DNA from: Polynucleobacter sp. MWH-S4W17
GTDB taxonomy: Bacteria > Pseudomonadota > Gammaproteobacteria > Burkholderiales > Burkholderiaceae
Direction of reading: 5' to 3'
NCBI RefSeq assembly: GCF_018687535.1
Contig: NZ_CP061295.1
Coordinates: forward strand, 1,426,001 to 1,490,000
DNA: 64,000 nucleotides
Part shown: positions 1 through 64,000 of the stretch, in pieces
How positions within the stretch are numbered: position 1 is the stretch's first letter
Layout: each line of letters begins with the position of its first letter
The notes under the pieces: model-generated
Databases searched by the model: none
Seen by the model: the letters and a program-made list of their open reading frames with translations, nothing else
What the model was told of the DNA's origin: nothing
Position numbers and translations under genes: made by a program

Positions 1-1244
1 ATCACCTTCTCGTGACGTAATGCGATCAATTCATCGGTTGAGTAACCGAGCTCACTGAGAATCTCATCAGTATGCTCTCCAAGTAAGGGTGAACGCTCTA
101 CGTCAGTTGGACTATCGGACAACTTAATTGGGTTGCCAACAGTAAGGTACTTGCCACGAATTGGATGATCCACCTCAACCACTGTCCCAGTCGCGCGTAA
201 TGCAGGCTCTTCAGCAATTTCTTTCATGGACAGAATTGGACCGCATGGGATGTCATATTTATTAAGAACATCCATGACTTCAAACTTCGTCATCGTCATA
301 GTCCACTTTTCGATCTCACCGAAGATTTCCATCAAGTGCGGCAAGCGTGCCATTGGCGATGCAAAACGCACATCGGTAATCCAATCTTCACGACCGATTA
401 CTTTACAAACAGCTTCCCAAACTGGGGCTTGTACGATCACATACATATAGGCATTTGGATCTGTTTCCCAGCCCTTACACTTAACGATCCAACCAGGCTG
501 ACCGCCACCAGAAGCATTGCCGGCGCGGGGTACGGCGTCACCAAACTCACCATTCGGGAACTGTGGATATTCTTGCATCAGACCAACGCGCTCTAAACGT
601 TGTTGATCACGCAACTTCACGCGGCACAAATTCAATACGGCATCTTGCATCGCCGCTAATACTTTCTGACCACGCCCAGAGTGAGTGCGTTGGTATAGAG
701 CTGTAACAATACCGAGCGCTAAATGCAAGCCTGTTCCGCTATCACCAATTTGTGCACCGGTTACCATTGGAGGACCGTCATCAAAACCAGTGGTTGATGC
801 AGAACCACCAGCGCACTGCGCTACGTTCTCATACACCTTGCAATCTTCGTATGGACCAGGGCCAAAGCCTTTTACGGAAGCCATGATCATCATCGGATTG
901 AGTTCCTGAATGCGCTCCCAAGAAAATCCCATGCGATCAAGCGCGCCTGGTGCAAAGTTCTCAACTAATACGTCGCACTCTTTAATGAGACGCTCTAGGA
1001 TTTCTTTACCCTTTTGGGTTTTGGTATTCACGGTAATGGAGCGCTTGTTATGGTTCAGCATCGTGAAATACAAACTATCTGCATCAGGAATGTCACGCAA
1101 TTGACCGCGTGTTGCATCGCCTTCACCGGATTTTTCTACTTTGATGACGTCTGCACCAAACCAAGCCAGCAACTGAGTGCAGGTTGGGCCTGATTGAACG
1201 TGCGTAAAGTCGAGGATTTTGACCCCTTCTAGTGCTTTTGCCAT
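1..1244 (-). CDS. Formyl-CoA:oxalate CoA-transferase paralogue (CaiB/BaiF family), 3' end cut by window
   Basis: Class III CoA-transferase expected to move CoA from formyl-CoA, or another donor, to oxalate in the cytoplasm. I translated it from the ATG at 1244; 414 residues are visible and the family length is about 416, so only the last residues are missing. It has the N-terminal family pattern ([12 protein letters not shown]), the catalytic Asp in a GDSGTG motif near residue 168, and the GGGQPGW glycine loop. It is clearly homologous to the gene at 1895-3145 but has diverged along its whole length, so the duplication is old. The second copy looks more like E. coli Frc; this one may use a different acyl-CoA donor or acceptor (inference). 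Confidence 0.9.
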
Positions 1245-1383
1245 GATTTAAGTCCTAATAAGAATGAAATATTGAATTAAAGCAATTTTACCAGTGGGAA
1301 ATGGGAGAAATTGAGGCGTGCCCGTTTTTTGGGCATGGATTCCGTCTAAACCTGCATTTACTCTTGTTAGGGTCTATGTACGG

Positions 1384-1812
1384 CTAAGTCTGGGGATTTT
1401 CAAGATCAGAAAGGCGCTTTTTAAGGGCCCTTTCTTCGGCAAAACGCTCTGACTCATCCCGAATGACGGCAACCACTCCGTTAGCCTTCCCCGAGGCGTC
1501 AAAGAGCATGCCTACAGTAAAAGCGATCGAAAGGGTTCTACCATCCTTATGTTTGGCTGGAACTTTTAATAGCGAAGCGCCATAGCGGGTTGTACCAGTC
1601 TTCATAGAATGGCTATATCCCTCATTGTGTTTTTGACGTTGGCGTTCAGGAACGATGAGATCTAAAGTATTCCCAAGAGCCTCTTGCTCTGAATAGCCGA
1701 AAATGCGAGTAGCTGCTGGATTCCACAGTACGATCTTTTCATGGGCATCGGCAACCACAATCGCATCCCCTATGCATTCTACTAACGGGTGCAAATCAAT
1801 ATTGGTGTTCAT
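1384..1812 (-). CDS. Single PAS-domain protein
   Basis: A 142-residue protein made almost entirely of one PAS sensor domain (residues about 8-125), with the typical IVVADAHEKIVLWNPAATRIFGYS start and a VVAVIRDESER end, then a short helical tail. It has no kinase, cyclase or DNA-binding domain, so any output must pass through a partner protein. PAS folds bind haem, flavin or small ligands, but the sequence does not show which. It lies between the two frc paralogues on the same strand, just after the terminator of the oxc-frc unit. That position suggests a role in sensing linked to oxalate use, though this is inference. Confidence 0.8.
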   Translation of the reverse strand: MNTNIDLHPLVECIGDAIVVADAHEKIVLWNPAATRIFGYSEQEALGNTLDLIVPERQRQKHNEGYSHSMKTGTTRYGASLLKVPAKHKDGRTLSIAFTVGMLFDASGKANGVVAVIRDESERFAEERALKKRLSDLENPQT

Positions 1813-1844
1813 GTGATCAGTCTATAGAGTTTTTGAGAAATAAA

Positions 1845-1869
1845 AAAGGCGCTCACTAGGAGCGCCTTT
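1845..1869 (-). terminator. Rho-independent terminator after the oxc-frc unit
   Basis: A GC-rich hairpin (AAAGGCGCTC / GAGCGCCTTT arms with a short loop) is followed on the minus strand by a T-run. It lies between the end of frc (1895) and the start of the PAS gene (1812), so it ends the oxc-frc transcript. Confidence 0.8.
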
Positions 1870-1894
1870 AAATTAATACCAGTGTTACTTGTTA

Positions 1895-3145
1895 TTAAAC
1901 TGCTTTGGCTGTGTGTAACTTAGCGATGTCATCAGCGCTATAGCCAAGATCAGCCAATACTTCGTCAGTGTGCTCACCCAATACTGGTGATGGACCAACT
2001 TCGATTTCCAAATCAGAGAACTTGATTGGGCTACCAATAGTCAAGTACTTACCACGTACTTTGTGGTCCACTTCAACGATAGAACCGCTCTTACGCAAGT
2101 CAGGTGAGTTAGCCAATTCTTTCATAGAGAGAACTGGAGCACATGGAATATCGAACTTGCGGAGAATGTCCACAGCTTCGTACTTAGTCTTGTCTTTGAG
2201 CCACTCTTCGATGGTTGCGAAGATGTCAAAAATCTTGTCTTGACGGGCTTCAGCTGTCATGTACGCTGGATCAGTTGCCCACTCTGGCTTACCAATCGCA
2301 CGAGTAATCGGCTCCCAAGCGTGACCTTGAATTGTGAAGTAAATGTATGCGTTTGGATCTGTTTCCCAACCCTTACATTTCAACACCCAGCCTGGCTGAC
2401 CGCCACCACCAGCGTTACCGCCACGTGGAACTACGTCAGTAAATGAACCGTGTGGGTACTGTGGGTACTCTTCCAAGTAACCAATCTTGTCCAAACGTTG
2501 TTGATCGCGCAACTTCACGCGGCACAAGTTCAATACAGCGTCTTGCATTGAGCAAGATACTTTTTGACCTTTGCCAGTTTTTTGACGCTGCATCAATGCA
2601 GTCAAAATACCAATCGCCAAGTGCATACCAGTATTAGAGTCGCCCAAAGCAGCAGCAGAAACAGTAGGAGGACCATCCCAGAAACCAGTTGTAGAAGCAG
2701 CGCCACCAGCACACTGAGCTACGTTCTCATACACTTTTAAGTCTTCGTATGAGTGGCCATCGCTAAAACCTTTAACAGAAGCCATGATCATTTTTGGGTT
2801 CAATTCTTGGATACGCTTCCAAGAGAATCCCATACGATCCAAAGCGCCCGGACCAAAGTTCTCAACCATGACGTCAGAAGTTTTGATCATCTTCTCTAAA
2901 ACTTCTTTACCTTCTTGAGTCTTAGTATCCAAAGTCAAAGAGCGCTTGTTACCGTTCAACATTGTGAAGTACAAAGCATCTGCACCTGGAATATCGCGCA
3001 ATTGGCTACGAGTTACGTCGCCAGAACCTGGACGCTCAACCTTGATTACGTCAGCGCCGTACCAAGCCAACAACTGAGTACATGCAGGGCCTGCTTGTAC
3101 GTGTGTGAAGTCAATAATGCGAATACCGTCTAATGGTTTAGTCAT
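1895..3145 (-). CDS. frc: Formyl-CoA:oxalate CoA-transferase
   Basis: Activates oxalate to oxalyl-CoA using formyl-CoA and supplies the substrate of the neighbouring oxalyl-CoA decarboxylase. The 416 residues match the length of characterised Frc enzymes. The catalytic Asp is at position 169 in GDSNTG, and the mobile glycine loop ([10 protein letters not shown]) and the [11 protein letters not shown] stretch are present. Residue 48 is Gln, as I recall for E. coli Frc (YfdW), rather than the Trp of Oxalobacter. It lies 81 bp downstream of oxc on the same strand and is followed by a clear terminator, so the two form one unit. Assignment is strong because both genes of the pathway are adjacent. 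Confidence 0.95.
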
Positions 3146-3226
3146 GTGTGTTTCTCCTTAAGTCTTTCTTGTTTACTTCAAATTTAGCTCAAAAATATTA
3201 ACTTTTTATTACCGTTTTTTAATATC

Positions 3227-4936
3227 TTATTTCTTAGCAGCTGCGGTGGATGGGTTTAAGTTCGTTAAACGTCCACTCTCAGTACCTGCAGTTTCATCAA
3301 TAACAGCATTGATGAGGGCTGGTTTACCGGCAGCAATCGCTTCTGTTAACGCTGCTTCTAATTCTGCTGGGGTAGTTACGTAGTAACCAACACCACCAAA
3401 CGCTTCAATCATTTTGTCGTAACGAGCATCTTTCACGAACACAGTTGGTGCAACATCAGCACCACCAGTTGGGTTAACGTCAGTACCGCGGTATACGCCG
3501 TTGTTGTTGAATACAACAGTCGTGATTGGCAGGTTATAACGGCAAACTGTTTCCAATTCCATGCCGCTAAAGCCAAATGCGCTGTCGCCTTCAACTGCAA
3601 CTGTTGGCAAGCCGCTAGTAACGGCCGCGCCAATTGCATAACCCATACCGATACCCATAATGCCCCAAGTACCAGAGTCAAAACGCTTACGCGGCTTGTA
3701 CATATCAACGATTGCACGGCAATAGTCGAGCGTATTTGCCCCTTCGTTTACCAAGTTCACATCTGGGTTCTTCTTAATCACATCACGAATCACACGTAAC
3801 GCGCCATGGAAGTTCATTGGGCTTGCTTCTTTAGCCAATGTCTCTGCCATTTTGGCTAAGTTCTTATCCTTCTTCTCAGTGATCGCAGCAATCCACTCAG
3901 CGCTTGGCTTAGGAACTACAGAGATACCCTTTAAGAGTTCACCAACACATGAACCGATATCGCCAATCAATGGGGCAGCGATTTGTACGTTGCTATCCAC
4001 TTCGTTTGCTTGAATATCAATTTGAATAAATTTCTTAGGCTCTTTGCCCCAAGTTTTACCTTTACCGTGTGCCAGCAACCAGTTCAAACGCGCACCAACC
4101 AACAACACTGCGTCAGCTTCAGCCAAAACAAATGAACGCGCTGCAGAAGCAGATTGTGGGTGATTGTCTGGCAACAAACCTTTAGCCATAGACATCGGCA
4201 AGTAAGGGATACCTGATTTTTCAACTAAGTCACGAATCTCTTTATCGGCTTGAGCATAAGCAGCGCCCTTACCCAAGAGAATCAATGGACGCTTAGCGCC
4301 CTTCAACACATCTAATGCACGAGCAACTGCATCAGCTGCTGGGATTTGACGTGGAACTGGATCAATTACTTTGAAAATGGATTTCTTTGCTTCATCAGCA
4401 GGCATAGTTTGTGCAAGCAACTGAGCTGGCAAGTCTAAATAAACGCCACCTGGACGACCAGAAACAGCAGCACGGATTGCGCGAGCAAAACCAATGCCGA
4501 TATCTTCAATGTGATTAATACGATATGCAGCTTTGCAATATGGCTTCGCTGCGTTGAGCTGATCCATCTCTTCGTAGTCGCCCTGTTGCAAGTCAACGAT
4601 TTCACGTTCGCTTGAACCAGAGATCAAAATCATTGGGAAGCAGTTCACAGTTGCATTAGCAAGTGCTGTCAAACCGTTCAAGAAACCAGGAGCAGAAACA
4701 GTCATACAGATACCCGGCTTTTGCGTCATATAACCAGCAATAGCAGCAGCATTACCTGCGTGTTGTTCATGACGGAAGCCGATAAAACGCAAACCTTCTG
4801 CTTGCGCTAAACGGCATAAGTCAGTAATTGGAATACCAACGAGGCCGAAAATAGTATCGAGGTCGTTTGCTTTCAGGGCGTCAATGACGAGGTGAAAGCC
4901 ATCGGTTAATTGTGTGTTTTGATTATCAGTTGTCAT
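3227..4936 (-). CDS. oxc: Oxalyl-CoA decarboxylase
   Basis: Thiamine-diphosphate enzyme that splits oxalyl-CoA into formyl-CoA and CO2. Its 569 residues match Oxc of Oxalobacter. The N-terminal pyrimidine-binding domain has the catalytic Glu region ([16 protein letters not shown]), there is a central FAD/ADP-type domain, and the C-terminal domain has the [11 protein letters not shown]...NNNG ThDP/Mg motif. With frc it makes a complete cycle in which formyl-CoA returns as CoA donor. The upstream 200-bp gap holds an FNR-type box (5088-5101) beside a Crp/Fnr regulator gene, so oxygen or redox control is plausible. It could be confused with acetolactate synthase, but the pairing with frc settles it. 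Confidence 0.95.
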
Positions 4937-5087
4937 AGAAATTTATATAGAAATTGCGGGTTTGCTCTTCCAGAGCCAATGCAATTTAGCTTTCGCTAAC
5001 GTCTCCAATGTAGTTATAAATCGCATAACGGGTTTTGTGTCCCGCTTAGGCTGAGATGAATATTAGGCTTGGGGAAGAGGTTCATCA

Positions 5088-5101
5088 TTGACTTCGGTCA
5101 A
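5088..5101. promoter_or_regulatory. FNR/CRP-type operator, perfect palindrome
   Basis: TTGACTTCGGTCAA is a perfect inverted repeat (TTGAC-N4-GTCAA) that matches the FNR/FixK class of binding site. It lies 152 bp upstream of the oxc start and just past the end of the Crp/Fnr-family gene, whose recognition helix is of the FNR type. Confidence 0.65.
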
Positions 5102-5140
5102 TTTCCCCCTAAATCCTGTAATTACGGGCGGTTTTGCCCC

Positions 5141-5758
5141 TTAAACAAAGAGCTCTTTATGCTTCGTTTTAAGGCGACTTAGGGTCTCAGGAGAGAGATT
5201 GAGGTAAGCCGCTAACTCCTTCTTTGGAAGAAGCTCGAATAAATCCTCATATTTACGCAAGAAACGCTCTACCCGGCCTGGAGCATCGAGCATATGCAAG
5301 GTAATGGTGTGAGCCATGATTTCACTCATCAGGCGCATCACCTCAAACTCAAAGCTCTCTTTGAGAGGTTTGTGCTCCTCCAGGAATTCAGCCCACTTCT
5401 TCATGGGCATCCGAGCTACACGCGCCTTAGTGACACACGCAATACTGTATGGGGCAGCGGTTTTTAAGCGCCATGCGGCATAGCTGGTTTCAATATCTTT
5501 TTCGATAGCAAAACGCAAAATCATCTCTTTGGCATCCGCGCTCGAAACAATCCGTTTCAGAATGCCATCCAAAACGAAGTACTGCTCCATCTGGTGATCA
5601 CCTTGATGCAGCAAGATTTCTGATTTTTTGAGGTCTGCAATTTCTAAATGGCGCTCTAAATCAGCCATTGCCGAGGGATCCAAGCTTTTTAAGACCGAGT
5701 TTTGACTCAACTGCAGACGAATCAGGTTTTTTTCGGGATGCTTATCTAATACGGTCAT
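5141..5758 (-). CDS. Crp/Fnr-family transcriptional regulator
   Basis: DNA-binding regulator with an N-terminal cyclic-nucleotide-binding-like beta barrel (residues about 25-115), a long dimer helix and a C-terminal winged helix. The recognition helix reads LSPETLSRLKTK; the E-T-x-S-R pattern is that of FNR, which reads TTGAT/TTGAC half sites. There is no N-terminal Cys cluster, so it should not carry an Fe-S cluster like FNR itself; the signal is unknown. I chose the ATG at 5758 because AAGGA precedes it at good spacing; a TTG at 5773 would add five residues. Its placement next to oxc and to a matching palindrome suggests control of oxalate genes. Confidence 0.88.
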   Translation of the reverse strand: MTVLDKHPEKNLIRLQLSQNSVLKSLDPSAMADLERHLEIADLKKSEILLHQGDHQMEQYFVLDGILKRIVSSADAKEMILRFAIEKDIETSYAAWRLKTAAPYSIACVTKARVARMPMKKWAEFLEEHKPLKESFEFEVMRLMSEIMAHTITLHMLDAPGRVERFLRKYEDLFELLPKKELAAYLNLSPETLSRLKTKHKELFV

Positions 5759-5849
5759 GAATCCTTGCTCCAAGACCCTCTATTGTAGGCTTCTTTACCT
5801 CTCAAAGCCTTGGATCCCCTCTTGGCGCACTTCAAATCCGCTAGAATGA

Positions 5850-6040
5850 TGAGGTCATGGTGCTTTATTGCAGTGCAATAAAGTTAAACGGGAAACACTA
5901 AACGTGTGCTGCCCCCGCAACGGTAGGTAAATGCGTCTTTTCTAGCGGTCAAAGACGTCAGGAGTCTGACAAAGCCACTGTGCGCGTCAATCGCATGGGA
6001 AGGCCAGATTCTGATATTTACTAGCCCGGATACCGGCCAA
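5850..6040 (+). ncRNA. Cobalamin riboswitch
   Basis: The leader of the btuB-like gene shows the cobalamin aptamer landmarks in order: a GGTCATGGTGC start, AACGGGAAACAC, a core GCTGCCCCCGCAACGGTA segment, the CATGGGAAGGC element, and a B12-box-like AGCCCGGATACCGGCC at 6023-6038. Binding of adenosyl- or related cobalamin should turn down synthesis of the receptor. About 160 bases separate the aptamer from the start codon and probably hold the expression platform. Confidence 0.93.
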
Positions 6041-6198
6041 GACAGGTGGAATTTTGCGGACGGGGACCTTCGCGCGCCAATAAAGCGCTTAGTTTCTTCA
6101 TACTGCGCCCAATTGACGCCTGAACTCTTGCAAGTGAAATTCTGTTCGACCCAGCTTACGGGGAAGTGAGCTAGGCAATCGATGACAGAAAGTGGATC

Positions 6199-8166
6199 AT
6201 GAAGCAGCAGTTCAACAACAAAAAAGCCGCACTCCTTTTGGGTGCCCTCATCAGTATTAATGCCTTCGCACAAAACAACGCACCAATAGTTTTAGCAAGT
6301 GTAACTAGCCCACTTAACCCCATCATCGTCACTGCAACGCGCACGCCAACCAAAGCGAGCGATGTATTGGCTGATAACGTTTACATTGGCCCTGAAGAAA
6401 TCGAGCAAGCCGGACAGACGAGCTTGGTTGAATTACTGCAACGACAAAAGGGTGTGACCATTTCTAGTTATGGAACAGGCGGATCCAATGCCAGTGTTTT
6501 CTTAAGAGGCACTACTAATAATCAGACTCTGGTATTGATCGATGGCGTTCGTATTGATGATGCAATTAATGGCGGCACCAACTGGTCAGTCATCCCACTG
6601 ACGATCATCGATCATATTGAAATCGTATTTGGCCCTCAGAGTAGTCTTTATGGCTCTGATGCCATCGGTGGAGTTGTGCAAATCTTTACCAAAAAAGGTG
6701 ATGGGCCCGCTAAGGTAGGCGCTTCTTTTGGATATGGCAGTTACGGCACGAGTATTAGTGAAGCCAGTATTAATGGATCTACTCAAGACGATCAAAAAAT
6801 TCGCTACTCGCTTGCCGCAAGCCAAACCCTCTCTATGGGCTTTAATACCATCGCACCTAACAATAAGGATGGGCTTACCGCATCAGGCAGAACGGGCTAC
6901 GCTCAAGACAGCATTACTGGCAGACTATCCCAGGAGTGGAGTAAGGGACAAGAGTTTGGATTGCAGTTTTTAAATAGTCGCCTGAATAACCAACTGCCCG
7001 GGTTTGATCCGCAAGAGTTTTTATATCAACAAACTCAAAATCAAGTTTCTCAATTGGGAACCTATTCCCTCTACTCTAAAAATCAAGTGATGGAAAACTG
7101 GCGCAGCCTCCTGCAAGCATCCGCACAAACAGGAACCGCACTAAACCATGCTCCTGGCACACCAGATAATCCAGCATACGACAGCACCCTGAATCAAAGA
7201 CAAAATATCTACACCTGGCAAAATGATTTCGCTATTGGCGCTGATGTTTTGCAAGTATTAGCGGAAAGAAAAACCCAAAAAGTTTCCAGCAATCAATTGG
7301 ACTACAACAACGGTGACTTCAACAACTTGACAGCGCCCTACCCTTTTTTGGGCTTTAGTCAAACCCGTAACACCAATTCAGGTGCTATTGCTTATCAACT
7401 GAAAAGAGAAGCGCACTTAGCTAACTTCTCACTCCGCAATGACAGCATCACAGGTTACGGACCACAAACTACAGGCGCAGCAGCGTACGGCTACTTCTTC
7501 ACCAAAGAATGGCGTGCGAACATTAACTATGGAACTGGCTTTAGAGCGCCAACATTTAATGACCTCTACTACCCAGGATACGGAAATACAGCCATCCTTC
7601 CTGAGAAAAGTAAAAATACTGAAGCAGGACTTCATTACGAAAAACCAGGTCTTGATGGGCATGTCGTGGTCTTTAGTAACTCCATCTCAAACTTGATTCA
7701 AGTTAGCAATTCTGACACGTGCCCGGTGGGAACGGGCATCTTTGGCTGTGCATCCAACGTGGCAAGCGCCAAAATTACTGGTAGCACTTTGAGTGGTACC
7801 GTACAAATGTCCTCACTCAGCTTAAAAGGCTCCTTCACACAGCAAAACCCAGTAAACGAGAGCACTAATAGCACTCTGATAAAACAAGCTAAGCAATACG
7901 GCAATGTGGCAGGTGAATATCTTTATCTCAAATTAACTGCCGGGATCGGGGCCACCTTTTCCGGAAGAAGGGATGACTTTCAGGGTGCGAACACCGGCAT
8001 GGGCGGCTACACCATCTTTAACCTCTATGCCAACTATGATTTAGAGAAAGACTTTAGCGTCTTTGCCCGCTGGAATAATGCCTTAAATAAGACTTACCAA
8101 CTTAGTTATGGCTATAACACCCCGGGCTCAAACGTATTTGTAGGACTACGTTACGCCATGAAATAA
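6199..8166 (+). CDS. btuB: TonB-dependent vitamin B12 receptor (BtuB-like)
   Basis: Outer-membrane receptor for active, TonB-driven uptake of cobalamins. It has a Sec signal peptide (residues 1 to about 25, ending AFA), a TonB-box-like IIVTATRTP stretch near residue 43, a plug domain (about 55-165, with LRGTTNNQTLVLIDGVR and SSLYGSDAIGGVVQI), and a 22-strand-type barrel ending in ...VGLRYAMK. Its 655 residues are close to the E. coli BtuB length. The cobalamin riboswitch directly upstream sets the substrate class. No other B12-uptake or B12-synthesis gene is visible in this window, so the inner-membrane partner must be elsewhere. Confidence 0.93.
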   Translation: MKQQFNNKKAALLLGALISINAFAQNNAPIVLASVTSPLNPIIVTATRTPTKASDVLADNVYIGPEEIEQAGQTSLVELLQRQKGVTISSYGTGGSNASVFLRGTTNNQTLVLIDGVRIDDAINGGTNWSVIPLTIIDHIEIVFGPQSSLYGSDAIGGVVQIFTKKGDGPAKVGASFGYGSYGTSISEASINGSTQDDQKIRYSLAASQTLSMGFNTIAPNNKDGLTASGRTGYAQDSITGRLSQEWSKGQEFGLQFLNSRLNNQLPGFDPQEFLYQQTQNQVSQLGTYSLYSKNQVMENWRSLLQASAQTGTALNHAPGTPDNPAYDSTLNQRQNIYTWQNDFAIGADVLQVLAERKTQKVSSNQLDYNNGDFNNLTAPYPFLGFSQTRNTNSGAIAYQLKREAHLANFSLRNDSITGYGPQTTGAAAYGYFFTKEWRANINYGTGFRAPTFNDLYYPGYGNTAILPEKSKNTEAGLHYEKPGLDGHVVVFSNSISNLIQVSNSDTCPVGTGIFGCASNVASAKITGSTLSGTVQMSSLSLKGSFTQQNPVNESTNSTLIKQAKQYGNVAGEYLYLKLTAGIGATFSGRRDDFQGANTGMGGYTIFNLYANYDLEKDFSVFARWNNALNKTYQLSYGYNTPGSNVFVGLRYAMK

Positions 8167-8193
8167 GCTCTTTTTTCAGACTACAATGCCAGT

Positions 8194-8481
8194 ATGAGCG
8201 AGACCCCCCCTCTTTCCACTGGCGACCTAGCCTTAGGTATGGATGCGCTATGCGCATCCATCAATCGAGTGGCTGGAAAAATTCAGGTTATTGCTGAAGC
8301 TGTGCAAAGCATTAATCAAAATCGAGTGCAGCTTGAGGGTAAGATTGATGAGGCACAAAAGCGAGTTCAACGCATCTTGAGTCGCCTGCCAGAACAAAGC
8401 GACGGTCGCCAACTCAATCTACTTGGCGAAGCTATCCCACCAAATAACCCTGAGGATGACAATGAGCCAACAACGCATTGA
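8194..8481 (+). CDS. Small coiled-coil protein encoded before zapA
   Basis: A 95-residue protein of unknown function. Residues about 15-65 form a heptad-rich helix (INRVAGKIQVIAEAVQSI...VQLEGKIDEAQKRVQRIL), so it is likely a coiled coil; the last 30 residues are polar and probably disordered. Its stop overlaps the start of zapA by about 20 bp, indicating translational coupling. Short coiled-coil proteins of the ZapB/TIGR02449 type often precede zapA in proteobacteria, so a role with ZapA in division is reasonable but unproven. Confidence 0.75.
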   Translation: MSETPPLSTGDLALGMDALCASINRVAGKIQVIAEAVQSINQNRVQLEGKIDEAQKRVQRILSRLPEQSDGRQLNLLGEAIPPNNPEDDNEPTTH

Positions 8482-8815
8482 GGTAAGTCTTGCCGGTCAG
8501 AAAATTACTCTGGCAACTAGTGCCGAGCATGAGCCATTACTCCGTGCAGCGTGCGTCTTGGTAGATGAACAAATTCAACTGGCTATTAATGGTGGTAACC
8601 GCAGTATTGAAAGAGCGAGCATGATGGCCGCACTCAAAATTGCTGGCGATCTTATTACCTTACAAAAAAATCCATCACAGCAAAGCAGTTCTTCCAATGT
8701 CAGCACAGATGAAGTTACTCGCCTACAGGGTGAGATTCGTGCACTTGAAGACCAGGTAGATGCTTTGATGCAAACCCTTTCCCTGCCTGGTTCGCCAAGG
8801 CCAATAGTTCCTTGA
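8462..8815 (+). CDS. zapA: Cell division protein ZapA
   Basis: FtsZ-associated protein that bundles protofilaments and stabilises the Z-ring. The N-terminal globular part (RIEVSLAGQKITL, with the A-C-V-L-V-D-E-Q-I pattern) and the C-terminal coiled coil (TRLQGEIRALEDQVDALMQTL) fit the family at about 118 residues. I prefer the ATG at 8462 (MSQQRIEV); the ATG at 8456 and an upstream one at 8423 add residues not typical of the family. It overlaps the preceding coiled-coil gene and is followed at once by 6S RNA, a gene order common in proteobacteria. Confidence 0.9.
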   Translation: MSQQRIEVSLAGQKITLATSAEHEPLLRAACVLVDEQIQLAINGGNRSIERASMMAALKIAGDLITLQKNPSQQSSSSNVSTDEVTRLQGEIRALEDQVDALMQTLSLPGSPRPIVP

Positions 8816-8837
8816 ACCGATGCGCAAGCATCCGGAA

Positions 8838-8995
8838 CGATCTTTACCTTGTGGGCGCGAGCGTTTTGCAAGTTCACAGTGCCAACTTAGACTTGGTTAC
8901 TCCCTGAGCCTCTTAATGCACCCGAAACAGAGTAGCCGTTCCACCTTGAACCTTAGGGTTCAGGATGACGGCCTAGCGGCTAAGGCGGGGAATTC
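8838..8995 (+). ncRNA. ssrS: 6S RNA
   Basis: The region just after zapA contains the two best conserved 6S RNA segments in the right order: CTCCCTGAGCC on the 5' side of the central bubble, and the CTTGAACC...GGGTTCAGG hairpin, then GGCCTAGCGGCTAAGGCGG closing the stem. 6S RNA imitates an open promoter and holds the housekeeping RNA polymerase in stationary phase. The ends are approximate; the 3' end runs into the start codon of the next gene at 8996. Confidence 0.88.
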
Positions 8996-9814
8996 ATGTT
9001 ACTAAACGACATCTTGATGTTGATGTTGTGTGGTGCCATCTCTGGCTACCTGGCAGGACTGCTGGGTATTGGTGGCGGTATGATCCTGGTGCCCTTCATG
9101 ATCTTGGTTTTTAATCATCTAGGATTTAGCCAAGAAGTGATTGTGCACATGGCCATTGCAACAGGCATGGCCACCATACTGTTTACAACCACCTCCGCAA
9201 TTTGGGCGCATCACAAACATGGCTCGATTGATTGGAAATTAGTTTCTTATTTAAGTCCCGGAATGATTTTTGGTGGATTGGTTGGTGGCAGTGAATTATT
9301 CGAAGCACTCAAGACCTCATGGCTCTCACTCTTCTTTGCCGTCTTTATTGTTTACACCTCAATCCAAATGCTGCTCAATAAGAAGCCTAAAGCAGGTAGA
9401 GATTTGCCTGGGACGCTTGGATTATTTTCTTTTGGCACCTTTGCTGGAGCTCTTGCAAGCTTAGTAGGCGCAGGCGGGGCATTTATTACTGTGCCATTTA
9501 TGCTTTGGTGCAATGTCAAACCGCATACAGCGATGGCTACTTCATCTGGCTTGGGTTTTCCAATTGCAGCAGCAGCAACTATTGGCTATATGTATGGAAG
9601 CTGGGGCAATCCTAATCTTCCGGCAGGCTCTCTGGGCTTTGTTTATTTACCGGCGGTTGCGTGCATTGTGACGGTCAGTATCTTTACTGCACCCTTGGGT
9701 GCAAAGATGGCCAGAAAACTCGATATTGCTCAGCTCAAACGAGTTTTTGGCATCATGCTTTTTTTCCTTGCAGCCTTCATGTTTAATGAAAGCCGCAAGG
9801 CATTCGGCTTCTAA
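8996..9814 (+). CDS. TauE/SafE-family sulfite or organosulfur exporter-like membrane protein
   Basis: Integral membrane protein of 272 residues with about eight hydrophobic segments. It shows the duplicated TauE/SafE signature: GYLAGLLGIGGGMILVPF near the N-terminus and LASLVGAGGAFITVPFM in the second half. Family members export sulfite, sulfoacetate or related anions, but the substrate cannot be read from sequence. The ATG directly abuts the 3' end of 6S RNA, and the GGCGGGG that would act as ribosome-binding site lies within the 6S terminal stem. It may therefore be read through from the 6S transcript. Confidence 0.88.
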   Translation: MLLNDILMLMLCGAISGYLAGLLGIGGGMILVPFMILVFNHLGFSQEVIVHMAIATGMATILFTTTSAIWAHHKHGSIDWKLVSYLSPGMIFGGLVGGSELFEALKTSWLSLFFAVFIVYTSIQMLLNKKPKAGRDLPGTLGLFSFGTFAGALASLVGAGGAFITVPFMLWCNVKPHTAMATSSGLGFPIAAAATIGYMYGSWGNPNLPAGSLGFVYLPAVACIVTVSIFTAPLGAKMARKLDIAQLKRVFGIMLFFLAAFMFNESRKAFGF

Positions 9815-11338
9815 TTACGCCGTGTACTGCTGACGCAAAATATTCTTTTGCACCTTACCCATAGCATTACGAGGTAAATCAGCAACAATCTCTACGCGCT
9901 TTGGAATCTTAAAGTTTGCAATTTGTGTTTTCAAAGTAGCAATCATTGCTTCTGCATTGAGTTTTGCTCCGGCCTTAGGCACTACTACTGCCATCACTGC
10001 CTCACCAAAATCAGGGTGCGGAATACCAATCACAGCACTTTCATCAACACCAGTCATGTCATCAATGAAACTTTCGATTTCTTTCGGGTAAACGTTGTAG
10101 CCACCAGAAATAATCAAATCCTTGCTGCGGCCAACAATGCACAAGTAATCATTTGGAGCTTTACCACCATTGGCATCGCCACCCCAACGACCGACGTCGC
10201 CAGTTTTAAACCAGCCGTCTTTGGTAAATTCTTCAGCAGTCTTCTCAGGCATACGCCAGTAGCCAGCAAATATATTCGGACCCTTCACTTGAATACTGCC
10301 GATCTCGTTTACTTTGCATGGCTTATTATCTTCATCAACTACACGCACCTTAACGCCAGGCAATGGCAGACCAACCGAACCACCTACGCGCTTGCCTTTG
10401 TAAGGATTGGAAACCAACATCACCGTCTCACTCATGCCATAACGCTCAAGAATAGGCTGGCCAATCACTTCTTTGAAGGTATTAAATGTTTCTGTCAGCA
10501 AAGGAGCTGAGCCGGAAACAAATAGGCGCATATTGCTTGCTACTTTTTTAGTAAATCCTTTGTCAGCCAATAGACGTACATAGAATGTAGGTACACCCAT
10601 CATCACTGTGGACTGTGGCATGTGCTTAATCAGCTGTGCCGTATCTAAACGTGGCAACCAAATCATCTTGCTGCCATTAATCAATGCGCCATGCGCCGCC
10701 ACAAACAATCCATGAACGTGGAAGATAGGTAAAGCATGTAGCAATACATCGCCTTTTTTCCAGCCCCAGAACTTTTGCAACACTTGTGCATTGCTGCCAA
10801 GATTCTTATGAGTAAGCATTGCGCCTTTACTGCGTCCTGTTGTACCAGAGGTATACAGAATCGCTGCAAGATCATCATCTTTTGCTGGAATAGTCTTGAA
10901 TTTGTCGCTCAGATTTCCTGCACGCTCTAATAAGGTACCCGTACGATTCTCATCCAGCGTAAATACATGCTTAGTGCCAGCCTTGGAAGCCACCTTAGAA
11001 ACCCAAGAGAGATTCTTGCTGCTGCACACAACCACTGCGGGCTCAGCATTCTCTAGGAAGTACTGGATTTCAGCTGACTGATAAGCGGTATTCAGCGGCA
11101 AATACACATAGCCCGCACGAATCGTTGCTAGATAAAGAAAAAGTGCTTCAGGAGACTTCTCAACCTGCACTGCAACCCTGGCTCCTTTTGGAAGCTTCAG
11201 GCTAGCAAGTAAATTGGCAAGCTTGGCGGTTGCTGACTCAAGGTCACCCCAAGAGTAATAAAGACCGTCGTGCGTCTCGAGAGCGCACGCTTTTTTATCC
11301 TTTGGAAAACCTTTTTCCAATACTGAATACAAATTCAT
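9815..11338 (-). CDS. matB: Malonyl-CoA synthetase (acyl-CoA ligase, MatB-like)
   Basis: ATP-dependent AMP-forming ligase that activates malonate to malonyl-CoA. It has the P-loop-like AILYTSGTTGRSKGAML, the ERYGMSET motif, the TGDVGRW motif, the hinge KDLIISGGYNVYPKEIE and the C-terminal catalytic Lys in PRNAMGKVQKN. Its 507 residues are typical of MatB. The specificity call rests on context: malonyl-CoA decarboxylase and a TRAP dicarboxylate transporter lie immediately upstream on the same strand. Alone it could only be called an acyl-CoA synthetase. Confidence 0.87.
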   Translation of the reverse strand: MNLYSVLEKGFPKDKKACALETHDGLYYSWGDLESATAKLANLLASLKLPKGARVAVQVEKSPEALFLYLATIRAGYVYLPLNTAYQSAEIQYFLENAEPAVVVCSSKNLSWVSKVASKAGTKHVFTLDENRTGTLLERAGNLSDKFKTIPAKDDDLAAILYTSGTTGRSKGAMLTHKNLGSNAQVLQKFWGWKKGDVLLHALPIFHVHGLFVAAHGALINGSKMIWLPRLDTAQLIKHMPQSTVMMGVPTFYVRLLADKGFTKKVASNMRLFVSGSAPLLTETFNTFKEVIGQPILERYGMSETVMLVSNPYKGKRVGGSVGLPLPGVKVRVVDEDNKPCKVNEIGSIQVKGPNIFAGYWRMPEKTAEEFTKDGWFKTGDVGRWGGDANGGKAPNDYLCIVGRSKDLIISGGYNVYPKEIESFIDDMTGVDESAVIGIPHPDFGEAVMAVVVPKAGAKLNAEAMIATLKTQIANFKIPKRVEIVADLPRNAMGKVQKNILRQQYTA

Positions 11339-11357
11339 GAAAATATTCCTTGATTTC

Positions 11358-12713
11358 TTAAACTAGAGGCGCACCCATTACCCAATTAGATAATCCAGTG
11401 GCGATTTCTGGGAATACGCAAAGCAATACAACAGAAAAAAGCATGATGAATACAAATGGCATCACGCCGTAGATGATTTCACGCAAGGTGATATCAGGGG
11501 CAATATTCTTAATAACGAAAATATTCAGACCAACTGGTGGATGAATTAAGCCCGTTTCCATCACAATAGTCATCACCACGCCAAACCAGATTAAATCAAA
11601 GCCAGCGGCACGCAGAGGTGGCAAGAAAATTGGCGAAGTCATCAAAATAATTGAGACGGGTGGCAAGAAGAATCCTAGAACGATCACCATCAGTAGAATG
11701 GCCCCCAATAACACCCATCTAGAAGTATTTAGATCAACAATTGCCTGTGCAGCAGACTGACTTAAATGCAAGTAACTCATCACATTTGCAAATAAGAGGG
11801 ACATCCCAATGATGAACATCAACATCGCGGATTCGCGGATCGTGACATCTAACAAGGGATATAAATCCTTGAAACGCCACATCTTATAAATCACTGCAAT
11901 TAATAAAAATGCAAAGACTGCGCCCAAGCCCGCTGTTTCAGCAGGCGTTGCATATCCTCCGTACAAGGCTACCATTACACCAATCAATAAAACTAAGAAA
12001 GGCAGCACTCTAGGCAATGAGCTCATTTTTTGCTGAATGGTGTAGGTTTGACGCTCCAATATGGGCGTAGAAACCTTAGTGACAGCATAAGCTTCGTAAG
12101 CGCTGGTGTACTCTTTACGGAAGCGATAGACGGTGTATGCGGAAAAGAATATGACCAGCATGACGCCAGGGCCAATGGCCGCCAAGAATAAGCGCCCCAA
12201 TGATTGCTCTGCTGCCACAGAATATAAGATCATGGTGATTGAAGGTGGCAATAAAATTCCCAAGGTGCCACCAGCAGCAATAATGCCTGCTGCAAAACCT
12301 GGAGAGTAGCCGCGCTTACGCATCTCAGGAATTCCTGCGCTACCAATCGCAGAACAAGTTGCAGGGCTAGATCCGGCCATAGCAGCAAACAGCGCACAAG
12401 CAAATACGTTCGCAACTCCTAAGCCGCCAGGTATCTTACCCATCCATACATGAAGAGCATCATACAAATCCTTGCCCGCGCGTGAACGGCCAATAGCGGC
12501 GCCTTTCAAGATAAACAATGGTATGGACATCAAAGTAATGCTGGACATTTCCTCATACACGTTCTGCGCAACCGTATCTAATGATGAAGCAGGCATGAAG
12601 AAATACATAAAAATAATTGCAACAATACCTAAAGCAAAAGCAATTGAAATCCCTGAAAACATAATCACAAGGGTTACAAAAGCAAATAAAAGACCAATGG
12701 TAAGAATAGACAT
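11358..12713 (-). CDS. TRAP transporter large permease (DctM family), probably malonate
   Basis: Twelve-helix membrane subunit of a tripartite ATP-independent periplasmic transporter, driven by a sodium or proton gradient. It shows the DctM hallmarks GGTLGILLPPSITMILY and LPPVSIILMTSPIFLP, and the late MVIVLGFFLPP segment. I chose the ATG at 12713, one base after the stop of the small permease and preceded by a GGGGG tract; a GTG at 12728 would add five residues and overlap the small permease gene. Together with DctQ- and DctP-like genes it resembles the MatPQM malonate carriers. Confidence 0.9.
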   Translation of the reverse strand: MSILTIGLLFAFVTLVIMFSGISIAFALGIVAIIFMYFFMPASSLDTVAQNVYEEMSSITLMSIPLFILKGAAIGRSRAGKDLYDALHVWMGKIPGGLGVANVFACALFAAMAGSSPATCSAIGSAGIPEMRKRGYSPGFAAGIIAAGGTLGILLPPSITMILYSVAAEQSLGRLFLAAIGPGVMLVIFFSAYTVYRFRKEYTSAYEAYAVTKVSTPILERQTYTIQQKMSSLPRVLPFLVLLIGVMVALYGGYATPAETAGLGAVFAFLLIAVIYKMWRFKDLYPLLDVTIRESAMLMFIIGMSLLFANVMSYLHLSQSAAQAIVDLNTSRWVLLGAILLMVIVLGFFLPPVSIILMTSPIFLPPLRAAGFDLIWFGVVMTIVMETGLIHPPVGLNIFVIKNIAPDITLREIIYGVMPFVFIMLFSVVLLCVFPEIATGLSNWVMGAPLV

Positions 12714-12714
12714 A

Positions 12715-13233
12715 TTAGTGACCCCCACTCACAACATCAGTAGTGATCGTTTTTCTGATGAAAATTTGTAGAAATAGTTGAAATGTGAGTAATGCCATGC
12801 CAGCAAACATCATAGAATAGGGAATCCACAAAGGAGGAGCCCAAGTGGAGTTGGTTACTTGACCATCTACCCATGCTTCCTGAAGCAAATCCCAAGTTTT
12901 CGTAGAAAAAAAGGCAAAAAATAGGCAGGAAATCACATCAATAACAATTCCGCGTACTTTATTAACTGGGTGAGGCAACAGGCCCTCAATTGCGGAAATT
13001 CCTATATGGCCACGTCTCTCTTGCACATATGAACTGCAGAGAAAAGTTACGCCCACCAAGCAAAATAGAGCGGCCTCATCTTGCCAGTCGTTAGCCGTAT
13101 GAAATAAACCACGAGACATAACGCTGTAACTCAGAATGAGGGCCGCAGCCATCAGGGCGAGTGAGCCCAGTAACACCAAGAATTTATTCACTGCCGACAT
13201 CACCCTGTCGGCAGCTTCTAGAATCAACATCAT
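12715..13233 (-). CDS. TRAP transporter small permease (DctQ family)
   Basis: A 172-residue protein with four hydrophobic helices, the size and layout of DctQ, the membrane partner that links the large permease to the binding protein. It carries the conserved central NDWQDEAALFCLVGVTFL and RRGHIGI motifs. It starts one base after the binding-protein stop codon and is directly followed by the large permease, so all three subunits are made from one transcript in the order P-Q-M. Confidence 0.88.
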   Translation of the reverse strand: MMLILEAADRVMSAVNKFLVLLGSLALMAAALILSYSVMSRGLFHTANDWQDEAALFCLVGVTFLCSSYVQERRGHIGISAIEGLLPHPVNKVRGIVIDVISCLFFAFFSTKTWDLLQEAWVDGQVTNSTWAPPLWIPYSMMFAGMALLTFQLFLQIFIRKTITTDVVSGGH

Positions 13234-13234
13234 T

Positions 13235-14275
13235 TTATGAAAGCTTTTCTGCCGAGCGCATCATTGCAGCACAAGTTTCATTACGCTCCGAGAATTCTTT
13301 CCAAGCAGAATTCTTAGCCACTGCCTTCCATTTATCAACTACCGACGTATCCATTTCAAAAACCTTGTTGCCGGCTTTAGCAAATGCAATGGATGCATCA
13401 ATATCATCCAACTTGGCCTGTTCGGTACCAAATTTTTCCATATCCACCCCGACCGCCATAATGACGTCGCGTTGTTTTGGTGTTAAAGAATCAAACACCG
13501 TTTTTGACATCATGAGTGGCTCTAACATATACCAATAGGATTTATTTTTGGCGGAGGTAAAGTTTTTAGTTAACTCCGCAAGCTTGAATGACATTAAGCT
13601 TGCTGATGATGTGTAGGCTGCCTCTAGTGAGCCGGTTTGCACGGCCTGATAAATCTCATTCGAAGGAATCGAGGTCATTACGGATGCACCGGCTGCCTTA
13701 AGCATGGCATCAAATTCACGACTGCCACCCCTCACCTTAACGCCCTTAACGTCGTCCGGAACCACGATAGGACCAGAACGTGTAGCAACGCCACCAGCCT
13801 GCCACACCCAACTAACAATCACAATACCCTTGGACTCCATGACCTTATTCAAGATCTTACCAACTTCAGCATTTTTCCATTTAGCGCCCTGTTCATAACT
13901 AGTAACTAGCGCTGGCATTAGACCAATGTTAGCCTCAACAACCTCTCCACCCGCATAAGGCATTGGGTAGAAACTAAAGTCAAGAGCGCCTTTGCGGAGA
14001 GCGCTAAATTGAGCATTTGTTTTCATTAATGAGGATTGCGGATAAACGTCAAACTTCAATTCGCCGTTTGTTTTTTTAGTGACCTCTTCACCGAACTTCT
14101 TGCATAAACGATCACGGAAGTCTGTGCCACTTGGAAATTGGTGAGAAATCTTTAAACTTTTAGCGCCTGATTGAGCAAACGCGCTCAGATCGTAACCAGC
14201 AACGGATGCTCCAGCCGCACCCAGCAACAATGTGCGACGCAATTGAGAAATTTCTTTTGAATCTGTCATGCTCAT
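13235..14275 (-). CDS. TRAP transporter substrate-binding protein (DctP family), probably malonate
   Basis: Periplasmic receptor that captures the substrate for the membrane subunits. The N-terminus SQLRRTLLLGAAGASVAG is a twin-arginine-type signal, suggesting export after folding. The mature part has the DctP pattern, with the substrate carboxylate-binding Arg region in VKVRGGSREFDAMLKAAGASVMTSIPSNEIYQAVQTGSLEAA. The malonate assignment is inferred from the neighbouring malonyl-CoA synthetase and decarboxylase genes. About 136 bp separate it from the decarboxylase gene, so it could have its own promoter or be read through. Confidence 0.88.
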   Translation of the reverse strand: MSMTDSKEISQLRRTLLLGAAGASVAGYDLSAFAQSGAKSLKISHQFPSGTDFRDRLCKKFGEEVTKKTNGELKFDVYPQSSLMKTNAQFSALRKGALDFSFYPMPYAGGEVVEANIGLMPALVTSYEQGAKWKNAEVGKILNKVMESKGIVIVSWVWQAGGVATRSGPIVVPDDVKGVKVRGGSREFDAMLKAAGASVMTSIPSNEIYQAVQTGSLEAAYTSSASLMSFKLAELTKNFTSAKNKSYWYMLEPLMMSKTVFDSLTPKQRDVIMAVGVDMEKFGTEQAKLDDIDASIAFAKAGNKVFEMDTSVVDKWKAVAKNSAWKEFSERNETCAAMMRSAEKLS

Positions 14276-14411
14276 CTCCTAAATGACTATTATTTTTCTA
14301 CTTACAACTGTGGGTACTGCCAGTTTTGTAGCCGCTGGCTTCTTCATGTTCCATTCTAAAGCGAATACTCTGTGAATTCTGCTTTAGAGCCTCCTCTACT
14401 AAATTTCTTGC

Positions 14412-15716
14412 TTAGGACTGCATTAAACGACCAACCGCACGGGAATAATCAATTTCACCCCGGGTAAATCGCTCATGATTCTCCTCAACAGCCGAAAGAT
14501 CATATAAATAATTAACCATAAGTGCCGCGGACTGTCGCAAACCCTTGCGAGAGAGGTCTCCAGCCCAGTTAATTTGATGAAGCTTGGCGCCGTTGCCCAA
14601 GTGAAATTTGGCAACCGGGTTACCGTTACGGCCAGCAGAACCTAAACCCAAGTAAATACTTGCGAGGCACAGTAAAGCGGCTTTTTCTTTTTCAGTAGCA
14701 TTGTCTGGATGCCAACCAGTACTTAAACGCTCAGACCAAGAGCGATTAGAAAGCCCAAGAACTTCCAAGGATTGCTCACGAGCTGTGCGAACTGCCGGCT
14801 TAAGTTGGGTGCCAGTCTTTTCACCGCCAACATCTGCGCCAGCAGAGACCCAGTCAATGAAACCCGGGATTGGTGAAAGGGTTACAAATGTTTTAAGACT
14901 TGGGAACTCTGCATGCAATTGCTCTGCAACCCGCTTAATCAAGAAGTTACCCATTGAAACACCACGCAAGCCTGGCTCGCAGTTACTAATGGAATAAAAA
15001 GCAGCCACTTTGTATTGTGAAGTTTGATGAACGGTCTCTGCCTTTTTATCTACCAAAGGCGTAATCACAGCGGGGATTTCTGGCAATAGCGCTACTTCAA
15101 CGAAAATCAAAGGTTCATTTGGAAGCTGCGGATGAAAGAACGCAAAACATCTGCGATCAGGCTGCAAGCGGCGGCGCAGGTCATCCCAACCATCAATTGC
15201 GTGTACAGCCTCATGCTGAATGAGCTTTTCAAGAACTTCGGCGGGCGACTTCCAATCCACCCGATGCATCTTTAAAAATCCTGGGTTAAACCAAGAAGAT
15301 AAGAGGTGACGTAAGTCAAAATCAACTGCTGTTAACTCTGGCTGCTTTTCAAGTAATTGCAACAGGTCACGACGCATACCTACGAGCGCAGCAGTTCCAT
15401 TGGTTGCACGGTTAAGTCGACGAAACAATTCTTGCCTCGGTGGCTCAGTCACACGCTGTAATTTAATGTAATTGCGAGCACTCGCCTCTGCTGAAAAATT
15501 TTGCGCGGCAGCCATGACCGCAGCGGCATCGGGATTTAGCTTTTCAAATAGAAAATTGAAAAATTTAGAATGCTGATCTTTGGAGAGCTTGCGATAGTTA
15601 TGGATGACATCATCGGCCATGCTGACAGCATTCGATTCACCGCGCTCAGAAATGAGTCGATTGACCGCGCCTGTAACGCGGGAAAAGTAACGGGCTTTTG
15701 CTAGCTTTTCAAGCAT
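14412..15716 (-). CDS. matA: Malonyl-CoA decarboxylase
   Basis: Converts malonyl-CoA to acetyl-CoA and CO2. The 434-residue protein has the helical N-terminal domain and the GNAT-like C-terminal domain of the family. The conserved catalytic region appears as FVTLSPIPGFIDW (Ser/Pro loop), with FHLGNGAKLHQINWAGDLSRKGLRQSAALMVNYLY near the end, which contains the key His and Tyr. With MatB it forms a two-step route from free malonate to acetyl-CoA. It is the first gene of the malonate unit, and a 25-bp inverted repeat lies about 90 bp upstream of its start. Confidence 0.93.
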   Translation of the reverse strand: MLEKLAKARYFSRVTGAVNRLISERGESNAVSMADDVIHNYRKLSKDQHSKFFNFLFEKLNPDAAAVMAAAQNFSAEASARNYIKLQRVTEPPRQELFRRLNRATNGTAALVGMRRDLLQLLEKQPELTAVDFDLRHLLSSWFNPGFLKMHRVDWKSPAEVLEKLIQHEAVHAIDGWDDLRRRLQPDRRCFAFFHPQLPNEPLIFVEVALLPEIPAVITPLVDKKAETVHQTSQYKVAAFYSISNCEPGLRGVSMGNFLIKRVAEQLHAEFPSLKTFVTLSPIPGFIDWVSAGADVGGEKTGTQLKPAVRTAREQSLEVLGLSNRSWSERLSTGWHPDNATEKEKAALLCLASIYLGLGSAGRNGNPVAKFHLGNGAKLHQINWAGDLSRKGLRQSAALMVNYLYDLSAVEENHERFTRGEIDYSRAVGRLMQS

Positions 15717-15807
15717 GTGTATCTCTCAAAGAATTCAACCCAAAGGGTAGCGGGTTGATTACTAATGTATAGCTGAGCCATACCTGAATCAATTAATGAA
15801 AGTGTAT

Positions 15808-15832
15808 ATTCATTAACTTTAAGTTAATGAAT
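15808..15832. promoter_or_regulatory. Inverted repeat, candidate LysR-type operator of the malonate genes
   Basis: Two exact 11-bp arms (ATTCATTAACT and AGTTAATGAAT) are separated by TTA. A further TTAATGAA half site lies just towards the decarboxylase gene, near 15793. The A/T-rich dyad, about 90 bp before the decarboxylase start and next to a LysR gene, is the expected form of a LysR-type activator site. It lies in a non-coding gap. Confidence 0.65.
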
Positions 15833-15854
15833 TAGAAAAAGTGTTTAGACGGGT

Positions 15855-16763
15855 TTAGGGATTATTGCGATGCAACATGCGGGTTTCAGCCGCTAGAGCA
15901 AGGATGTTGGGGTTTGATTCATTAGCCTGGAGGTACATTAGGCCGATATGCTGCGTCACCTGATATTTTGGCAATAATGGGGTAAATTCAATCGCATCAC
16001 CCATTAATGCCTTCACCCTGCCGGGCAACAAAGATCTTCCCAGGTCCCCTGAGACCATATTCATGAGAGAAAAGATATCGCCCACCTTCATGACTACATT
16101 GGGGGCAAATCCAGCCAACTGGAAAGCCTCATAAAACCCTGAGGTGGTGGCAAAACCATCTTGAAGGGTTAAAAATTTCTCATTTTGGTACTCAGATAAA
16201 TCAATATTAGCTTCGGTTGGCTTATTGTTTTTTGAGGAAGCCAAAAACAACTGGTCCTCAAAAAGGGGGACTACCTGGACACCCTCCGGAAGATCTCTTG
16301 TGGGAACTGCCATGACTACTGCATCTACATTTCCCTCGCTGAGCCTTTTCATCAAATCCTCGTTAGATCCTAGATATAAATCAATATCTAAGTCGGGTCT
16401 ACGAATTTTGGTACCCATGATAACTCTAGGAATAATATTGGCCGTCAAAGAGTACATTGACCCCAGACGAATTTGCCCACTCTCGACACCGGCTTTGGCT
16501 CTCGTCTTTTTTAATACACGGTCTACGTCAGCCAATAAATCGGCACTTGCTTCAGCCAAATAAATAGCTGCTGGCAAGGCCTTTAACTGACGTCCATCTT
16601 TTACAAATAGAGCGCACCCTATTCCGGACTCCAGAGAATGCAGCGCCTTATGAATACTGACTGAACTTAAATGCAACTCTTCTGCTGTTTTTGAAAGACT
16701 ACCGGTCCGAATAAACGAGCACAGCACCTCTAATTTTCGAAGTGTTAGCTCTTCATTCAGCAT
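15855..16763 (-). CDS. LysR-family transcriptional regulator, probably of malonate genes
   Basis: A 302-residue LysR regulator. The N-terminal helix-turn-helix (residues about 8-65; GSLSKTAEELHLSSVSIHKALHSLE) is followed by a periplasmic-binding-like effector domain that starts near residue 95 (GQIRLGSMYSLTANIIPRVI). It is encoded directly upstream of the malonyl-CoA decarboxylase gene on the same strand, not divergently as is usual. It likely senses malonate or malonyl-CoA and acts at the inverted repeat 15808-15832; this is inference from position. Confidence 0.85.
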   Translation of the reverse strand: MLNEELTLRKLEVLCSFIRTGSLSKTAEELHLSSVSIHKALHSLESGIGCALFVKDGRQLKALPAAIYLAEASADLLADVDRVLKKTRAKAGVESGQIRLGSMYSLTANIIPRVIMGTKIRRPDLDIDLYLGSNEDLMKRLSEGNVDAVVMAVPTRDLPEGVQVVPLFEDQLFLASSKNNKPTEANIDLSEYQNEKFLTLQDGFATTSGFYEAFQLAGFAPNVVMKVGDIFSLMNMVSGDLGRSLLPGRVKALMGDAIEFTPLLPKYQVTQHIGLMYLQANESNPNILALAAETRMLHRNNP

Positions 16764-16770
16764 GAGCTAA

Positions 16771-17559
16771 TTATTGACTCTTTGATTTAAATGCAGCCAT
16801 GAGATAGAGACCAAAGAACATCATTGGCACACACAACCACTGACCCATCGATAAACCTAAGCCTAGAAGGCCCAAGAAGGAATCGGGCTCACGCGCATAC
16901 TCAGCCAAGAAGCGGCAAATACCGTAACCCAACATGAAAAATCCAGATATCTGGCCAACACGTCTTGGCTTACCCGCATAAATCCAAAGCGCAATACCCA
17001 GGAGCACACCCTCACCAAGCAGTTGATAAATCTGTGATGGATGGCGTGGCACAGAATCCACTAAAGGAAAAATCATTGCCCATGGAAGATCGGTAGGTCT
17101 ACCCCATAACTCGCCATTAATAAAGTTACCCAGACGACCAAAAGCCAAGCCAAAGGGAACTAGTGGAGCGACCAAATCACTCACCACAAAAAAAGTGGTC
17201 TTATGCTTTTTAGCAAACCAGAAAAGTGCAACTAGCACCCCTAATAAACCACCATGAAAAGACATGCCACCTTCCCATATTTTAAAAATACTCAAAGGGT
17301 GAGTTAGATAGAAGCCTGGCATATAAAACAAGGTGTAGCCCAAACGACCACCTAACACTACGCCAAGAACGCCGGCAAACAGAAGATCCTCAAGATCTTT
17401 ATAGGTCCAACCCAGGGCTTGATAACGAGGTGATTTAATGCGTAAGCGACCCAAAAGCAAAAATTGAACAAAGGCCATCAGATACATCAAGCCATACCAA
17501 TGAATTGCAAAAGATCCAATACGAATTGCTGCAGGGTCAAACTGTGGATGAATCAACAT
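16771..17559 (-). CDS. lgt: Prolipoprotein diacylglyceryl transferase
   Basis: Inner-membrane enzyme that attaches diacylglycerol from phosphatidylglycerol to the lipobox Cys of prolipoproteins. It has seven predicted helices, the Lgt signature [21 protein letters not shown] (with the key Arg and Asn), the IHWYGLMYL start and the PRHPSQIYQ motif. Length 262 fits the family. It lies 5 bp after holC on the same strand and is probably co-transcribed with it. Confidence 0.96.
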
Positions 17560-17564
17560 AGTTC

Positions 17565-18029
17565 TTAGCTTTTGGATTGGTCAAAGTTATGTAACTCATG
17601 GCCTAACTCTCGGTAGGCTTTAAAGCGCTCGCGCCCTGCCAAACGCTCTGCTTCATTCACCGTGACCACCTCAACAATTCTGGGAAAGCGCGCAACCAAG
17701 GCCGGTACATCAGCAGGCATACGCATTCCTAAATGAATCATGACATCAGCATGAGGAATGTTATTCAGGGATGAAGATGCAAAGTCATCAGTTAAGACAA
17801 TGGGCGTTTCTACTGCGGCCTCATCCTCAATAAAACAGTGCGGCAAGAAATCGGTACTGCTAAACGCCCAAAGAAGGTCGTTCAACTTTTTCAGATCTGC
17901 TTTCTCACCCACCATCACAATATTGCGGACTGGCTCACCTTCAGGCGTAGCACTCCAAATCTTACGCGTAAGGCGACAAGCGTATTCCAACTTATCACTC
18001 ACATTGCTATGAAAATCAATTCGAGCCAT
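17565..18029 (-). CDS. holC: DNA polymerase III chi subunit
   Basis: Clamp-loader accessory subunit that links the polymerase III holoenzyme to single-strand binding protein. The 154-residue protein begins [25 protein letters not shown], a typical HolC start, and has the [20 protein letters not shown] core. It follows pepA by 27 bp on the same strand, the common pepA-holC gene order in proteobacteria, which supports the call for this poorly conserved family. Confidence 0.9.
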
Positions 18030-18056
18030 TCAATATTTATCCGAGATCTAAGGTGC

Positions 18057-19667
18057 TTACTTGTGCTCGAGCAAGAAATTCACCAAGAGCGGCACAGGAC
18101 GACCGGTAGAGCCTTTGGCGGCACCGCTTTTCCATGCGGTGCCAGCGATATCCAAATGAGCCCATTTATATTTCTCGGTGAAGCGAGACAAGAAGCATGC
18201 CGCTGTCACGCTACCAGCGGGACGACCACCAATATTAGCCACATCTGCAAAATTGGATTTGAGCTGTTCATGGTAAGCAGCATCCAAGGGCAAACGCCAA
18301 ACCGTATCCAAAGAAGCATGGCCTGCTTTAGTCAATTCACTTACCAAGTTCTCGTCTTCAGAAAACAATCCGCTATGTACATGACCCAATGCAATCACGC
18401 AAGCGCCAGTTAAGGTGGCAACGTCGATCACTGCCGCCGGCTTAAAGCGCTCTACATAAGTCAGCGCATCACAAAGAATTAAGCGGCCTTCTGCATCGGT
18501 GTTGAGGACCTCAATAGTCTGCCCAGACATACTCTTCACAATATCGCCAGGACGAGTTGCTTGGCCTGATGGCATATTTTCACAAGTAGGAATGACGCCA
18601 ATCACATTCTTCTTTAATTTCATCAAAGCAACGGAGTACATCGTACCGATCACTGAAGCTGCGCCACACATGTCGTACTTCATTTCATCCATAGCTTCGC
18701 CTGGCTTTAATGAAATTCCGCCAGTATCAAAAGTGATTCCTTTGCCAACAAGAACAATCGGGGCCTCTCCTGCTTTACCGCCTTGATGCTTCATCACAAT
18801 AAATTGTGGCGGGGTATCAGAGCCCTTAGCCACAGATAAGAATGAACCCATTCCCAAGGCCTCAATTTGTTTGAGCCCAAGTACATCCACTTTTAGAGCG
18901 GTCTTTTTACTTAAGCCCTGCGCAGCCTTACCGAGGTAAGTTGGTGTACAGATGTTTGGAGGAAGATTACCCAAATCCTTCGCCAGGTTCATCCCCTCTA
19001 CCATCGCGACGCCTTGCTCTACTGCAGGCTTCAGCTCTTTAGCACACGCATCGTTACCTGCAAAGACGAGATGCTTAAATGTGTCTGCTTTATCTTTTAC
19101 TTTGAATTTCATTGCTGGTTGACGCACGCCAAAACGATAAGCTTGGTCGCCAGCGTATTGAACAGTTAGGCGAACCTCTTCGGCAATGAAGTCAGCTTTG
19201 TGTGCAAGCGCAAAGCTTGGTGTAAACCAAAGCGCACTTTCAACTGATCCGCCACTTAAAACCTTCAAAGCTGCGCGAGCAACTTTGGAATAAGTAGTCA
19301 AACTCCGTTCGCTAGCAAGATGCACATCGCCCAAAGCCACGAGTAATACTCGTTTTGCCTTAACCCCATTGGTGGACCAAGATTTTTCTGCGCGTAGCAT
19401 GCATACGGAAGCTTGCGTGGAATCTAAATCCCCAACCAGATTGGCATGATTGACTGAGCCTCCGAGCAAAAGGTCTAGCCCTGGCAAAAATCCTACTTTT
19501 GCCTTTGCGTCTTTGGCGCCTGAGAAACCATCAAAATCCGCCTTGGAATACGCCAAAACCAAGCAGTCGGTATTGTAGCTAAGCAAGGATTTGAGGCTAG
19601 ATTTCTGGAGTTTTAGACTCTGAAGGTCTGCTTGAGGGAAAATCTTGGTGCTGAATTGAATTGTCAT
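18057..19667 (-). CDS. pepA: Leucyl aminopeptidase (cytosol aminopeptidase)
   Basis: Metal-dependent M17 aminopeptidase that removes N-terminal residues in the cytoplasm; PepA is also a DNA-binding factor in some bacteria. The C-terminal catalytic domain has the signature NTDAEGRLILCDALTY, the metal ligands in VGKGITFDTGGISLKPG, and MKYDMCGAASVIG. The 536-residue length includes the usual N-terminal macro-like domain. It starts a pepA-holC-lgt set on the minus strand and is divergent from lptF, leaving a 158-bp gap for both promoters. Confidence 0.95.
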   Translation of the reverse strand: MTIQFSTKIFPQADLQSLKLQKSSLKSLLSYNTDCLVLAYSKADFDGFSGAKDAKAKVGFLPGLDLLLGGSVNHANLVGDLDSTQASVCMLRAEKSWSTNGVKAKRVLLVALGDVHLASERSLTTYSKVARAALKVLSGGSVESALWFTPSFALAHKADFIAEEVRLTVQYAGDQAYRFGVRQPAMKFKVKDKADTFKHLVFAGNDACAKELKPAVEQGVAMVEGMNLAKDLGNLPPNICTPTYLGKAAQGLSKKTALKVDVLGLKQIEALGMGSFLSVAKGSDTPPQFIVMKHQGGKAGEAPIVLVGKGITFDTGGISLKPGEAMDEMKYDMCGAASVIGTMYSVALMKLKKNVIGVIPTCENMPSGQATRPGDIVKSMSGQTIEVLNTDAEGRLILCDALTYVERFKPAAVIDVATLTGACVIALGHVHSGLFSEDENLVSELTKAGHASLDTVWRLPLDAAYHEQLKSNFADVANIGGRPAGSVTAACFLSRFTEKYKWAHLDIAGTAWKSGAAKGSTGRPVPLLVNFLLEHK

Positions 19668-19825
19668 AATCTATTACAGTGTTTTGGTCGATTCAAAAGG
19701 GGGTAATCTGCTAATTTGGGACGTTTATCCATTATCCTCCGACATGAGAATAACTTCCCTTACCTGCAGCAATATAAGCCATTTACAAGCCCAATAACCC
19801 TTCATATCCAGACCTATAAATTCTC

Positions 19826-20941
19826 ATGATTTTTAACCAGGCCCTTCGCCGCGAACTCAGTTTTACGACTGGCGGGGTCTTTTTGGTCTTAGTCACCATT
19901 ATGGTGACCACCTTGGTGATCCGAATTTTGGGTTATGCTGCTAACGGGGCGGTCAATCCAAAAGACGCTCTAGTGTTAATTGCCTTAGCTACCCTGGGTT
20001 ATCTTGCGGTTCTTTTAACAGTCTCACTATTTGTCGCAACATTAATTGTTCTGGTGCGCTGGTACAAAGATTCTGAAATGATTGTGTGGTTTGCTAGTGG
20101 TCTAAGCGTTACCAATCTTATTCGCCCTATCATGCAATTTGCCACGCCGCTCATTATTGTGATCGCGCTCCTGGCTCTTTTTGTGTGGCCCTGGGCCAAC
20201 CGAGAATCCACTTTAATTAGTCAACGCTTTCAACAACGTGATGACGTATCCATGGTGAGCGCCGGACAATTCAAAGAGTCCGCAAAAGCAGAGCGTGTAT
20301 TTTTTATTGAAGAGCTCGATGTTGATAAAAGCGAAGTCAAGAATATCTTCGTAGCTGATTCCAAGAATGGTCGGCTGAGCATTGCAGTTTCCCAAACTGG
20401 ATTTATTCAAAACTCTGCAGGTGGTGAGAAATCCGTTGTGCTTCATAGCGGTAGACGCTATGAGGGGCAACCCACTCAGCCCGATTTCAGAATTCTAGAA
20501 TTTAACGAATACAGCACCAAGATACGGAGCAAAGAATCATTGGCACCCCCGCCACGTGATCGCGAGAAGACGATCACTGAGCTTTTAAATGACCCTAATC
20601 CAGTCTCTATCAGCCCTAATCGCGCTGAGTTACTGTGGCGCATTGGCTTGCCATTAATGGCATTAGGTTTGGTGCTGATTGCAATTCCGCTTGCTTATGT
20701 AAACCCTCGCCTGGGCAATTACACTGCGATGTTTTATGCGGTCTTAATTTATTTAATCTATAGCAACTTACTGAACCTGACGCAAAATTTTGTCTCACAA
20801 GGCAAGGTCAGTGTATTTGTTGCAATTTGGCCTATTCATTTGCTCGCCCTATTAATTGCGATAGCCTTAATTCGCAATCGTATGAATCCTTCTCTAAAGT
20901 GGTGGCGCCGTCAATTGCCCGCTTCAATGGCTACCAAATGA
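19826..20941 (+). CDS. lptF: LPS export ABC transporter permease LptF
   Basis: One of two permeases of the LptB2FG complex that pulls lipopolysaccharide out of the inner membrane. It has six transmembrane helices (three before, three after) flanking a large periplasmic beta-jellyroll domain (about residues 130-265), the standard LptF layout at 371 residues. Its TGA overlaps the lptG ATG (ATGA), so the two permeases are translationally coupled. It is divergent from pepA, the usual arrangement. Confidence 0.94.
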   Translation: MIFNQALRRELSFTTGGVFLVLVTIMVTTLVIRILGYAANGAVNPKDALVLIALATLGYLAVLLTVSLFVATLIVLVRWYKDSEMIVWFASGLSVTNLIRPIMQFATPLIIVIALLALFVWPWANRESTLISQRFQQRDDVSMVSAGQFKESAKAERVFFIEELDVDKSEVKNIFVADSKNGRLSIAVSQTGFIQNSAGGEKSVVLHSGRRYEGQPTQPDFRILEFNEYSTKIRSKESLAPPPRDREKTITELLNDPNPVSISPNRAELLWRIGLPLMALGLVLIAIPLAYVNPRLGNYTAMFYAVLIYLIYSNLLNLTQNFVSQGKVSVFVAIWPIHLLALLIAIALIRNRMNPSLKWWRRQLPASMATK

Positions 20942-22092
20942 AATTGCTCTTTCCTTTTATTTACGAGCGCTATTTAGCCAAGCAGATTTATGCTGCTTTT
21001 GGCTTTATCTTGTTCGCCTTGGTAGCTTTGTTTTTGTTCTTCGATATCTTGAGCGAGTTAGGGTCCGTGCAGGGGGGCTACACGCTTCCTCTAGCGCTAC
21101 TTCATGTACTTCTGAAAGCCCCAAGCCGCATTTCAGAAATCATCCCCATTGCAGGCTTGATTGGCAGTATCTATGTATTTGCAATGCTGGCTAGCCAGTC
21201 TGAGTTCACCATTTTGCGTATCGCTGGATTAGACGTTAAACGTGGGCTCATTACTCTCACAAAAATTTCACTTCCATTAATAGCGCTCACACTCATCATG
21301 AGTGAATGGGTTGGCCCTTATTCCGAAGCAAAGTCTGACCAGATTCGCATGAAGGCTATGGGCTCAGCCTATACGTCACAATTTAAAACGGGTGTTTGGG
21401 TAAAAGATCGGCTACGCGATGAGGATGGCAGCGGACCCGTGCGCCCAGGAGTGCGCTATGTCAACGTGGGCAAAGTTGACAAAGATAATGAGATTCAAAA
21501 CATCCGTATGTATGAGTTTGATGATACCTATCATCTTCTCTCAATCCGTAGCGCAGCCTCCGGACAGTTTGATGAGACTGGCATTTGGGTTCTAAATGAT
21601 GTCACCGAAACTCGCTTTAAAGAATCAAAGCAGTCCGACCCACTGAACCCCGTTTTTTCTGCGCAAACTTTTACGCACCCGATTCTCACTTTGGAATCGG
21701 AGGTCACGCCCCAAATTTTGAATGTTCTTTTAATTAGTCCTGAAAAAATGTCGATCATGAGCTTGGGTCGCTTTATCTCCCACCTTCGTGAAAACAAACA
21801 AGATGCGCAGAGACATTCCATCGCCTTCTGGAAGAAAGTGGTTTATCCCTTCACTATTTTTGTGATGCTCGCGCTAGCACTTCCCTTTGCATATCTTAAG
21901 GTTCGAGCAGGTAGCGTGGGTATTAAGGTGTTTGGCGGAATCATGCTGGGCATGAGTTTCCAGCTATTTAATTCCCTCTTCTCTAACGTAGGGCTTTTGG
22001 GCTCTTGGCCAGCGCTTCTAACAGCACTTACCCCGCCTTTGCTCTACTTCCTTTTGGCGCTATTCGGGTTGCGCTGGGTTTCCAAGGCTTAA
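20938..22092 (+). CDS. lptG: LPS export ABC transporter permease LptG
   Basis: Second permease of the LPS exporter. I start it at the ATG at 20938 (MKLLFPFIYERYLAKQIY), which overlaps the lptF stop; a longer reading from 20827 would run through the end of lptF in another frame and is not credible. It shows three N-terminal helices, a periplasmic domain and three C-terminal helices, with the LLKAPSRISEIIPIAGLIGSI coupling-helix region that contacts LptB. Length is 384 residues. Confidence 0.94.
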   Translation: MKLLFPFIYERYLAKQIYAAFGFILFALVALFLFFDILSELGSVQGGYTLPLALLHVLLKAPSRISEIIPIAGLIGSIYVFAMLASQSEFTILRIAGLDVKRGLITLTKISLPLIALTLIMSEWVGPYSEAKSDQIRMKAMGSAYTSQFKTGVWVKDRLRDEDGSGPVRPGVRYVNVGKVDKDNEIQNIRMYEFDDTYHLLSIRSAASGQFDETGIWVLNDVTETRFKESKQSDPLNPVFSAQTFTHPILTLESEVTPQILNVLLISPEKMSIMSLGRFISHLRENKQDAQRHSIAFWKKVVYPFTIFVMLALALPFAYLKVRAGSVGIKVFGGIMLGMSFQLFNSLFSNVGLLGSWPALLTALTPPLLYFLLALFGLRWVSKA

Positions 22093-22154
22093 TACTCATA
22101 AATCATTTAGAATTTGATTCCTATATCATTGCTGATATATAGACAGGAATCCTC

Positions 22155-23096
22155 ATGAATCTCCACCAATTTCGCTTTGTGCGTGAAGCCGTTAGGCAAA
22201 ACTTCAACTTAACCACTGCTGCTAAAGCCTTATTCACCTCTCAACCAGGGGTTTCTAAAGCAATTATCGAATTGGAGGATGAGTTAGGCGTGGAGATCTT
22301 TCGTCGCCATGGCAAGCGGATTCGCTCCTTGACGGAACCAGGTAAACGCATTTTGAGCTCGGTTGAACGCATCCTTGATGAAGTGGAAACACTGAAGAGA
22401 GTGGGTAAGGATTTTGCTAGTCAAGATCAAGGCAGCCTCGTTATTGCCACTACCCATACACAAGCGCGCTACGCACTTCCTAAAGTGCTGACTGAATTTA
22501 CTAAACGCTTTCCAAAGGTAAAGGTGAGTATTCAGCAAGGTAACCCAGGTCAAATTGCAGAGCTACTCACACATGATCGTGCGGATATTGCCATCGCTAC
22601 TGAAGGGATTGCGAATACTCCGGGTGTACTGGCTTTACCCGGCTATCAATGGCAGCACGTACTCATGGTGCCGCTAAGCCACCCCCTTCTCAACCAGGCA
22701 ACACTTACTCTAGAAGAGATTGCTAAGTACCCAATCATCACCTATGACAAAGCATTTGCTGGTCGCAGCAAGGTTGATGCAGCCTTTGCGCAAAGAAACA
22801 TTGCGCCCGATATTATTTTGGAAGCGATTGATGCCGACGTCATTAAGACTTATGTAGAAACGGGTATGGGCATTGGTATTGTTGCGGGTCATGCTTATGA
22901 CCCGGATCGAGATCGCAATCTTAAAGTGATTCCTGCAGGACATCTATTTGGCAACAATGTCACCCATCTTGGCGTCAAACAGGGTGCTTACTTGCGCTCA
23001 TTTGTTTACACCTTCATTGAACTCTTCTCACCAACGCTCACCAAGAAAATTGTTGAGCAGGCGATGAATAACGAATCCGAGACTTACGAAATTTAA
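22155..23096 (+). CDS. CysB-family LysR-type regulator
   Basis: Regulator of the CysB/Cbl group controlling sulfur assimilation genes. It starts MNLHQFRFVREAVRQNFNLTTAAKALFTSQPGVSKAI, the characteristic CysB-type helix-turn-helix, and has the effector-domain THTQARYALP stretch that in CysB contributes to the anion/acetylserine pocket. Its 313 residues are close to CysB (324). It stands alone here, and no cys genes are seen nearby. It may act on sulfate or sulfonate uptake elsewhere in the genome. Confidence 0.88.
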   Translation: MNLHQFRFVREAVRQNFNLTTAAKALFTSQPGVSKAIIELEDELGVEIFRRHGKRIRSLTEPGKRILSSVERILDEVETLKRVGKDFASQDQGSLVIATTHTQARYALPKVLTEFTKRFPKVKVSIQQGNPGQIAELLTHDRADIAIATEGIANTPGVLALPGYQWQHVLMVPLSHPLLNQATLTLEEIAKYPIITYDKAFAGRSKVDAAFAQRNIAPDIILEAIDADVIKTYVETGMGIGIVAGHAYDPDRDRNLKVIPAGHLFGNNVTHLGVKQGAYLRSFVYTFIELFSPTLTKKIVEQAMNNESETYEI

Positions 23097-23134
23097 ATAA
23101 TCTGGGAATGCTCAAGGACTGAAGAGTCTTTGAG

Positions 23135-23219
23135 TGGTGCCTCGGGGCGGACTCGAACCGCCACGCCTTGCGGCACCGGATTTTGAGTCCGGCACGTCTA
23201 CCAATTCCATCACCGAGGC
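23135..23219 (-). tRNA. tRNA-Leu (CAA)
   Basis: Read on the minus strand, it starts GCCTCGG, has the D-arm GATGGAATTGGTAGAC, an anticodon loop CTCAAAA between CCGGA/TCCGG arms giving anticodon CAA, a long variable arm, the T-arm GGTTCGAGTCC and an encoded CCA. The 85-nt length with a long variable arm fits class II tRNA-Leu, reading UUG codons. Confidence 0.96.
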
Positions 23220-23371
23220 AGGTGTTTGCAGTGGAAATTCTGCTTACTTTGCTACTTTGTTACTGCTAAGACATGAGAGTGTAACAAAAAATGGTTAGTT
23301 ACCCCCTACCTTGGGTCTAGAACCCCTTAAAATGAGGTCTTCTAGCCAAATTATTAAAAGGACTTACCCGT

Positions 23372-24091
23372 ATGGCCGGCCATTCGAAATGGGCCAATAT
23401 TCAGCACCGCAAAGGTCGTCAGGACGAAAAACGCGGCAAGATTTGGACCAAACTCATTAAAGAAATTACCGTAGCCGCCAAATTAGGTGGCGGTGATATC
23501 GCTACCAACCCACGTTTACGTCTGGCTATTGATAAGGCCAAAGACTCCAATATGCCGAACGATAACGTGCAAAGAGCGATTCAACGCGGCACTGGATCTC
23601 TTGAAGGCGTGAACTACGAAGAAATTCGTTATGAGGGTTACGGCATGAATGGCGCCGCCATTATTGTGGATTGCTTAACCGATAACCGCACTCGCACCGT
23701 CGCTGAAGTTCGTCATGCTTTTAATAAGAATGGCGGCAATATGGGCACCGAAGGTTCTGTTGCATTTTTATTCAAGCATTGTGGGCAGATGTTATTTGCT
23801 CCAGGCACTAGCGAAGATCAACTCATGGAAGTAGCTTTAGACGCTGGCGCCGAGGATGTAATTACTCATGACGACGGCTCTTTAGAAGTGTTGTCTCCTG
23901 TTCCTGATTTTTCAAACGTACAAGATGCCATTAGTAAAGCGGGCCTCAAGCCTGAGCTGGCAACCGTTGCAATGCGCCCTGAAACCGAGATTACTTTGGA
24001 AGGTGATCAGGCTGAGAGCATGCAGAAATTGTTAGATGCGCTTGAGAATTTGGATGACGTTCAAGAAGTGTTTACGAACGCTGCTCTTTAA
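23372..24091 (+). CDS. YebC/PmpR-family protein
   Basis: Widely conserved 239-residue protein beginning [32 protein letters not shown], the unmistakable YebC start. Members act as DNA-binding regulators or, for some, as factors that relieve ribosome stalling at proline tracts; which role applies here cannot be read from sequence. The family motifs [29 protein letters not shown] and the acidic C-terminus are intact. It precedes purD by 64 bp and may share its transcript. Confidence 0.93.
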
Positions 24092-24155
24092 TTGACTTTG
24101 CATATATAAAAAATTTACTGCATTTTTACTTCATTAATACTGACAAACTATCGTT

Positions 24156-25433
24156 ATGAAAATTCTCCTAATTGGATCCGGCGGACGCGAACATGCTTTA
24201 GCCTGGAAACTGGCTCAATCCCCACAAGTCCAAACGGTTTATGTTGCTCCTGGTAATGGCGGTACAGCTACTGCTAAACAAACTGCTGCAGGCATTGAGA
24301 ACTTACCGATCACTGGACTACAGGAACTGGCTGATTTTGCCAAGCGCGAGAAGATTCACTTAACCGTTGTTGGACCAGAAGCGCCACTTGCTGCTGGCAT
24401 CGTGGATGTATTCCGCAATAATGGCTTGCGTATTTTTGGCCCAACTCAATTGGCAGCTCAATTGGAGTCTTCTAAAGACTTTTCTAAAGCCTTTATGAAG
24501 CGTCATGGCATTCCAACAGCCGATTACCAAACATTCTCTAGTGCACTTGAAGCGCATGCTTATATTGATGCTAAGGGTGCGCCGATTGTGATTAAGGCCG
24601 ATGGCCTTGCGGCAGGTAAAGGTGTTGTAGTTGCAATGAGCCTTGAAGAGGCTCATGCCGCAGTTGACATGATGTTGGCTGATAACAAATTAGGCAATGC
24701 AGGCGCCCGCGTTGTGATTGAAGAGTTCCTAACCGGTGAAGAAGCTAGCTTCATTGTTCTCGTGGATGGCAAGAATGTTCTTGCATTAGCCACTAGCCAA
24801 GATCACAAGCGTTTACTCGATGCTGACCAAGGGCCGAATACTGGTGGCATGGGTGCTTACTCCCCCGCACCAGTTGTTACCCCAGAAATTCATGCACGTG
24901 CATTGCGTGAAGTGATCATGCCAACAGTGAAGGGCATGCAAGCAGATGGCATTCCGTATACAGGCTTCTTATATGCGGGCCTCATGATCACGCCTGATGG
25001 CAAGATTAAGACTTTAGAATTTAACTGCCGCATGGGCGACCCAGAAACACAACCGATCATGGCTCGCCTGCGCAGCGACCTTGTCAATGCACTAGATCAT
25101 GCAGTTGACGGCACGCTCAATGAAGTTGAGCTGGAATGGGATCGCCGCACTGCCCTAGGCGTTGTGCTTGCGGCCCACAATTATCCCGACACCCCGCGTG
25201 CTGGGGATGTAATTACCGGCATTCCGGCTGACACGGCAGATCAAATTACATTCCATGCTGGTACAAAATTGCAAGATGGCACAGTAGTGACCTCCGGTGG
25301 ACGGGTGATGTGCGTTGTTGGACTTGCCGATACCGTACGTGGCGCCCAACAAAAAGCATATGAAGCCATCAACCATATACAGTTTGACGGCATGCAATAT
25401 CGTAAAGATATCGGCTACCGCGCAATTAAGTAA
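24156..25433 (+). CDS. purD: Phosphoribosylamine-glycine ligase
   Basis: Second step of purine synthesis: joins glycine to phosphoribosylamine using ATP. The 425-residue ATP-grasp enzyme has the N-terminal MKILLIGSGGREHALAWKL, the ATP-grasp segment APIVIKADGLAAGKGVVVA, DQGPNTGGMGAYSP and FNCRMGDPETQ metal-binding loop. All usual motifs are intact. It is followed after 21 bp by hemF on the same strand. Confidence 0.96.
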   Translation: MKILLIGSGGREHALAWKLAQSPQVQTVYVAPGNGGTATAKQTAAGIENLPITGLQELADFAKREKIHLTVVGPEAPLAAGIVDVFRNNGLRIFGPTQLAAQLESSKDFSKAFMKRHGIPTADYQTFSSALEAHAYIDAKGAPIVIKADGLAAGKGVVVAMSLEEAHAAVDMMLADNKLGNAGARVVIEEFLTGEEASFIVLVDGKNVLALATSQDHKRLLDADQGPNTGGMGAYSPAPVVTPEIHARALREVIMPTVKGMQADGIPYTGFLYAGLMITPDGKIKTLEFNCRMGDPETQPIMARLRSDLVNALDHAVDGTLNEVELEWDRRTALGVVLAAHNYPDTPRAGDVITGIPADTADQITFHAGTKLQDGTVVTSGGRVMCVVGLADTVRGAQQKAYEAINHIQFDGMQYRKDIGYRAIK

Positions 25434-25454
25434 ATCCATCAAGTTAGAACGCCC

Positions 25455-26387
25455 TTGTCAGATCAACAGACCCACATCGATATCACTACCTTAAAAGAAT
25501 ATTTTTTAGGTCTGCAAGATCGCATCACAAGCGCCATGAGCGCTTTGGATGGTAAGGTCTTTGTTGCAGATGAATGGCATAAGCCCGAAGACAGCAAACT
25601 CAAAGGCTATGGTCGCACCTGCATTTTGGATGGCGGCAATATTCTGGAAAAAGGGGGTGTGGGCTTCTCCCATGTCCGTGGTGATCAAATGCCTCCATCG
25701 GCATCTCATCATCGCCCAGAAGTCGCAGGTCGCAGCTTTGAAGCGATGGGCGTGTCTTTGGTATTCCACCCGAATAACCCTAAAGTACCCACCACGCACA
25801 TGAACGTCCGTTGCTTTATTGCGCAAGCACCTGATAAAGAGCCCGTATGGTGGTTTGGAGGCGGCTTTGACCTCACGCCCTATTACGGCGTTGATGAAGA
25901 CTGCAAACACTTTCATCAAACCGCTAAAGATGCCTTAGACCCTTTTGGCGAGCAGCTCTACCCTCGTTTTAAAAAATGGTGCGATGAATACTTTTACTTA
26001 AAACATCGCGAAGAGCCGCGTGGTATTGGCGGCGTTTTCTTTGATGACTTTAATGAGCTTGGGTTTGAAAAGAGCTTCGCTATGACTCGTGCAGTGGGTG
26101 ATGCATTTATTAACGCTTACCTACCAATCGTACAGCGCCGCTATCAAGATAGCTTCACCCTTGATGAAAAGTCTTTCCAAGAATATCGCCGCGGCCGCTA
26201 TGTGGAATACAACCTGATCTTTGATCGCGGGACTATCTTTGGTTTGCACTCTGGTGGCCGCACCGAATCTATCTTAATGTCGATGCCGCCAGTAGTTCAG
26301 TGGTGGTACAACTGGCAACCCAAGCCTGGCAGTCCTGAGGCTAAGTTGTATGACTATTACCTCAAGCCACGAGATTGGCTAGCTTGA
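25455..26387 (+). CDS. hemF: Oxygen-dependent coproporphyrinogen III oxidase
   Basis: Converts coproporphyrinogen III to protoporphyrinogen IX using oxygen in haem synthesis. It has the HemF signature [12 protein letters not shown] and [13 protein letters not shown], then [12 protein letters not shown] and the C-terminal [16 protein letters not shown]. The start is a TTG at 25455 (LSDQQ read as MSDQQ), 21 bp after purD; no closer ATG keeps the full first domain. The end overlaps nadD by 13 bp. 310 residues, normal length. Confidence 0.95.
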
Positions 26388-27073
26388 GCGCTATAAAGAA
26401 AATTGGCATTCTTGGAGGTACATTTGATCCTCCGCATGTGGGTCATTTGAAATTAGCTACACATTTTGCAAAGCTACTTCACTTAGATGCACTACTGCTT
26501 ATTCCGAGTGGTGAGCCATGGCAAAAGGGAACCGGCATTACTCCCGCAGAAATACGCCTGAAGTTGACTGAAGCTGCGGGCATTGATTTAGCGCGCGCAT
26601 TTTTATATCTCAAGATTCCCACTCAATTAGGCATTGATCGTATGGAGATTGACCGCGCTGGGCCAAGTTATGCGATTGATACCGTTAAAGCCCTACGTGA
26701 GCGCTTTGGAACAAGCGCTAACCTAACTTGGCTGATGGGAGCAGACTCTCTTGTTGCTCTGCCTAGCTGGAACTCCTGGGAAAAACTGAGCCAGTATGTG
26801 AATTTTGCGGTGGCGACTAGGCCACACCATGATTTAAAGCTAGAAATAAGCTCTGAAGTAGGTCAATTTTTGGAGACCCATCAAACATCAGACCCCGATG
26901 CCCTTGAAAATAGCGCTGCAGGCCTCATATACATCGATGAAAGCTTGAATATTGATCTATCCTCAACCGCATTACGAGAACGCCTCAAATCCAGCTCACG
27001 GAGCTCTATTGCATCCGAGCAAATTCCAACCCACACCCTAGAAATCATTACAAATCTGGGCTTGTACCAGTAA
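26375..27073 (+). CDS. nadD: Nicotinate-nucleotide adenylyltransferase
   Basis: Adds AMP to nicotinate mononucleotide in NAD synthesis. The N-terminal nucleotidyltransferase motif [16 protein letters not shown] (with GxFDPxHxGH) and the [20 protein letters not shown] segment are clear, as is the C-terminal ISSTxxR-like [10 protein letters not shown]. Both candidate starts are TTG (26375 or 26384), inside the end of hemF, so translation is probably coupled to it. It leads into rsfS, as in many bacteria. Confidence 0.93.
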
Positions 27074-27118
27074 TCAAGCTAAGATCACCCTAAATAGAAA
27101 AATTATTGTCGAGAAAAT

Positions 27119-27508
27119 ATGGACTTACGTAAATTACAACGCGTCGTGATTGATGCCCTAGAAGATGTTAAAGCACAAGATATCCGCGTGTATGACACCA
27201 CTAAATTAAGCGAGTTATTTGATCGAGTGGTTATTGCCACTGGTTCTAGTAATCGTCAAACCCGCTCTTTAGCTATGTCGGTTAAAGAAGAGGTGAATGC
27301 TAAAGGTGGAGAAGTCATTTCTATCGAAGGCTTAGAAACCGGCGAATGGGTATTGGTTGATTGTGGCGATATCGTCGTGCATATTTTGCAACCGATGCTG
27401 CGCTCTTACTATCAGCTTGAAGGCATGTGGGGTGCTAAACCTGTACGCGTGAAATTAGCTGGTGATAAAGGTCTTGTTAAGGCCAGCGAATCCGAAGACG
27501 ACGAGTAG
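27119..27508 (+). CDS. rsfS: Ribosomal silencing factor RsfS
   Basis: Binds ribosomal protein uL14 and blocks subunit joining when nutrients are scarce. The 129-residue protein has the family core [47 protein letters not shown] and YYQLEGMWG. It sits between nadD and rlmH, the conserved order nadD-rsfS-rlmH. Confidence 0.95.
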
Positions 27509-27528
27509 TCTCGTCGTCACTTGCGACA

Positions 27529-27972
27529 ATGCGGCTCACCATCGTTTCTGTTGGTCATAAGATGCCTGATTGGGTTGCCACGGCAACCCATGACTACATC
27601 AAACGAATGCCTGCGGATTGCAGCATTGAAATCAAAGAGATCAAACCTGATCTCACACCCGCAAAAGAAGCCGTCAAAATTGCAGCAGCCATTCCCAAGG
27701 GATCCAGAGTGATTGCTTTGGATGAACGAGGCAAAGACCAAACCACTCAGAATCTTGCCACTCAACTGGCTAGCTGGCGCCAAGAAGGCTTTGACATTAC
27801 CTTTTTAATTGGTGGTGCAGATGGCTTGGATGCTGGCTTAAAAGCAAGTGCGCAAGCTATGTGGCGACTCTCCAGTCTTACCTTGCCTCATGCCATGGCT
27901 AGAGTCATGTTAGTAGAGCAGCTTTATCGAGCATGGACTATCCTGCAAGGCCACCCCTATCATCGCGAGTAA
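27529..27972 (+). CDS. rlmH: 23S rRNA (pseudouridine1915-N3)-methyltransferase
   Basis: SPOUT-fold methyltransferase that modifies pseudouridine 1915 in helix 69 of 23S rRNA. The 147-residue protein has the expected start [16 protein letters not shown], the [13 protein letters not shown] segment, the SAM-knot FLIGGADGL and the C-terminal [20 protein letters not shown]...HPYHRE. It is 21 bp after rsfS and 4 bp before the maf-type gene. Confidence 0.95.
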
Positions 27973-27976
27973 TCCG

Positions 27977-28600
27977 TTGCACTCTTTTATTTATCTCGCT
28001 TCGCAAAGTCCTCGCCGCCAAGAGATCTTGAGGCAAATGGGTGTTCGCTTTGAAATGCTACTGCCAAGTCCCGGTGAAGATAATGAGAGCATCGAAACAC
28101 CTCTCCCACAAGAAAAAGCACGCACCTACGTAGAGCGCGTTACCTTGGCAAAAAGTGCTGCAGCACTCAGTCGATGGGAAAAAAGCGGCTTACCTTGGGC
28201 GCCGATACTCTGCGCCGATACCACTGTAAGCCTACCCAATCATCCCAATGGTGAAATTCTGGGTAAGCCAGTTGACGTAGCAGATGCCACCCGAATTCTG
28301 ACTATGCTCAGCGGCAAAATGCATGAAGTTCTTAGCTCAGTAGCAGTGACCGTCAACCCCAATGAAAAACCCATACAGCTTGTACAGGTTTCTAAAGTTC
28401 AGTTTGCTGATTTGTTGATAGAGCAGATTGACGCCTACATCGCCAGCGCCGAACCCTTTGGTAAGGCTGGCGCCTATGGCATACAGGGCTTGGGCGGATC
28501 TTTTATTCCCTCAATTCAGGGTAGCTATAGCGGTATCATGGGTCTACCTATTTATGAAACGAAGCTTTTACTAGATCGTGCCCAAGTTAGCAGCATATGA
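27977..28600 (+). CDS. Maf-family nucleoside triphosphate pyrophosphatase
   Basis: House-cleaning enzyme hydrolysing dTTP/UTP or modified nucleotides to the monophosphate. It has the family start LASQSPRRQEILRQMGVRFE, a CADTTVSLPN segment with the catalytic Asp, and EPFGKAGAYGIQGLGGSFI...GSYSGIMGLPIYET. The start is TTG at 27977, 4 bp past the rlmH stop. It overlaps rng by the ATGA-type junction at 28597-28600. Whether it is the dTTP/UTP-specific or the m7GTP-specific subtype I cannot say; the GxxGIQG form favours the former. Confidence 0.9.
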   Translation: MHSFIYLASQSPRRQEILRQMGVRFEMLLPSPGEDNESIETPLPQEKARTYVERVTLAKSAAALSRWEKSGLPWAPILCADTTVSLPNHPNGEILGKPVDVADATRILTMLSGKMHEVLSSVAVTVNPNEKPIQLVQVSKVQFADLLIEQIDAYIASAEPFGKAGAYGIQGLGGSFIPSIQGSYSGIMGLPIYETKLLLDRAQVSSI

Positions 28601-30060
28601 ATGAAGAAATACTAATTAATATCACCCCGCAAGAAACGCGCGTTGCTTTAATTCAGCAAGGAGCAGTTCAAGAGCTACAGATTGAGCGCACTCGCCAACG
28701 CGGTATTGTGGGGAATATCTATTTAGCCAAAGTGGTTCGTGTACTACCAGGCATGCAATCGGCATTTATCGAAATTGGTCTTGAGCGCACAGCATTTATG
28801 CATGTCGCTGACATCACACAAAATAATCCTCAAGCACAAATTGAAAAATTATTGTTTGAAGGTCAAACGCTATTAGTGCAAGTCTTAAAAGATCCTTTAG
28901 GAACTAAAGGCGCGCGCTTAACAACTCAGTTGAGTATTGCTGGACGCAATTTAGTTTATCTACCTCCAGCAGGTAGCGATACTGCTACTGAAAAATATAT
29001 TGGTGTTTCTCAGCGGATTGATCAACCTGAAGAGCGTGATGCCATTAAGGTACGTCTTGCAGGCCTAATGGCTGAAGACGAAAAAGGCGGCATCATCGTC
29101 CGTACCAGCGCTCAGGATGCATCCGATACGGAACTTCAGCATGACATGCTTTACCTACGCACCACCTGGGAAAACATTCATGCTGCCATGAAACACAATC
29201 CAGCACCAACCCTACTCTATCAGGACCTTAGCCTAGCTGAGCGGGTATTACGCGATGTTGCCGGAGAAGACACGACTCAGATCCGCGTGGATTCGGCTGA
29301 GAATTTCGAGAAGCTCAAAGCTTTTACAAACGCTTATATGCCCAACCTTCTGGGCAAACTGACCCTACATCGTGGCGAGCGCGCCCTGTTTGACTTATTT
29401 GATGTTGATGCCGAGATTAATAAAGCACTAGGTCGCCGAGTCGATCTCAAGTCTGGCGGCTATCTCATGATTGATCAAACTGAGTCCATGACTACGATTG
29501 ATGTAAACACGGGTAGTTACGTCGGCGCACGCAATCTCGATGACACCGTCTTTAAAACCAATCTAGAAGCGGCCCAAGCGATTGCACGCCAACTCCGTTT
29601 GCGCAATCTAGGCGGAATCATCATTATTGATTTCATCGACATGCTGGGCAAAGACCATCAAGAATCAGTATTGCATGAACTCAAACGCAATCTTGAGCGC
29701 GATCATGCGCGCACCTCAGTGAGCGACTTTTCCGCATTGGGCTTAGTGGAAATGACCCGCAAGCGGACACGGGAGTCATTGGCCCACATCACCTGTGAGC
29801 CCTGTGCCACTTGCCTGGGCAAAGGTGAGATTAAAACCGCCCAAACGATTTGTTATGAGATTTTGCGTGAAATTGTGCGAGAGCATCGCCAGTTTAATCC
29901 GCGAGAATTTCGAATTGTGGCTGCGCCAGATGTAATTGATTTATTCCTAGAGGAAGAGAATCAATTCTTGGCGCAGTTAGGGGATTTCATTGGCAAGCCA
30001 ATTACCCTGCAAGCGGAAGGTAGCTTCCGCCAAGAGCAATACGATATTGTTCTGAGTTAA
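28597..30060 (+). CDS. rng: Ribonuclease G
   Basis: Endoribonuclease of the RNase E/G family that trims the 5' end of 16S rRNA. At 487 residues it lacks the long C-terminal scaffold of RNase E. It shows the S1 domain (residues about 35-125), the catalytic DNase I-like domain with MTTIDVNTGSYVG and IIIIDFIDM (metal-binding Asp residues), and the zinc-link CEPCATCLGKG. The start overlaps the maf stop, completing a nadD-rsfS-rlmH-maf-rng run. Confidence 0.95.
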   Translation: MNEEILINITPQETRVALIQQGAVQELQIERTRQRGIVGNIYLAKVVRVLPGMQSAFIEIGLERTAFMHVADITQNNPQAQIEKLLFEGQTLLVQVLKDPLGTKGARLTTQLSIAGRNLVYLPPAGSDTATEKYIGVSQRIDQPEERDAIKVRLAGLMAEDEKGGIIVRTSAQDASDTELQHDMLYLRTTWENIHAAMKHNPAPTLLYQDLSLAERVLRDVAGEDTTQIRVDSAENFEKLKAFTNAYMPNLLGKLTLHRGERALFDLFDVDAEINKALGRRVDLKSGGYLMIDQTESMTTIDVNTGSYVGARNLDDTVFKTNLEAAQAIARQLRLRNLGGIIIIDFIDMLGKDHQESVLHELKRNLERDHARTSVSDFSALGLVEMTRKRTRESLAHITCEPCATCLGKGEIKTAQTICYEILREIVREHRQFNPREFRIVAAPDVIDLFLEEENQFLAQLGDFIGKPITLQAEGSFRQEQYDIVLS

Positions 30061-30070
30061 GTTTTCTGAA

Positions 30071-31834
30071 TTAAGCGTTAGAGAATTGGATGCGATGTAA
30101 GTTCGCATACAAGCCATCATGCTTAATGAGATCCTCGTGCGAGCCATTCTCGACAATCTTGCCATGCTCCAGAACCACAATTCTATCGGCATGTTCAATA
30201 GTAGATAAACGATGCGCAATCACTAAGGTTGTTCTATTCACCATTAAGCGCTCGAGCGCTTCCTGAACCTGACGCTCAGATTCAGAATCCAATGCTGAAG
30301 TTGCTTCATCCAAAATCAAAATTGGCGCATTCTTATATATTGCTCGGGCAATAGCCATACGCTGGCGCTGTCCGCCAGATAAGCGATTACCGTTATCCCC
30401 CACCATCGAATCAACGCCCTCAGGCAACTCTTTGATCAGCGCGCTCAGATTGGCAGCCTCCAAAGCCTCCATGACACGTCCGCGATCAATGCCATCATGA
30501 TCGTTAGCGCCATAGGCGACGTTGGCAGCAATCGTATCGTTAAAGAGAATGACATCCTGACTTACAAAGGCAATCTGGCGTCGCACATCAGCCAACACAA
30601 TATCTTCAATAGGAATGTCATCCAAGAAAATGTGGCCGCTGGTCGGCTTATAGAAGCGTGGCAATAAATTAACGAGCGTAGATTTACCGCCACCTGAGGG
30701 ACCAACGAAAGCTACAACCTCACCCGGTTTAATGTTGAGATTGATATTGCGTAAAGCATCTTTTCGCCCTACATCTTGTTGATATGAAAAGCCAACATCA
30801 TCAAAACGAATAGCGCCTTTTGCCTTATTGAGCGACTTCATGTTTTGCTTACGCTCTTCATCTTCTTCAAAAGGTTGATCCATCAATCCAAAAATCATTT
30901 CCGCAGCAGTAAGGCCACGTTGTAGCGGCTGATTAATATCAGCCAAGTGCTTAAGTGGTGAAATCACCAACATCATGGCGGTAATAAAGGCTGCAAACCC
31001 GCCGACAGTCGTGCCTTCGGTGGCAGATTGCATCAACGCGATTACTAGCACTACGGATAAGGCCATAGAGGCAATCAGCTGAGTAATTGGCTGATTTAGC
31101 CCGCCCGCCACAGCAGACTTCAAAGCAAACTGACGTGCACGTTCAGCCTTTTGCTTAAAACGATTCGCTTCGTACTCTTGAGCACCATGAACTTTAACTA
31201 TCTTGTATCCCGCAGCTGCCTCTTCCACAATATAAGCAAGCTCACTGGTGAGTGTTTGCTGTTCTCTATTGAGCGATCTTAGGCGACGATTAATTTTGCT
31301 CATGATGAATGCAATCACGGGAAAAATAAACAGAACAACCAATGTCAATTGCCAGTTTAGGTAGATGAGATAACCCATTAAACCAATTACAGTGAGTGAA
31401 TCACGAACTAAGCTAATTAACATTCCACCCATGATGGAAAGAACATTATTTACCTCAAAGACAACGGCGTTAATCAGATTTGATGCGGAGTTCTGTTGAA
31501 AAAAAGTGGTCCTTGCATGCAACAGTGTTTGAAACATTTGCTCACGCAATTTTAATAACACCGCATTAATTACGCGAGTTAATAGATAGTTGGATAAAAA
31601 TTGAGCCAAACTACGAACCAAGGCCAAGCCGACCAAAAAAACAGGGACTTGCCAGAGCTTGCTATTGAGCTGACCAGTGAACCCGCGGTCCAACAAAGGT
31701 TTCATCAGAGCCGGAATGGAGGTTTCGGCGCCAGCCACCAAAGCCATGGCTAAAAGTGATCCAATAATCAAGCTGTAATGGGGCTTGAGGTAGGTAATTA
31801 AGCGATTTAGGGCGGTGCGGTCTTGAGCATTCAT
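30071..31834 (-). CDS. msbA: Lipid A export ABC transporter MsbA
   Basis: Flips lipid A-core across the inner membrane. The transmembrane half (residues about 20-320, six helices) precedes an ATPase with Walker A GPSGGGKSTL, signature LSGGQRQRMAIARA, Walker B ILILDEATSALD and the switch His in VIAHRLST. I start it at the ATG at 31834 (MNAQDRTALNRL), giving 587 residues; the longer reading from 32002 would run back through the divergent glycosyltransferase gene. Only 10 bp separate the two start codons. Confidence 0.93.
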   Translation of the reverse strand: MNAQDRTALNRLITYLKPHYSLIIGSLLAMALVAGAETSIPALMKPLLDRGFTGQLNSKLWQVPVFLVGLALVRSLAQFLSNYLLTRVINAVLLKLREQMFQTLLHARTTFFQQNSASNLINAVVFEVNNVLSIMGGMLISLVRDSLTVIGLMGYLIYLNWQLTLVVLFIFPVIAFIMSKINRRLRSLNREQQTLTSELAYIVEEAAAGYKIVKVHGAQEYEANRFKQKAERARQFALKSAVAGGLNQPITQLIASMALSVVLVIALMQSATEGTTVGGFAAFITAMMLVISPLKHLADINQPLQRGLTAAEMIFGLMDQPFEEDEERKQNMKSLNKAKGAIRFDDVGFSYQQDVGRKDALRNINLNIKPGEVVAFVGPSGGGKSTLVNLLPRFYKPTSGHIFLDDIPIEDIVLADVRRQIAFVSQDVILFNDTIAANVAYGANDHDGIDRGRVMEALEAANLSALIKELPEGVDSMVGDNGNRLSGGQRQRMAIARAIYKNAPILILDEATSALDSESERQVQEALERLMVNRTTLVIAHRLSTIEHADRIVVLEHGKIVENGSHEDLIKHDGLYANLHRIQFSNA

Positions 31835-31844
31835 ATAATGAATT

Positions 31845-32606
31845 ATGCCCACCTTATCAGTCATACTCATCACCCGCAATGAAGAGGCCAATTTGGACGA
31901 TTGTCTGGCCTCTCTGGAGGGGATCGCCCAGCAGATCGTGGTTGTCGATACCAATAGCTCTGACCGCACCCTAGAAATAGCCAAAAAGCATGGGGCAAGC
32001 ATTTCTCAGCCTGTGGATTGGCCCGGGTTTGGACCCCAGAAGAACCGCGCCCTGGATTTAGCTACCAGCGAATGGGTTCTATCACTGGATGCCGATGAAA
32101 GACTGACTCCGGCTCTCAAATCGGAAATTCTGACAGCGATTCACCATAGTGCCCATGTAGATTGCTTTGCCATCCCCAGACTTTCTTGGTATTGCGGACG
32201 CTTTATCCGCCACTCTGGCTGGAGCCCGGATTATGTCGATCGTTTATTTAAACGCGGTACCGCCCGCTTCTCGGATGATTTAGTTCATGAGCGCCTGATA
32301 CCGAATGGCCAAGTCGCCAAGCTAGAGAACCCCATGTTGCATTACAGCTTCATGAATTACTCTCAAGTCCTTCAAAAGCTAGATCGCTACTCCACCGCTT
32401 CCGCAGAGCAAGCATTTGCCAGAGGTAAAACCAGTAGCCCCCTCAAGGCAGCCCTGCATGGCGCTTGGGCATTTTTCCGTACCTATGTTTTGCGTGCGGG
32501 ATTCTTAGACGGCCCCCAAGGATTTGCATTGGCAGTATCCAATGGTCAGGGAACCTATTACCGCTATATTAAGTTGTGGCACCTGAATCAGGAAACCAGT
32601 AAATGA
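31845..32606 (+). CDS. Family 2 glycosyltransferase, LPS core (WaaE/KdtX-like)
   Basis: Inverting GT-A glycosyltransferase of 253 residues. The N-terminus LSVILITRNEEANLDDCLASL and the VVVDTNSSDRTLEIAKKHGA and SLDADERL (DxD) motifs match the WaaE/KdtX group that adds a glucose to the first heptose of the LPS inner core. Its place directly divergent from msbA and upstream of two more glycosyltransferases supports a role in LPS core synthesis. It overlaps the next gene by 4 bp. Confidence 0.88.
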   Translation: MPTLSVILITRNEEANLDDCLASLEGIAQQIVVVDTNSSDRTLEIAKKHGASISQPVDWPGFGPQKNRALDLATSEWVLSLDADERLTPALKSEILTAIHHSAHVDCFAIPRLSWYCGRFIRHSGWSPDYVDRLFKRGTARFSDDLVHERLIPNGQVAKLENPMLHYSFMNYSQVLQKLDRYSTASAEQAFARGKTSSPLKAALHGAWAFFRTYVLRAGFLDGPQGFALAVSNGQGTYYRYIKLWHLNQETSK

Positions 32607-33382
32607 TTTCGATTTTGCTGGCTACCTATAACTGGCCACAAGCACTCAAGCTTTGCCTAGAATCTCTAGCCACTCAAACTGATCAGAACTTTGAAATCAT
32701 CATTGCTGATGATGGCTCTACTGAGAGCACAAAACACCTCATTGAATCCATTAAAGCCTTACACCCGGCCTCTATTACTCATCTTTGGCAAGAAGACCAA
32801 GGCTTTCAGAAAACCAAGATTCTTAATAAAGCAATCGCTGCAGCCCATGGCGACTACCTGATTTTCTTGGATGGCGATTGCATTGTCCAGCCAGACTTTG
32901 TAGCAAAGCATCGTGCGCTGGCACAAAAGGGGTACTTAGTTACTGGCAGCAGAGTCCTGCTAAATGAAAGCCTCACCACCGAATTGCTGACTTGGCCTCA
33001 GTGGAATTTTGAGCGATTTTGCTCTAACCTCATTAGCAAGCGCTTGAGTGGAGGCATCAATAAATATTGGCCCCTCAAAGTAAAGCTAGGCAATGGCTCT
33101 TGGCGCGACTATAAAAAATTTGTTTGGCGTCGCATTAAGGGTTGCAATATGGCTTGCTGGAAGGCCGATGCTGAAGCTATTAACGGCTTTGATGAAACTA
33201 TGACCGGCTGGGGCCATGAAGATGCCGATTTTATCTTCCGCTTACAACACCATCGTATTCGCCGCAAGTCAGGCTCATGGTCTACTGAAGTCCTCCATCT
33301 CTTTCATCAAATCCATGATCAGAGTAACGCCGCTGAGAATGCTCGACGGGTTCGTGAGAAGATCTTGGCTAAGGCCCTTTGA
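32603..33382 (+). CDS. Family 2 glycosyltransferase with galactosyltransferase-like C-terminal part
   Basis: A 259-residue GT-A enzyme. The N-terminal domain has ISILLATYNWPQALKLCLESL, IIADDGS and LDGDC (DxD), and the C-terminal part has GCNMACWKADAEAINGFDETMTGWGHEDADF, the W-G-x-E-D motif of galactosyltransferase-like GT2 enzymes. The sugar is unknown. It lies in an overlapping row with the LPS core enzyme before it and a heptosyltransferase-like enzyme after it, so it likely decorates the core oligosaccharide. Confidence 0.87.
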   Translation: MISILLATYNWPQALKLCLESLATQTDQNFEIIIADDGSTESTKHLIESIKALHPASITHLWQEDQGFQKTKILNKAIAAAHGDYLIFLDGDCIVQPDFVAKHRALAQKGYLVTGSRVLLNESLTTELLTWPQWNFERFCSNLISKRLSGGINKYWPLKVKLGNGSWRDYKKFVWRRIKGCNMACWKADAEAINGFDETMTGWGHEDADFIFRLQHHRIRRKSGSWSTEVLHLFHQIHDQSNAAENARRVREKILAKAL

Positions 33383-33384
33383 GC

Positions 33385-34554
33385 ATGCGCACTGCCATGA
33401 CTGCGTACTCCACACTTAAACCTAAAAAGGTTTTATTTATTGCCACGAGGCAAATTGGAGACGTATTAGTAACAACACCCTTAATTAGCAAGGCTAGAGA
33501 GCTTTGGCCTGATGCGGAGTTTCATTTTTTGGGGTATCGCGGCAAGTTAGAGATGCTTCATGGCAATCCCGACATTGCTGAAGTGATAGAAACTTCAGAT
33601 CGTCCCGGTTTTGGTGAATACCTCTCGCTCTTTAATCGCCTGTTTCAACGCTATGACTTAGCTTTTGTTACGCAACCCAGTGATCGCGCTTACCTTTATG
33701 GCTTAGTAGCAGCCTTTAAAAGAGTCGGTGTTCTGGGTGGTCATCCTCAAGGCAAAGATGCGCAAGATCAACAAAAGCGAAGTAAGAGTGAGAAGCAAAA
33801 TACCTGGAAGAAATTCATCTGTATGCACACAGTGGATGTTGACTACTTTCAGCAGCATGTCATTACCGAAAAACTGCGCCTGCTAGAGGTCTTTTTTAAA
33901 AACCGAGCTGAATTATTTTCCAAACCGATCACAGTTACTCCGCCTACAGGAGAGCCCTTAACGCCGGTCATTACAAACGAACTTAAGCAACCTTATGTTG
34001 TTGTACACCCAGGACCCTTAACGGCCTATAAGCGCTGGCCCCTTGCGTATTGGCAAGAGCTCATCACCTGGCTCGTAAAGCAGAACTTCCAGGTAATCCT
34101 CAGTGCTTCACCCGCCAAGCAAGATGTACAACTCAATCACGACATCATTTCTCTGCTAAATGAAGAAACTAAGAAAAAAGTGGTTAATGCTGCTGGTAAA
34201 TTATCCATTCCGCAAGCGGGCACCTTGATTCGTGGTGCTGCTTTGTATATCGGAGTTGATACTTCAATCACCCATCTAGCAGCAGCATGCAACACACCAA
34301 CCATCGCCCTCTTTGGCGCCACCCCACCAACGAACTTTGGGCCATGGCCCAATGGTTTTATTGGTGAACAGCCATATCAATTGCGTGCTCGCACCCAAAC
34401 CGTTGGCAGTGTCACCATCCTGCAAGGCCCTGGTGAATGCGTGCCTTGCCGTAAAGCAGGATGCTTAGATAAGGCCGATAGTTATAGTGAGTGCTTGGAC
34501 TTACTAAAGCCCAAGCAAGTCATCGAGGCGATTCAGAAAGCATTACCGAACTAG
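33385..34554 (+). CDS. Family 9 glycosyltransferase (heptosyltransferase-like)
   Basis: GT-B enzyme of the ADP-heptose:LPS heptosyltransferase group. The N-terminus VLFIATRQIGDVLVTTPLISKARELWPDAEFHFLG, the central VVHPGPLTAYKRWPLAYWQELI and the donor-site LYIGVDTSITHLAAACNTPTIALFGATPPTNFGPW are typical. I prefer the ATG at 33385, two bases past the previous stop; a TTG at 33379 adds two residues. It is the last of three LPS glycosyltransferases, and dnaE converges on it from the other side. The precise heptose position cannot be read. Confidence 0.88.
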   Translation: MRTAMTAYSTLKPKKVLFIATRQIGDVLVTTPLISKARELWPDAEFHFLGYRGKLEMLHGNPDIAEVIETSDRPGFGEYLSLFNRLFQRYDLAFVTQPSDRAYLYGLVAAFKRVGVLGGHPQGKDAQDQQKRSKSEKQNTWKKFICMHTVDVDYFQQHVITEKLRLLEVFFKNRAELFSKPITVTPPTGEPLTPVITNELKQPYVVVHPGPLTAYKRWPLAYWQELITWLVKQNFQVILSASPAKQDVQLNHDIISLLNEETKKKVVNAAGKLSIPQAGTLIRGAALYIGVDTSITHLAAACNTPTIALFGATPPTNFGPWPNGFIGEQPYQLRARTQTVGSVTILQGPGECVPCRKAGCLDKADSYSECLDLLKPKQVIEAIQKALPN

Positions 34555-34568
34555 ATCAACCAATACGA

Positions 34569-37500
34569 TCAGTGATACTGAATCTGTACAGGATCTTTTT
34601 GCTTAGAAGCTAGGATTTGATTTAGTCCGTGCAAGCAAGCATCGTCTGGATAAATACGCAACTCTTCTGGGAACTGCATCAAGCATGCGCCCCCACTGGT
34701 AGTAACGGCAGCCGTCAGCATTAAGCCTTTCATACCATCATTCGATCCCGGCGCAGCAGGGGCAGATGCACCAAGCTTAGGATCACGCACACGATTAGCC
34801 ATAAGGTAGGGATTAATTTGGCTACGGAGCATCTTGATATCAATTGCGTTATCAATGCAGACATGAACATTGCGAGCAAAACGCATACGCGCACCCGTGA
34901 TATCCATCACTGCCTCAGACACAATGCGCATACCGCCTGAGAACTTATCAGGCGTCACATTGACCTTGGCAACCAAGAGCTCATCTTCTTTTAGCCAAGA
35001 GCGATTAGGCTCGTAGACTTCGCTATACAAAGTGACTTCGAGGGCAGCAGAGCCATCATCGATAGTTGCAATCATCATGCGACCGCGTTGCCCAGTCAGC
35101 ATTCGTGCTGAAGTGATAATGCCGGCAATGAGTTGATCTTTACCCTCTGTTACCTTAGCTAAAGGCTGCCGGATAAAGTGAGAAGTCTCATCGCGATAGG
35201 CGTCAAACATGTGCCCCGTTAGGCAAAGACCTAAGGCATTCTTCTCTTCTTGCAAACGCTTCTTCTCAGACCAGATAGGCTCGCGCACTAACTCTGGAAG
35301 ATGGCGATCCTCTTCGCCAGCTGCCTCAAACAAGCTCACCTGGTGAATCGATGCCTCCGCTTGCTCAGCAGCCTCAATCGCTCTAGCTAAAGAGGCAAGC
35401 AAGGTAGAGCGAATGTCATACAAATTTCCGCCCGCAGGAAGAGAGTCACGATACAAGCTATCAAACGCACCAGCACGCATCAGCGCTTCAATAGCGCGGC
35501 GATTGACTTGTCTACGATCCACTCTTGCACAGAAATCAAACAAATCTTTAAATGGCCCGCCACTTTCACGCGCCTTCACGATGGATTCAATTGCTGCCTC
35601 ACCAGTACCACGCACAGCACCTAAGCCATAACGAATGTGGCTGATGGATGAATCTGGAGCTGCATCGGGTGCGCGCAATGGCGTGAACTCATAAACACCA
35701 GTATTGATATCAGGAGAGAACACCCGAATGTTATTGACTAAGCAATCGTCATACAGAATTTTCACCTTATCGGTGTCATCCATTGCGAGTGATAAGTTGG
35801 CCGCCATAAATTCAGCTGGGTAATACGCTTTGAGCCAAGCAGTTTGATACGCCAAGAGTGCGTATGCAGCAGCATGGGACTTATTAAATCCGTAGCCAGC
35901 AAAACGCTCCATCAAGTCATAGATCTCATTTGCCTTTGACTCGGTAATGCCGCCCGCTTTTGCACCATCACTAAAGATTTTGCGATGCTGAGCCATCTCT
36001 TCAGGCTTTTTCTTACCCATCGCACGACGTAACATGTCGGCACCACCTAGTGAGTAGCCACCAATCATCTGCGCCATTTGCATCACCTGCTCTTGGTAGA
36101 CCATAATGCCGTAGGTCTCACGAAGAACAGGCTCAATTCGGGGATCTGGATACTCCACTTTTTGACGACCATGCTTACGTTCAATAAAGTCTGGGATCAA
36201 ATCCATTGGGCCTGGACGATACAACGCTACCAAAGCAATAATGTCCTCAAAGCGGTCAGGCTTGGCTTCACGTAGCATGCCTTGCATACCGCGGCTTTCT
36301 AGCTGGAACACGGCAACGGTATTGGCGCGCTTGAGAACATCAAATGCTTTTTCATCATCGAGCGCAATCTCACCGATATTCCAGTCTCTGCGATCAGCGT
36401 GTAATGCTTTAATCCAACGCTCTGCTGCTGCCAAAATAGTAAGCGTAGTCAGACCCAGGAAGTCGAACTTCACCAAGCCAATCGCTTCTACGTCATCCTT
36501 ATCGAACTGGCTAATAACGGAGCTACTGTCTTGATCTTTACTTTCTTGCGTATAGAGCGGACAAAAATCGGTGAGACGCCCTGGAGCAATTAATACGCCA
36601 CCCGCATGCATACCGACGTTACGGGTCATACCCTCTAGCTGTTGCGCCAAGGAAAGTAGTTGACGCACTTCATCTTCATTCTTTTCGCGCTCGGCTAATT
36701 GCTTCTCTTCCTTCTTAGCCATCTCAATGGTCATGTACTGACCTGGCTTATTCGGAATGAGTTTAGCGATACCGTCTACGAAGTTATAACCCTGCTCTAA
36801 TACGCGCCCTACGTCACGAATCGCCGCTCTCGCAGCCATCGTGCCAAAGGTAGCAATCTGACTTACCGCATCTTTGCCGTATTTATCTTTTACATACTGA
36901 ATCACACGGTCACGACCATGCTGACAGAAGTCGATATCGAAGTCGGGCATCGATACCCGCTCTGGATTTAGAAAGCGCTCAAAGAGTAGGTTGTAACGGA
37001 GCGGATCCAAATCGGTAATCCCGAGTGAGTAAGCCACTAAAGAACCAGCACCCGATCCGCGACCAGGGCCTACAGGCACGCCATTATTTTTAGCCCAGTT
37101 AATGAAGTCCGCCACAATCAAGAAATAGCCTGGGAAACCCATTTGAGAAATCGTCTTGACTTCAAATACCAAACGATCGTGATAGCGCGCCATTTCTTTT
37201 TCGCGCTCTTCTACATCCGGGAAATTGCGCTCCATGTGGCGCTTCAAACCAATTTCCGATTGCTGCAAAAGGTAGTCATCGAGCGTAATACCAGGAGGCG
37301 TAGGGAAATCTGGTAAACGCGGTTGACCTAATACCAATGAGAGATTGCAACGCTTGGCAATTTCAACCGAGTTCGCCAATGCGGCTGGCAAATCTGCAAA
37401 ACGTTTTTCCATTTCCTCTTGGGTTAGGAAGTACTGCTCGTCATTAAACTTTTTGGTTCGACGTGGATTGCCGAGTAACTCGCCTTCAGCAATACAGACC

Positions 37501-38186
37501 CGGGCCTCATGCGCAGTAAAGTCGCTCTTTTGCATGAACTGCACTGGGTGTGTTGCCACCACTGGCAAATTTAACTCGCTGGCCAGATGACAGGCAAGTT
37601 GGAGTTGTTTTTCATCTTGAGGATTACCACCGCGCTGGACCTCGATATAGAAAGACTTCGGAAAGAGTTTTTCGTAGCGTCTAGCAACAATCTTCGCTTG
37701 ATCTTCTTGCCCACCCAGTAGCGCGATGCCGATTTCACCCATACGTGCGCCAGAAAGTGCAATCAAGCCATAAGAGAGTGTGCGCTTGGCAGCTTTATCC
37801 TCTGCTTTTGCAGCGGGCTCACTAAACCAAGCGGCATCGACTTCAGCGCGACCACGGGATTGATTGTCGAGAGATGCCCTACTGAGCAACTCACATAAAT
37901 TGAGGTAACCGGAATGATTTTGTACCAAGAGCAATAAGCGATGAGGCTGATCTGGATCCTGAGGATTGCTCACCCAAACATCCGCCCCAGCAATGGGCTT
38001 GATCCCGCCAGAACGGGCGGCAGTATAGAACCGCACCAAACCAAATAAATTACTTAAATCGGTAATTGCTAACGCACCCATCTCATCTTTGACGGCAGCA
38101 GCCACCGCATCATCAATGCGCACGACTCCATCCGTAATCGAAAACTCGGAATGGACGCGGAGATGTACAAAACGGGGTGAAGCCAT
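34569..38186 (-). CDS. dnaE: DNA polymerase III alpha subunit
   Basis: Catalytic subunit of the replicative polymerase. Order of domains: PHP (residues about 5-280, FVHLRVHSEFSITDG), palm and fingers with the catalytic Asp pair in SMPDFDIDFCQHGRDRVI, GPGRGSGAGSLVAYSLGI, the helix-hairpin-helix region and a C-terminal OB domain (VAGIITSARMLTGQRGRMMI). The 1205 residues match DnaE1 of betaproteobacteria. It is divergent from gluQ with only three bases between start codons, so each promoter must lie inside the other gene's reading frame or the transcripts overlap. Confidence 0.97.
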   Translation of the reverse strand: MASPRFVHLRVHSEFSITDGVVRIDDAVAAAVKDEMGALAITDLSNLFGLVRFYTAARSGGIKPIAGADVWVSNPQDPDQPHRLLLLVQNHSGYLNLCELLSRASLDNQSRGRAEVDAAWFSEPAAKAEDKAAKRTLSYGLIALSGARMGEIGIALLGGQEDQAKIVARRYEKLFPKSFYIEVQRGGNPQDEKQLQLACHLASELNLPVVATHPVQFMQKSDFTAHEARVCIAEGELLGNPRRTKKFNDEQYFLTQEEMEKRFADLPAALANSVEIAKRCNLSLVLGQPRLPDFPTPPGITLDDYLLQQSEIGLKRHMERNFPDVEEREKEMARYHDRLVFEVKTISQMGFPGYFLIVADFINWAKNNGVPVGPGRGSGAGSLVAYSLGITDLDPLRYNLLFERFLNPERVSMPDFDIDFCQHGRDRVIQYVKDKYGKDAVSQIATFGTMAARAAIRDVGRVLEQGYNFVDGIAKLIPNKPGQYMTIEMAKKEEKQLAEREKNEDEVRQLLSLAQQLEGMTRNVGMHAGGVLIAPGRLTDFCPLYTQESKDQDSSSVISQFDKDDVEAIGLVKFDFLGLTTLTILAAAERWIKALHADRRDWNIGEIALDDEKAFDVLKRANTVAVFQLESRGMQGMLREAKPDRFEDIIALVALYRPGPMDLIPDFIERKHGRQKVEYPDPRIEPVLRETYGIMVYQEQVMQMAQMIGGYSLGGADMLRRAMGKKKPEEMAQHRKIFSDGAKAGGITESKANEIYDLMERFAGYGFNKSHAAAYALLAYQTAWLKAYYPAEFMAANLSLAMDDTDKVKILYDDCLVNNIRVFSPDINTGVYEFTPLRAPDAAPDSSISHIRYGLGAVRGTGEAAIESIVKARESGGPFKDLFDFCARVDRRQVNRRAIEALMRAGAFDSLYRDSLPAGGNLYDIRSTLLASLARAIEAAEQAEASIHQVSLFEAAGEEDRHLPELVREPIWSEKKRLQEEKNALGLCLTGHMFDAYRDETSHFIRQPLAKVTEGKDQLIAGIITSARMLTGQRGRMMIATIDDGSAALEVTLYSEVYEPNRSWLKEDELLVAKVNVTPDKFSGGMRIVSEAVMDITGARMRFARNVHVCIDNAIDIKMLRSQINPYLMANRVRDPKLGASAPAAPGSNDGMKGLMLTAAVTTSGGACLMQFPEELRIYPDDACLHGLNQILASKQKDPVQIQYH

Positions 38187-38189
38187 GAG

Positions 38190-39146
38190 ATGATTTTAGC
38201 TGTGTCGACATTCAAAAACCCTCCACCCCCAACCGGCGGCTATCGCGGGCGATTCGCCCCCTCGCCTACTGGTCCGCTACATGCCGGATCCCTGGTTGCT
38301 GCCCTGGGAAGCTGGCTAGATGCCCGAAAAAACGGGGGTAAATGGCTGCTCAGAATCGAGGATTTGGACACCCCAAGGTGCCTCCCTGAGGCAACCAGGC
38401 AAATTCAGGCTCAATTGCTCGCCTGTGGCCTTTCTTGGGATGAGGAGGTCGTACAGCAATCTCAGCGCCAAGAGGCTCATCAAAGGGCTTTAGAACGCTT
38501 AAATGGGCTTCAATGCCTGTATTCCTGCACTTGTTCAAGACAAACCATTGCCAATGCCCTGGCCAAGCTCGGAATAGAAACTTCCCGAAACCAAGAAATG
38601 GTCTATCCCGGCACCTGCCGCCCCGCTACCTTAATTAGCAATCCCGCAGAATCTTTCGGGGAATTGCAGCGGGCTTGGCGGATTGCCCTTCCCCAAAATT
38701 GCCATATTGAATTTAGGGATTTAGCTCTAGGCTCTCAAAACCAAAACCTCAATACAGAAGTGGGTGATTTTGTAATACGCAGAACTGATGGCTTATTTAC
38801 TTATCAGCTAGCTGTAGTGGTTGACGATGCCGAGCAGAACATTACACACATCGTTCGTGGCAAAGATTTGCTGAGTAATACTGCAAGGCAAATTTATCTA
38901 CAAGAGATATTGGGATACAAGCGGCCAGAATATCTTCACCTGCCACTGGTGCTGGATGAGCACGGTGAAAAACTCAGCAAGCAAACTTTAGCCACCCAAA
39001 TCAATACGCAAGATGCAAAGCACTCGCTGATAGAGCTACGTAAAGCGGCAACACATTTGGGATTGCAGAATTTGCCGGATGGCGAGAATGTCACTATTGC
39101 AGAGTGGCTGCTTGCAGCCACTCATGCATGGCCTACTTTTTCTTAA
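38190..39146 (+). CDS. gluQ: Glutamyl-Q tRNA(Asp) synthetase
   Basis: Glutamyl-tRNA synthetase paralogue that glutamylates queuosine-34 of tRNA-Asp. It keeps the catalytic domain with RGRFAPSPTGPLHAGSLVAALGSWLDARKNGGKW (HIGH-type motif), the YSCTCSRQTI...YPGTCR zinc site (three Cys plus a Tyr) and the GEKLSKQT (KMSKS-type) loop, and lacks the anticodon-binding half, as expected at about 300 residues. queG at 47,537 makes the queuosine it uses. The end runs 14 bp into the opposing helicase gene. Confidence 0.93.
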   Translation: MILAVSTFKNPPPPTGGYRGRFAPSPTGPLHAGSLVAALGSWLDARKNGGKWLLRIEDLDTPRCLPEATRQIQAQLLACGLSWDEEVVQQSQRQEAHQRALERLNGLQCLYSCTCSRQTIANALAKLGIETSRNQEMVYPGTCRPATLISNPAESFGELQRAWRIALPQNCHIEFRDLALGSQNQNLNTEVGDFVIRRTDGLFTYQLAVVVDDAEQNITHIVRGKDLLSNTARQIYLQEILGYKRPEYLHLPLVLDEHGEKLSKQTLATQINTQDAKHSLIELRKAATHLGLQNLPDGENVTIAEWLLAATHAWPTFS

Positions 39147-40611
39147 AGCCGCCGAGTAAAGCGCCAACAGCGGGCTTAGCAGGGGTAATGCCCGCCTTCT
39201 TCTCTTCTGGCTTAGCGGGATCTGCAGAAGCTGATGGTGCTGCAGATGGCTCGTAAGGCTTGTAGAAAAAGGGGTCAGACATTTTGGCTGGTGCACTGTA
39301 AGAACTTCTAGATCCACTGGAGCCGCCATAACCACTAGATGAAGGGCGGCTTTGTGAAGGTTCACCTGCTGGTAAAGGCTGCACATCCAGCTTGCGCTTC
39401 ATTAGCTTTTCGATATCGTCAAGCAAACGCTTTTCACTGGCATCCACCAAAGCAATCGCATCACCTTTACTACCAGCACGACCCGTACGGCCAATGCGGT
39501 GAATAAAATCTTCTGCGTTGTAAGGCAGCTCGTGATTAATCACGCACGGCATATCGGGAATATCTAAACCTCGAGCAGCCACATCGGTTGCTACTAATGC
39601 TTCGATTGCGCCAGATTTAAATGCGTCCAAAGTTAAAGTACGCTCACCCTGACTCTTGTCACCATGAATCGCGCCCGCTTTAATACCGTCACGCTCTAAG
39701 GCACGAGATAACTTTGCACAGCCTAAACGACTATTGGTAAAGATGATGCATTGGCGTGATAAACCAGCACGCGTGCGCGCTTCTAATACTTTGACAATGG
39801 CGCGTTGCTTATCAGCTGATGACACCATATGAACTACTTGCTTCACCGTATCGGCGGCGGCATTTTGACGAGCCACTTCAACCGTTACTGGAGTGCGCAA
39901 ATAACTTTGTGCCAGCTTCTTAATTTCTGGTGAGAACGTTGCAGAGAACAACAATGTCTGTCTTTGCGCAGGAATCAAATCAATGATGCGCTGTAGGTCA
40001 GGCAAGAAACCCATATCAAGCATGCGATCGGCTTCATCTAAAACCAAAATCTCCACTTGGGAGAGGTTGGCCACTTTAGAGCCAATGTGATCAAGCAAAC
40101 GTCCTGGAGTGGCGATCAAGATCTCTACGCCATTACGCAGTATTGATACTTGTTCTTTCATATCCACGCCACCATAAACAACGGCAGCGCGTAAATCAGT
40201 GTGTTTGGAATAGCTTGCCGCATTCTCGGCTACTTGCACTGCCAGCTCACGGGTCGGAGTGAGAACCAATGCACGGATTGGATGACGTGCTGGCGATGCG
40301 CTATTACTGGCGTGACGCAATATCTTTTGAATAATCGGCAATACAAAGGCAGCTGTTTTACCAGTACCAGTTTGTGCTGCACCCATTAAGTCACTGCCCG
40401 CCAATACATGCGGAATAGATTGCGCTTGAATCGGAGTAGGAATGGTGTAACCCTGCTCAAGAACCGCTTTTTGAATTTTCGGATCTAAACCAAAGTCAGC
40501 AAAAGTGATTGTTGCCGCAGGGGCAGCAGCAGCGCTAGTAATATCAGTAACGCTAGGGGTAGCGGTGTCGCTAACCCCTGAAGAATTTATTTCAGTAGCA
40601 GTATTTGTCAA
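39133..40611 (-). CDS. DEAD-box RNA helicase, RhlE type
   Basis: ATP-dependent RNA helicase of 492 residues. It has the Q-motif FADFGLDPKIQKAVLEQGYTIPTPIQAQSIP (after a low-complexity Ala/Thr start of about 35 residues), Walker A AQTGTGKTA, DEAD in LVLDEADRMLDMGF, SAT, and VATDVAARGLDIP with HRIGRTGR. The C-terminal tail is Ser/Pro/Lys-rich and disordered, as in RhlE proteins, which act in ribosome assembly and RNA decay. It starts just 6 bp past the glcG-like stop, so both may be co-transcribed. Confidence 0.93.
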   Translation of the reverse strand: MTNTATEINSSGVSDTATPSVTDITSAAAAPAATITFADFGLDPKIQKAVLEQGYTIPTPIQAQSIPHVLAGSDLMGAAQTGTGKTAAFVLPIIQKILRHASNSASPARHPIRALVLTPTRELAVQVAENAASYSKHTDLRAAVVYGGVDMKEQVSILRNGVEILIATPGRLLDHIGSKVANLSQVEILVLDEADRMLDMGFLPDLQRIIDLIPAQRQTLLFSATFSPEIKKLAQSYLRTPVTVEVARQNAAADTVKQVVHMVSSADKQRAIVKVLEARTRAGLSRQCIIFTNSRLGCAKLSRALERDGIKAGAIHGDKSQGERTLTLDAFKSGAIEALVATDVAARGLDIPDMPCVINHELPYNAEDFIHRIGRTGRAGSKGDAIALVDASEKRLLDDIEKLMKRKLDVQPLPAGEPSQSRPSSSGYGGSSGSRSSYSAPAKMSDPFFYKPYEPSAAPSASADPAKPEEKKAGITPAKPAVGALLGGFKKK

Positions 40612-40617
40612 GGTAAC

Positions 40618-41025
40618 TTACAGGATGGCCGCAATGCCAGCCTTAGCGGTTTCAGCATCCTCGGTCGATTTAACGCCGGAAACGCCGACTGCGCCGATGG
40701 TAAACCCATTTACATCGATATTGACCCCACCCTCCAACATGCCCGAAATATGTGGGGCAGATAAGAAAGAGGTGCGGCCGTTGTTAATAATTTCTTCATA
40801 AACGCGACTCTCACGTTTACCCATTGCAGCTGTACGTGCTTTTTCTTGTGCAATGTATGCAGATACCGGAGCACAACCATCACGACGAATCAAGCCCAAC
40901 ATATGACCGCCGTCATCACAAACGGCAATCGTTACAGCCCAATTATTGGCAGCCGCATGATTATTTGCTGCGTCCAAAATCTTTTGAGCATCAGCTTGAG
41001 TGAGGTAAGGTTTAGTCGCAGTCAT
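40618..41025 (-). CDS. GlcG/HbpS-family haem-binding-like protein
   Basis: A 135-residue protein of the GlcG/HbpS family, with the hallmarks YLTQADAQKILDAANNHAAANNWAVTIAVCDDGGHMLGLIRRDGCAPVSAYIAQEKARTAA and a glycine-rich centre ending GFTIGAVGVSG. Members bind haem or occur in glycolate-utilisation operons, but their biochemical role is unsettled. No signal peptide is seen, so it is cytoplasmic. It lies next to an aminotransferase and a large 2-hydroxyacid-type dehydrogenase, consistent with the glycolate association. Confidence 0.85.
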   Translation of the reverse strand: MTATKPYLTQADAQKILDAANNHAAANNWAVTIAVCDDGGHMLGLIRRDGCAPVSAYIAQEKARTAAMGKRESRVYEEIINNGRTSFLSAPHISGMLEGGVNIDVNGFTIGAVGVSGVKSTEDAETAKAGIAAIL

Positions 41026-41169
41026 GTTTAATCTTTCTATCTCGAATATGGTGTATTTATTTTATGCACTTCTATATAAGTACTTGAATTATAAGGGGTG
41101 TAACCAGATTGAACCTGAGGAATCTAGCTCCACCCACCCTAATTTGCTCTAAGTTGCCCTAAGTACTTC

Positions 41170-42354
41170 TTATTTAAGGAACTCTTGGGCTGCAACGACT
41201 CCGCTGGCCTTCGGTTTGTAACCCATAGAGCCCAGACTCATCTCTACCCCACTGAGGGCGGCCATCAAGCTCAATTCATTGCAATCGCCTAAATGGCCAA
41301 TGCGAAATGCCTTGCCTTTGATCTTGCCTAAACCCGTTCCCAAGGAGAGGTTAAATTTCTCCAGTGCATGTTTACGCAATACGTCAGCATCCATACCTTC
41401 TGGTGTCGCGATACAAGTAAGCACCGGTGAATAGCAGTCTTTATCTTGACACTGAATTTCTAGACCCCATGCATTAACCGCTTCACGACAAGCAGCAGCT
41501 AAACGTTGGTGACGTGCAAAGATCGTATCCAATCCTTCGGCCATCATCATGTCCATGGCTTCATGTAAACCATACATCAAATTGGTGCTGGGAGTCGTTG
41601 GCCAATATCCATTTTTATTAGACTCTAGAATCTCATCCCAAGCCCAATACGATTTATGTATTTTGTTTTTTTCACTAACTTCAATTGCACGCGGTGATAA
41701 AGCATTAAAGCCAATTCCAGGTGGCAACATCAAGCCTTTTTGTGAGCCGGAGATAGTTACGTCCGCGCCCCATTTGTCATGTTCGTAATCGGCTGAACCC
41801 AAGCCGGATACGCTGTCTACGAGCAATAAGGCAGGATGCTTTAAGGAATCAATTGCTTTACGAACCGCTGCAATATTGGAGGTAACGCCAGTTGAAGTTT
41901 CGTTATGCACAACACAAACTGCTTTGATCTCATGACCAGTATCTTTGCGCAAACGCTCTTCAATCAGAGATGCATCTACACCCCAACGCCAAGAATCTTG
42001 TCCGGCTTTACCAACCACTTCAACGTCTAAACCAAGACGCTTACCAAGTGCACGCCACAAGTTTGCAAATTGACCAGTTTCATAGAACAACACTTTGTCA
42101 CCAGGATTGAGAACGTTGACTAATGCACCTTCCCAAGCACCCGTTCCGGATGCGGAATAAATAATGACCGGTTGCTCAGTTTTAAAAATCTTTTTGATGC
42201 CATCCAACACCTTGAGGCCGAACGCACCAAATTCTGGACCACGATGATCGATAGTTTGATAGCTAATGGCGCGCAGTACGCGTGGGGGCACAGGACTTGG
42301 GCCAGGGATATGTAAAAAATGGCGTCCTGATGCGTGGTTATCAAGTTTCAACAT
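41170..42354 (-). CDS. Alanine/serine-glyoxylate aminotransferase family
   Basis: PLP-dependent class V aminotransferase that would convert glyoxylate to glycine with alanine or serine as amino donor. It has the family start HFLHIPGPSPVPPRVLRAI, the VIIYSASGTGAWEGALVNVL cofactor loop, VDSVSGLGS and the PLP-binding Lys in VTISGSQKGLMLPPG. I use the ATG at 42354 (MLKLDNH); a GTG at 42366 would add four residues. It is divergent from the GntR gene, with two identical palindromes in the gap. Whether Ala or Ser is the main donor cannot be told. Confidence 0.9.
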   Translation of the reverse strand: MLKLDNHASGRHFLHIPGPSPVPPRVLRAISYQTIDHRGPEFGAFGLKVLDGIKKIFKTEQPVIIYSASGTGAWEGALVNVLNPGDKVLFYETGQFANLWRALGKRLGLDVEVVGKAGQDSWRWGVDASLIEERLRKDTGHEIKAVCVVHNETSTGVTSNIAAVRKAIDSLKHPALLLVDSVSGLGSADYEHDKWGADVTISGSQKGLMLPPGIGFNALSPRAIEVSEKNKIHKSYWAWDEILESNKNGYWPTTPSTNLMYGLHEAMDMMMAEGLDTIFARHQRLAAACREAVNAWGLEIQCQDKDCYSPVLTCIATPEGMDADVLRKHALEKFNLSLGTGLGKIKGKAFRIGHLGDCNELSLMAALSGVEMSLGSMGYKPKASGVVAAQEFLK

Positions 42355-42431
42355 GCTTTGTCTCACTTTTAAAGTGTTTATAGGTAGTAATTTCTGTTGA
42401 TAGTGTATGACAATTTTTAGTAAATTTCCAT

Positions 42432-42443
42432 TTTGTATACAAA
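42432..42443. promoter_or_regulatory. GntR/FCD-type operator, copy 1
   Basis: Perfect palindrome TTTGTATACAAA in the divergent gap between the aminotransferase gene and the GntR gene. The same 12-mer recurs at 42525, and the flanks also agree (ATTTTGTATACAAATTA-like). The T-N-GTATAC-N-A form is typical of FCD-subfamily GntR regulators. It lies about 80 bp upstream of the aminotransferase start. Confidence 0.75.
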
Positions 42444-42524
42444 TTATTTTAAATAATCATCAGAATAAAGCCTAAATTAAGCATTTAAAGGCTGTATTTA
42501 TACCTTAAGATAGTTTATTCTTAT

Positions 42525-42536
42525 TTTGTATACAAA
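42525..42536. promoter_or_regulatory. GntR/FCD-type operator, copy 2
   Basis: Second perfect TTTGTATACAAA, 93 bp from copy 1 and 35 bp before the GntR start codon. Such a distance suits autorepression, and pairing with copy 1 would allow looping between the two promoters. Confidence 0.75.
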
Positions 42537-42570
42537 TTAATAAGCCAATAGCTTAACTAAGGGTTGATCC

Positions 42571-43257
42571 ATGACCGCAATAGAACAGCCAAATTCACAA
42601 AATTTGCATGAAGCGACTTTCGAGAAGCTGAGATCCCTCTTGGTTGAGGGCAAGATTGCCCCTGGCAGCAAATTGAATGAACGTGAACTGGCTGAGAGCC
42701 TCAACGTCTCCCGCACACCCATTCGGGAGGCGATTCGCCGTCTAGCAGCCGAAGGTTTGGTAGAGCTGATCGCCAATCGTGGTGCGATTGCTGTGCAACT
42801 CAGCCTTGCAGATGTTTTAAATACGTTTGATGTCATTGCAGACCTCGAGGGATTTTCTGGAGAATTGGCTGCCAACAATATTAGCGATGCCACCCTCTCT
42901 GAATTAGAAGCCCTCCAATATGAAATGATGGCCTCCTATGCGCGCCGAGATTTATCGAGTTATTACAAACTCAATTTACGTATTCATCACTTGATTAATC
43001 AGGCGGCAAACAATCCTGTTCTCTCCAAACTCTTTACGCAAGTCAATGCGCGCATTGAAGCATTACGCTTTCGTTCCAATCAAGATGGCGTTAAGTGGGA
43101 AAAGGCTGTGGAAGAACATCAAGAAATACTCGATGCCCTTAAGGCAAGAGATGGTGTCCGCATGCGCAAAATCATGATCCAGCACGTCAGAAATAAACGC
43201 GATGTGGTTGCTCAATTACTCCAATCAGAATCCCCGTTAGAATCCGCCAAATCATGA
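42571..43257 (+). CDS. GntR-family regulator, FCD (FadR) subfamily
   Basis: A 228-residue regulator: winged helix (residues about 10-75; LRSLLVEGKIAPGSKLNERELAESLNVSRTPIREAIRRLAAEGLVE) and a C-terminal helical FCD domain with the metal-ligand His residues in LRIHHLINQAANNP and EEHQEIL...IMIQHV. FCD domains sense carboxylates such as glycolate, lactate or pyruvate. It overlaps the next gene by the ATGA-type junction and faces the aminotransferase gene, so it probably controls both by means of the two palindromes. Confidence 0.92.
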   Translation: MTAIEQPNSQNLHEATFEKLRSLLVEGKIAPGSKLNERELAESLNVSRTPIREAIRRLAAEGLVELIANRGAIAVQLSLADVLNTFDVIADLEGFSGELAANNISDATLSELEALQYEMMASYARRDLSSYYKLNLRIHHLINQAANNPVLSKLFTQVNARIEALRFRSNQDGVKWEKAVEEHQEILDALKARDGVRMRKIMIQHVRNKRDVVAQLLQSESPLESAKS

Positions 43258-46200
43258 ACAAACCCTTAGATCTTAAAGAACTCATGGTTGATCAAGCGGC
43301 TTTAGCGGCACGTCTTCGCAAGGAGACTTCAGGTGAGGTGATGACTGATAGCGCCAGTCGTGGCCGCTATGCAACCGATGCCTCAATCTATCAAGCCATG
43401 CCGGTTGCAGTCTTTGTGCCGAAGACTGCACAAGATATTGCTAGCGCGATTCAGATTGCAGCGGAGATGGGTGTACCCGTTCTACCGCGTGGAGGCGGTA
43501 CTAGTCAGTGCGGTCAAACTACTGGCGCAGCACTAGTTATTGATAACACCAAATACTTCAGAAATGTTTTAGATCTCAATCTGGATCACGGTTATGTTGA
43601 AGTTGAACCAGGCATTGTCCTAGACCATCTCAATGGCTCACTCAAACAACACGGTCTTTGGTATCCAGTGGACGTTTCTACTGCTGGACAAGCGACGATT
43701 GGCGGTATGGCCGGAAATAACTCTTGTGGTAGCCGCTCAATCGCTTACGGCAATATGGTGCATAACGTTTTAGGTATTGATGCTTGGTTAGCAGACGGCA
43801 GAGTTGCTAACTTTAGCGATTACGCAAGCAGTACTGGTGCGGCAAAGCAGTTGGGTGGTTTTGTTAAAAACCTAGCCACCACTCTCCAACCAGAAATCGA
43901 AGCACGCTTTCCTAAGGTGTTGCGCCGTGTTGCAGGATATAACCTCGATATCTTCCACCCTCAAAGTGAATTACCTTATACCCAAGATGGCAGCGTCAAC
44001 CTTGCGCACCTTTTAGTTGGTAGCGAAGGCACCCTTGGGTACTTTAAGTCCCTCAAACTCAAGCTTGCGCCTTTGCCACAACATAAGGTGCTGGGTATTG
44101 TGAACTTTGCTAGCTTTTATAAAGCTATGGATAGTGCTCAGCATATTGTGAAGTTAGGTCCAACTGCTGTTGAGCTGGTTGATCGCACCATGATTGATTT
44201 AGCGCGTAGCAATCCCAGCTTTAAGAAAACCATTGAAACCGCCTTAATTGATCACACAGCCCAGACTCCGGAAGCCATCTTGTTGGTAGAGTTTTCTGGT
44301 GGGACTCATGCACCATTACTTGAGAAGCTAAAAGCCTTACAAGAACTCATGAGTGATTTAGGTTTGCCAGGATCTGTTGTACCCATGCCTGATGCTTCTT
44401 TGCAAAAGAACTTATGGGAAGTGCGCAAAGCGGGCCTCAACATCATGATGAGTCTCAAGGGTGACGGCAAGCCGGTGAGCTTTATTGAAGACTGTGCTGT
44501 TCCACTAGAGAGTTTGGCTGAATATACCCAAGCCTTAACAGATGTGTTTTCTAAATATGGATCACGTGGTACTTGGTATGCCCATGCTTCTGTTGGCACC
44601 TTGCATGTGCGCCCTATTTTGGATATGCGCAGAGATGGCGCCCAGAAAATGCGTGCGGTTGCTGAAGAAGCTTCCGCCTTGGTACGCAAGTACAAAGGCG
44701 CCTATAGCGGTGAGCATGGCGATGGCCTCTGTCGTGGCGAATGGATCTCTTGGCAGTTTGGCCCCAAGATCACTGAAGCCCTCGCACAAATCAAACACGC
44801 TTTTGATCCAAAGGGATTATTTAATCCAGGCAAGATCATTAATCCACCTAAGATGGATGATGCGAGCAACTTTAGATTTCCGCCAAGTTACAAAGTCATT
44901 CCTCTACAGCCTGTATTAGATTGGTCTGCTTGGAATGTGCAAAACGATGCTATTACAGAAGCAACTACTGCCCCTGGCACAGGCGGTGACCCAGCCATGG
45001 GCTTAGCTAAAGCAGTGGAGATGTGTAATAACAATGGCCACTGCCGCAAGTTTGATGCTGAAGTGATGTGCCCTAGCTATCGCGTAACGCGTGATGAGAA
45101 ACACCTCACCCGTGGTAGAGCAAATACCTTGCGTCTAGCGCTTTCGAATCAACTCGACATCAAAGATGAGGCCTCACCGCTCGGTAGCGATGCGATTAAA
45201 GAGGTGATGGAGCTATGTGTGAGCTGTAAGGCTTGTCGTCGCGAATGCCCTACTGGCGTAGACATGGCGAAGATGAAGATTGAGTTCCTCTCCGCCTATA
45301 AGAAACGTGTTGGACACTCGTTACGGGATTTAGCGGTTGCCTATTTACCTAAATACGCCCATACGATTAGCGCTATTCCATTCTTGCCAGCATTACTCAA
45401 CTTGCGCAATCACATTAAACCTATTGCAACACTCCAAGAGTGGGTCATGGGTATTTCTGCACAAAGAAGCTTGCCGAGCTGGAAAAGCAAGACCTTCTGG
45501 AATCAGAAAGCAGCAAACTCTTATGAGTACACACCAGAGCAGCTTGCTAGCAACCCTGATGGCAAAGGCATAGTTCTGTTGGCAGATACCTTTAACGCCT
45601 ACTTTGAAGATGAAAATCTCCAAGCGGCATTAAAAGTACTCAATGCTGCTGGCTATCGCGTGCATATTCCGCACAAGAGTCAAACAAATAAAACAAAGCA
45701 AGCTAATAACAATGAAAATGGCTGCTCTAAAGAATTTTGCTGTGGCAGAACCTATTTAGCTGCAGGCATGGTCGATAAGGCAAAAGCCACTCTCGGTGAA
45801 TTGGTTGATCACCTCGCGCCATACGCAGCTAAGGACATCCCAATCATTGGTTTAGAGCCTTCCTGCTTATTTACCTTGAAGGATGAAGCCTTGGTGATGG
45901 GTTTTGGTGACAAAGCAATAAGTGTTTCTAAGCAAGCGCAATTACTCGAAGAGTTTTTATCTAGCGAAGTACGAGCAGGCAAGCTCAAATTGAATCTCAA
46001 AGCGGCCGATAAGTCAGTGCTTTTTCATGGTCACTGCCATCAGAAGTCATTTGCTGCAGTGACCCCTGCAATAGAATTACTCAAGCTCATTCCTAATGCA
46101 GAGCCTAAATTGATTGAATCTTCTTGCTGCGGTATGGCCGGTAGTTTTGGCTATGAAGCCGAGCACATTGAAGTGTCTAAGCAAATGGCAGAAGCTAGTC

Positions 46201-46331
46201 TTTTGCCTAGTATTCGGAAATCACCAGACAGTTGGGTGGTAGCCGATGGCACTAGTTGTCGCCATCAAATTGCCGATGGCACCCAACGAGAGGCTGTACA
46301 TATCGCCAGAATTTTGGCGGCGCATCTATAG
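43254..46331 (+). CDS. FAD/Fe-S 2-hydroxyacid dehydrogenase (YdiJ/GlcDF-like fusion)
   Basis: A 1025-residue two-part enzyme. The N-terminal half is an FAD-linked oxidase (FAD_binding_4: VFVPKTAQDIASAIQIAAEMGVPVLPRGGGTSQCGQ; then the FAD-oxidase C domain with YSGEHGDGLCRGEW). The C-terminal half has ferredoxin clusters (CNNNGHCRKF...CPSY; CVSCKACRRECPTG) and CCG motifs including ESSCCGMAGSFGYEAEH. Fusions of this size act on D-2-hydroxyacids (D-lactate, D-2-hydroxyglutarate, glycolate) and pass electrons to the quinone pool. Glycolate fits the neighbouring glyoxylate aminotransferase and GlcG-like gene, but this is inference. Confidence 0.9.
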   Translation: MNKPLDLKELMVDQAALAARLRKETSGEVMTDSASRGRYATDASIYQAMPVAVFVPKTAQDIASAIQIAAEMGVPVLPRGGGTSQCGQTTGAALVIDNTKYFRNVLDLNLDHGYVEVEPGIVLDHLNGSLKQHGLWYPVDVSTAGQATIGGMAGNNSCGSRSIAYGNMVHNVLGIDAWLADGRVANFSDYASSTGAAKQLGGFVKNLATTLQPEIEARFPKVLRRVAGYNLDIFHPQSELPYTQDGSVNLAHLLVGSEGTLGYFKSLKLKLAPLPQHKVLGIVNFASFYKAMDSAQHIVKLGPTAVELVDRTMIDLARSNPSFKKTIETALIDHTAQTPEAILLVEFSGGTHAPLLEKLKALQELMSDLGLPGSVVPMPDASLQKNLWEVRKAGLNIMMSLKGDGKPVSFIEDCAVPLESLAEYTQALTDVFSKYGSRGTWYAHASVGTLHVRPILDMRRDGAQKMRAVAEEASALVRKYKGAYSGEHGDGLCRGEWISWQFGPKITEALAQIKHAFDPKGLFNPGKIINPPKMDDASNFRFPPSYKVIPLQPVLDWSAWNVQNDAITEATTAPGTGGDPAMGLAKAVEMCNNNGHCRKFDAEVMCPSYRVTRDEKHLTRGRANTLRLALSNQLDIKDEASPLGSDAIKEVMELCVSCKACRRECPTGVDMAKMKIEFLSAYKKRVGHSLRDLAVAYLPKYAHTISAIPFLPALLNLRNHIKPIATLQEWVMGISAQRSLPSWKSKTFWNQKAANSYEYTPEQLASNPDGKGIVLLADTFNAYFEDENLQAALKVLNAAGYRVHIPHKSQTNKTKQANNNENGCSKEFCCGRTYLAAGMVDKAKATLGELVDHLAPYAAKDIPIIGLEPSCLFTLKDEALVMGFGDKAISVSKQAQLLEEFLSSEVRAGKLKLNLKAADKSVLFHGHCHQKSFAAVTPAIELLKLIPNAEPKLIESSCCGMAGSFGYEAEHIEVSKQMAEASLLPSIRKSPDSWVVADGTSCRHQIADGTQREAVHIARILAAHL

Positions 46332-46364
46332 GAGAAAAAAGAGAATGGAGCGGCGTATTTTTAT

Positions 46365-46727
46365 TTAACGAATGACGCCATAACCCACCATTAGCAAAGT
46401 TCCTGTCAGCAAGGCAGGAACCAAACGCTTGGTGGGTTTAGAGATCATCACGCCGATAGCTAAAGCACAAATCAGCGCTCGTATCCACAAAGGTACGGTT
46501 GCCATCAGGCCGAGCGGCATCACAATCAAACGAATAGTTAAAGCAGCAACCATCGCATAGGTCACAGCAGCCAGCCAGCGGAAGATCTCGCTATCTTGGT
46601 TGATGCTTTGCGATAGCAATACACCGATCGCACGACAGAAGTAGGTGCCCAGACAGGCGCCCACTAAGGCAATCCACAAACCCCATCCAGAGAGGGCGTT
46701 AGTCATGGTGTTGATTGTGTCTATCAT
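46365..46727 (-). CDS. azlD: AzlD-family branched-chain amino acid transport subunit
   Basis: A 120-residue membrane protein with four hydrophobic segments, the small partner of AzlC in exporting branched-chain amino acids and analogues. The family TYFCRAIGVLLS and RWLAAVTYAMVAALTIRLI segments are visible. Its start overlaps the azlC stop by 4 bp, so both subunits are coupled. Confidence 0.87.
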   Translation of the reverse strand: MIDTINTMTNALSGWGLWIALVGACLGTYFCRAIGVLLSQSINQDSEIFRWLAAVTYAMVAALTIRLIVMPLGLMATVPLWIRALICALAIGVMISKPTKRLVPALLTGTLLMVGYGVIR

Positions 46728-47509
46728 CCAAGCACCCCAGATTTTTTGCGCAAGAACTTACGGTCAATAAAGTAGGCGATAGTTCCGGAGACTAATCCTG
46801 CGGTTAATAGGCTGGTATCGCGATCAACTATGAAGAAGATGGGGCCAAAGATACAACCTAAGCAAATCGCAATACGGTTAATCCAAGGCTTTACTTCAGT
46901 AAATGTCAGTAAGAAAAACAAGGGATTAATAAATACCAATCCTAAGGTGACTGGTTTGGGCACCATACCCGCCAAGTAAAAACCCAGAATGGTTCCCGGA
47001 ATAGAAATCAACCAGCATAGCAATCCCAAGCCAACAAAATAGCTAAGGCGATGCTTCACTTCAATCGCATGAAACTCGCGCATGGAGATAGCCCATGCTG
47101 TCATCGCTAATAGATGAACAGAAGCATATAGACTGCGATTGCGATCTTTTTGGTGGAACTGAGGAAAGAGTGTCACCGTCATCGTAATGAAGCGCGTGGA
47201 TGTCAGCGTGACAGCCAAAGCGATAGCCACAACAGATGAGCCGGTAGTAGCCATCTCGAGCAAGACCACCTGCCCCGGTAATGCAAACATAAAGAAGGAA
47301 GTAAAGGTCGTAAACCAAACATCAAAGCCGTTGGTTTTACCCATTGCTCCGAAGCCCACCATGCCAGCAAAGAGCACCATTGCTGGAGCGCCCGCTGCAT
47401 CCCGGATACCAGACCAAAACGCATCGCGTGAATTTTTAAAGCGCTCTGCCGCAGACTCTTCTAGCGCGATTTCGCTGGGATCAATATAGGGCTGGTCTGC
47501 GGATGACAT
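46724..47509 (-). CDS. azlC: AzlC-family branched-chain amino acid permease
   Basis: A 261-residue membrane protein with about seven helices and the AzlC signature: FWSGIRDAAGAPAMVLFAGMVGFGAMGKTNGFDVWFTTFTSFFMFALPGQVVLLEM, then TRFITMTVTLFP. It forms an exporter with AzlD, whose gene directly follows. Its regulator is not seen here. Confidence 0.9.
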   Translation of the reverse strand: MSSADQPYIDPSEIALEESAAERFKNSRDAFWSGIRDAAGAPAMVLFAGMVGFGAMGKTNGFDVWFTTFTSFFMFALPGQVVLLEMATTGSSVVAIALAVTLTSTRFITMTVTLFPQFHQKDRNRSLYASVHLLAMTAWAISMREFHAIEVKHRLSYFVGLGLLCWLISIPGTILGFYLAGMVPKPVTLGLVFINPLFFLLTFTEVKPWINRIAICLGCIFGPIFFIVDRDTSLLTAGLVSGTIAYFIDRKFLRKKSGVLG

Positions 47510-47536
47510 AACTTAATTGTAAGCTTTATAGGACTT

Positions 47537-48631
47537 CTAAGCCTTCAGGGCCCATTTAATATGCTCAGCTACTAGAGCATCAGCTTGGGCAAGTGCCTCA
47601 CTTAAAGCTGCGCGTATGGCTGACTTATCAGCTTCGACTACCTGATTACTTGCTAGCCCATTACCCATTGCTACAGCCAAATTACGACGCCAGCGGCTAT
47701 AACCAATTCTGCGAATGGCACTGCCTTCATGTCGCCGCTCAAATTCCGCTTCAGTCCAGGACCACAGGTGCAAAAGTGATGCCTGCCCCAAGCCATGGCG
47801 TCTGGCAAAGTCTGGTAACTCAGTGCGTTTAGCAAATTTATTCCATGGGCAAATCAGTTGGCAATCATCACAGCCATACACACGATTACCCATCGCACTT
47901 CTAAATTCAACTGGTATGGCTTCAGGATTTTCAATAGTGAGATAAGAGATACATCTACGTGCGTCTAATTGATACGGCGCAGTAATGGCTTGAGTAGGGC
48001 AAATATCGATACAAGAGGTACAGGTACCGCAATGCTCTTCAATCTCTTGATCTAATGGAAGTGGTACATCCACCAAGATCTCACCCAAAAAGAATGTCGA
48101 GCCAGATTCTCGATTCAGTAAGAGCGTGTGTTTGCCGCGCCAACCTAAACCCGCCTTACGTGCCAACTCTACTTCCATCAGCGGAGCCGAGTCTGTGAAC
48201 ACGCGATAACCTAATTTACCAATGCGCTCTTCAATGAGTAGGGCAAATTCTTGCAAACGATTACGAAGTACCTTGTGATAATCACGCCCTCTGGCATACA
48301 TCGAGACCACTGCTTGAGTGGGATCTTCCAAGCGTTGCCACTCAGTATCGAAATCAGTTTCGGGCGGAAGGTAATTCATGGACACACAGATGACGCGCAC
48401 GGTACCGGGAACTAAGAGCTCGGGATTGGAGCGTAATTCAGCATGGCGTTGCATGTATTCCATGTGACCGTGACGACCCTCAGCCAGCCATTCCTGCAAA
48501 CGTTCTGTTGCAGGCCCCAAATGAGTGTCGGTAATGCGTAAGCCATCAAATCCTAAGGATGCAGCCTGCTCCCCAAGCCAATCACGTAGATTGGACTCAC
48601 CTAAAGATTGAGGACTAGTAGATAAAGGCAT
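47537..48631 (-). CDS. queG: Epoxyqueuosine reductase
   Basis: Cobalamin- and Fe-S-dependent reductase that makes queuosine from epoxyqueuosine in tRNA. It has two [4Fe-4S] motifs, CGTCTSCIDICPTQAI and CDDCQLICPWN, and a B12-binding N-terminal part (VICVSMNYLPPETD). 364 residues is normal. Dependence on cobalamin fits the B12 uptake system in this window; gluQ uses its product. It is divergent from tsaE. Confidence 0.95.
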   Translation of the reverse strand: MPLSTSPQSLGESNLRDWLGEQAASLGFDGLRITDTHLGPATERLQEWLAEGRHGHMEYMQRHAELRSNPELLVPGTVRVICVSMNYLPPETDFDTEWQRLEDPTQAVVSMYARGRDYHKVLRNRLQEFALLIEERIGKLGYRVFTDSAPLMEVELARKAGLGWRGKHTLLLNRESGSTFFLGEILVDVPLPLDQEIEEHCGTCTSCIDICPTQAITAPYQLDARRCISYLTIENPEAIPVEFRSAMGNRVYGCDDCQLICPWNKFAKRTELPDFARRHGLGQASLLHLWSWTEAEFERRHEGSAIRRIGYSRWRRNLAVAMGNGLASNQVVEADKSAIRAALSEALAQADALVAEHIKWALKA

Positions 48632-48674
48632 ATGGAATACAGAATGTAGCGCAATAATTGAATAAACTAGGGGA

Positions 48675-49217
48675 ATGGCTCAAACACAGGCAACCACAGC
48701 AATTCCGCTCACTGCAATAGATCTCTATTGTAGGCAGGAAGCCGATACCGCCTCTCTTGCTAAGCATCTGGCTGCCAGTTTTGAGCACTTTCTGACTAAT
48801 CAGCCAGGTTCCCATTTAAACATCTCTCTAGAGGGTGATCTTGGTGCTGGCAAAACGACCTTTGCGAGATACCTCATCCAGGCGCTAGGTCACGAGGGCA
48901 AAGTAAAGAGTCCTACCTATACTTTGTGCGAGCCTTATCCGCTGCAATTAAAAGAGCAAGCAATCACTGTTCATCACTTTGATTTGTATCGCATGCGTGA
49001 TCCCCTGGAATGGCAAGAAGCGGGATTTGCAGAGCATTTTGATGTCCCGGGTATTTGCTTAATTGAGTGGCCAGAAAAAGCAGAGGGCACTTTGCCTGCA
49101 TTTGATATTCAGATTCAGTTAGCTGCTGGTGCGGATGAAAATGAGCGCATCATCACAATCAATGTTTTATCTGCGCAAGGTAAAACCTTGGTTGATGACA
49201 TACAAGCGTCTCGGTAA
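48675..49217 (+). CDS. tsaE: tRNA threonylcarbamoyladenosine ATPase TsaE
   Basis: P-loop ATPase that works with TsaB and TsaD to form t6A37 in ANN-decoding tRNAs. It has Walker A LEGDLGAGKTTFARYL, VKSPTYTLCEPY (switch), HFDLYR and CLIEWPEKA. The N-terminus is about 20 residues longer than usual. It precedes an amidase gene by 14 bp, the usual tsaE-ami order. Confidence 0.94.
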   Translation: MAQTQATTAIPLTAIDLYCRQEADTASLAKHLAASFEHFLTNQPGSHLNISLEGDLGAGKTTFARYLIQALGHEGKVKSPTYTLCEPYPLQLKEQAITVHHFDLYRMRDPLEWQEAGFAEHFDVPGICLIEWPEKAEGTLPAFDIQIQLAAGADENERIITINVLSAQGKTLVDDIQASR

Positions 49218-49231
49218 GAGCTAAGCAGTTA

Positions 49232-50578
49232 ATGAGTAATCAAAAAATCAATCTCTCCAGAAGGCAACACCTCAAGACTTCTGCGAAGTTCTTAAGCTTT
49301 GCTCTTTTGCTGACTGAGCTTGATATTGCTTGGGGTGCCAAGATATTAGGTGTGCGTGTCTGGCCTTCTGAGGACTACACTCGCGTTACCCTGGAATCTG
49401 ATAAGCCGCTCCCGATTACGCAGCAGATTTTGACGAACCCAGATCGCTTGGTAGTTGATGTACAGGGATTAGAGCTAAATCCGACTCTTAAAGATTTAGT
49501 AGCCAAGGTCAAGCCAAATGATCCGTATATCTCGCAAGTTCGGGTTGGGCAGTTTCAACCGGGGGTTGTGCGTTTGGTGTTTGATTTAAAAGAACCGATC
49601 AAGCCGCAACTCTTTACGCTTGATCCCATTGGTGAGTACAACTACCGCATGGTGTTTGACCTCTACCCCACTACGCCACCAGATCCATTAATGGCTTTAG
49701 TGAGAAGTAGCGCCAAGAAAGAAAGCGCCCTGGAAAAATCCAATGAAGAGGTGGATCTCATTGCACAGTTCGCCACCAAGAAAGAAAAAGAGCTGGCTAA
49801 AACTCCAGCAGCACCAGTTGCGCAAGCCATTCCAGACCCCAAGGAATTGCCAGCGCCTGCTAAGTACAAACGTTTGATCACGATTGCAATTGATCCTGGT
49901 CACGGTGGTGAAGATCCTGGCGCCATCGGTGCAGCCGGCTCACGAGAAAAGAATGTAGTGCTTGCAATTGCCAAGAGACTCAAAGACAAGATTGAAGGCG
50001 AAGCCTATATGCGCCCTTTCTTAACTAGAGATGGCGATTACTTTGTCCCACTGCATGTCAGGGTTCAAAAAGCGCGACGTGTTGAAGCTGATTTATTTGT
50101 ATCAATCCATGCAGATGCCTTTATTGAAAGAAACGCCAAGGGAGCATCCGTATTTGCACTTTCTCAAATGGGAGCTAGTAGTACTGCTGCCAGATGGATG
50201 GCCAACAAAGAAAATGCTTCCGACCTTATTGGCGGCATCAATATCAAGACTCAAGACAGGCAAGTTGCTAACTTGCTATTGGATATGTCAACTACGGCCC
50301 AGATCAAAGACTCACTACAAGTGGGCAACTCGATTCTGAAGCAAATTGGAGGATTTGCACCCCTACATAAGGGGAAGGTGGAGCAAGCCAGTTTTGCGGT
50401 ATTGAAGGCTCCAGATATTCCCTCAATCCTCGTTGAGACGGCTTTTATTAGCAATCCACAGGAAGAAGCCCGATTAAACGATGATGGCTACCAAGACCGA
50501 ATAGCAGAGGCTATTTTGAAGGGAATTAAGGACTATTTTTCCAAAAATCCACCGGTGGCCAGACGGGTCAACTCCTAG
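49232..50578 (+). CDS. amiC: N-acetylmuramoyl-L-alanine amidase (AmiC-like)
   Basis: Periplasmic zinc amidase that splits septal peptidoglycan. The N-terminus SRRQHLKTSAKFLSFALLL is a twin-arginine export signal, as in AmiA/AmiC. It is followed by an AMIN domain (residues about 38-140) that targets it to the septum, a linker, and an Amidase_3 domain with TIAIDPGHGGEDPGAIGAAGSREKNVVL, SIHADAF and SILVETAFISNPQEE (zinc ligands His and Glu). Length 448. Confidence 0.93.
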   Translation: MSNQKINLSRRQHLKTSAKFLSFALLLTELDIAWGAKILGVRVWPSEDYTRVTLESDKPLPITQQILTNPDRLVVDVQGLELNPTLKDLVAKVKPNDPYISQVRVGQFQPGVVRLVFDLKEPIKPQLFTLDPIGEYNYRMVFDLYPTTPPDPLMALVRSSAKKESALEKSNEEVDLIAQFATKKEKELAKTPAAPVAQAIPDPKELPAPAKYKRLITIAIDPGHGGEDPGAIGAAGSREKNVVLAIAKRLKDKIEGEAYMRPFLTRDGDYFVPLHVRVQKARRVEADLFVSIHADAFIERNAKGASVFALSQMGASSTAARWMANKENASDLIGGINIKTQDRQVANLLLDMSTTAQIKDSLQVGNSILKQIGGFAPLHKGKVEQASFAVLKAPDIPSILVETAFISNPQEEARLNDDGYQDRIAEAILKGIKDYFSKNPPVARRVNS

Positions 50579-50664
50579 GAACTTGTAAGTACAAGGGCTG
50601 AAGGGCAGACCCCACAAACCCAGGGAAGACCCACAAACTTCTTGCTATAATTTATGGCTTAACT

Positions 50665-50740
50665 GGGTCGGTAGCTCAGTCGGTAGAGCAGCGGACTTTT
50701 AATCCGTTGGTCGCGAGTTCGAATCTCGCCCGACCCACCA
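50665..50740 (+). tRNA. tRNA-Lys (UUU)
   Basis: A 76-nt gene with GGGTCGG / CCGACCC acceptor arms, D-arm, anticodon loop CTTTTAA (anticodon TTT), T-arm GAGTTCGAATCTC and encoded CCA. A TATAAT box lies at 50646-50651, just upstream. Its 3' 35 bp recur exactly at 51709-51743, marking it as an integration target. Confidence 0.97.
50704..50738 (+). repeat. Direct repeat, tRNA-Lys 3' end (att-like copy 1)
   Basis: The 3' half of the tRNA-Lys gene from CCGTTGG to CCCAC. It is matched base for base by 51709-51743 and, less well, by 53601-53640. Perfect duplication of a tRNA 3' end is the usual footprint of a tyrosine-recombinase integration event. Confidence 0.85.
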
Positions 50741-50747
50741 GTTATAC

Positions 50748-50780
50748 AAAAGCCTCTGGAGAAATCTAGGGGCTTTTTCT
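50748..50780 (+). terminator. Rho-independent terminator after tRNA-Lys
   Basis: AAGCCTCT and AGGGGCTT arms (one G-T pair) around a short loop, followed by TTTCTTTT. It ends the tRNA-Lys transcript. Confidence 0.7.
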
Positions 50781-50846
50781 TTTAACAATCGGTTAATTGG
50801 CATTACCCCCTTTCAATTGAAACCTTAATTAGCATCTTGTTTTAAT

Positions 50847-50870
50847 ATCATGCTATAATGCAATCATGCT
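50847..50870 (+). promoter_or_regulatory. Promoter region of the small toxin-antitoxin-like operon
   Basis: A TATAAT -10 box (50854-50859) lies between two copies of ATCATGCT (50847-50854 and 50863-50870) sixteen bases apart. Repeats over the -10 box are what an autoregulating antitoxin would use. The -35 box is poor. Confidence 0.5.
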
Positions 50871-50891
50871 GCATGAATATAGGAGAACGCC

Positions 50892-51182
50892 ATGGGCGCA
50901 GTGATAGATCATCAAGTTATTAAATCCATTGGATCCAGTGGGCAGATCTCGCTTGGCAAAGAGCATGCGGGACGTCAGGTATTAGTGGAAACGCCTGAAC
51001 CTGGCGTTTGGGTTATTCGTACCGCCACAGTTATTCCCGACAATGAGCGTTGGGTACATACGCCCGCCATTAAAAAGGACTTATCAGCAGCCTTGGTCTG
51101 GGCACAAAAAACGCCAGCCAAAGCAACTGACCTTTCTAAACTAAAAATGGCTAAAACTCATGGCGCAAAACGCAAAGCCTGA
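50892..51182 (+). CDS. Small protein, putative antitoxin
   Basis: A 96-residue protein preceded by a good AGGAG site. Its first half reads like a SpoVT/AbrB-like beta segment (IGSSGQISLGKEHAGRQVLVETPEPGVWVIRTATVIPDNERWV), as in antitoxins that bind DNA as dimers; the second half is Lys/Ala-rich and could fold onto a toxin. It overlaps the next small frame by 23 bp. The repeats over its promoter fit autoregulation. The antitoxin call is an inference from size, fold hint and neighbours. Confidence 0.65.
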   Translation: MGAVIDHQVIKSIGSSGQISLGKEHAGRQVLVETPEPGVWVIRTATVIPDNERWVHTPAIKKDLSAALVWAQKTPAKATDLSKLKMAKTHGAKRKA

Positions 51183-51294
51183 GCCTTTAGTTGAGCTTGA
51201 TCTGAATAGCCCCATCTTCCAATCTACCTGGGAGAGTTTGGAGCCATCCGAACAAGAGAAAGCCTTAGCCACTTTTAGAAAATCACGCAATTGA
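51160..51294 (+). CDS. 44-residue frame, likely N-terminal part of a split toxin
   Basis: ATG at 51160 to TGA at 51292, encoding 44 residues (start MAQNAKPEPL, end ATFRKSRN). It overlaps the putative antitoxin gene at its start, and its stop overlaps a TTG start of the next frame as TTGA. Toxins of the kind encoded next often carry, as one chain, an acidic L-D-L-D-x-P-x-F leader and a helix ending in a T-L-R-K pattern before the L-T-W motif; here those two parts fall in different frames. Either a coupled two-protein form or a frameshifted gene. Confidence 0.6.
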   Translation: MAQNAKPEPLVELDLNSPIFQSTWESLEPSEQEKALATFRKSRN

Positions 51295-51488
51295 CCTGGA
51301 ACCAGGTTTACCGCGATAAGGGATTGAAGTGGGAAAAGATTCATAGCATTCCCACACCAAAAGGCATTGATGCACTCTACTCATTTCGAGTTAGCAAATC
51401 AATCCGGGGAATTGGCTTCAGAGAAGATCATTTCCTAAGGGTTTTATTAATTGAACCAGATCATGATGCTGCTTATGGAAAAAAATAA
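51291..51488 (+). CDS. RelE/ParE-like small toxin, C-terminal core
   Basis: A 65-residue frame from TTG 51291: TWNQVYRDKGLKWEKI, then YSFRVSKSIRGIGFREDHFLRVLLIEPDHDAAY. The order (basic strand S-F-R-V-x-K-x-x-R, hydrophobic strand, and an ending E-P-D-H-D-x-A-Y) matches a recurring small toxin family related to RelE/ParE, to my recollection. In relatives the region upstream of T-W is usually in the same frame. Here that part is in the 44-residue frame, one base off. Confidence 0.6.
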   Translation: MTWNQVYRDKGLKWEKIHSIPTPKGIDALYSFRVSKSIRGIGFREDHFLRVLLIEPDHDAAYGKK

Positions 51489-51705
51489 TCCCATAGAAAA
51501 GCCTTTTGCGGTAACTCCAAGCAAAGATATACGTAATTCATCAGATCCTGATATTGCTGGATCCTACTACGCCATGCAACGTGCTGGACAAGCTGCAATA
51601 GACTTGGCAATTCAAACCAATACTGCAATCGTAACTATCATTGATGGCAAGATAGTGCGGATCCCTGCCGCAGAACTCATTAAGCTGCGCCAACTTACGG
51701 CCTAA
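51475..51705 (+). CDS. Unknown small protein, last gene of the islet
   Basis: A 76-residue frame from the ATG at 51475 (MEKNNPIEKP), overlapping the toxin end by 14 bp; an ATG at 51451 would add eight residues. The C-terminal half (YAMQRAGQAAIDLAIQTNTAIVTIIDGKIVRIPAAEL) looks like a helix followed by a two-strand unit, as seen in short proteins linked to toxin-antitoxin loci. No function can be assigned. Its stop lies three bases before the repeated tRNA end, so the cargo fills the islet completely. Confidence 0.6.
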   Translation: MEKNNPIEKPFAVTPSKDIRNSSDPDIAGSYYAMQRAGQAAIDLAIQTNTAIVTIIDGKIVRIPAAELIKLRQLTA

Positions 51706-51708
51706 ACA

Positions 51709-51743
51709 CCGTTGGTCGCGAGTTCGAATCTCGCCCGACCCAC
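51709..51743 (+). repeat. Direct repeat, tRNA-Lys 3' end (att-like copy 2)
   Basis: Exact 35-bp copy of 50704-50738, without the rest of the tRNA; the bases beyond it differ (AAGTGAT instead of CAGTTAT). It closes a segment of about 1.0 kb that contains only the four small genes. Confidence 0.85.
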
Positions 51744-51857
51744 AAGTGATATGAAGCCTAAGAATGAAAGTTCGGGAGTTTTTTATTTGGAATTCCGCTA
51801 ATATCCGATAAGAGGGGCTCCTTTCCACTACATACCAACCCAAAAAGAACTTTAAAA

Positions 51858-52559
51858 ATGAGTACAGATCCCAAAATACTAGCCTTTGATGTCTTTGGAA
51901 CGGTGGTTGACTGGCATGGATCAATCGCGGCCGAAGCCAAAAGACTCAGCCTGCCAGTTGATGCAGATGAATTCGCTACCGCATGGCGTAATGGTTATAA
52001 ACCAGCAATGGCCAAGGTGCGCTCTGGAACTCTGCCATGGACAAAGATTGATGATTTGCATCGTATGATCCTTGATGACATATTGAAGACATTCAACATT
52101 ACCTCGTTGTCGGAATCACAAGTACAAGAATTAAATCTAGTTTGGCATCGCCTCAATCCCTGGCTAGATACAGTCGAAGGGCTGACAAGATTAAAAAGTA
52201 AATTTACTATCGTTACCTTATCCAATGGAAATCTCGGCCTACTTGCAGATATGGCTAAGAATGCAGGACTTCCTTGGGACTTAATTCTTTCAGCAGAAGT
52301 ATTTCGTCACTACAAGCCTGATCCAGAAACTTATTTAGGTGTCGCGGAGATTTTCAATGTCCTCCCCGAACAAGTGATGCTTGTGGCAGCTCACAAAGAT
52401 GATCTTCTGGCAGCAAATGCCTGCGGGCTTCAAACGGCCTTCATTGAAAGACCGCTAGAGTTTGGCCCTAACTTCTCAAGGCAAGACTTGCATCGTGAAG
52501 AATTTACCACTTACCACGCCAAAGATCTTACGGACCTTGCAACTCAATTGCACTGCTGA
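51858..52559 (+). CDS. Haloacid dehalogenase type II-like HAD hydrolase
   Basis: A 233-residue HAD-superfamily protein of the L-2-haloacid dehalogenase type. The nucleophile Asp is in LAFDVFGTVVDWHGSI, motif II in TLSNGNLGLLADMAKNAGL, motif III Lys in KPDPETYLGV and the acidic motif IV in MLVAAHKDDLLAANACGLQTAFI. The family converts 2-haloalkanoic acids to 2-hydroxyacids, but many members have other substrates. It lies between two remnants of the tRNA-Lys end, so it may have arrived by transfer. Confidence 0.87.
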   Translation: MSTDPKILAFDVFGTVVDWHGSIAAEAKRLSLPVDADEFATAWRNGYKPAMAKVRSGTLPWTKIDDLHRMILDDILKTFNITSLSESQVQELNLVWHRLNPWLDTVEGLTRLKSKFTIVTLSNGNLGLLADMAKNAGLPWDLILSAEVFRHYKPDPETYLGVAEIFNVLPEQVMLVAAHKDDLLAANACGLQTAFIERPLEFGPNFSRQDLHREEFTTYHAKDLTDLATQLHC

Positions 52560-52700
52560 TACCCAATTATTGCAATAGACATCAGGCAGATTTTAGTGAG
52601 CAGCTTGAATACTGTTGATCATAATGAGGACATCTTTTAATCCATCTTTTGCTTGTTTGGAATGTGTCGGTAACTTATGGTGGCAATAGGCGATTAAAGA

Positions 52701-52722
52701 AAAACCACCCGAAGGTGGTTTT
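52701..52722. terminator. Bidirectional terminator between HAD gene and infA
   Basis: AAAACCACC and GGTGGTTTT arms with a CGAA loop. A-rich on the left and T-rich on the right, it can end both the HAD transcript and the infA transcript that converges on it. Confidence 0.75.
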
Positions 52723-52813
52723 ACTATTTCTTGCTTGCCTGGGGCAGCATCGACCAGAGCCTGAGATTCTTTGCAAACATTCATTTAACTTGCAGTTTTA
52801 AACTTCAAAGCTA

Positions 52814-53074
52814 TCAATATCGCCTCTTCGGCGCACCAGCGAAAGATTGCTTCTTCTCAAGATGTCTAAATGTAATGCGGCCTTTGCTCAAGTCATAAGT
52901 AGAGATTTCTAAAGAAACCTTATCTCCTGCCAATATACGGATGTGATTTTTTTTCATTTTTCCCGCTGTATAGGCAATAAGCTTATGGCCATTATCTAAA
53001 GTAATCCGATAACGAGAGTCTGGCAAAATTTCATCAACAAGACCTTCCATTTCAAGCAATTCTTCTTTTGCCAT
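52814..53074 (-). CDS. infA: Translation initiation factor IF-1, long form
   Basis: An 86-residue OB-fold protein: [73 protein letters not shown]-1 blocks the ribosomal A site during initiation. It is about 14 residues longer than the usual 72 at its C-terminus ([14 protein letters not shown]), which is common for the second infA copy of betaproteobacteria that sits outside the ribosomal protein operon. Its partner upstream is a cold-shock gene, which suits a stress-related role. Confidence 0.93.
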
Positions 53075-53096
53075 TTAACATCCTTAATAAAAATAA

Positions 53097-53119
53097 AAAG
53101 CCCAGTCATGCTGGGCTTT
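53097..53119 (-). terminator. Terminator between csp gene and infA
   Basis: AAAGCCCAG and CTGGGCTTT arms with a TCAT loop, followed on the minus strand by TTTATTTT. It should end the csp transcript before infA. Confidence 0.8.
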
Positions 53120-53159
53120 GGACCAGGCAAATAATTTCCGCCTGGCATTTACTGCTGAT

Positions 53160-53363
53160 TTAAACAGGTTGAATATTGGATGCTAACTTGCCTTTAGGGC
53201 CAGTAGTAATATCAAAAGTCACTTTTTGACCTTCAGCCAATGTCTTAAATCCGTTGCTATTAATTGCTGAAAAATGGGCAAATAAATCTTCGCCACCGAG
53301 TTCAGGGGTAATAAAGCCGAAGCCTTTAGCGTCGTTAAACCATTTCACAATTCCGTTTGCCAT
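53160..53363 (-). CDS. Cold-shock protein (CspA family)
   Basis: A 67-residue OB-fold RNA chaperone with both RNA-binding motifs: KGFGFITPE (RNP1) and DLFAHFSAI (RNP2). It keeps mRNA unstructured and can open terminator hairpins. The start is preceded by AAGGAATAG. The leader carries a terminator-like GC hairpin (53392-53404), so transcription may be attenuated. Confidence 0.95.
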
Positions 53364-53391
53364 ATCTGACTATTCCTTAAAAAATATAAAA

Positions 53392-53404
53392 GGGGCTAAG
53401 CCCC
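53392..53404 (-). promoter_or_regulatory. Terminator-like hairpin in the csp leader
   Basis: Five G-C pairs (GGGGC / GCCCC) around TTA, followed on the minus strand by TTTTATATTTTTT and then the ribosome-binding site. The position 29 bases before the start codon suggests attenuation or the 3' end of an upstream transcript. Confidence 0.5.
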
Positions 53405-53600
53405 AAATGAGGCGAAAGTCAAGAATGGCGGGGGAGATGCTAAGAAGAACTATCGCAGAACTGCGGTATTAATTACTAGTACAACAACACTATTAGCTTG
53501 AAAATCGTTAAATGTATTTTACTCTACTTTAGTAACAAAAGACTATTTACCAACAAATCACCTTTATAACAGCCCTAGGTAACGTTAAAAGCACCTTGGC

Positions 53601-53640
53601 AACCCGCTGGTTCCGAGCTGGAATCTTGCCCGACCTACCA
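53601..53640 (+). repeat. Degenerate copy of the tRNA-Lys 3' end (att-like copy 3)
   Basis: Aligned without gaps to 50701-50740 it agrees at 32 of 40 positions, including the last CCA. The next bases GCTATA also recall GTTATA after the true tRNA. It lies in an otherwise gene-free stretch (53364-53669), so no coding constraint explains the likeness. Confidence 0.6.
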
Positions 53641-53669
53641 GCTATAGCAATCTTTGGGCTGAGCGGCCC

Positions 53670-54011
53670 TTAATGCAGGTGCTCTGATACAGGCAGAGCC
53701 AAAGGTGCAGGATTGACCATTAACAGCTCATTAGCACTGAGCCCTGAAGCAAAGAGCTGGGCTAGCTCAGGCGGAATGTTCTCATTGGCACAATAAATTC
53801 CCCTTTGGCAACCAAACTTGATAACAATTAACCCAACAGCCGTAAGTCTCTTCAAATGAAAATCTAGCGTGCCTGAGTCCACACCAAATTTATCAATAAT
53901 TTCTTTTGGTCTTACCCCCACTTTTCCGGAGCGATAGATGGACATGAATACCTTAAATCTGGTCTCATGACCAAGAGCTTCAAAAATCGGCAGGTATTGG
54001 GAGATTTCCAT
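53670..54011 (-). CDS. ArsR-type winged-helix regulator
   Basis: A 113-residue regulator, starting at the ATG at 54011 because GAGGA precedes it; ATG 54029 and TTG 54050 lack a ribosome-binding site. The body PIFEALGHETRFKVFMSIYRSGKVGVRPKEIIDKFGVDSGTLDFHLKRLTAVGLI is an ArsR-like winged helix of the kind that lies next to arsenical or redox genes. The Cys pair in KFGCQRGIYC lies in the wing region, so thiol- or metal-based sensing is possible. No ars gene is nearby. It is downstream of a small secreted protein gene on the same strand. Confidence 0.82.
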   Translation of the reverse strand: MEISQYLPIFEALGHETRFKVFMSIYRSGKVGVRPKEIIDKFGVDSGTLDFHLKRLTAVGLIVIKFGCQRGIYCANENIPPELAQLFASGLSANELLMVNPAPLALPVSEHLH

Positions 54012-54055
54012 AAATTTATCCTCAAACATTGAGAATGAAGATCTAGACAAGTGAA

Positions 54056-54382
54056 CTAGTTTGATGTGCCTGTTGTGAAATCTAAGATAGGTTGTGATTG
54101 GCCATGAAAATCGCGCATTGCAATATCGTGCACTGATTCACCAACTTCTAAGACCTCTTCTCTCACTTCATATTTAATGAGTCGGATTTCTTCGGATAGG
54201 GCTTCAGACTTCGGATCCAAATACGCAGGGATCTGGTGCGGATTATTTGGATTGGCGCGAACAACGTCATCCCCGCCCAATTGGATGTTCGTTGCGGCAA
54301 TCGCCACAGAGCCAAATACGAGCAATACAAGCATTAATAAAGCAACGAGTTGGTGGCGACCAAAAATAGAAGTTGATGGCAT
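54056..54382 (-). CDS. Small secreted or membrane-anchored protein, unknown
   Basis: A 108-residue protein I do not recognise. Residues about 9-30 form a hydrophobic signal or anchor (HQLVALLMLVLLVFGSVAIAA), after which the chain is acidic, with a helical stretch SEEIRLIKYEVREEVLEVGESVHDIAMRDF. A GGAG site precedes the ATG. It lies 44 bp before the ArsR-type gene and is divergent from the two-component genes; the 18-bp motif at 54441 lies 59 bp upstream of its start. Likely part of the regulon controlled there. Confidence 0.7.
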   Translation of the reverse strand: MPSTSIFGRHQLVALLMLVLLVFGSVAIAATNIQLGGDDVVRANPNNPHQIPAYLDPKSEALSEEIRLIKYEVREEVLEVGESVHDIAMRDFHGQSQPILDFTTGTSN

Positions 54383-54440
54383 GGCGGATCTCCGAAAAAT
54401 TGAACTTGAGCCATCCTAAAAGCTCCACTATCTCTTATCC

Positions 54441-54458
54441 ATAGCACTTTAGCTCTAG
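54441..54458 (-). promoter_or_regulatory. 18-bp regulon motif, copy 1 (reverse)
   Basis: ATAGCACTTTAGCTCTAG; its reverse complement CTAGAGCTAAAGTGCTAT differs from copy 2 at two positions. It lies in the promoter region of the minus-strand secreted-protein gene. Confidence 0.65.
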
Positions 54459-54554
54459 TCATGCAATTGTCATGATTTTCTCCAAGACTGAGTTTTGCGG
54501 ATTCTGGTAGAACCCGCTGATTAGCTCTTCTAATTAAAGGTTTGATCTTAAAAA

Positions 54555-54568
54555 TTGATCTTGGTCAA
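54555..54568. promoter_or_regulatory. FNR-type box upstream of the response regulator
   Basis: TTGATCTTGGTCAA fits TTGAT-N4-RTCAA (FNR/FixK anaerobox class). It sits 8 bp before the 18-bp motif and about 100 bp before the response regulator start. Confidence 0.6.
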
Positions 54569-54576
54569 TATTCGCC

Positions 54577-54594
54577 CTAGAGCTAAAGTACTAG
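54577..54594 (+). promoter_or_regulatory. 18-bp regulon motif, copy 2
   Basis: CTAGAGCTAAAGTACTAG, an imperfect palindrome with exact CTAG ends. It is 74 bp upstream of the response regulator start codon. Confidence 0.7.
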
Positions 54595-54668
54595 GTAGAT
54601 TGAAGTTACAAATGACATAATTATTCAACCAAATATAGCCATTAAAACAAGCAAAAATAGGGGTTTAC

Positions 54669-55262
54669 ATGCATTCTGTGTCATTGTTGATCGTCGATGA
54701 TCATCCGGTATACAGGGATGCTCTCCATCAGTTTCTTACTCGAAAATTCTTTTCCTCTGGTACTCAAGTATTTTCAGCAAATTCGATTAAAGAAGGTCTC
54801 AATATCGTCCGCTCTAAGAAGTCCAAATGGATCATTCTTTTGGACCTATTAATTCCGGATTCAGAAAATCAGCTTTTCGGGATCCAAGAATTTAAAAAGT
54901 GCGAAGACATCATTGCGATTGCCGCGATATCAGGTCTAGAAAAAGAAAGTCTAGAAAACGAGTGTCTTGATGCTGGTTGCAGTATTTTTATCCCGAAAAG
55001 CAGTGACACCTCCTTCATTTATCAAAGTTTGTGTAACTTGATGGGATTGAGTCCAAATGAGGCTGAACTGACGCAGCTTACAGACAGGCAAAAGCAAATC
55101 CTTCACCATATTTCCAATGGTGACTCCAACAAAATGATTGCCTACTCTCTTAATATCAGCGAACAGACTGTAAAGGTCCACTTAGGTGAGATCTTTAAGA
55201 AGATCAAAGTATTTAATAGAACACAGGCTGTTATTAAAGCCAAAGAGAATGGGTGGGTATAA
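54669..55262 (+). CDS. NarL/LuxR-type response regulator
   Basis: A 197-residue response regulator: receiver domain (residues 1-125) with acidic pair VDDHP and phospho-acceptor Asp59 in IILLDLLIPD, and a LuxR-type helix-turn-helix (about 135-190; LTDRQKQILHHISNGDSNKMIAYSLNISEQTVKVHLGEIFKKI). The receiver lacks the usual G-Y-x-x-K form but has FIPKS for the conserved Lys. It is followed after 3 bp by the hybrid kinase, its probable partner. It likely binds the 18-bp motif repeated around this locus (inference). Confidence 0.9.
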   Translation: MHSVSLLIVDDHPVYRDALHQFLTRKFFSSGTQVFSANSIKEGLNIVRSKKSKWIILLDLLIPDSENQLFGIQEFKKCEDIIAIAAISGLEKESLENECLDAGCSIFIPKSSDTSFIYQSLCNLMGLSPNEAELTQLTDRQKQILHHISNGDSNKMIAYSLNISEQTVKVHLGEIFKKIKVFNRTQAVIKAKENGWV

Positions 55263-55265
55263 GAC

Positions 55266-57023
55266 ATGGATGCCTTCTCAATGCAAAACAGCAATGAATT
55301 ACTGCTCGAAGAAAAGTATCAATTTCTTGAAACAGCCTCTAAAGCTAATACGGCTGGAACAGTTATTGGGCCCTTGCTCACTGGAATCTTAGTATTTCAG
55401 GAGGCGCCCCTTAGACCCCTCTCCATCTGGCTAGGAGTCATGTTGCTCTGCGTGATATTCAGGGCCTATATGGTCTTTACTAGAAACAAAGATCCACAAT
55501 TGTCGGTCAAAAGAAAAATATTCAACCTGAATCTTGGTGTATTCACAGTGACTGCATGTTGGGGCTTAGGCTGGCTCATTGTTGCACCAACCCTCCCATT
55601 TAACTTGCAGTGCTTATATCTTTTGATGAGCTCAACTGCAGTGTTTGTAGGGCTTTATGGTTACTCGATTCATCGCTCAACCTTTATCTGCTTTGCACTA
55701 CCGATCTTTGCAGGTCAATTTATTTCCTCGCTGACACCTCCGTTCATGTTTCCATGGCCGATCCTCATGGGTGAATTTGCGTTTTCACTGTACGCAATCA
55801 AAATGTCATCTTATTTTTCCAGCTCATGGATTAAAACAGTCAGCCTACAAATTCAAAACCAAGCTCTCAATAAAGAATTAGAGCTCGAGCGCAATAGTGC
55901 AATTGCGGCAAATATTACCAAATCAAAATTTATTGCAACCGCTAGCCATGACCTCAGGCAGCCACTTCATGCTGTCAATATCTATCTAGATCTATTTGAG
56001 CCAAATAAACTCAATCCCAAGGAAAAGATTAACTTCCTACAAATCAGAAAGAGTATCCAAACCTTAAACTCCATGTTTAAGTCTCTTTTAGACTTGAGCA
56101 AGTTGGATGCGGGTGCATCCAATAAGCTAGAAAAGCCTTTTGAACTCATAGAGCTGGTTGGCTTCTTATCCAATACCTTTACCCCCATTGCAGCCAGTAA
56201 AAATCTAGTGCTTCAGTTTGACTTCTTTAACATGGGAGTCAATGGTGACAAGTTTCTGCTGCAGCAGCTGCTTGGCAACTTAATATCTAATGCAATTCAA
56301 TACACGGCATCGGGAACGGTTAAAGTCAAACTCACCTCCAGTAATGATTGCTTGCACATATCCATCAAAGATACAGGCTATGGCATTGACCCAACCCTAC
56401 TAGATAAGATATTTGATGAATTCTTTAGGGTGGATAGCACTCGAAACATGCATGATGGTCTTGGCTTGGGTCTATCGATCGTCAAGCGACTCTGCAAAAC
56501 ATCCAATACAGACTTGGTCGTTGAATCAGAGCTGGGATCTGGTACCACTTTCAATCTTCAAACACAGTATTCCACCATTACCCTCGCTGAGGGTGCTGAA
56601 ACACTAACCCAACGATCAAACCTATTGGCCCCAAATACTCAAGAAGCTCTTTTGGAAGCAAAAACAATTGCGGTTTTTGAAGATGATCACACTATTTTTG
56701 AAGCCTATAAGCAAGCGCTGACACAAAATGGGTTCAATGTTCTATTACTCTCCGAGAATAGTCACGAATTGGCAAACCAATTAGCCACTATTAATCACAT
56801 TGATTGCATTCTCAGTGACTATCGCCTGGAAACGACTACTGGAGATCTCATTATTCAGCAACTGCGCGATAGTTTTGGCATAGACATTCCATCCATCATC
56901 ATTACCGCGGACACCTCCCCCCAGCATATTCAGCTATTTAAAGGCTTAAATATTGAGGTGCTATATAAGCCCATCGGCTATAGCGATATCGTCGACGCAA
57001 TCAAGCTACTACTAAAAAAATAA
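55266..57023 (+). CDS. Hybrid sensor histidine kinase
   Basis: A 585-residue kinase. Residues about 28-180 hold six to seven hydrophobic helices of an integral membrane sensor; I do not recognise the sensor type. HisKA follows with the phospho-acceptor His228 in ATASHDLRQPLHA, then a HATPase with GNLISNAIQYT (N box), DTGYGIDP and GLGLGLSIV, and a C-terminal receiver (VFEDDHTIFEAYKQAL, ILSDYRLETTTGD, LYKPIG). The S-H-D-L-R-Q-P-L-H form is frequent in Burkholderiaceae hybrid kinases paired with NarL-type regulators. Confidence 0.9.
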   Translation: MDAFSMQNSNELLLEEKYQFLETASKANTAGTVIGPLLTGILVFQEAPLRPLSIWLGVMLLCVIFRAYMVFTRNKDPQLSVKRKIFNLNLGVFTVTACWGLGWLIVAPTLPFNLQCLYLLMSSTAVFVGLYGYSIHRSTFICFALPIFAGQFISSLTPPFMFPWPILMGEFAFSLYAIKMSSYFSSSWIKTVSLQIQNQALNKELELERNSAIAANITKSKFIATASHDLRQPLHAVNIYLDLFEPNKLNPKEKINFLQIRKSIQTLNSMFKSLLDLSKLDAGASNKLEKPFELIELVGFLSNTFTPIAASKNLVLQFDFFNMGVNGDKFLLQQLLGNLISNAIQYTASGTVKVKLTSSNDCLHISIKDTGYGIDPTLLDKIFDEFFRVDSTRNMHDGLGLGLSIVKRLCKTSNTDLVVESELGSGTTFNLQTQYSTITLAEGAETLTQRSNLLAPNTQEALLEAKTIAVFEDDHTIFEAYKQALTQNGFNVLLLSENSHELANQLATINHIDCILSDYRLETTTGDLIIQQLRDSFGIDIPSIIITADTSPQHIQLFKGLNIEVLYKPIGYSDIVDAIKLLLKK

Positions 57024-57046
57024 TATTAAATTGAAAGATCTAATAA

Positions 57047-57754
57047 ATGAGTACTTTTAAATTCATCCGCCTTGCAACAATCATTACCATCCTATTTTCT
57101 GGCTACGTGTATGCAGAGACCAAAGCAAATTCCTGGTCTGGCGCATACGGACAAGTGGGTTTAATTGGGTACGAGAGTTATATACCCAAAGGCGCAAGTG
57201 GGACAACAACAACTGCGAGCGGGGTTACATTTCCGAATACCTCAACTGCAGATCACGCCAATGGGCCTGCAGCCAATATCGGAATCGGCTACAACTTTGA
57301 TCTAGGCAGCAGCTATTTATTGGGCATTGGCGCTGCTTTGTATCCCGGCCACTCGAGATCTGCAAGCTCTACGCTAGTGACAACTACGCCCGCCGGTGCA
57401 TCTGTGAAAACCGGAACATATGATGTGTCAAACATTTTTAGTTTTTCTTTGCTCCCGGGTTATGTCATTGATCAGGCCCGTTTGGTTTATGGAAAGATAG
57501 GTTACGCTGGGTCAACCCTCAACGCAAATTCACCCGGAAACTATCCGCAGCAATCCAATAGAGTGAATGGGACCGTTTATGGCATTGGCTATAAGCAATT
57601 TATTGCAGGATCCATCTATGCATTTGGCGAAGGAAACTACGCTGTGAATAGAGCAAAAGCAGTAACCGTGCTAACGGATAGTGGCGCTACCGTGAAATCT
57701 ACTGCCGATGCAACTGGATACGATATTGTTTTGGGCGTTGGCTACCACTTCTAA
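57047..57754 (+). CDS. Outer-membrane beta-barrel protein
   Basis: A 235-residue protein with a signal peptide (residues 1-23, ending VYAE) and amphipathic strands throughout (WSGAYGQVGLIGYESY, ANIGIGYNFDLG, YLLGIGAALYPG, LLPGYVIDQARLVYGKIGYAGSTL), ending in ...DIVLGVGYHF with the terminal Phe typical of BAM-assembled barrels. It resembles eight- to ten-strand barrels of the OmpA/OmpX-like surface antigen class. It follows the kinase gene by 23 bp, so it is probably part of the same transcript. Function unknown. Confidence 0.85.
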   Translation: MSTFKFIRLATIITILFSGYVYAETKANSWSGAYGQVGLIGYESYIPKGASGTTTTASGVTFPNTSTADHANGPAANIGIGYNFDLGSSYLLGIGAALYPGHSRSASSTLVTTTPAGASVKTGTYDVSNIFSFSLLPGYVIDQARLVYGKIGYAGSTLNANSPGNYPQQSNRVNGTVYGIGYKQFIAGSIYAFGEGNYAVNRAKAVTVLTDSGATVKSTADATGYDIVLGVGYHF

Positions 57755-57780
57755 TAGGCACAGATCTTCAGAGCAAAAAA

Positions 57781-57800
57781 AACCACCCCGAAAGGTGGTT
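57781..57800 (-). terminator. Terminator on the minus strand
   Basis: AACCACC and GGTGGTT arms around CCGAAA. The T-run lies only on the minus-strand side (complement of an eight-A run), so it terminates leftward transcription, from the 53-residue gene at 57919-58080. It may work weakly for the barrel gene too. Confidence 0.7.
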
Positions 57801-57877
57801 ATCAATATTCAAAAAACCGTCATGGAAATTTGAATAGCTACTGGATTCCTTTATAAAAGCTATCATCAAGAAGAATC

Positions 57878-57891
57878 TTGATCTAGGTCAA
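57878..57891. promoter_or_regulatory. FNR-type box, second copy
   Basis: TTGATCTAGGTCAA; differs from the box at 54555 at a single base. It sits 13 bp before the 18-bp motif at 57905, repeating the arrangement seen upstream of the response regulator. Confidence 0.55.
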
Positions 57892-57904
57892 TCATTCACT
57901 GCCG

Positions 57905-57922
57905 CTAGAACTAAAGTATTAG
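57905..57922 (+). promoter_or_regulatory. 18-bp regulon motif, copy 3
   Basis: CTAGAACTAAAGTATTAG; two differences from copy 2. It overlaps the stop codon of the 53-residue minus-strand gene and has no obvious plus-strand gene behind it. Confidence 0.6.
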
Positions 57923-58080
57923 TCTTGAATCGCTCTAACATTACCCATTGGGTCTGAGTGAACGCTCGGCAATGCTGGAGATTGATCCTCTGCATTAAGT
58001 TTATTAAAGGCCATCGCGCTTGCGATACCGATCAAGAATGCGCATACCGCCACAATTAAATTTGTATTGAGTTTTCCCAC
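57919..58080 (-). CDS. 53-residue single-span membrane peptide
   Basis: GTG start at 58080 after a GGGGAAG ribosome-binding site; ends at the TAA at 57919-57921. The protein MGKLNTNLIVAVCAFLIGIA... has one hydrophobic helix (residues about 8-24, ending SAMA, so possibly a signal peptide) and a polar tail rich in Asp, Ser and Pro. Two 18-bp motifs lie 100-150 bp upstream and a minus-strand terminator follows. I know no family. The combination of ribosome site, helix and terminator makes it a believable gene. Confidence 0.62.
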   Translation of the reverse strand: MGKLNTNLIVAVCAFLIGIASAMAFNKLNAEDQSPALPSVHSDPMGNVRAIQD

Positions 58081-58177
58081 TTGACTTCCCCATATGAATT
58101 AAAAAATGAAAGCTAATTTCTTTAGCCGGGGGAATAGTAATTCATAAAATGTGAAAAATTTATTAAAAACACATTTA

Positions 58178-58195
58178 TTAGAGCTAAAGTATTAG
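58178..58195 (+). promoter_or_regulatory. 18-bp regulon motif, copy 4
   Basis: TTAGAGCTAAAGTATTAG; two differences from copy 2. It is in the 297-bp non-coding gap 58081-58377, about 98 bp upstream of the GTG of the 53-residue gene. Confidence 0.65.
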
Positions 58196-58211
58196 CGAGA
58201 ATTTAGAGACG

Positions 58212-58229
58212 CTAGCACTAAAGTTTTAT
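58212..58229 (+). promoter_or_regulatory. 18-bp regulon motif, copy 5 (degenerate)
   Basis: CTAGCACTAAAGTTTTAT keeps the CTAG start and the CTAAAGT core. It lies 34 bp from copy 4 (start to start). The rest of the gap to 58377 shows no gene I can support. Confidence 0.5.
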
Positions 58230-58377
58230 ATCAAATTTATTTCAGTCTCTTATGATGAATCGTCATTCAGCGATCAACAAAGGAGTCTCTATAAAAATCC
58301 ACGCACTCAGCCTCCTTTGCGGTGGTGAGAACTAAGTGATCTAAATGGTCAATCATGCTTGTCTTCTTATCTACGCC

Positions 58378-59313
58378 TTATTGAGCGCGGCGTAATTCAT
58401 CCACGTAACTTGGCTCAGGATGCAACGTGGAGGTAGTACCGGCCTTTGCTACCTGCCCCGGCACCTCGTGCCCCACAATCTTTGGCAATTCTCTTGCCAG
58501 CTGTATTAGCTTGGGAATATTCATGCCGGTGTCATAACCCATCGCATCGAGCATATGAATCGCATCTTCACTGGAAATATTGCCACTTGCACCTGGTGCA
58601 TACGGGCATCCGCCCAGGCCACCCAATGAACCGTCAAAACGAACAATACCGGACTGTACTGCAGCTAAGACATTGGCTAAGCCCATGCCTCTAGTGTTAT
58701 GGAAGTGCAACGTCAGCTGTAGATTTGGGAATTGCTTCTGCAATGTATCGCACATTCTCTTTACTTGGTCAGGATTTGCCATGCCTGTGGTGTCGCAGAT
58801 TGTTACACCTCTTACACCGAGGTCTGCAAAACGTTTAGCGAACCCTTTAACCACCGTTTGAGAAACCTCCCCTTCCATGGGGCAGCCAAAACTAGTGGAA
58901 AGGGAAACATTAATGGGTGTTCTGCCATTAACGTACTTAATTACTTCAGCCAATCCAGTAAAACTTTTTTCTCGACCCATTCGTAGGTTGGCTAAGTTGT
59001 GAGTCTCTGAAGTCGACATCACGAGATTAAATTCATCAGCCTTAGATTCCAAAGCGCGCTCGGCACCTCTTAAATTGGGGACTAAGACGGTGTACTCCAC
59101 TCCAGGCACACGCTTAATACGCCCCATCACTTCCTCGGCATCTCGTAGCATCGGAATCGCCTTAGGCGAAGTAAATGAGGTCACTTCAATTTTGGCAAAG
59201 CCGCACTCACTAAGCTCATCAACCAGCTTTACTTTATCGTCTGTTGGTACAAAATTGGGCTCAATCTGGAAACCGTCCCGCATTACAACATCATTGAAAT
59301 AAATTCTGGTCAT
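58378..59313 (-). CDS. Hydroxymethylglutaryl-CoA lyase family
   Basis: Aldolase-type lyase of the HMGL-like family that splits HMG-CoA, or a related 3-hydroxyacyl-CoA such as citramalyl-CoA, to acetyl-CoA and a keto product. The TIM-barrel signature VVMRDGFQIEPN (metal-binding Asp and catalytic Arg), LHFHNTRGMGLANVLAA and the cysteine loop SLGGLGGCPYAPGASGN are present. 311 residues. It pairs with a CaiB-type CoA-transferase 10 bp upstream on the same strand, which would activate the free acid. Confidence 0.9.
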   Translation of the reverse strand: MTRIYFNDVVMRDGFQIEPNFVPTDDKVKLVDELSECGFAKIEVTSFTSPKAIPMLRDAEEVMGRIKRVPGVEYTVLVPNLRGAERALESKADEFNLVMSTSETHNLANLRMGREKSFTGLAEVIKYVNGRTPINVSLSTSFGCPMEGEVSQTVVKGFAKRFADLGVRGVTICDTTGMANPDQVKRMCDTLQKQFPNLQLTLHFHNTRGMGLANVLAAVQSGIVRFDGSLGGLGGCPYAPGASGNISSEDAIHMLDAMGYDTGMNIPKLIQLARELPKIVGHEVPGQVAKAGTTSTLHPEPSYVDELRRAQ

Positions 59314-59323
59314 GGTTTAATCT

Positions 59324-60517
59324 TTATTTAGAAAATGCAATGCCGCGCTCTTTTAAAGAGGCGACCTGATCATCACTCAAACCAATGCTTTTGAGTATTT
59401 CATCGGTGTTCTGCCCAATATCTGGCGCAAGAGTCTTTATGGATCCTGGTGTACGCGATAACTTCGGAATCACGCCCGGCACATCCAACTTTGTGCCATC
59501 TTGCATCTGAATCGTTTGAATATTTTCTCGGGCTTTGTAGTGTGGATCGTTTGCAATATCAGCAACCGTATAAATTTTTCCCGCTGGTACGGATACAGAA
59601 TCTAACGCCTCTAATGCTTTGGTGGTAATGACTGTTTTAGCCCACTCGCCGATAGCTTGATCAAGCTCAGCGACTCGTTTGACGCGACCGTCATTGTTTT
59701 CTAGCTGAGGATCATTGCCTAAATCTTCACGCCCAATCACTGTCATTAGGCGCTTGAATATGCTGTTGCCATTGCCAGCAACCAATACATAACCGCCATC
59801 AGCACACTGGTAGGCATTAGTTGGGGCAATGCCAGGTAAGGCGCTACCGGCCGCTTGCCGCACTTCACCAAATGCGCTGTATTCAGGCAACAGACTTTCC
59901 ATGCAATTAAAGACTGCTTCATACAATGCAATATCAATAATCTGACCTTTACCACTGTTATGACGCTCTTGCAGTGCTAGCAAGATACCAATCACACCAT
60001 GTAAAGACGCTAAAGTGTCGCCAATGCTGATACCAACCCGCACCGGCACTCTGCCAGGCTCAGCAGTGAGATGTCGCAAACCGCCCATAGCTTCTGCAAC
60101 CACACCAAATCCTGGTTTATCTCTGTATGGGCCAGTCTGGCCATAACCACTAATGCGAAGAACAATTAACTTAGGATTGAGTTGAAGTAATTTTTCTGGA
60201 TCAAGGCCCCAATTCTCCAATGTTCCAGGGCGAAAGTTTTCGATTAATACATCAGCCTCTTTGACTAAGGTCCTGACAATATCCTGCGCTTCCGCTTTTC
60301 TTAAATCCAGGGAAAGTGATTTCTTATTGCGTGACTGCACTTGCCACCATATTGAAGTGCCATCTTTAAGAAGACGCCACTTGCGCAATGCATCGCCCTC
60401 TTTGAGTGTTTCGATCTTGATAACATCAGCACCAAAATCAGCCAAGGTCTTTGCGGCAAAAGGTCCAGCAATGAGTTGCCCCATCTCTACGACTTTTAAC
60501 TTTGATAATGGCTCCAT
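59324..60517 (-). CDS. CaiB/BaiF-family CoA-transferase
   Basis: Class III CoA-transferase of 397 residues. It has the N-terminal LKVVEMGQLIAGPFAAKTLADFGADVIKIE, VLIENFRPGTLENWG and the catalytic Asp in ISIGDTLASLHG. It starts at the ATG at 60517; an upstream TTG would add one residue. Pairing with an HMG-CoA-lyase-like gene suggests that it moves CoA, perhaps from succinyl-CoA, to a branched dicarboxylate such as hydroxymethylglutarate or citramalate. It is not close to the two frc genes at 1-3145 in sequence. Confidence 0.88.
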   Translation of the reverse strand: MEPLSKLKVVEMGQLIAGPFAAKTLADFGADVIKIETLKEGDALRKWRLLKDGTSIWWQVQSRNKKSLSLDLRKAEAQDIVRTLVKEADVLIENFRPGTLENWGLDPEKLLQLNPKLIVLRISGYGQTGPYRDKPGFGVVAEAMGGLRHLTAEPGRVPVRVGISIGDTLASLHGVIGILLALQERHNSGKGQIIDIALYEAVFNCMESLLPEYSAFGEVRQAAGSALPGIAPTNAYQCADGGYVLVAGNGNSIFKRLMTVIGREDLGNDPQLENNDGRVKRVAELDQAIGEWAKTVITTKALEALDSVSVPAGKIYTVADIANDPHYKARENIQTIQMQDGTKLDVPGVIPKLSRTPGSIKTLAPDIGQNTDEILKSIGLSDDQVASLKERGIAFSK

Positions 60518-60636
60518 CAAATCCCCTGAATTATGCTTTTATGCTCCAAGTGGGTACTTTAAATCAATCAGCAATTGATCTAATAAAAGCCTATTTTCTG
60601 AGCTTAAAACTTCGCCCTCAGTATTACGGGGAGTGC

Positions 60637-61245
60637 TCAATCATTCCAGGTGGGATATTTTTGCATGACTGAATCGAATAATTCAGATTCAAGCTGCTGA
60701 GTGAGCCATTTTTTGACTGCGGGTATAGAGGTTTGCTCAAACCTTTTGGGATCCACCATTGAAAACTGTCTAATGAATGGGAAGATAGCCACGTCCACCC
60801 AAGTTAATCTATCTCCCATTAGGTATTGGAAGTTTTGCAGCGCATGCTCCATAGGGAGCAACATGACTTGCAATGCTTTATCTAGAATTGCCTCTGGATC
60901 TAGCTCTGGGAATCGATTGGGATATTTATATTGATCTAATAGAGTCTTAAATGGGCCATCATTTTGTTCAATCCAAGAATTCGCGATAGACTCATCAACC
61001 TCCCCCCACCCATGCGGGTCAGACTGTTGCAACGCCCAATGCAAGATATCTAGGCTTTGATCTAATACGAGATCATCAATCCGCAAAACAGGGACCGTTC
61101 CTTTGGGAGAGAGCTGTAACATCGATTGCGGTTTATTGCGCAACTCAATTTCTCGGTGCTCAACCTGAATACCCGCATACTTCAATGCCATGCGGGCTCG
61201 CATGGCATATGGACATCTTCGATAAGAATACAAAGTGGGTGTCAT
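60637..61245 (-). CDS. Glutathione S-transferase-like protein
   Basis: A 202-residue protein with a thioredoxin-fold N-terminal domain (TLYSYRRCPYAMRARMALKYAGI; active-site CPYA as in glutaredoxin-2-like and omega/DHAR-type enzymes, with LSPKGTVPVL) and an all-helical C-terminal domain (about 85-200, WVDVAIFPFIRQF). The active-site Cys points to thiol transfer or disulfide reduction rather than conjugation. Substrate unknown. Confidence 0.85.
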   Translation of the reverse strand: MTPTLYSYRRCPYAMRARMALKYAGIQVEHREIELRNKPQSMLQLSPKGTVPVLRIDDLVLDQSLDILHWALQQSDPHGWGEVDESIANSWIEQNDGPFKTLLDQYKYPNRFPELDPEAILDKALQVMLLPMEHALQNFQYLMGDRLTWVDVAIFPFIRQFSMVDPKRFEQTSIPAVKKWLTQQLESELFDSVMQKYPTWND

Positions 61246-61267
61246 GCAAGCACTTTACTCCCAGCAA

Positions 61268-61579
61268 CTAATAGCTCACCCGTTGCCAACCGCTTGGGCA
61301 GGCCTGTGTCTGTGGATAGTACAGTCCATTTTCAGGGCAATAGGCGGCAGCTTGTGATTGCGGTGGATAAACATATTGTGGAGTGTAATAAATGCGCGCA
61401 GGCCTGTAGTACGCATTGGCAACAGCCGCTCCAGCCACAGCACCAACAGCAAAGGGCGCCCAGCCACCACGCCAACCACCATATCCACCGTACCAACCCC
61501 TACCACCATGAGCACTGGCTGAGCTAGCCATCCCTGCAAGCATGACTCCAGTAAGCAGGCATATTAGTATTTTTTTCAT
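61268..61579 (-). CDS. Small secreted Gly/Tyr-rich protein
   Basis: A 103-residue protein from the ATG at 61579 (MKKILICLLTG). It has a clear signal peptide ending SASA, then a Gly/Trp/Tyr-rich segment (GGRGWYGGYGGWRGGW), a short Ala/Val hydrophobic segment (FAVGAVAGAAVANA) and a Tyr/Pro-rich end with two Cys (YCPENGLYYPQTQACPSGW). Proteins of this make-up are common in betaproteobacteria and probably lie at the outer membrane. No function known. Confidence 0.75.
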   Translation of the reverse strand: MKKILICLLTGVMLAGMASSASAHGGRGWYGGYGGWRGGWAPFAVGAVAGAAVANAYYRPARIYYTPQYVYPPQSQAAAYCPENGLYYPQTQACPSGWQRVSY

Positions 61580-61689
61580 ATAGAACCCCATTCATAAAGG
61601 CATTAAGCCCTTTCTTACATAACGGATCAGCTTTGAGGTGGGTTGACGCTTCTAAATTAAATACTTTCGTAAGTATTTATAACCAAGGC

Positions 61690-61842
61690 TTATGGAAGTT
61701 TTTTCTTTCGACAAGCTTCAGAGCAATATTTGACCAATTCCCAATTTTTAGCCCAGGATTTTCTCCAAGTCATTTCCTTTTTGCAGACAACGCAAATCTT
61801 ACTTGGAAGAAAACTTTTATTTCCCTTATGTGTTGTCTTCAT
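61690..61842 (-). CDS. DUF2256 small Cys-rich protein
   Basis: A 50-residue protein starting at the ATG at 61842, 8 bp past the photolyase-like gene. The C-V-V-C-K-K motif and the Y-C-S-E-A-C-R motif give two C-x2-C and C-x3-C pairs that could hold a zinc ion, and the W-R-K-S-W-A-K-N-W stretch fits DUF2256. This family is often found beside photolyase-like genes. It completes a three-gene unit with the genes at 61851 and 63419. Confidence 0.88.
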   Translation of the reverse strand: MKTTHKGNKSFLPSKICVVCKKEMTWRKSWAKNWELVKYCSEACRKKKLP

Positions 61843-61850
61843 GAGCACTC

Positions 61851-63422
61851 TTAAAGGATGTCGAGCTGATTCAGAATCTTTTGGGCATGCAGCACAATTT
61901 CTTTTTGATCTTCATCACTAATTCTTTTGAGGTTGGCCGTCATTAACTTAGTACGCGGGCTCGCTTCAAATTGAGCGCGATGCTTGATCAAAAAGTTCCA
62001 ATACAAAGTTGTGACTGGGCATGCCTCTTCCCCATAACGTATCTCAGGCTTGTATTTACATGAGGCGCAATAATTACTCATACGCTTGATGTACGCCCCG
62101 CTCGCTATATAGGGCTTGCTAGTAAACCGCCCGCCATTCGCAAATAAGGCCATTCCAGCCGTATTAGGCAGCTCCACCCACTCAATCGCATCTACGTAAA
62201 TCGCCAAATACCAATCACACACTTCTTGAGGCAGGATTTCAGCTAGAAGTGCAAAGTTTCCTGTCACCATTAAACGCTGAATATGGTGAGCATAGCCATA
62301 TTGCAATGTTTGACCAATAGCATCTTTCATGCAAGCCATCTGGGTTTGCCCAGTCCAATACCATTTGGGTAATGAGCGCTGATGCTGATAGTAGTTATCT
62401 TGCGCCATCTTAGGCATATCAAGGTAATACATACCCCGAACAAATTCACGCCAACCCAATATTTGTCGAATGAATCCTTCGATTGTCGATAGATCTAAAG
62501 CATATTTTTTCCAAGCAATGATGACCGCATCAATCACCTCGCGAGGATTCAGTAGCTTTAGGTTTAATGCGCTCGACAAAATTGAATGCCATCCAAATGG
62601 AGTATCCATCCACATAGCATCTTGATAAATGCCAAAGTTTCTGAGGCGGTATTCGACAAAATACTCAAGGGCTTGGAGAGCCTGGTTTCTCGTAACGGGC
62701 CAGTTAAATGAACCCAAAGATCCAGGATGATCTGGGTAAGTCTTTGCAACGAATGCCAATACTTCTTTGGTAATCGCATCCACTTCAAACGCCGCAGGAG
62801 CATCGATGATGCCAGGCCCCTTTTTCGGATAGGGCTTGCGATTATCTTGATCGAAGTTCCACTGACCACCCTCGGGGTTACCATCAGCATCTATCAACAC
62901 ATGGTGCTTCTTACGCATTAGGCGGTAAAAGTACTCCAGCCTGAGTTCTTTTTTGCCTGCAGTCCACTCCACAAACTCTTGGCGCGAGCAATAGAAATGC
63001 TCATCCTCAAGCATCTCTAGCTCAATATTGAGCTCTTTTGCTAATGCCTCAATCGCCTGCTTGAGACGCCATTCACCAGGCTCAATACAAACTAAATGCT
63101 TTACCTTCTTTTGCAGAATATGCTCTTTGAGAACCTCGACAATAGGCAGATGCGAACCTTGAACGTAGGTCAGTGGATATTCCAGCTTTTTAAGCTCTAC
63201 TGCAAAGTGGCGCATTGCCGAAAGAAATAAAGCAATTTTGGCTTTATGCGACCAAACATACTGAGCCTCATTAGCCGATTCAATCATGATGATTTCATCG
63301 GCTTGAGGATCAAAGCTTCGTAATGCGGCGCTCTGCAAATCAAGTTGATCCCCTAAAATCAGAACTAAGCGCTCAGACTCCGTGGTTTGCTGCTTGATTT
63401 TCTGCTTGATTTGCTGCTTCAT
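61851..63422 (-). CDS. Photolyase-related Fe-S cryptochrome (FeS-BCP/PhrB type)
   Basis: A 523-residue flavoprotein of the prokaryotic (6-4) photolyase / CryB group. The N-terminal part (ERLVLILGDQLDLQSAALRSFDP) binds the antenna, a ribityllumazine in known members; the C-terminal part binds FAD and a [4Fe-4S] cluster with Cys residues in NYCASCKYKPEIRYGEEACPVT plus a Cys further upstream (EVCDWY). It either repairs UV-made (6-4) lesions with blue light or senses light. Its start overlaps the DUF2805-like gene by an ATGA-type junction. Confidence 0.9.
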   Translation of the reverse strand: MKQQIKQKIKQQTTESERLVLILGDQLDLQSAALRSFDPQADEIIMIESANEAQYVWSHKAKIALFLSAMRHFAVELKKLEYPLTYVQGSHLPIVEVLKEHILQKKVKHLVCIEPGEWRLKQAIEALAKELNIELEMLEDEHFYCSRQEFVEWTAGKKELRLEYFYRLMRKKHHVLIDADGNPEGGQWNFDQDNRKPYPKKGPGIIDAPAAFEVDAITKEVLAFVAKTYPDHPGSLGSFNWPVTRNQALQALEYFVEYRLRNFGIYQDAMWMDTPFGWHSILSSALNLKLLNPREVIDAVIIAWKKYALDLSTIEGFIRQILGWREFVRGMYYLDMPKMAQDNYYQHQRSLPKWYWTGQTQMACMKDAIGQTLQYGYAHHIQRLMVTGNFALLAEILPQEVCDWYLAIYVDAIEWVELPNTAGMALFANGGRFTSKPYIASGAYIKRMSNYCASCKYKPEIRYGEEACPVTTLYWNFLIKHRAQFEASPRTKLMTANLKRISDEDQKEIVLHAQKILNQLDIL

Positions 63423-63688
63423 TTATTTTTGTATTGAGTGGGGCAATAGGCTCGAGTCACATCTTCACTACGTAAAGCGCTATGTTTTGTTGCTCGTCCA
63501 GTTACCCGCTTGCGCCAAAGTTCAAAGGAGCTGCGTTTTAGCTCTTTGCGCATAATGGCAATCACCTGAGGCTCACCTAGACCAAAGGTCTTCTCAATCG
63601 CATCAAATGGCGTGCGATCCTCCCAAGCCATTTCAATGAGGCGAGATAAATCGGGTTCTGCGAGAGTCTTGGGGGCTAGTTTTGGCAC
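63419..63688 (-). CDS. DUF2805/TIGR03643 small protein
   Basis: An 89-residue basic protein: DLSRLIEMAWEDRTPFDAIEKTFGLGEPQVIAIMRKELKRSSFELWRKRVTGRATKH. The helix-turn-helix-like pattern and many Arg/Lys suggest nucleic acid binding. Genes of this family sit next to Fe-S photolyases in many bacteria. It is the first gene of the three-gene unit and is divergent from the HNH-type gene. Confidence 0.88.
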   Translation of the reverse strand: MPKLAPKTLAEPDLSRLIEMAWEDRTPFDAIEKTFGLGEPQVIAIMRKELKRSSFELWRKRVTGRATKHSALRSEDVTRAYCPTQYKNK

Positions 63689-63729
63689 CCTGCAAGTTTA
63701 AGACTTATTCAATAAACTAGCTTGAGACT

Positions 63730-64000
63730 ATGATTGGAAAAATTCGTCAAAAACTGATTTCTCAAGAGGTCCCAGCAATACAAAAGCCGGCGGTAATCAT
63801 TTGCCCTATCTGTGATCGGCCCATCCCAGATTCACAGAAAGATGCACACCATCTCATCCCCAAATCTAAGGGTGGAAAAACCACTGAATACCTTCACCGT
63901 ATTTGCCATAAGCAAATACATGCCTTGTTTACCGAATCTGAGTTAGCCCAGCAATATCATCATGCCCAGATCCTAAGAGAACATCCGGAGATGAAGAAAT
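63730..64000 (+). CDS. HNH-type endonuclease-like protein, 3' end outside window
   Basis: ATG at 63730, open to the window edge (90 residues visible). It shows a zinc pair CPICDRPI, then AHHLIPKSKGGKTTEYLHRICHKQIHALFTESELA, which is the HNH fold (H-H-L-I-P ... H-R-I-C-H-K-Q-I-H). Stand-alone proteins of this size are common; substrate and role are unknown. Divergent from the photolyase unit with about 40 bp between starts. Confidence 0.8.
   Translation, partial: MIGKIRQKLISQEVPAIQKPAVIICPICDRPIPDSQKDAHHLIPKSKGGKTTEYLHRICHKQIHALFTESELAQQYHHAQILREHPEMKK

Follow-up and report, generated by a model that had tools for sequence, protein, structure and literature searches.

The 16-bp dyad motif that recurs around a two-component locus of Polynucleobacter sp. 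MWH-S4W17 is very probably the operator of the NarL-type response regulator (RR) encoded there, which would act as an activator, with FNR as co-input and small envelope proteins and an RNA as output. The window, the whole stretch of DNA analysed, comprises 64,000 nucleotides. A preliminary description had proposed that the motif is the site of the local RR, and this is supported by the co-occurrence of motif and regulator, by the 7-2-7 geometry and by fixed promoter positions, which together point to binding. We consider it rather likely that the locus is a self-contained Polynucleobacter island of about 4 kb, in which a two-component system and FNR switch on a small RNA of a new family as well as tiny proteins, membrane-bound or secreted, that belong to new families (pep53, sec108 and, in some of the genomes, a peptide of about 45 aa on a mobile cassette with the same operator).

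The gene content described before was borne out: the locus encodes a NarL-type regulator, a hybrid kinase, a barrel protein, a secreted protein, an ArsR-type regulator and a tiny membrane peptide (Table 1). The RR has the domains of the NarL/FixJ type (Pfam GerE, 1.1e-20; Response_reg, 3.2e-10), and of the solved structures NarL comes closest to it in the DNA-binding domain, with TVKVH conserved. The structure model of the kinase is of moderate confidence (pLDDT 69.5, pTM 0.36); the PDB matches listed in the search for its sensor fold were kinase cores or whole kinases and left the membrane part unmatched. The C-terminal sequence of sec108 is present in most relatives, and distant sec108 relatives occur in genomes that do not encode the RR, without an adjoining motif. 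A pep-like gene separates the site from sec108 in G034 and G130. Comparison with relatives indicates that the ArsR-like gene probably starts at 54011.

Table 1. Features of the locus, with positions in the window; centres are relative to the predicted transcription start.
Feature	Position	Strand	Remarks
ArsR-like winged-helix regulator (arsR)	53670..54011	-	probable second gene of sec108 operon
sec108, small secreted or membrane-anchored protein	54056..54382	-	C-terminal D(Y/F)TTGTSN
-10 TAGGAT of sec108 promoter	54413..54418	-	predicted start 54406
Motif copy 1, predicted operator of sec108-arsR operon	54441..54458	-	centre -43.5; same position in 17/17 relatives
FNR box TTGATCTTGGTCAA	54555..54568		centre -66.5 of RR promoter
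Motif copy 2, predicted operator of RR-kinase-barrel operon	54577..54594	+	centre -42.5
Extended -10 TGACATAAT of RR promoter	54613..54621	+	predicted start 54628
RR, receiver and LuxR-type HTH, 197 aa	54669..55262	+	
Hybrid histidine kinase, 585 aa	55266..57023	+	six predicted TM helices, HisKA, HATPase, receiver
Outer-membrane beta-barrel protein, 235 aa	57047..57754	+	OMP_b-brl, slightly below Pfam cut-off
Predicted small RNA, about 69 nt	57775..57843	-	hairpin UAUUCAAA/UUUGAAUA, then intrinsic terminator; -10 TATAAA at 57855-57850
FNR box TTGATCTAGGTCAA	57878..57891		centre -41.5 of small RNA promoter
Motif copy 3, predicted operator of minus-strand small RNA	57905..57922	+	centre -70.5; overlaps pep53 stop codon
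pep53, conserved 53-aa peptide, GTG start	57919..58080	-	one hydrophobic stretch
-10 TACTAT of pep53 promoter	58134..58139	-	predicted start 58127
Motif copy 4, predicted operator of pep53 (minus strand)	58178..58195	+	centre -59.5
Motif copy 5	58212..58229	+	in relatives -42.5/-43.5 ahead of plus-strand gene lost in window

All five motif copies proposed in the preliminary description were recovered in place. A search with the 18-mer allowing up to three mismatches gave four occurrences in the window, with 0.03 expected from shuffles, and the fifth copy, missed by this search, was recovered with the 16-bp core; the copy number in the window is far above chance. From 80 instances in related loci the consensus of the core was determined as TAGARCTAAAGT[AT]YTA, which reads as a dyad of two heptamers with 2-bp spacing (TAGARCT-AA-AGTAYTA; 7-2-7). 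CTAG ends and a constant CTAAAGT core had been claimed: the constant part is the 16-bp core, and the outer C (48/80) and G (37/80) are only preferred. The copies had also been placed without exception in non-coding gaps, which is not wholly true of the 57905 copy, since it overlaps the end of the 53-aa ORF (57919-58080, minus strand). The exact core, TAGNRCTAAAGTNNTA, occurs six times in the 2.05-Mb genome, and five of these sites lie within this locus. With one mismatch allowed, the whole genome contained 14 matches compared to 19 for the reversed control; thus, nothing points to a large regulon, and the idea of a wider one reached by relaxed matching was dropped. Taken together, the motif is not scattered at random over the genome and is special to this locus.

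To compare motif and regulator across the genus, 151 Polynucleobacter genomes were used, 16 of which encode the RR and 135 do not. At least two exact core sites were found in every genome with the RR (16/16, mean 3.9), so that the motif is kept wherever the regulator is kept, and in three of the genomes lacking it (3/135: G105, G039 and G089). The p-value for this co-occurrence of a 7-2-7 dyad with the regulator, established by sequence comparison, is about 6e-19 and is overstated, since the genomes are related and independent events are fewer than the counts. Two of the three exceptions carry remnants of the locus: G105 has no RR any more and a broken kinase gene, yet retains three sites, pep53 and the small RNA, which we assume to reflect recent decay, and in G039 the locus is interrupted by a contig end. 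G089 contains two matches to a variant core. Named relatives include P. parvulilacunae, whose strain Ross1-W9 has the locus, and P. finlandensis; a search for the regulator in viral contigs yielded two distant relatives and nothing closer.

The sixth exact site in the genome (G000:C1:2004059) was considered as a lipoprotein promoter and rejected, since it belongs to a 162-bp cassette. This cassette is present in five of the 151 genomes, all of which encode the RR (p 7e-6, overstated in the same way), and its site is altered in G026. It precedes a membrane peptide of about 45 aa in four of the five genomes; in the genome of the window the peptide is gone and the cassette has no clear -10. The cassette sits at different places in different genomes, as would be expected if the motif copies were a spreading repeat and not operators. 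We regard this as extremely improbable: the copies in the island have only the 16-bp core in common, with unrelated flanks and fixed distances to the -10, and the background in genomes lacking the RR is 0.11 motifs per genome (G105 and G039 excluded).

Promoters were compared by taking the 7th base after the conserved -10 hexamer as +1, all starts being predicted. In the RR promoter the centre of the site is located at -42.5 in 17 of 17 readable promoters (that of G034, the most diverged genome, was not readable), and the extended -10 is TGNNATAAT or close to it. Promoters of the divergent sec108-arsR operon have the site at -43.5 in 17/17 cases and a -10 of the form TANN[AT]T, and the plus-strand gene to the right of 58212, found in relatives, has it at -42.5 or -43.5. 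The sites at -42.5 and -43.5 lie where a -35 would be expected, and no other -35 is evident. At the pep53 promoter the centre lies at -59.5 in 10 genomes and at -48.5 in two, a shift of one helical turn. Upstream of the small RNA, the site of 12 relatives is found at -70.5 (nine), at -69.5 (two) or is missing (one), and in G061 and G408 it is located at -60.5 with no FNR box seen. These fixed positions with respect to the -10, together with the activation exerted in E. coli by single NarL sites at -44.5, -66.5 and -77.5 (PMC9314961), suggest an activator geometry and activation by the RR, probably including positive autoregulation.

Since arsR adjoins sec108 in nearly all loci with the RR and its close relatives are confined to those loci, the motif could instead be the operator of this ArsR-like protein, which would repress the island and have the two-component genes merely among its targets. 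The location of the sites at activator positions, in one-turn steps from the -10, makes this quite improbable, as does the lack of the motif in six genomes that encode arsR relatives of 47-51% identity (G018, G031, G086, G122, G147 and G148). In G012 the arsR copy adjoining sec108 is interrupted and the sites are kept, but a second arsR copy lies near.

Beside two of the five sites we found FNR boxes, which were absent from the preliminary description. Both are near TTGATNNNNATCAA and are located at class I/II positions, -66.5 at the RR promoter and -41.5 at the RNA promoter, as expected of an FNR regulon. The box of the RR promoter is centred at -66.5 in 14 loci, with one degenerate; that of the small RNA promoter is clean and exactly at -41.5 in seven of the 12 relatives, degenerate in three and missing in two. 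It is absent from the small RNA promoters of G131, G111, G061 and G408, and G111 has kept the small RNA without RR site or FNR box. An FNR protein is encoded in the genome (G000:C1:1565123), with the cysteines CSVCVLGQFC and the recognition helix ETVSRML. From the boxes at two promoters and the presence of this protein we infer that the circuit is under oxygen control via FNR. With FNR boxes nearby, and operators near -42 occurring in repressed promoters too, the RR could also bind as a repressor of FNR-driven promoters. There is only a slight chance of this, since the -42.5/-43.5 sites replace a -35, the sites at -59.5 and -70.5 lie upstream of the polymerase and shifts by one helical turn are characteristic of activators.

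The 57905 site has no plus-strand protein gene behind it and appears to serve a minus-strand RNA element between the barrel gene and pep53 that had not been noted before. In contrast to the earlier idea of one envelope regulon, this site would serve a small RNA and not an envelope gene. The -10 of the element, TATAAA, is invariant in relatives, and with +1 at 57843 (minus strand) the FNR box and the RR site are centred at -41.5 and -70.5, respectively. The terminator consists of ACCACC/GGUGG and a U-tract. The fold has a z of -3.67, and 98.7% of cells pair when the alignment is fitted to the model; three pairs are changed on both sides, all of them in the terminator stem. With its own promoter, a conserved fold and an intrinsic terminator the element has the sequence features of a trans-acting small RNA, and none of the 4227 Rfam families matches it above the gathering score. 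We interpret it as a previously undescribed small RNA, predicted to be under the control of the motif and the FNR box.

A covariance model of the element gave strong matches (at least 59 bits) in 13 of the 151 genomes, each of which contains the locus or remnants of it. Weaker matches resemble a common terminator, except that in G011 (49.8 bits), which is located at a sec108 relative; G012, G073, G130 and G034 encode the RR and have no strong match. When 299 genomes of the family were scanned, matches were found only in Polynucleobacter, including one previously unseen genome, G408, which was found by the RNA model alone and contains the RR (64%), kinase, barrel, sec108, arsR, pep53 and four motif copies.

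The element at 57775-57858 might also be a conserved terminator for converging transcripts and not a small RNA gene, since the terminator hairpin alone gives weak model matches throughout the genus and the end of the barrel gene adjoins. This seems unlikely: the T-tract lies on the minus strand, away from the barrel gene, and the upstream hairpin, the invariant TATAAA and the precisely placed FNR box and motif are also kept. A terminator might be required by pep53, but the promoter of that gene is located farther upstream and leaves the second promoter unexplained. We also considered that the 57905 site might drive transcription of the plus strand, antisense to pep53, and dropped this given the minus-strand -10, hairpins and terminator. 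Searching for targets of the predicted small RNA by loop complements revealed no clear excess (16 vs 14), and no consistent signal emerged from the duplex energies calculated for seven local genes. In the literature searched we found no paper that joins Polynucleobacter with FNR and a small RNA; the main text of a structured-RNA survey naming Polynucleobacter has other motifs, icd-II, carA and HRC-28-1 (PMC8632094).

The motif, its spacing, its co-occurrence with the RR and the conserved RNA element can be read directly from the DNA, and they suggest the following model of binding, activation, FNR action and RNA transcription and function. A dimer of the RR would bind the 7-2-7 dyad and recruit RNA polymerase at promoters without a good -35. 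From -42.5 it would activate its own operon (RR, hybrid kinase and outer-membrane barrel), resulting in positive autoregulation, and the box at -66.5 would place this operon additionally under FNR. sec108-arsR would be activated from -43.5, pep53 from -59.5 and the RNA of about 70 nt from -70.5, with the FNR site at -41.5 between RR site and -10. Low oxygen, acting through FNR, would favour the circuit, and the signal of the membrane kinase with its six helices would gate it. As its output we envisage a small number of small envelope proteins together with an RNA, presumably one that acts by base-pairing with mRNAs. Polynucleobacter is a common freshwater genus with small genomes, and the sequence of this locus discloses operator, promoter positions, co-regulator and new RNA family, with about five transcripts as a compact set for testing. 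The locus also offers a way into the study of very short conserved proteins with a possible action at low oxygen.

Compared to curated families, the RR is not NarL itself (78.6 bits to the NarL equivalog, cut-off 250) and not a member of its best match, ErdR (NF041830; 90.2 bits, cut-off 390). The best match of the kinase, NahK/ErcS (NF041832; 239 bits, cut-off 400), likewise does not include it: the core is related, but the sensor here has six TM helices. The next nearest RR-kinase pairs, those of Limnohabitans and other Comamonadaceae, have the same genes and order, with about 40-43% identity for the RR and a kinase related over most of its length; near these genes we found no motif (up to two mismatches) and no adjoining sec108 or pep53. 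An FNR box at -41.5 combined with an RR site farther upstream is an arrangement that resembles the nirB and nrfA promoters of E. coli. The NarL heptamer is TACYNMT, unlike the heptamer found here, TAGARCT/TARTACT. NarL recognises 7-2-7 sites (PMC9314961), and the NarL sites and NarL/FNR promoters of E. coli (ogt, narG) resemble the present ones in the 7-2-7 dyad and in single-site action near -44.5, -66.5 and -77.5, whereas the sensor kinase differs, the predicted targets are small envelope proteins and an RNA, and the island is without nitrate genes. PaiI of Pseudomonas aeruginosa and NarS and FnrS of E. coli are small RNAs that depend on a NarL-type and/or FNR-type regulator; NarS is cut from the narK mRNA, and ANR acts on PaiI probably via NarXL (PMC5703892, PMC8139620). 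In contrast to these, the RNA predicted here is about 70 nt long, has its own promoter with both predicted sites side by side and lacks an Rfam match. The nearest precedents of the locus are the NarL/FNR promoters and the small RNAs PaiI and NarS.

A decaying copy of the locus was found in one relative (G105), in which the regulator gene is gone and the kinase and barrel genes carry frameshifts; the predicted small RNA, the gene for the 53-aa membrane peptide (pep53) and three predicted operators are still there. The predicted operator of the window locus is also carried by a 162-bp cassette, the genomic location of which varies between genomes, and in four of them a membrane peptide of about 45 aa is located downstream. 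The cassette adjoins a stretch resembling a tRNA 3' end (putative).

Coordinates of the features discussed (window positions unless a contig is given)
Feature	Locus	Position
Decaying locus copy	L076	G105:C1:1163500-1171000
162-bp cassette	L173-L177	G000:C1:2003999-2004160 (window's own genome) and four relatives
Place of the plus-strand gene of relatives (lost in the window)		58230-58378
Predicted pep53 mRNA leader		58080-58127 (-)
RF01766 match		53094-53492 (-)

The predicted pep53 leader contains a short inverted repeat (GCTAA/TTAGC), which is retained in most relatives and perhaps forms a hairpin ahead of the start codon. A plus-strand gene of the relatives has been lost from the window; its product is a secreted protein of about 114 aa (YEPSECDG...) in some and a protein of about 58 aa in others, neither with a Pfam match.

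The cspA thermoregulator RNA (RF01766) was matched full length across the cold-shock gene and its leader, but at 42.5 bits, below the gathering threshold of 78.

Genes resembling sec108, which encodes a small secreted or membrane-anchored protein, stand alone in genomes without the regulator (L217-L222) and have TTGT-type C-terminal tails; their solitary occurrence there indicates that sec108 is part of a wider family.
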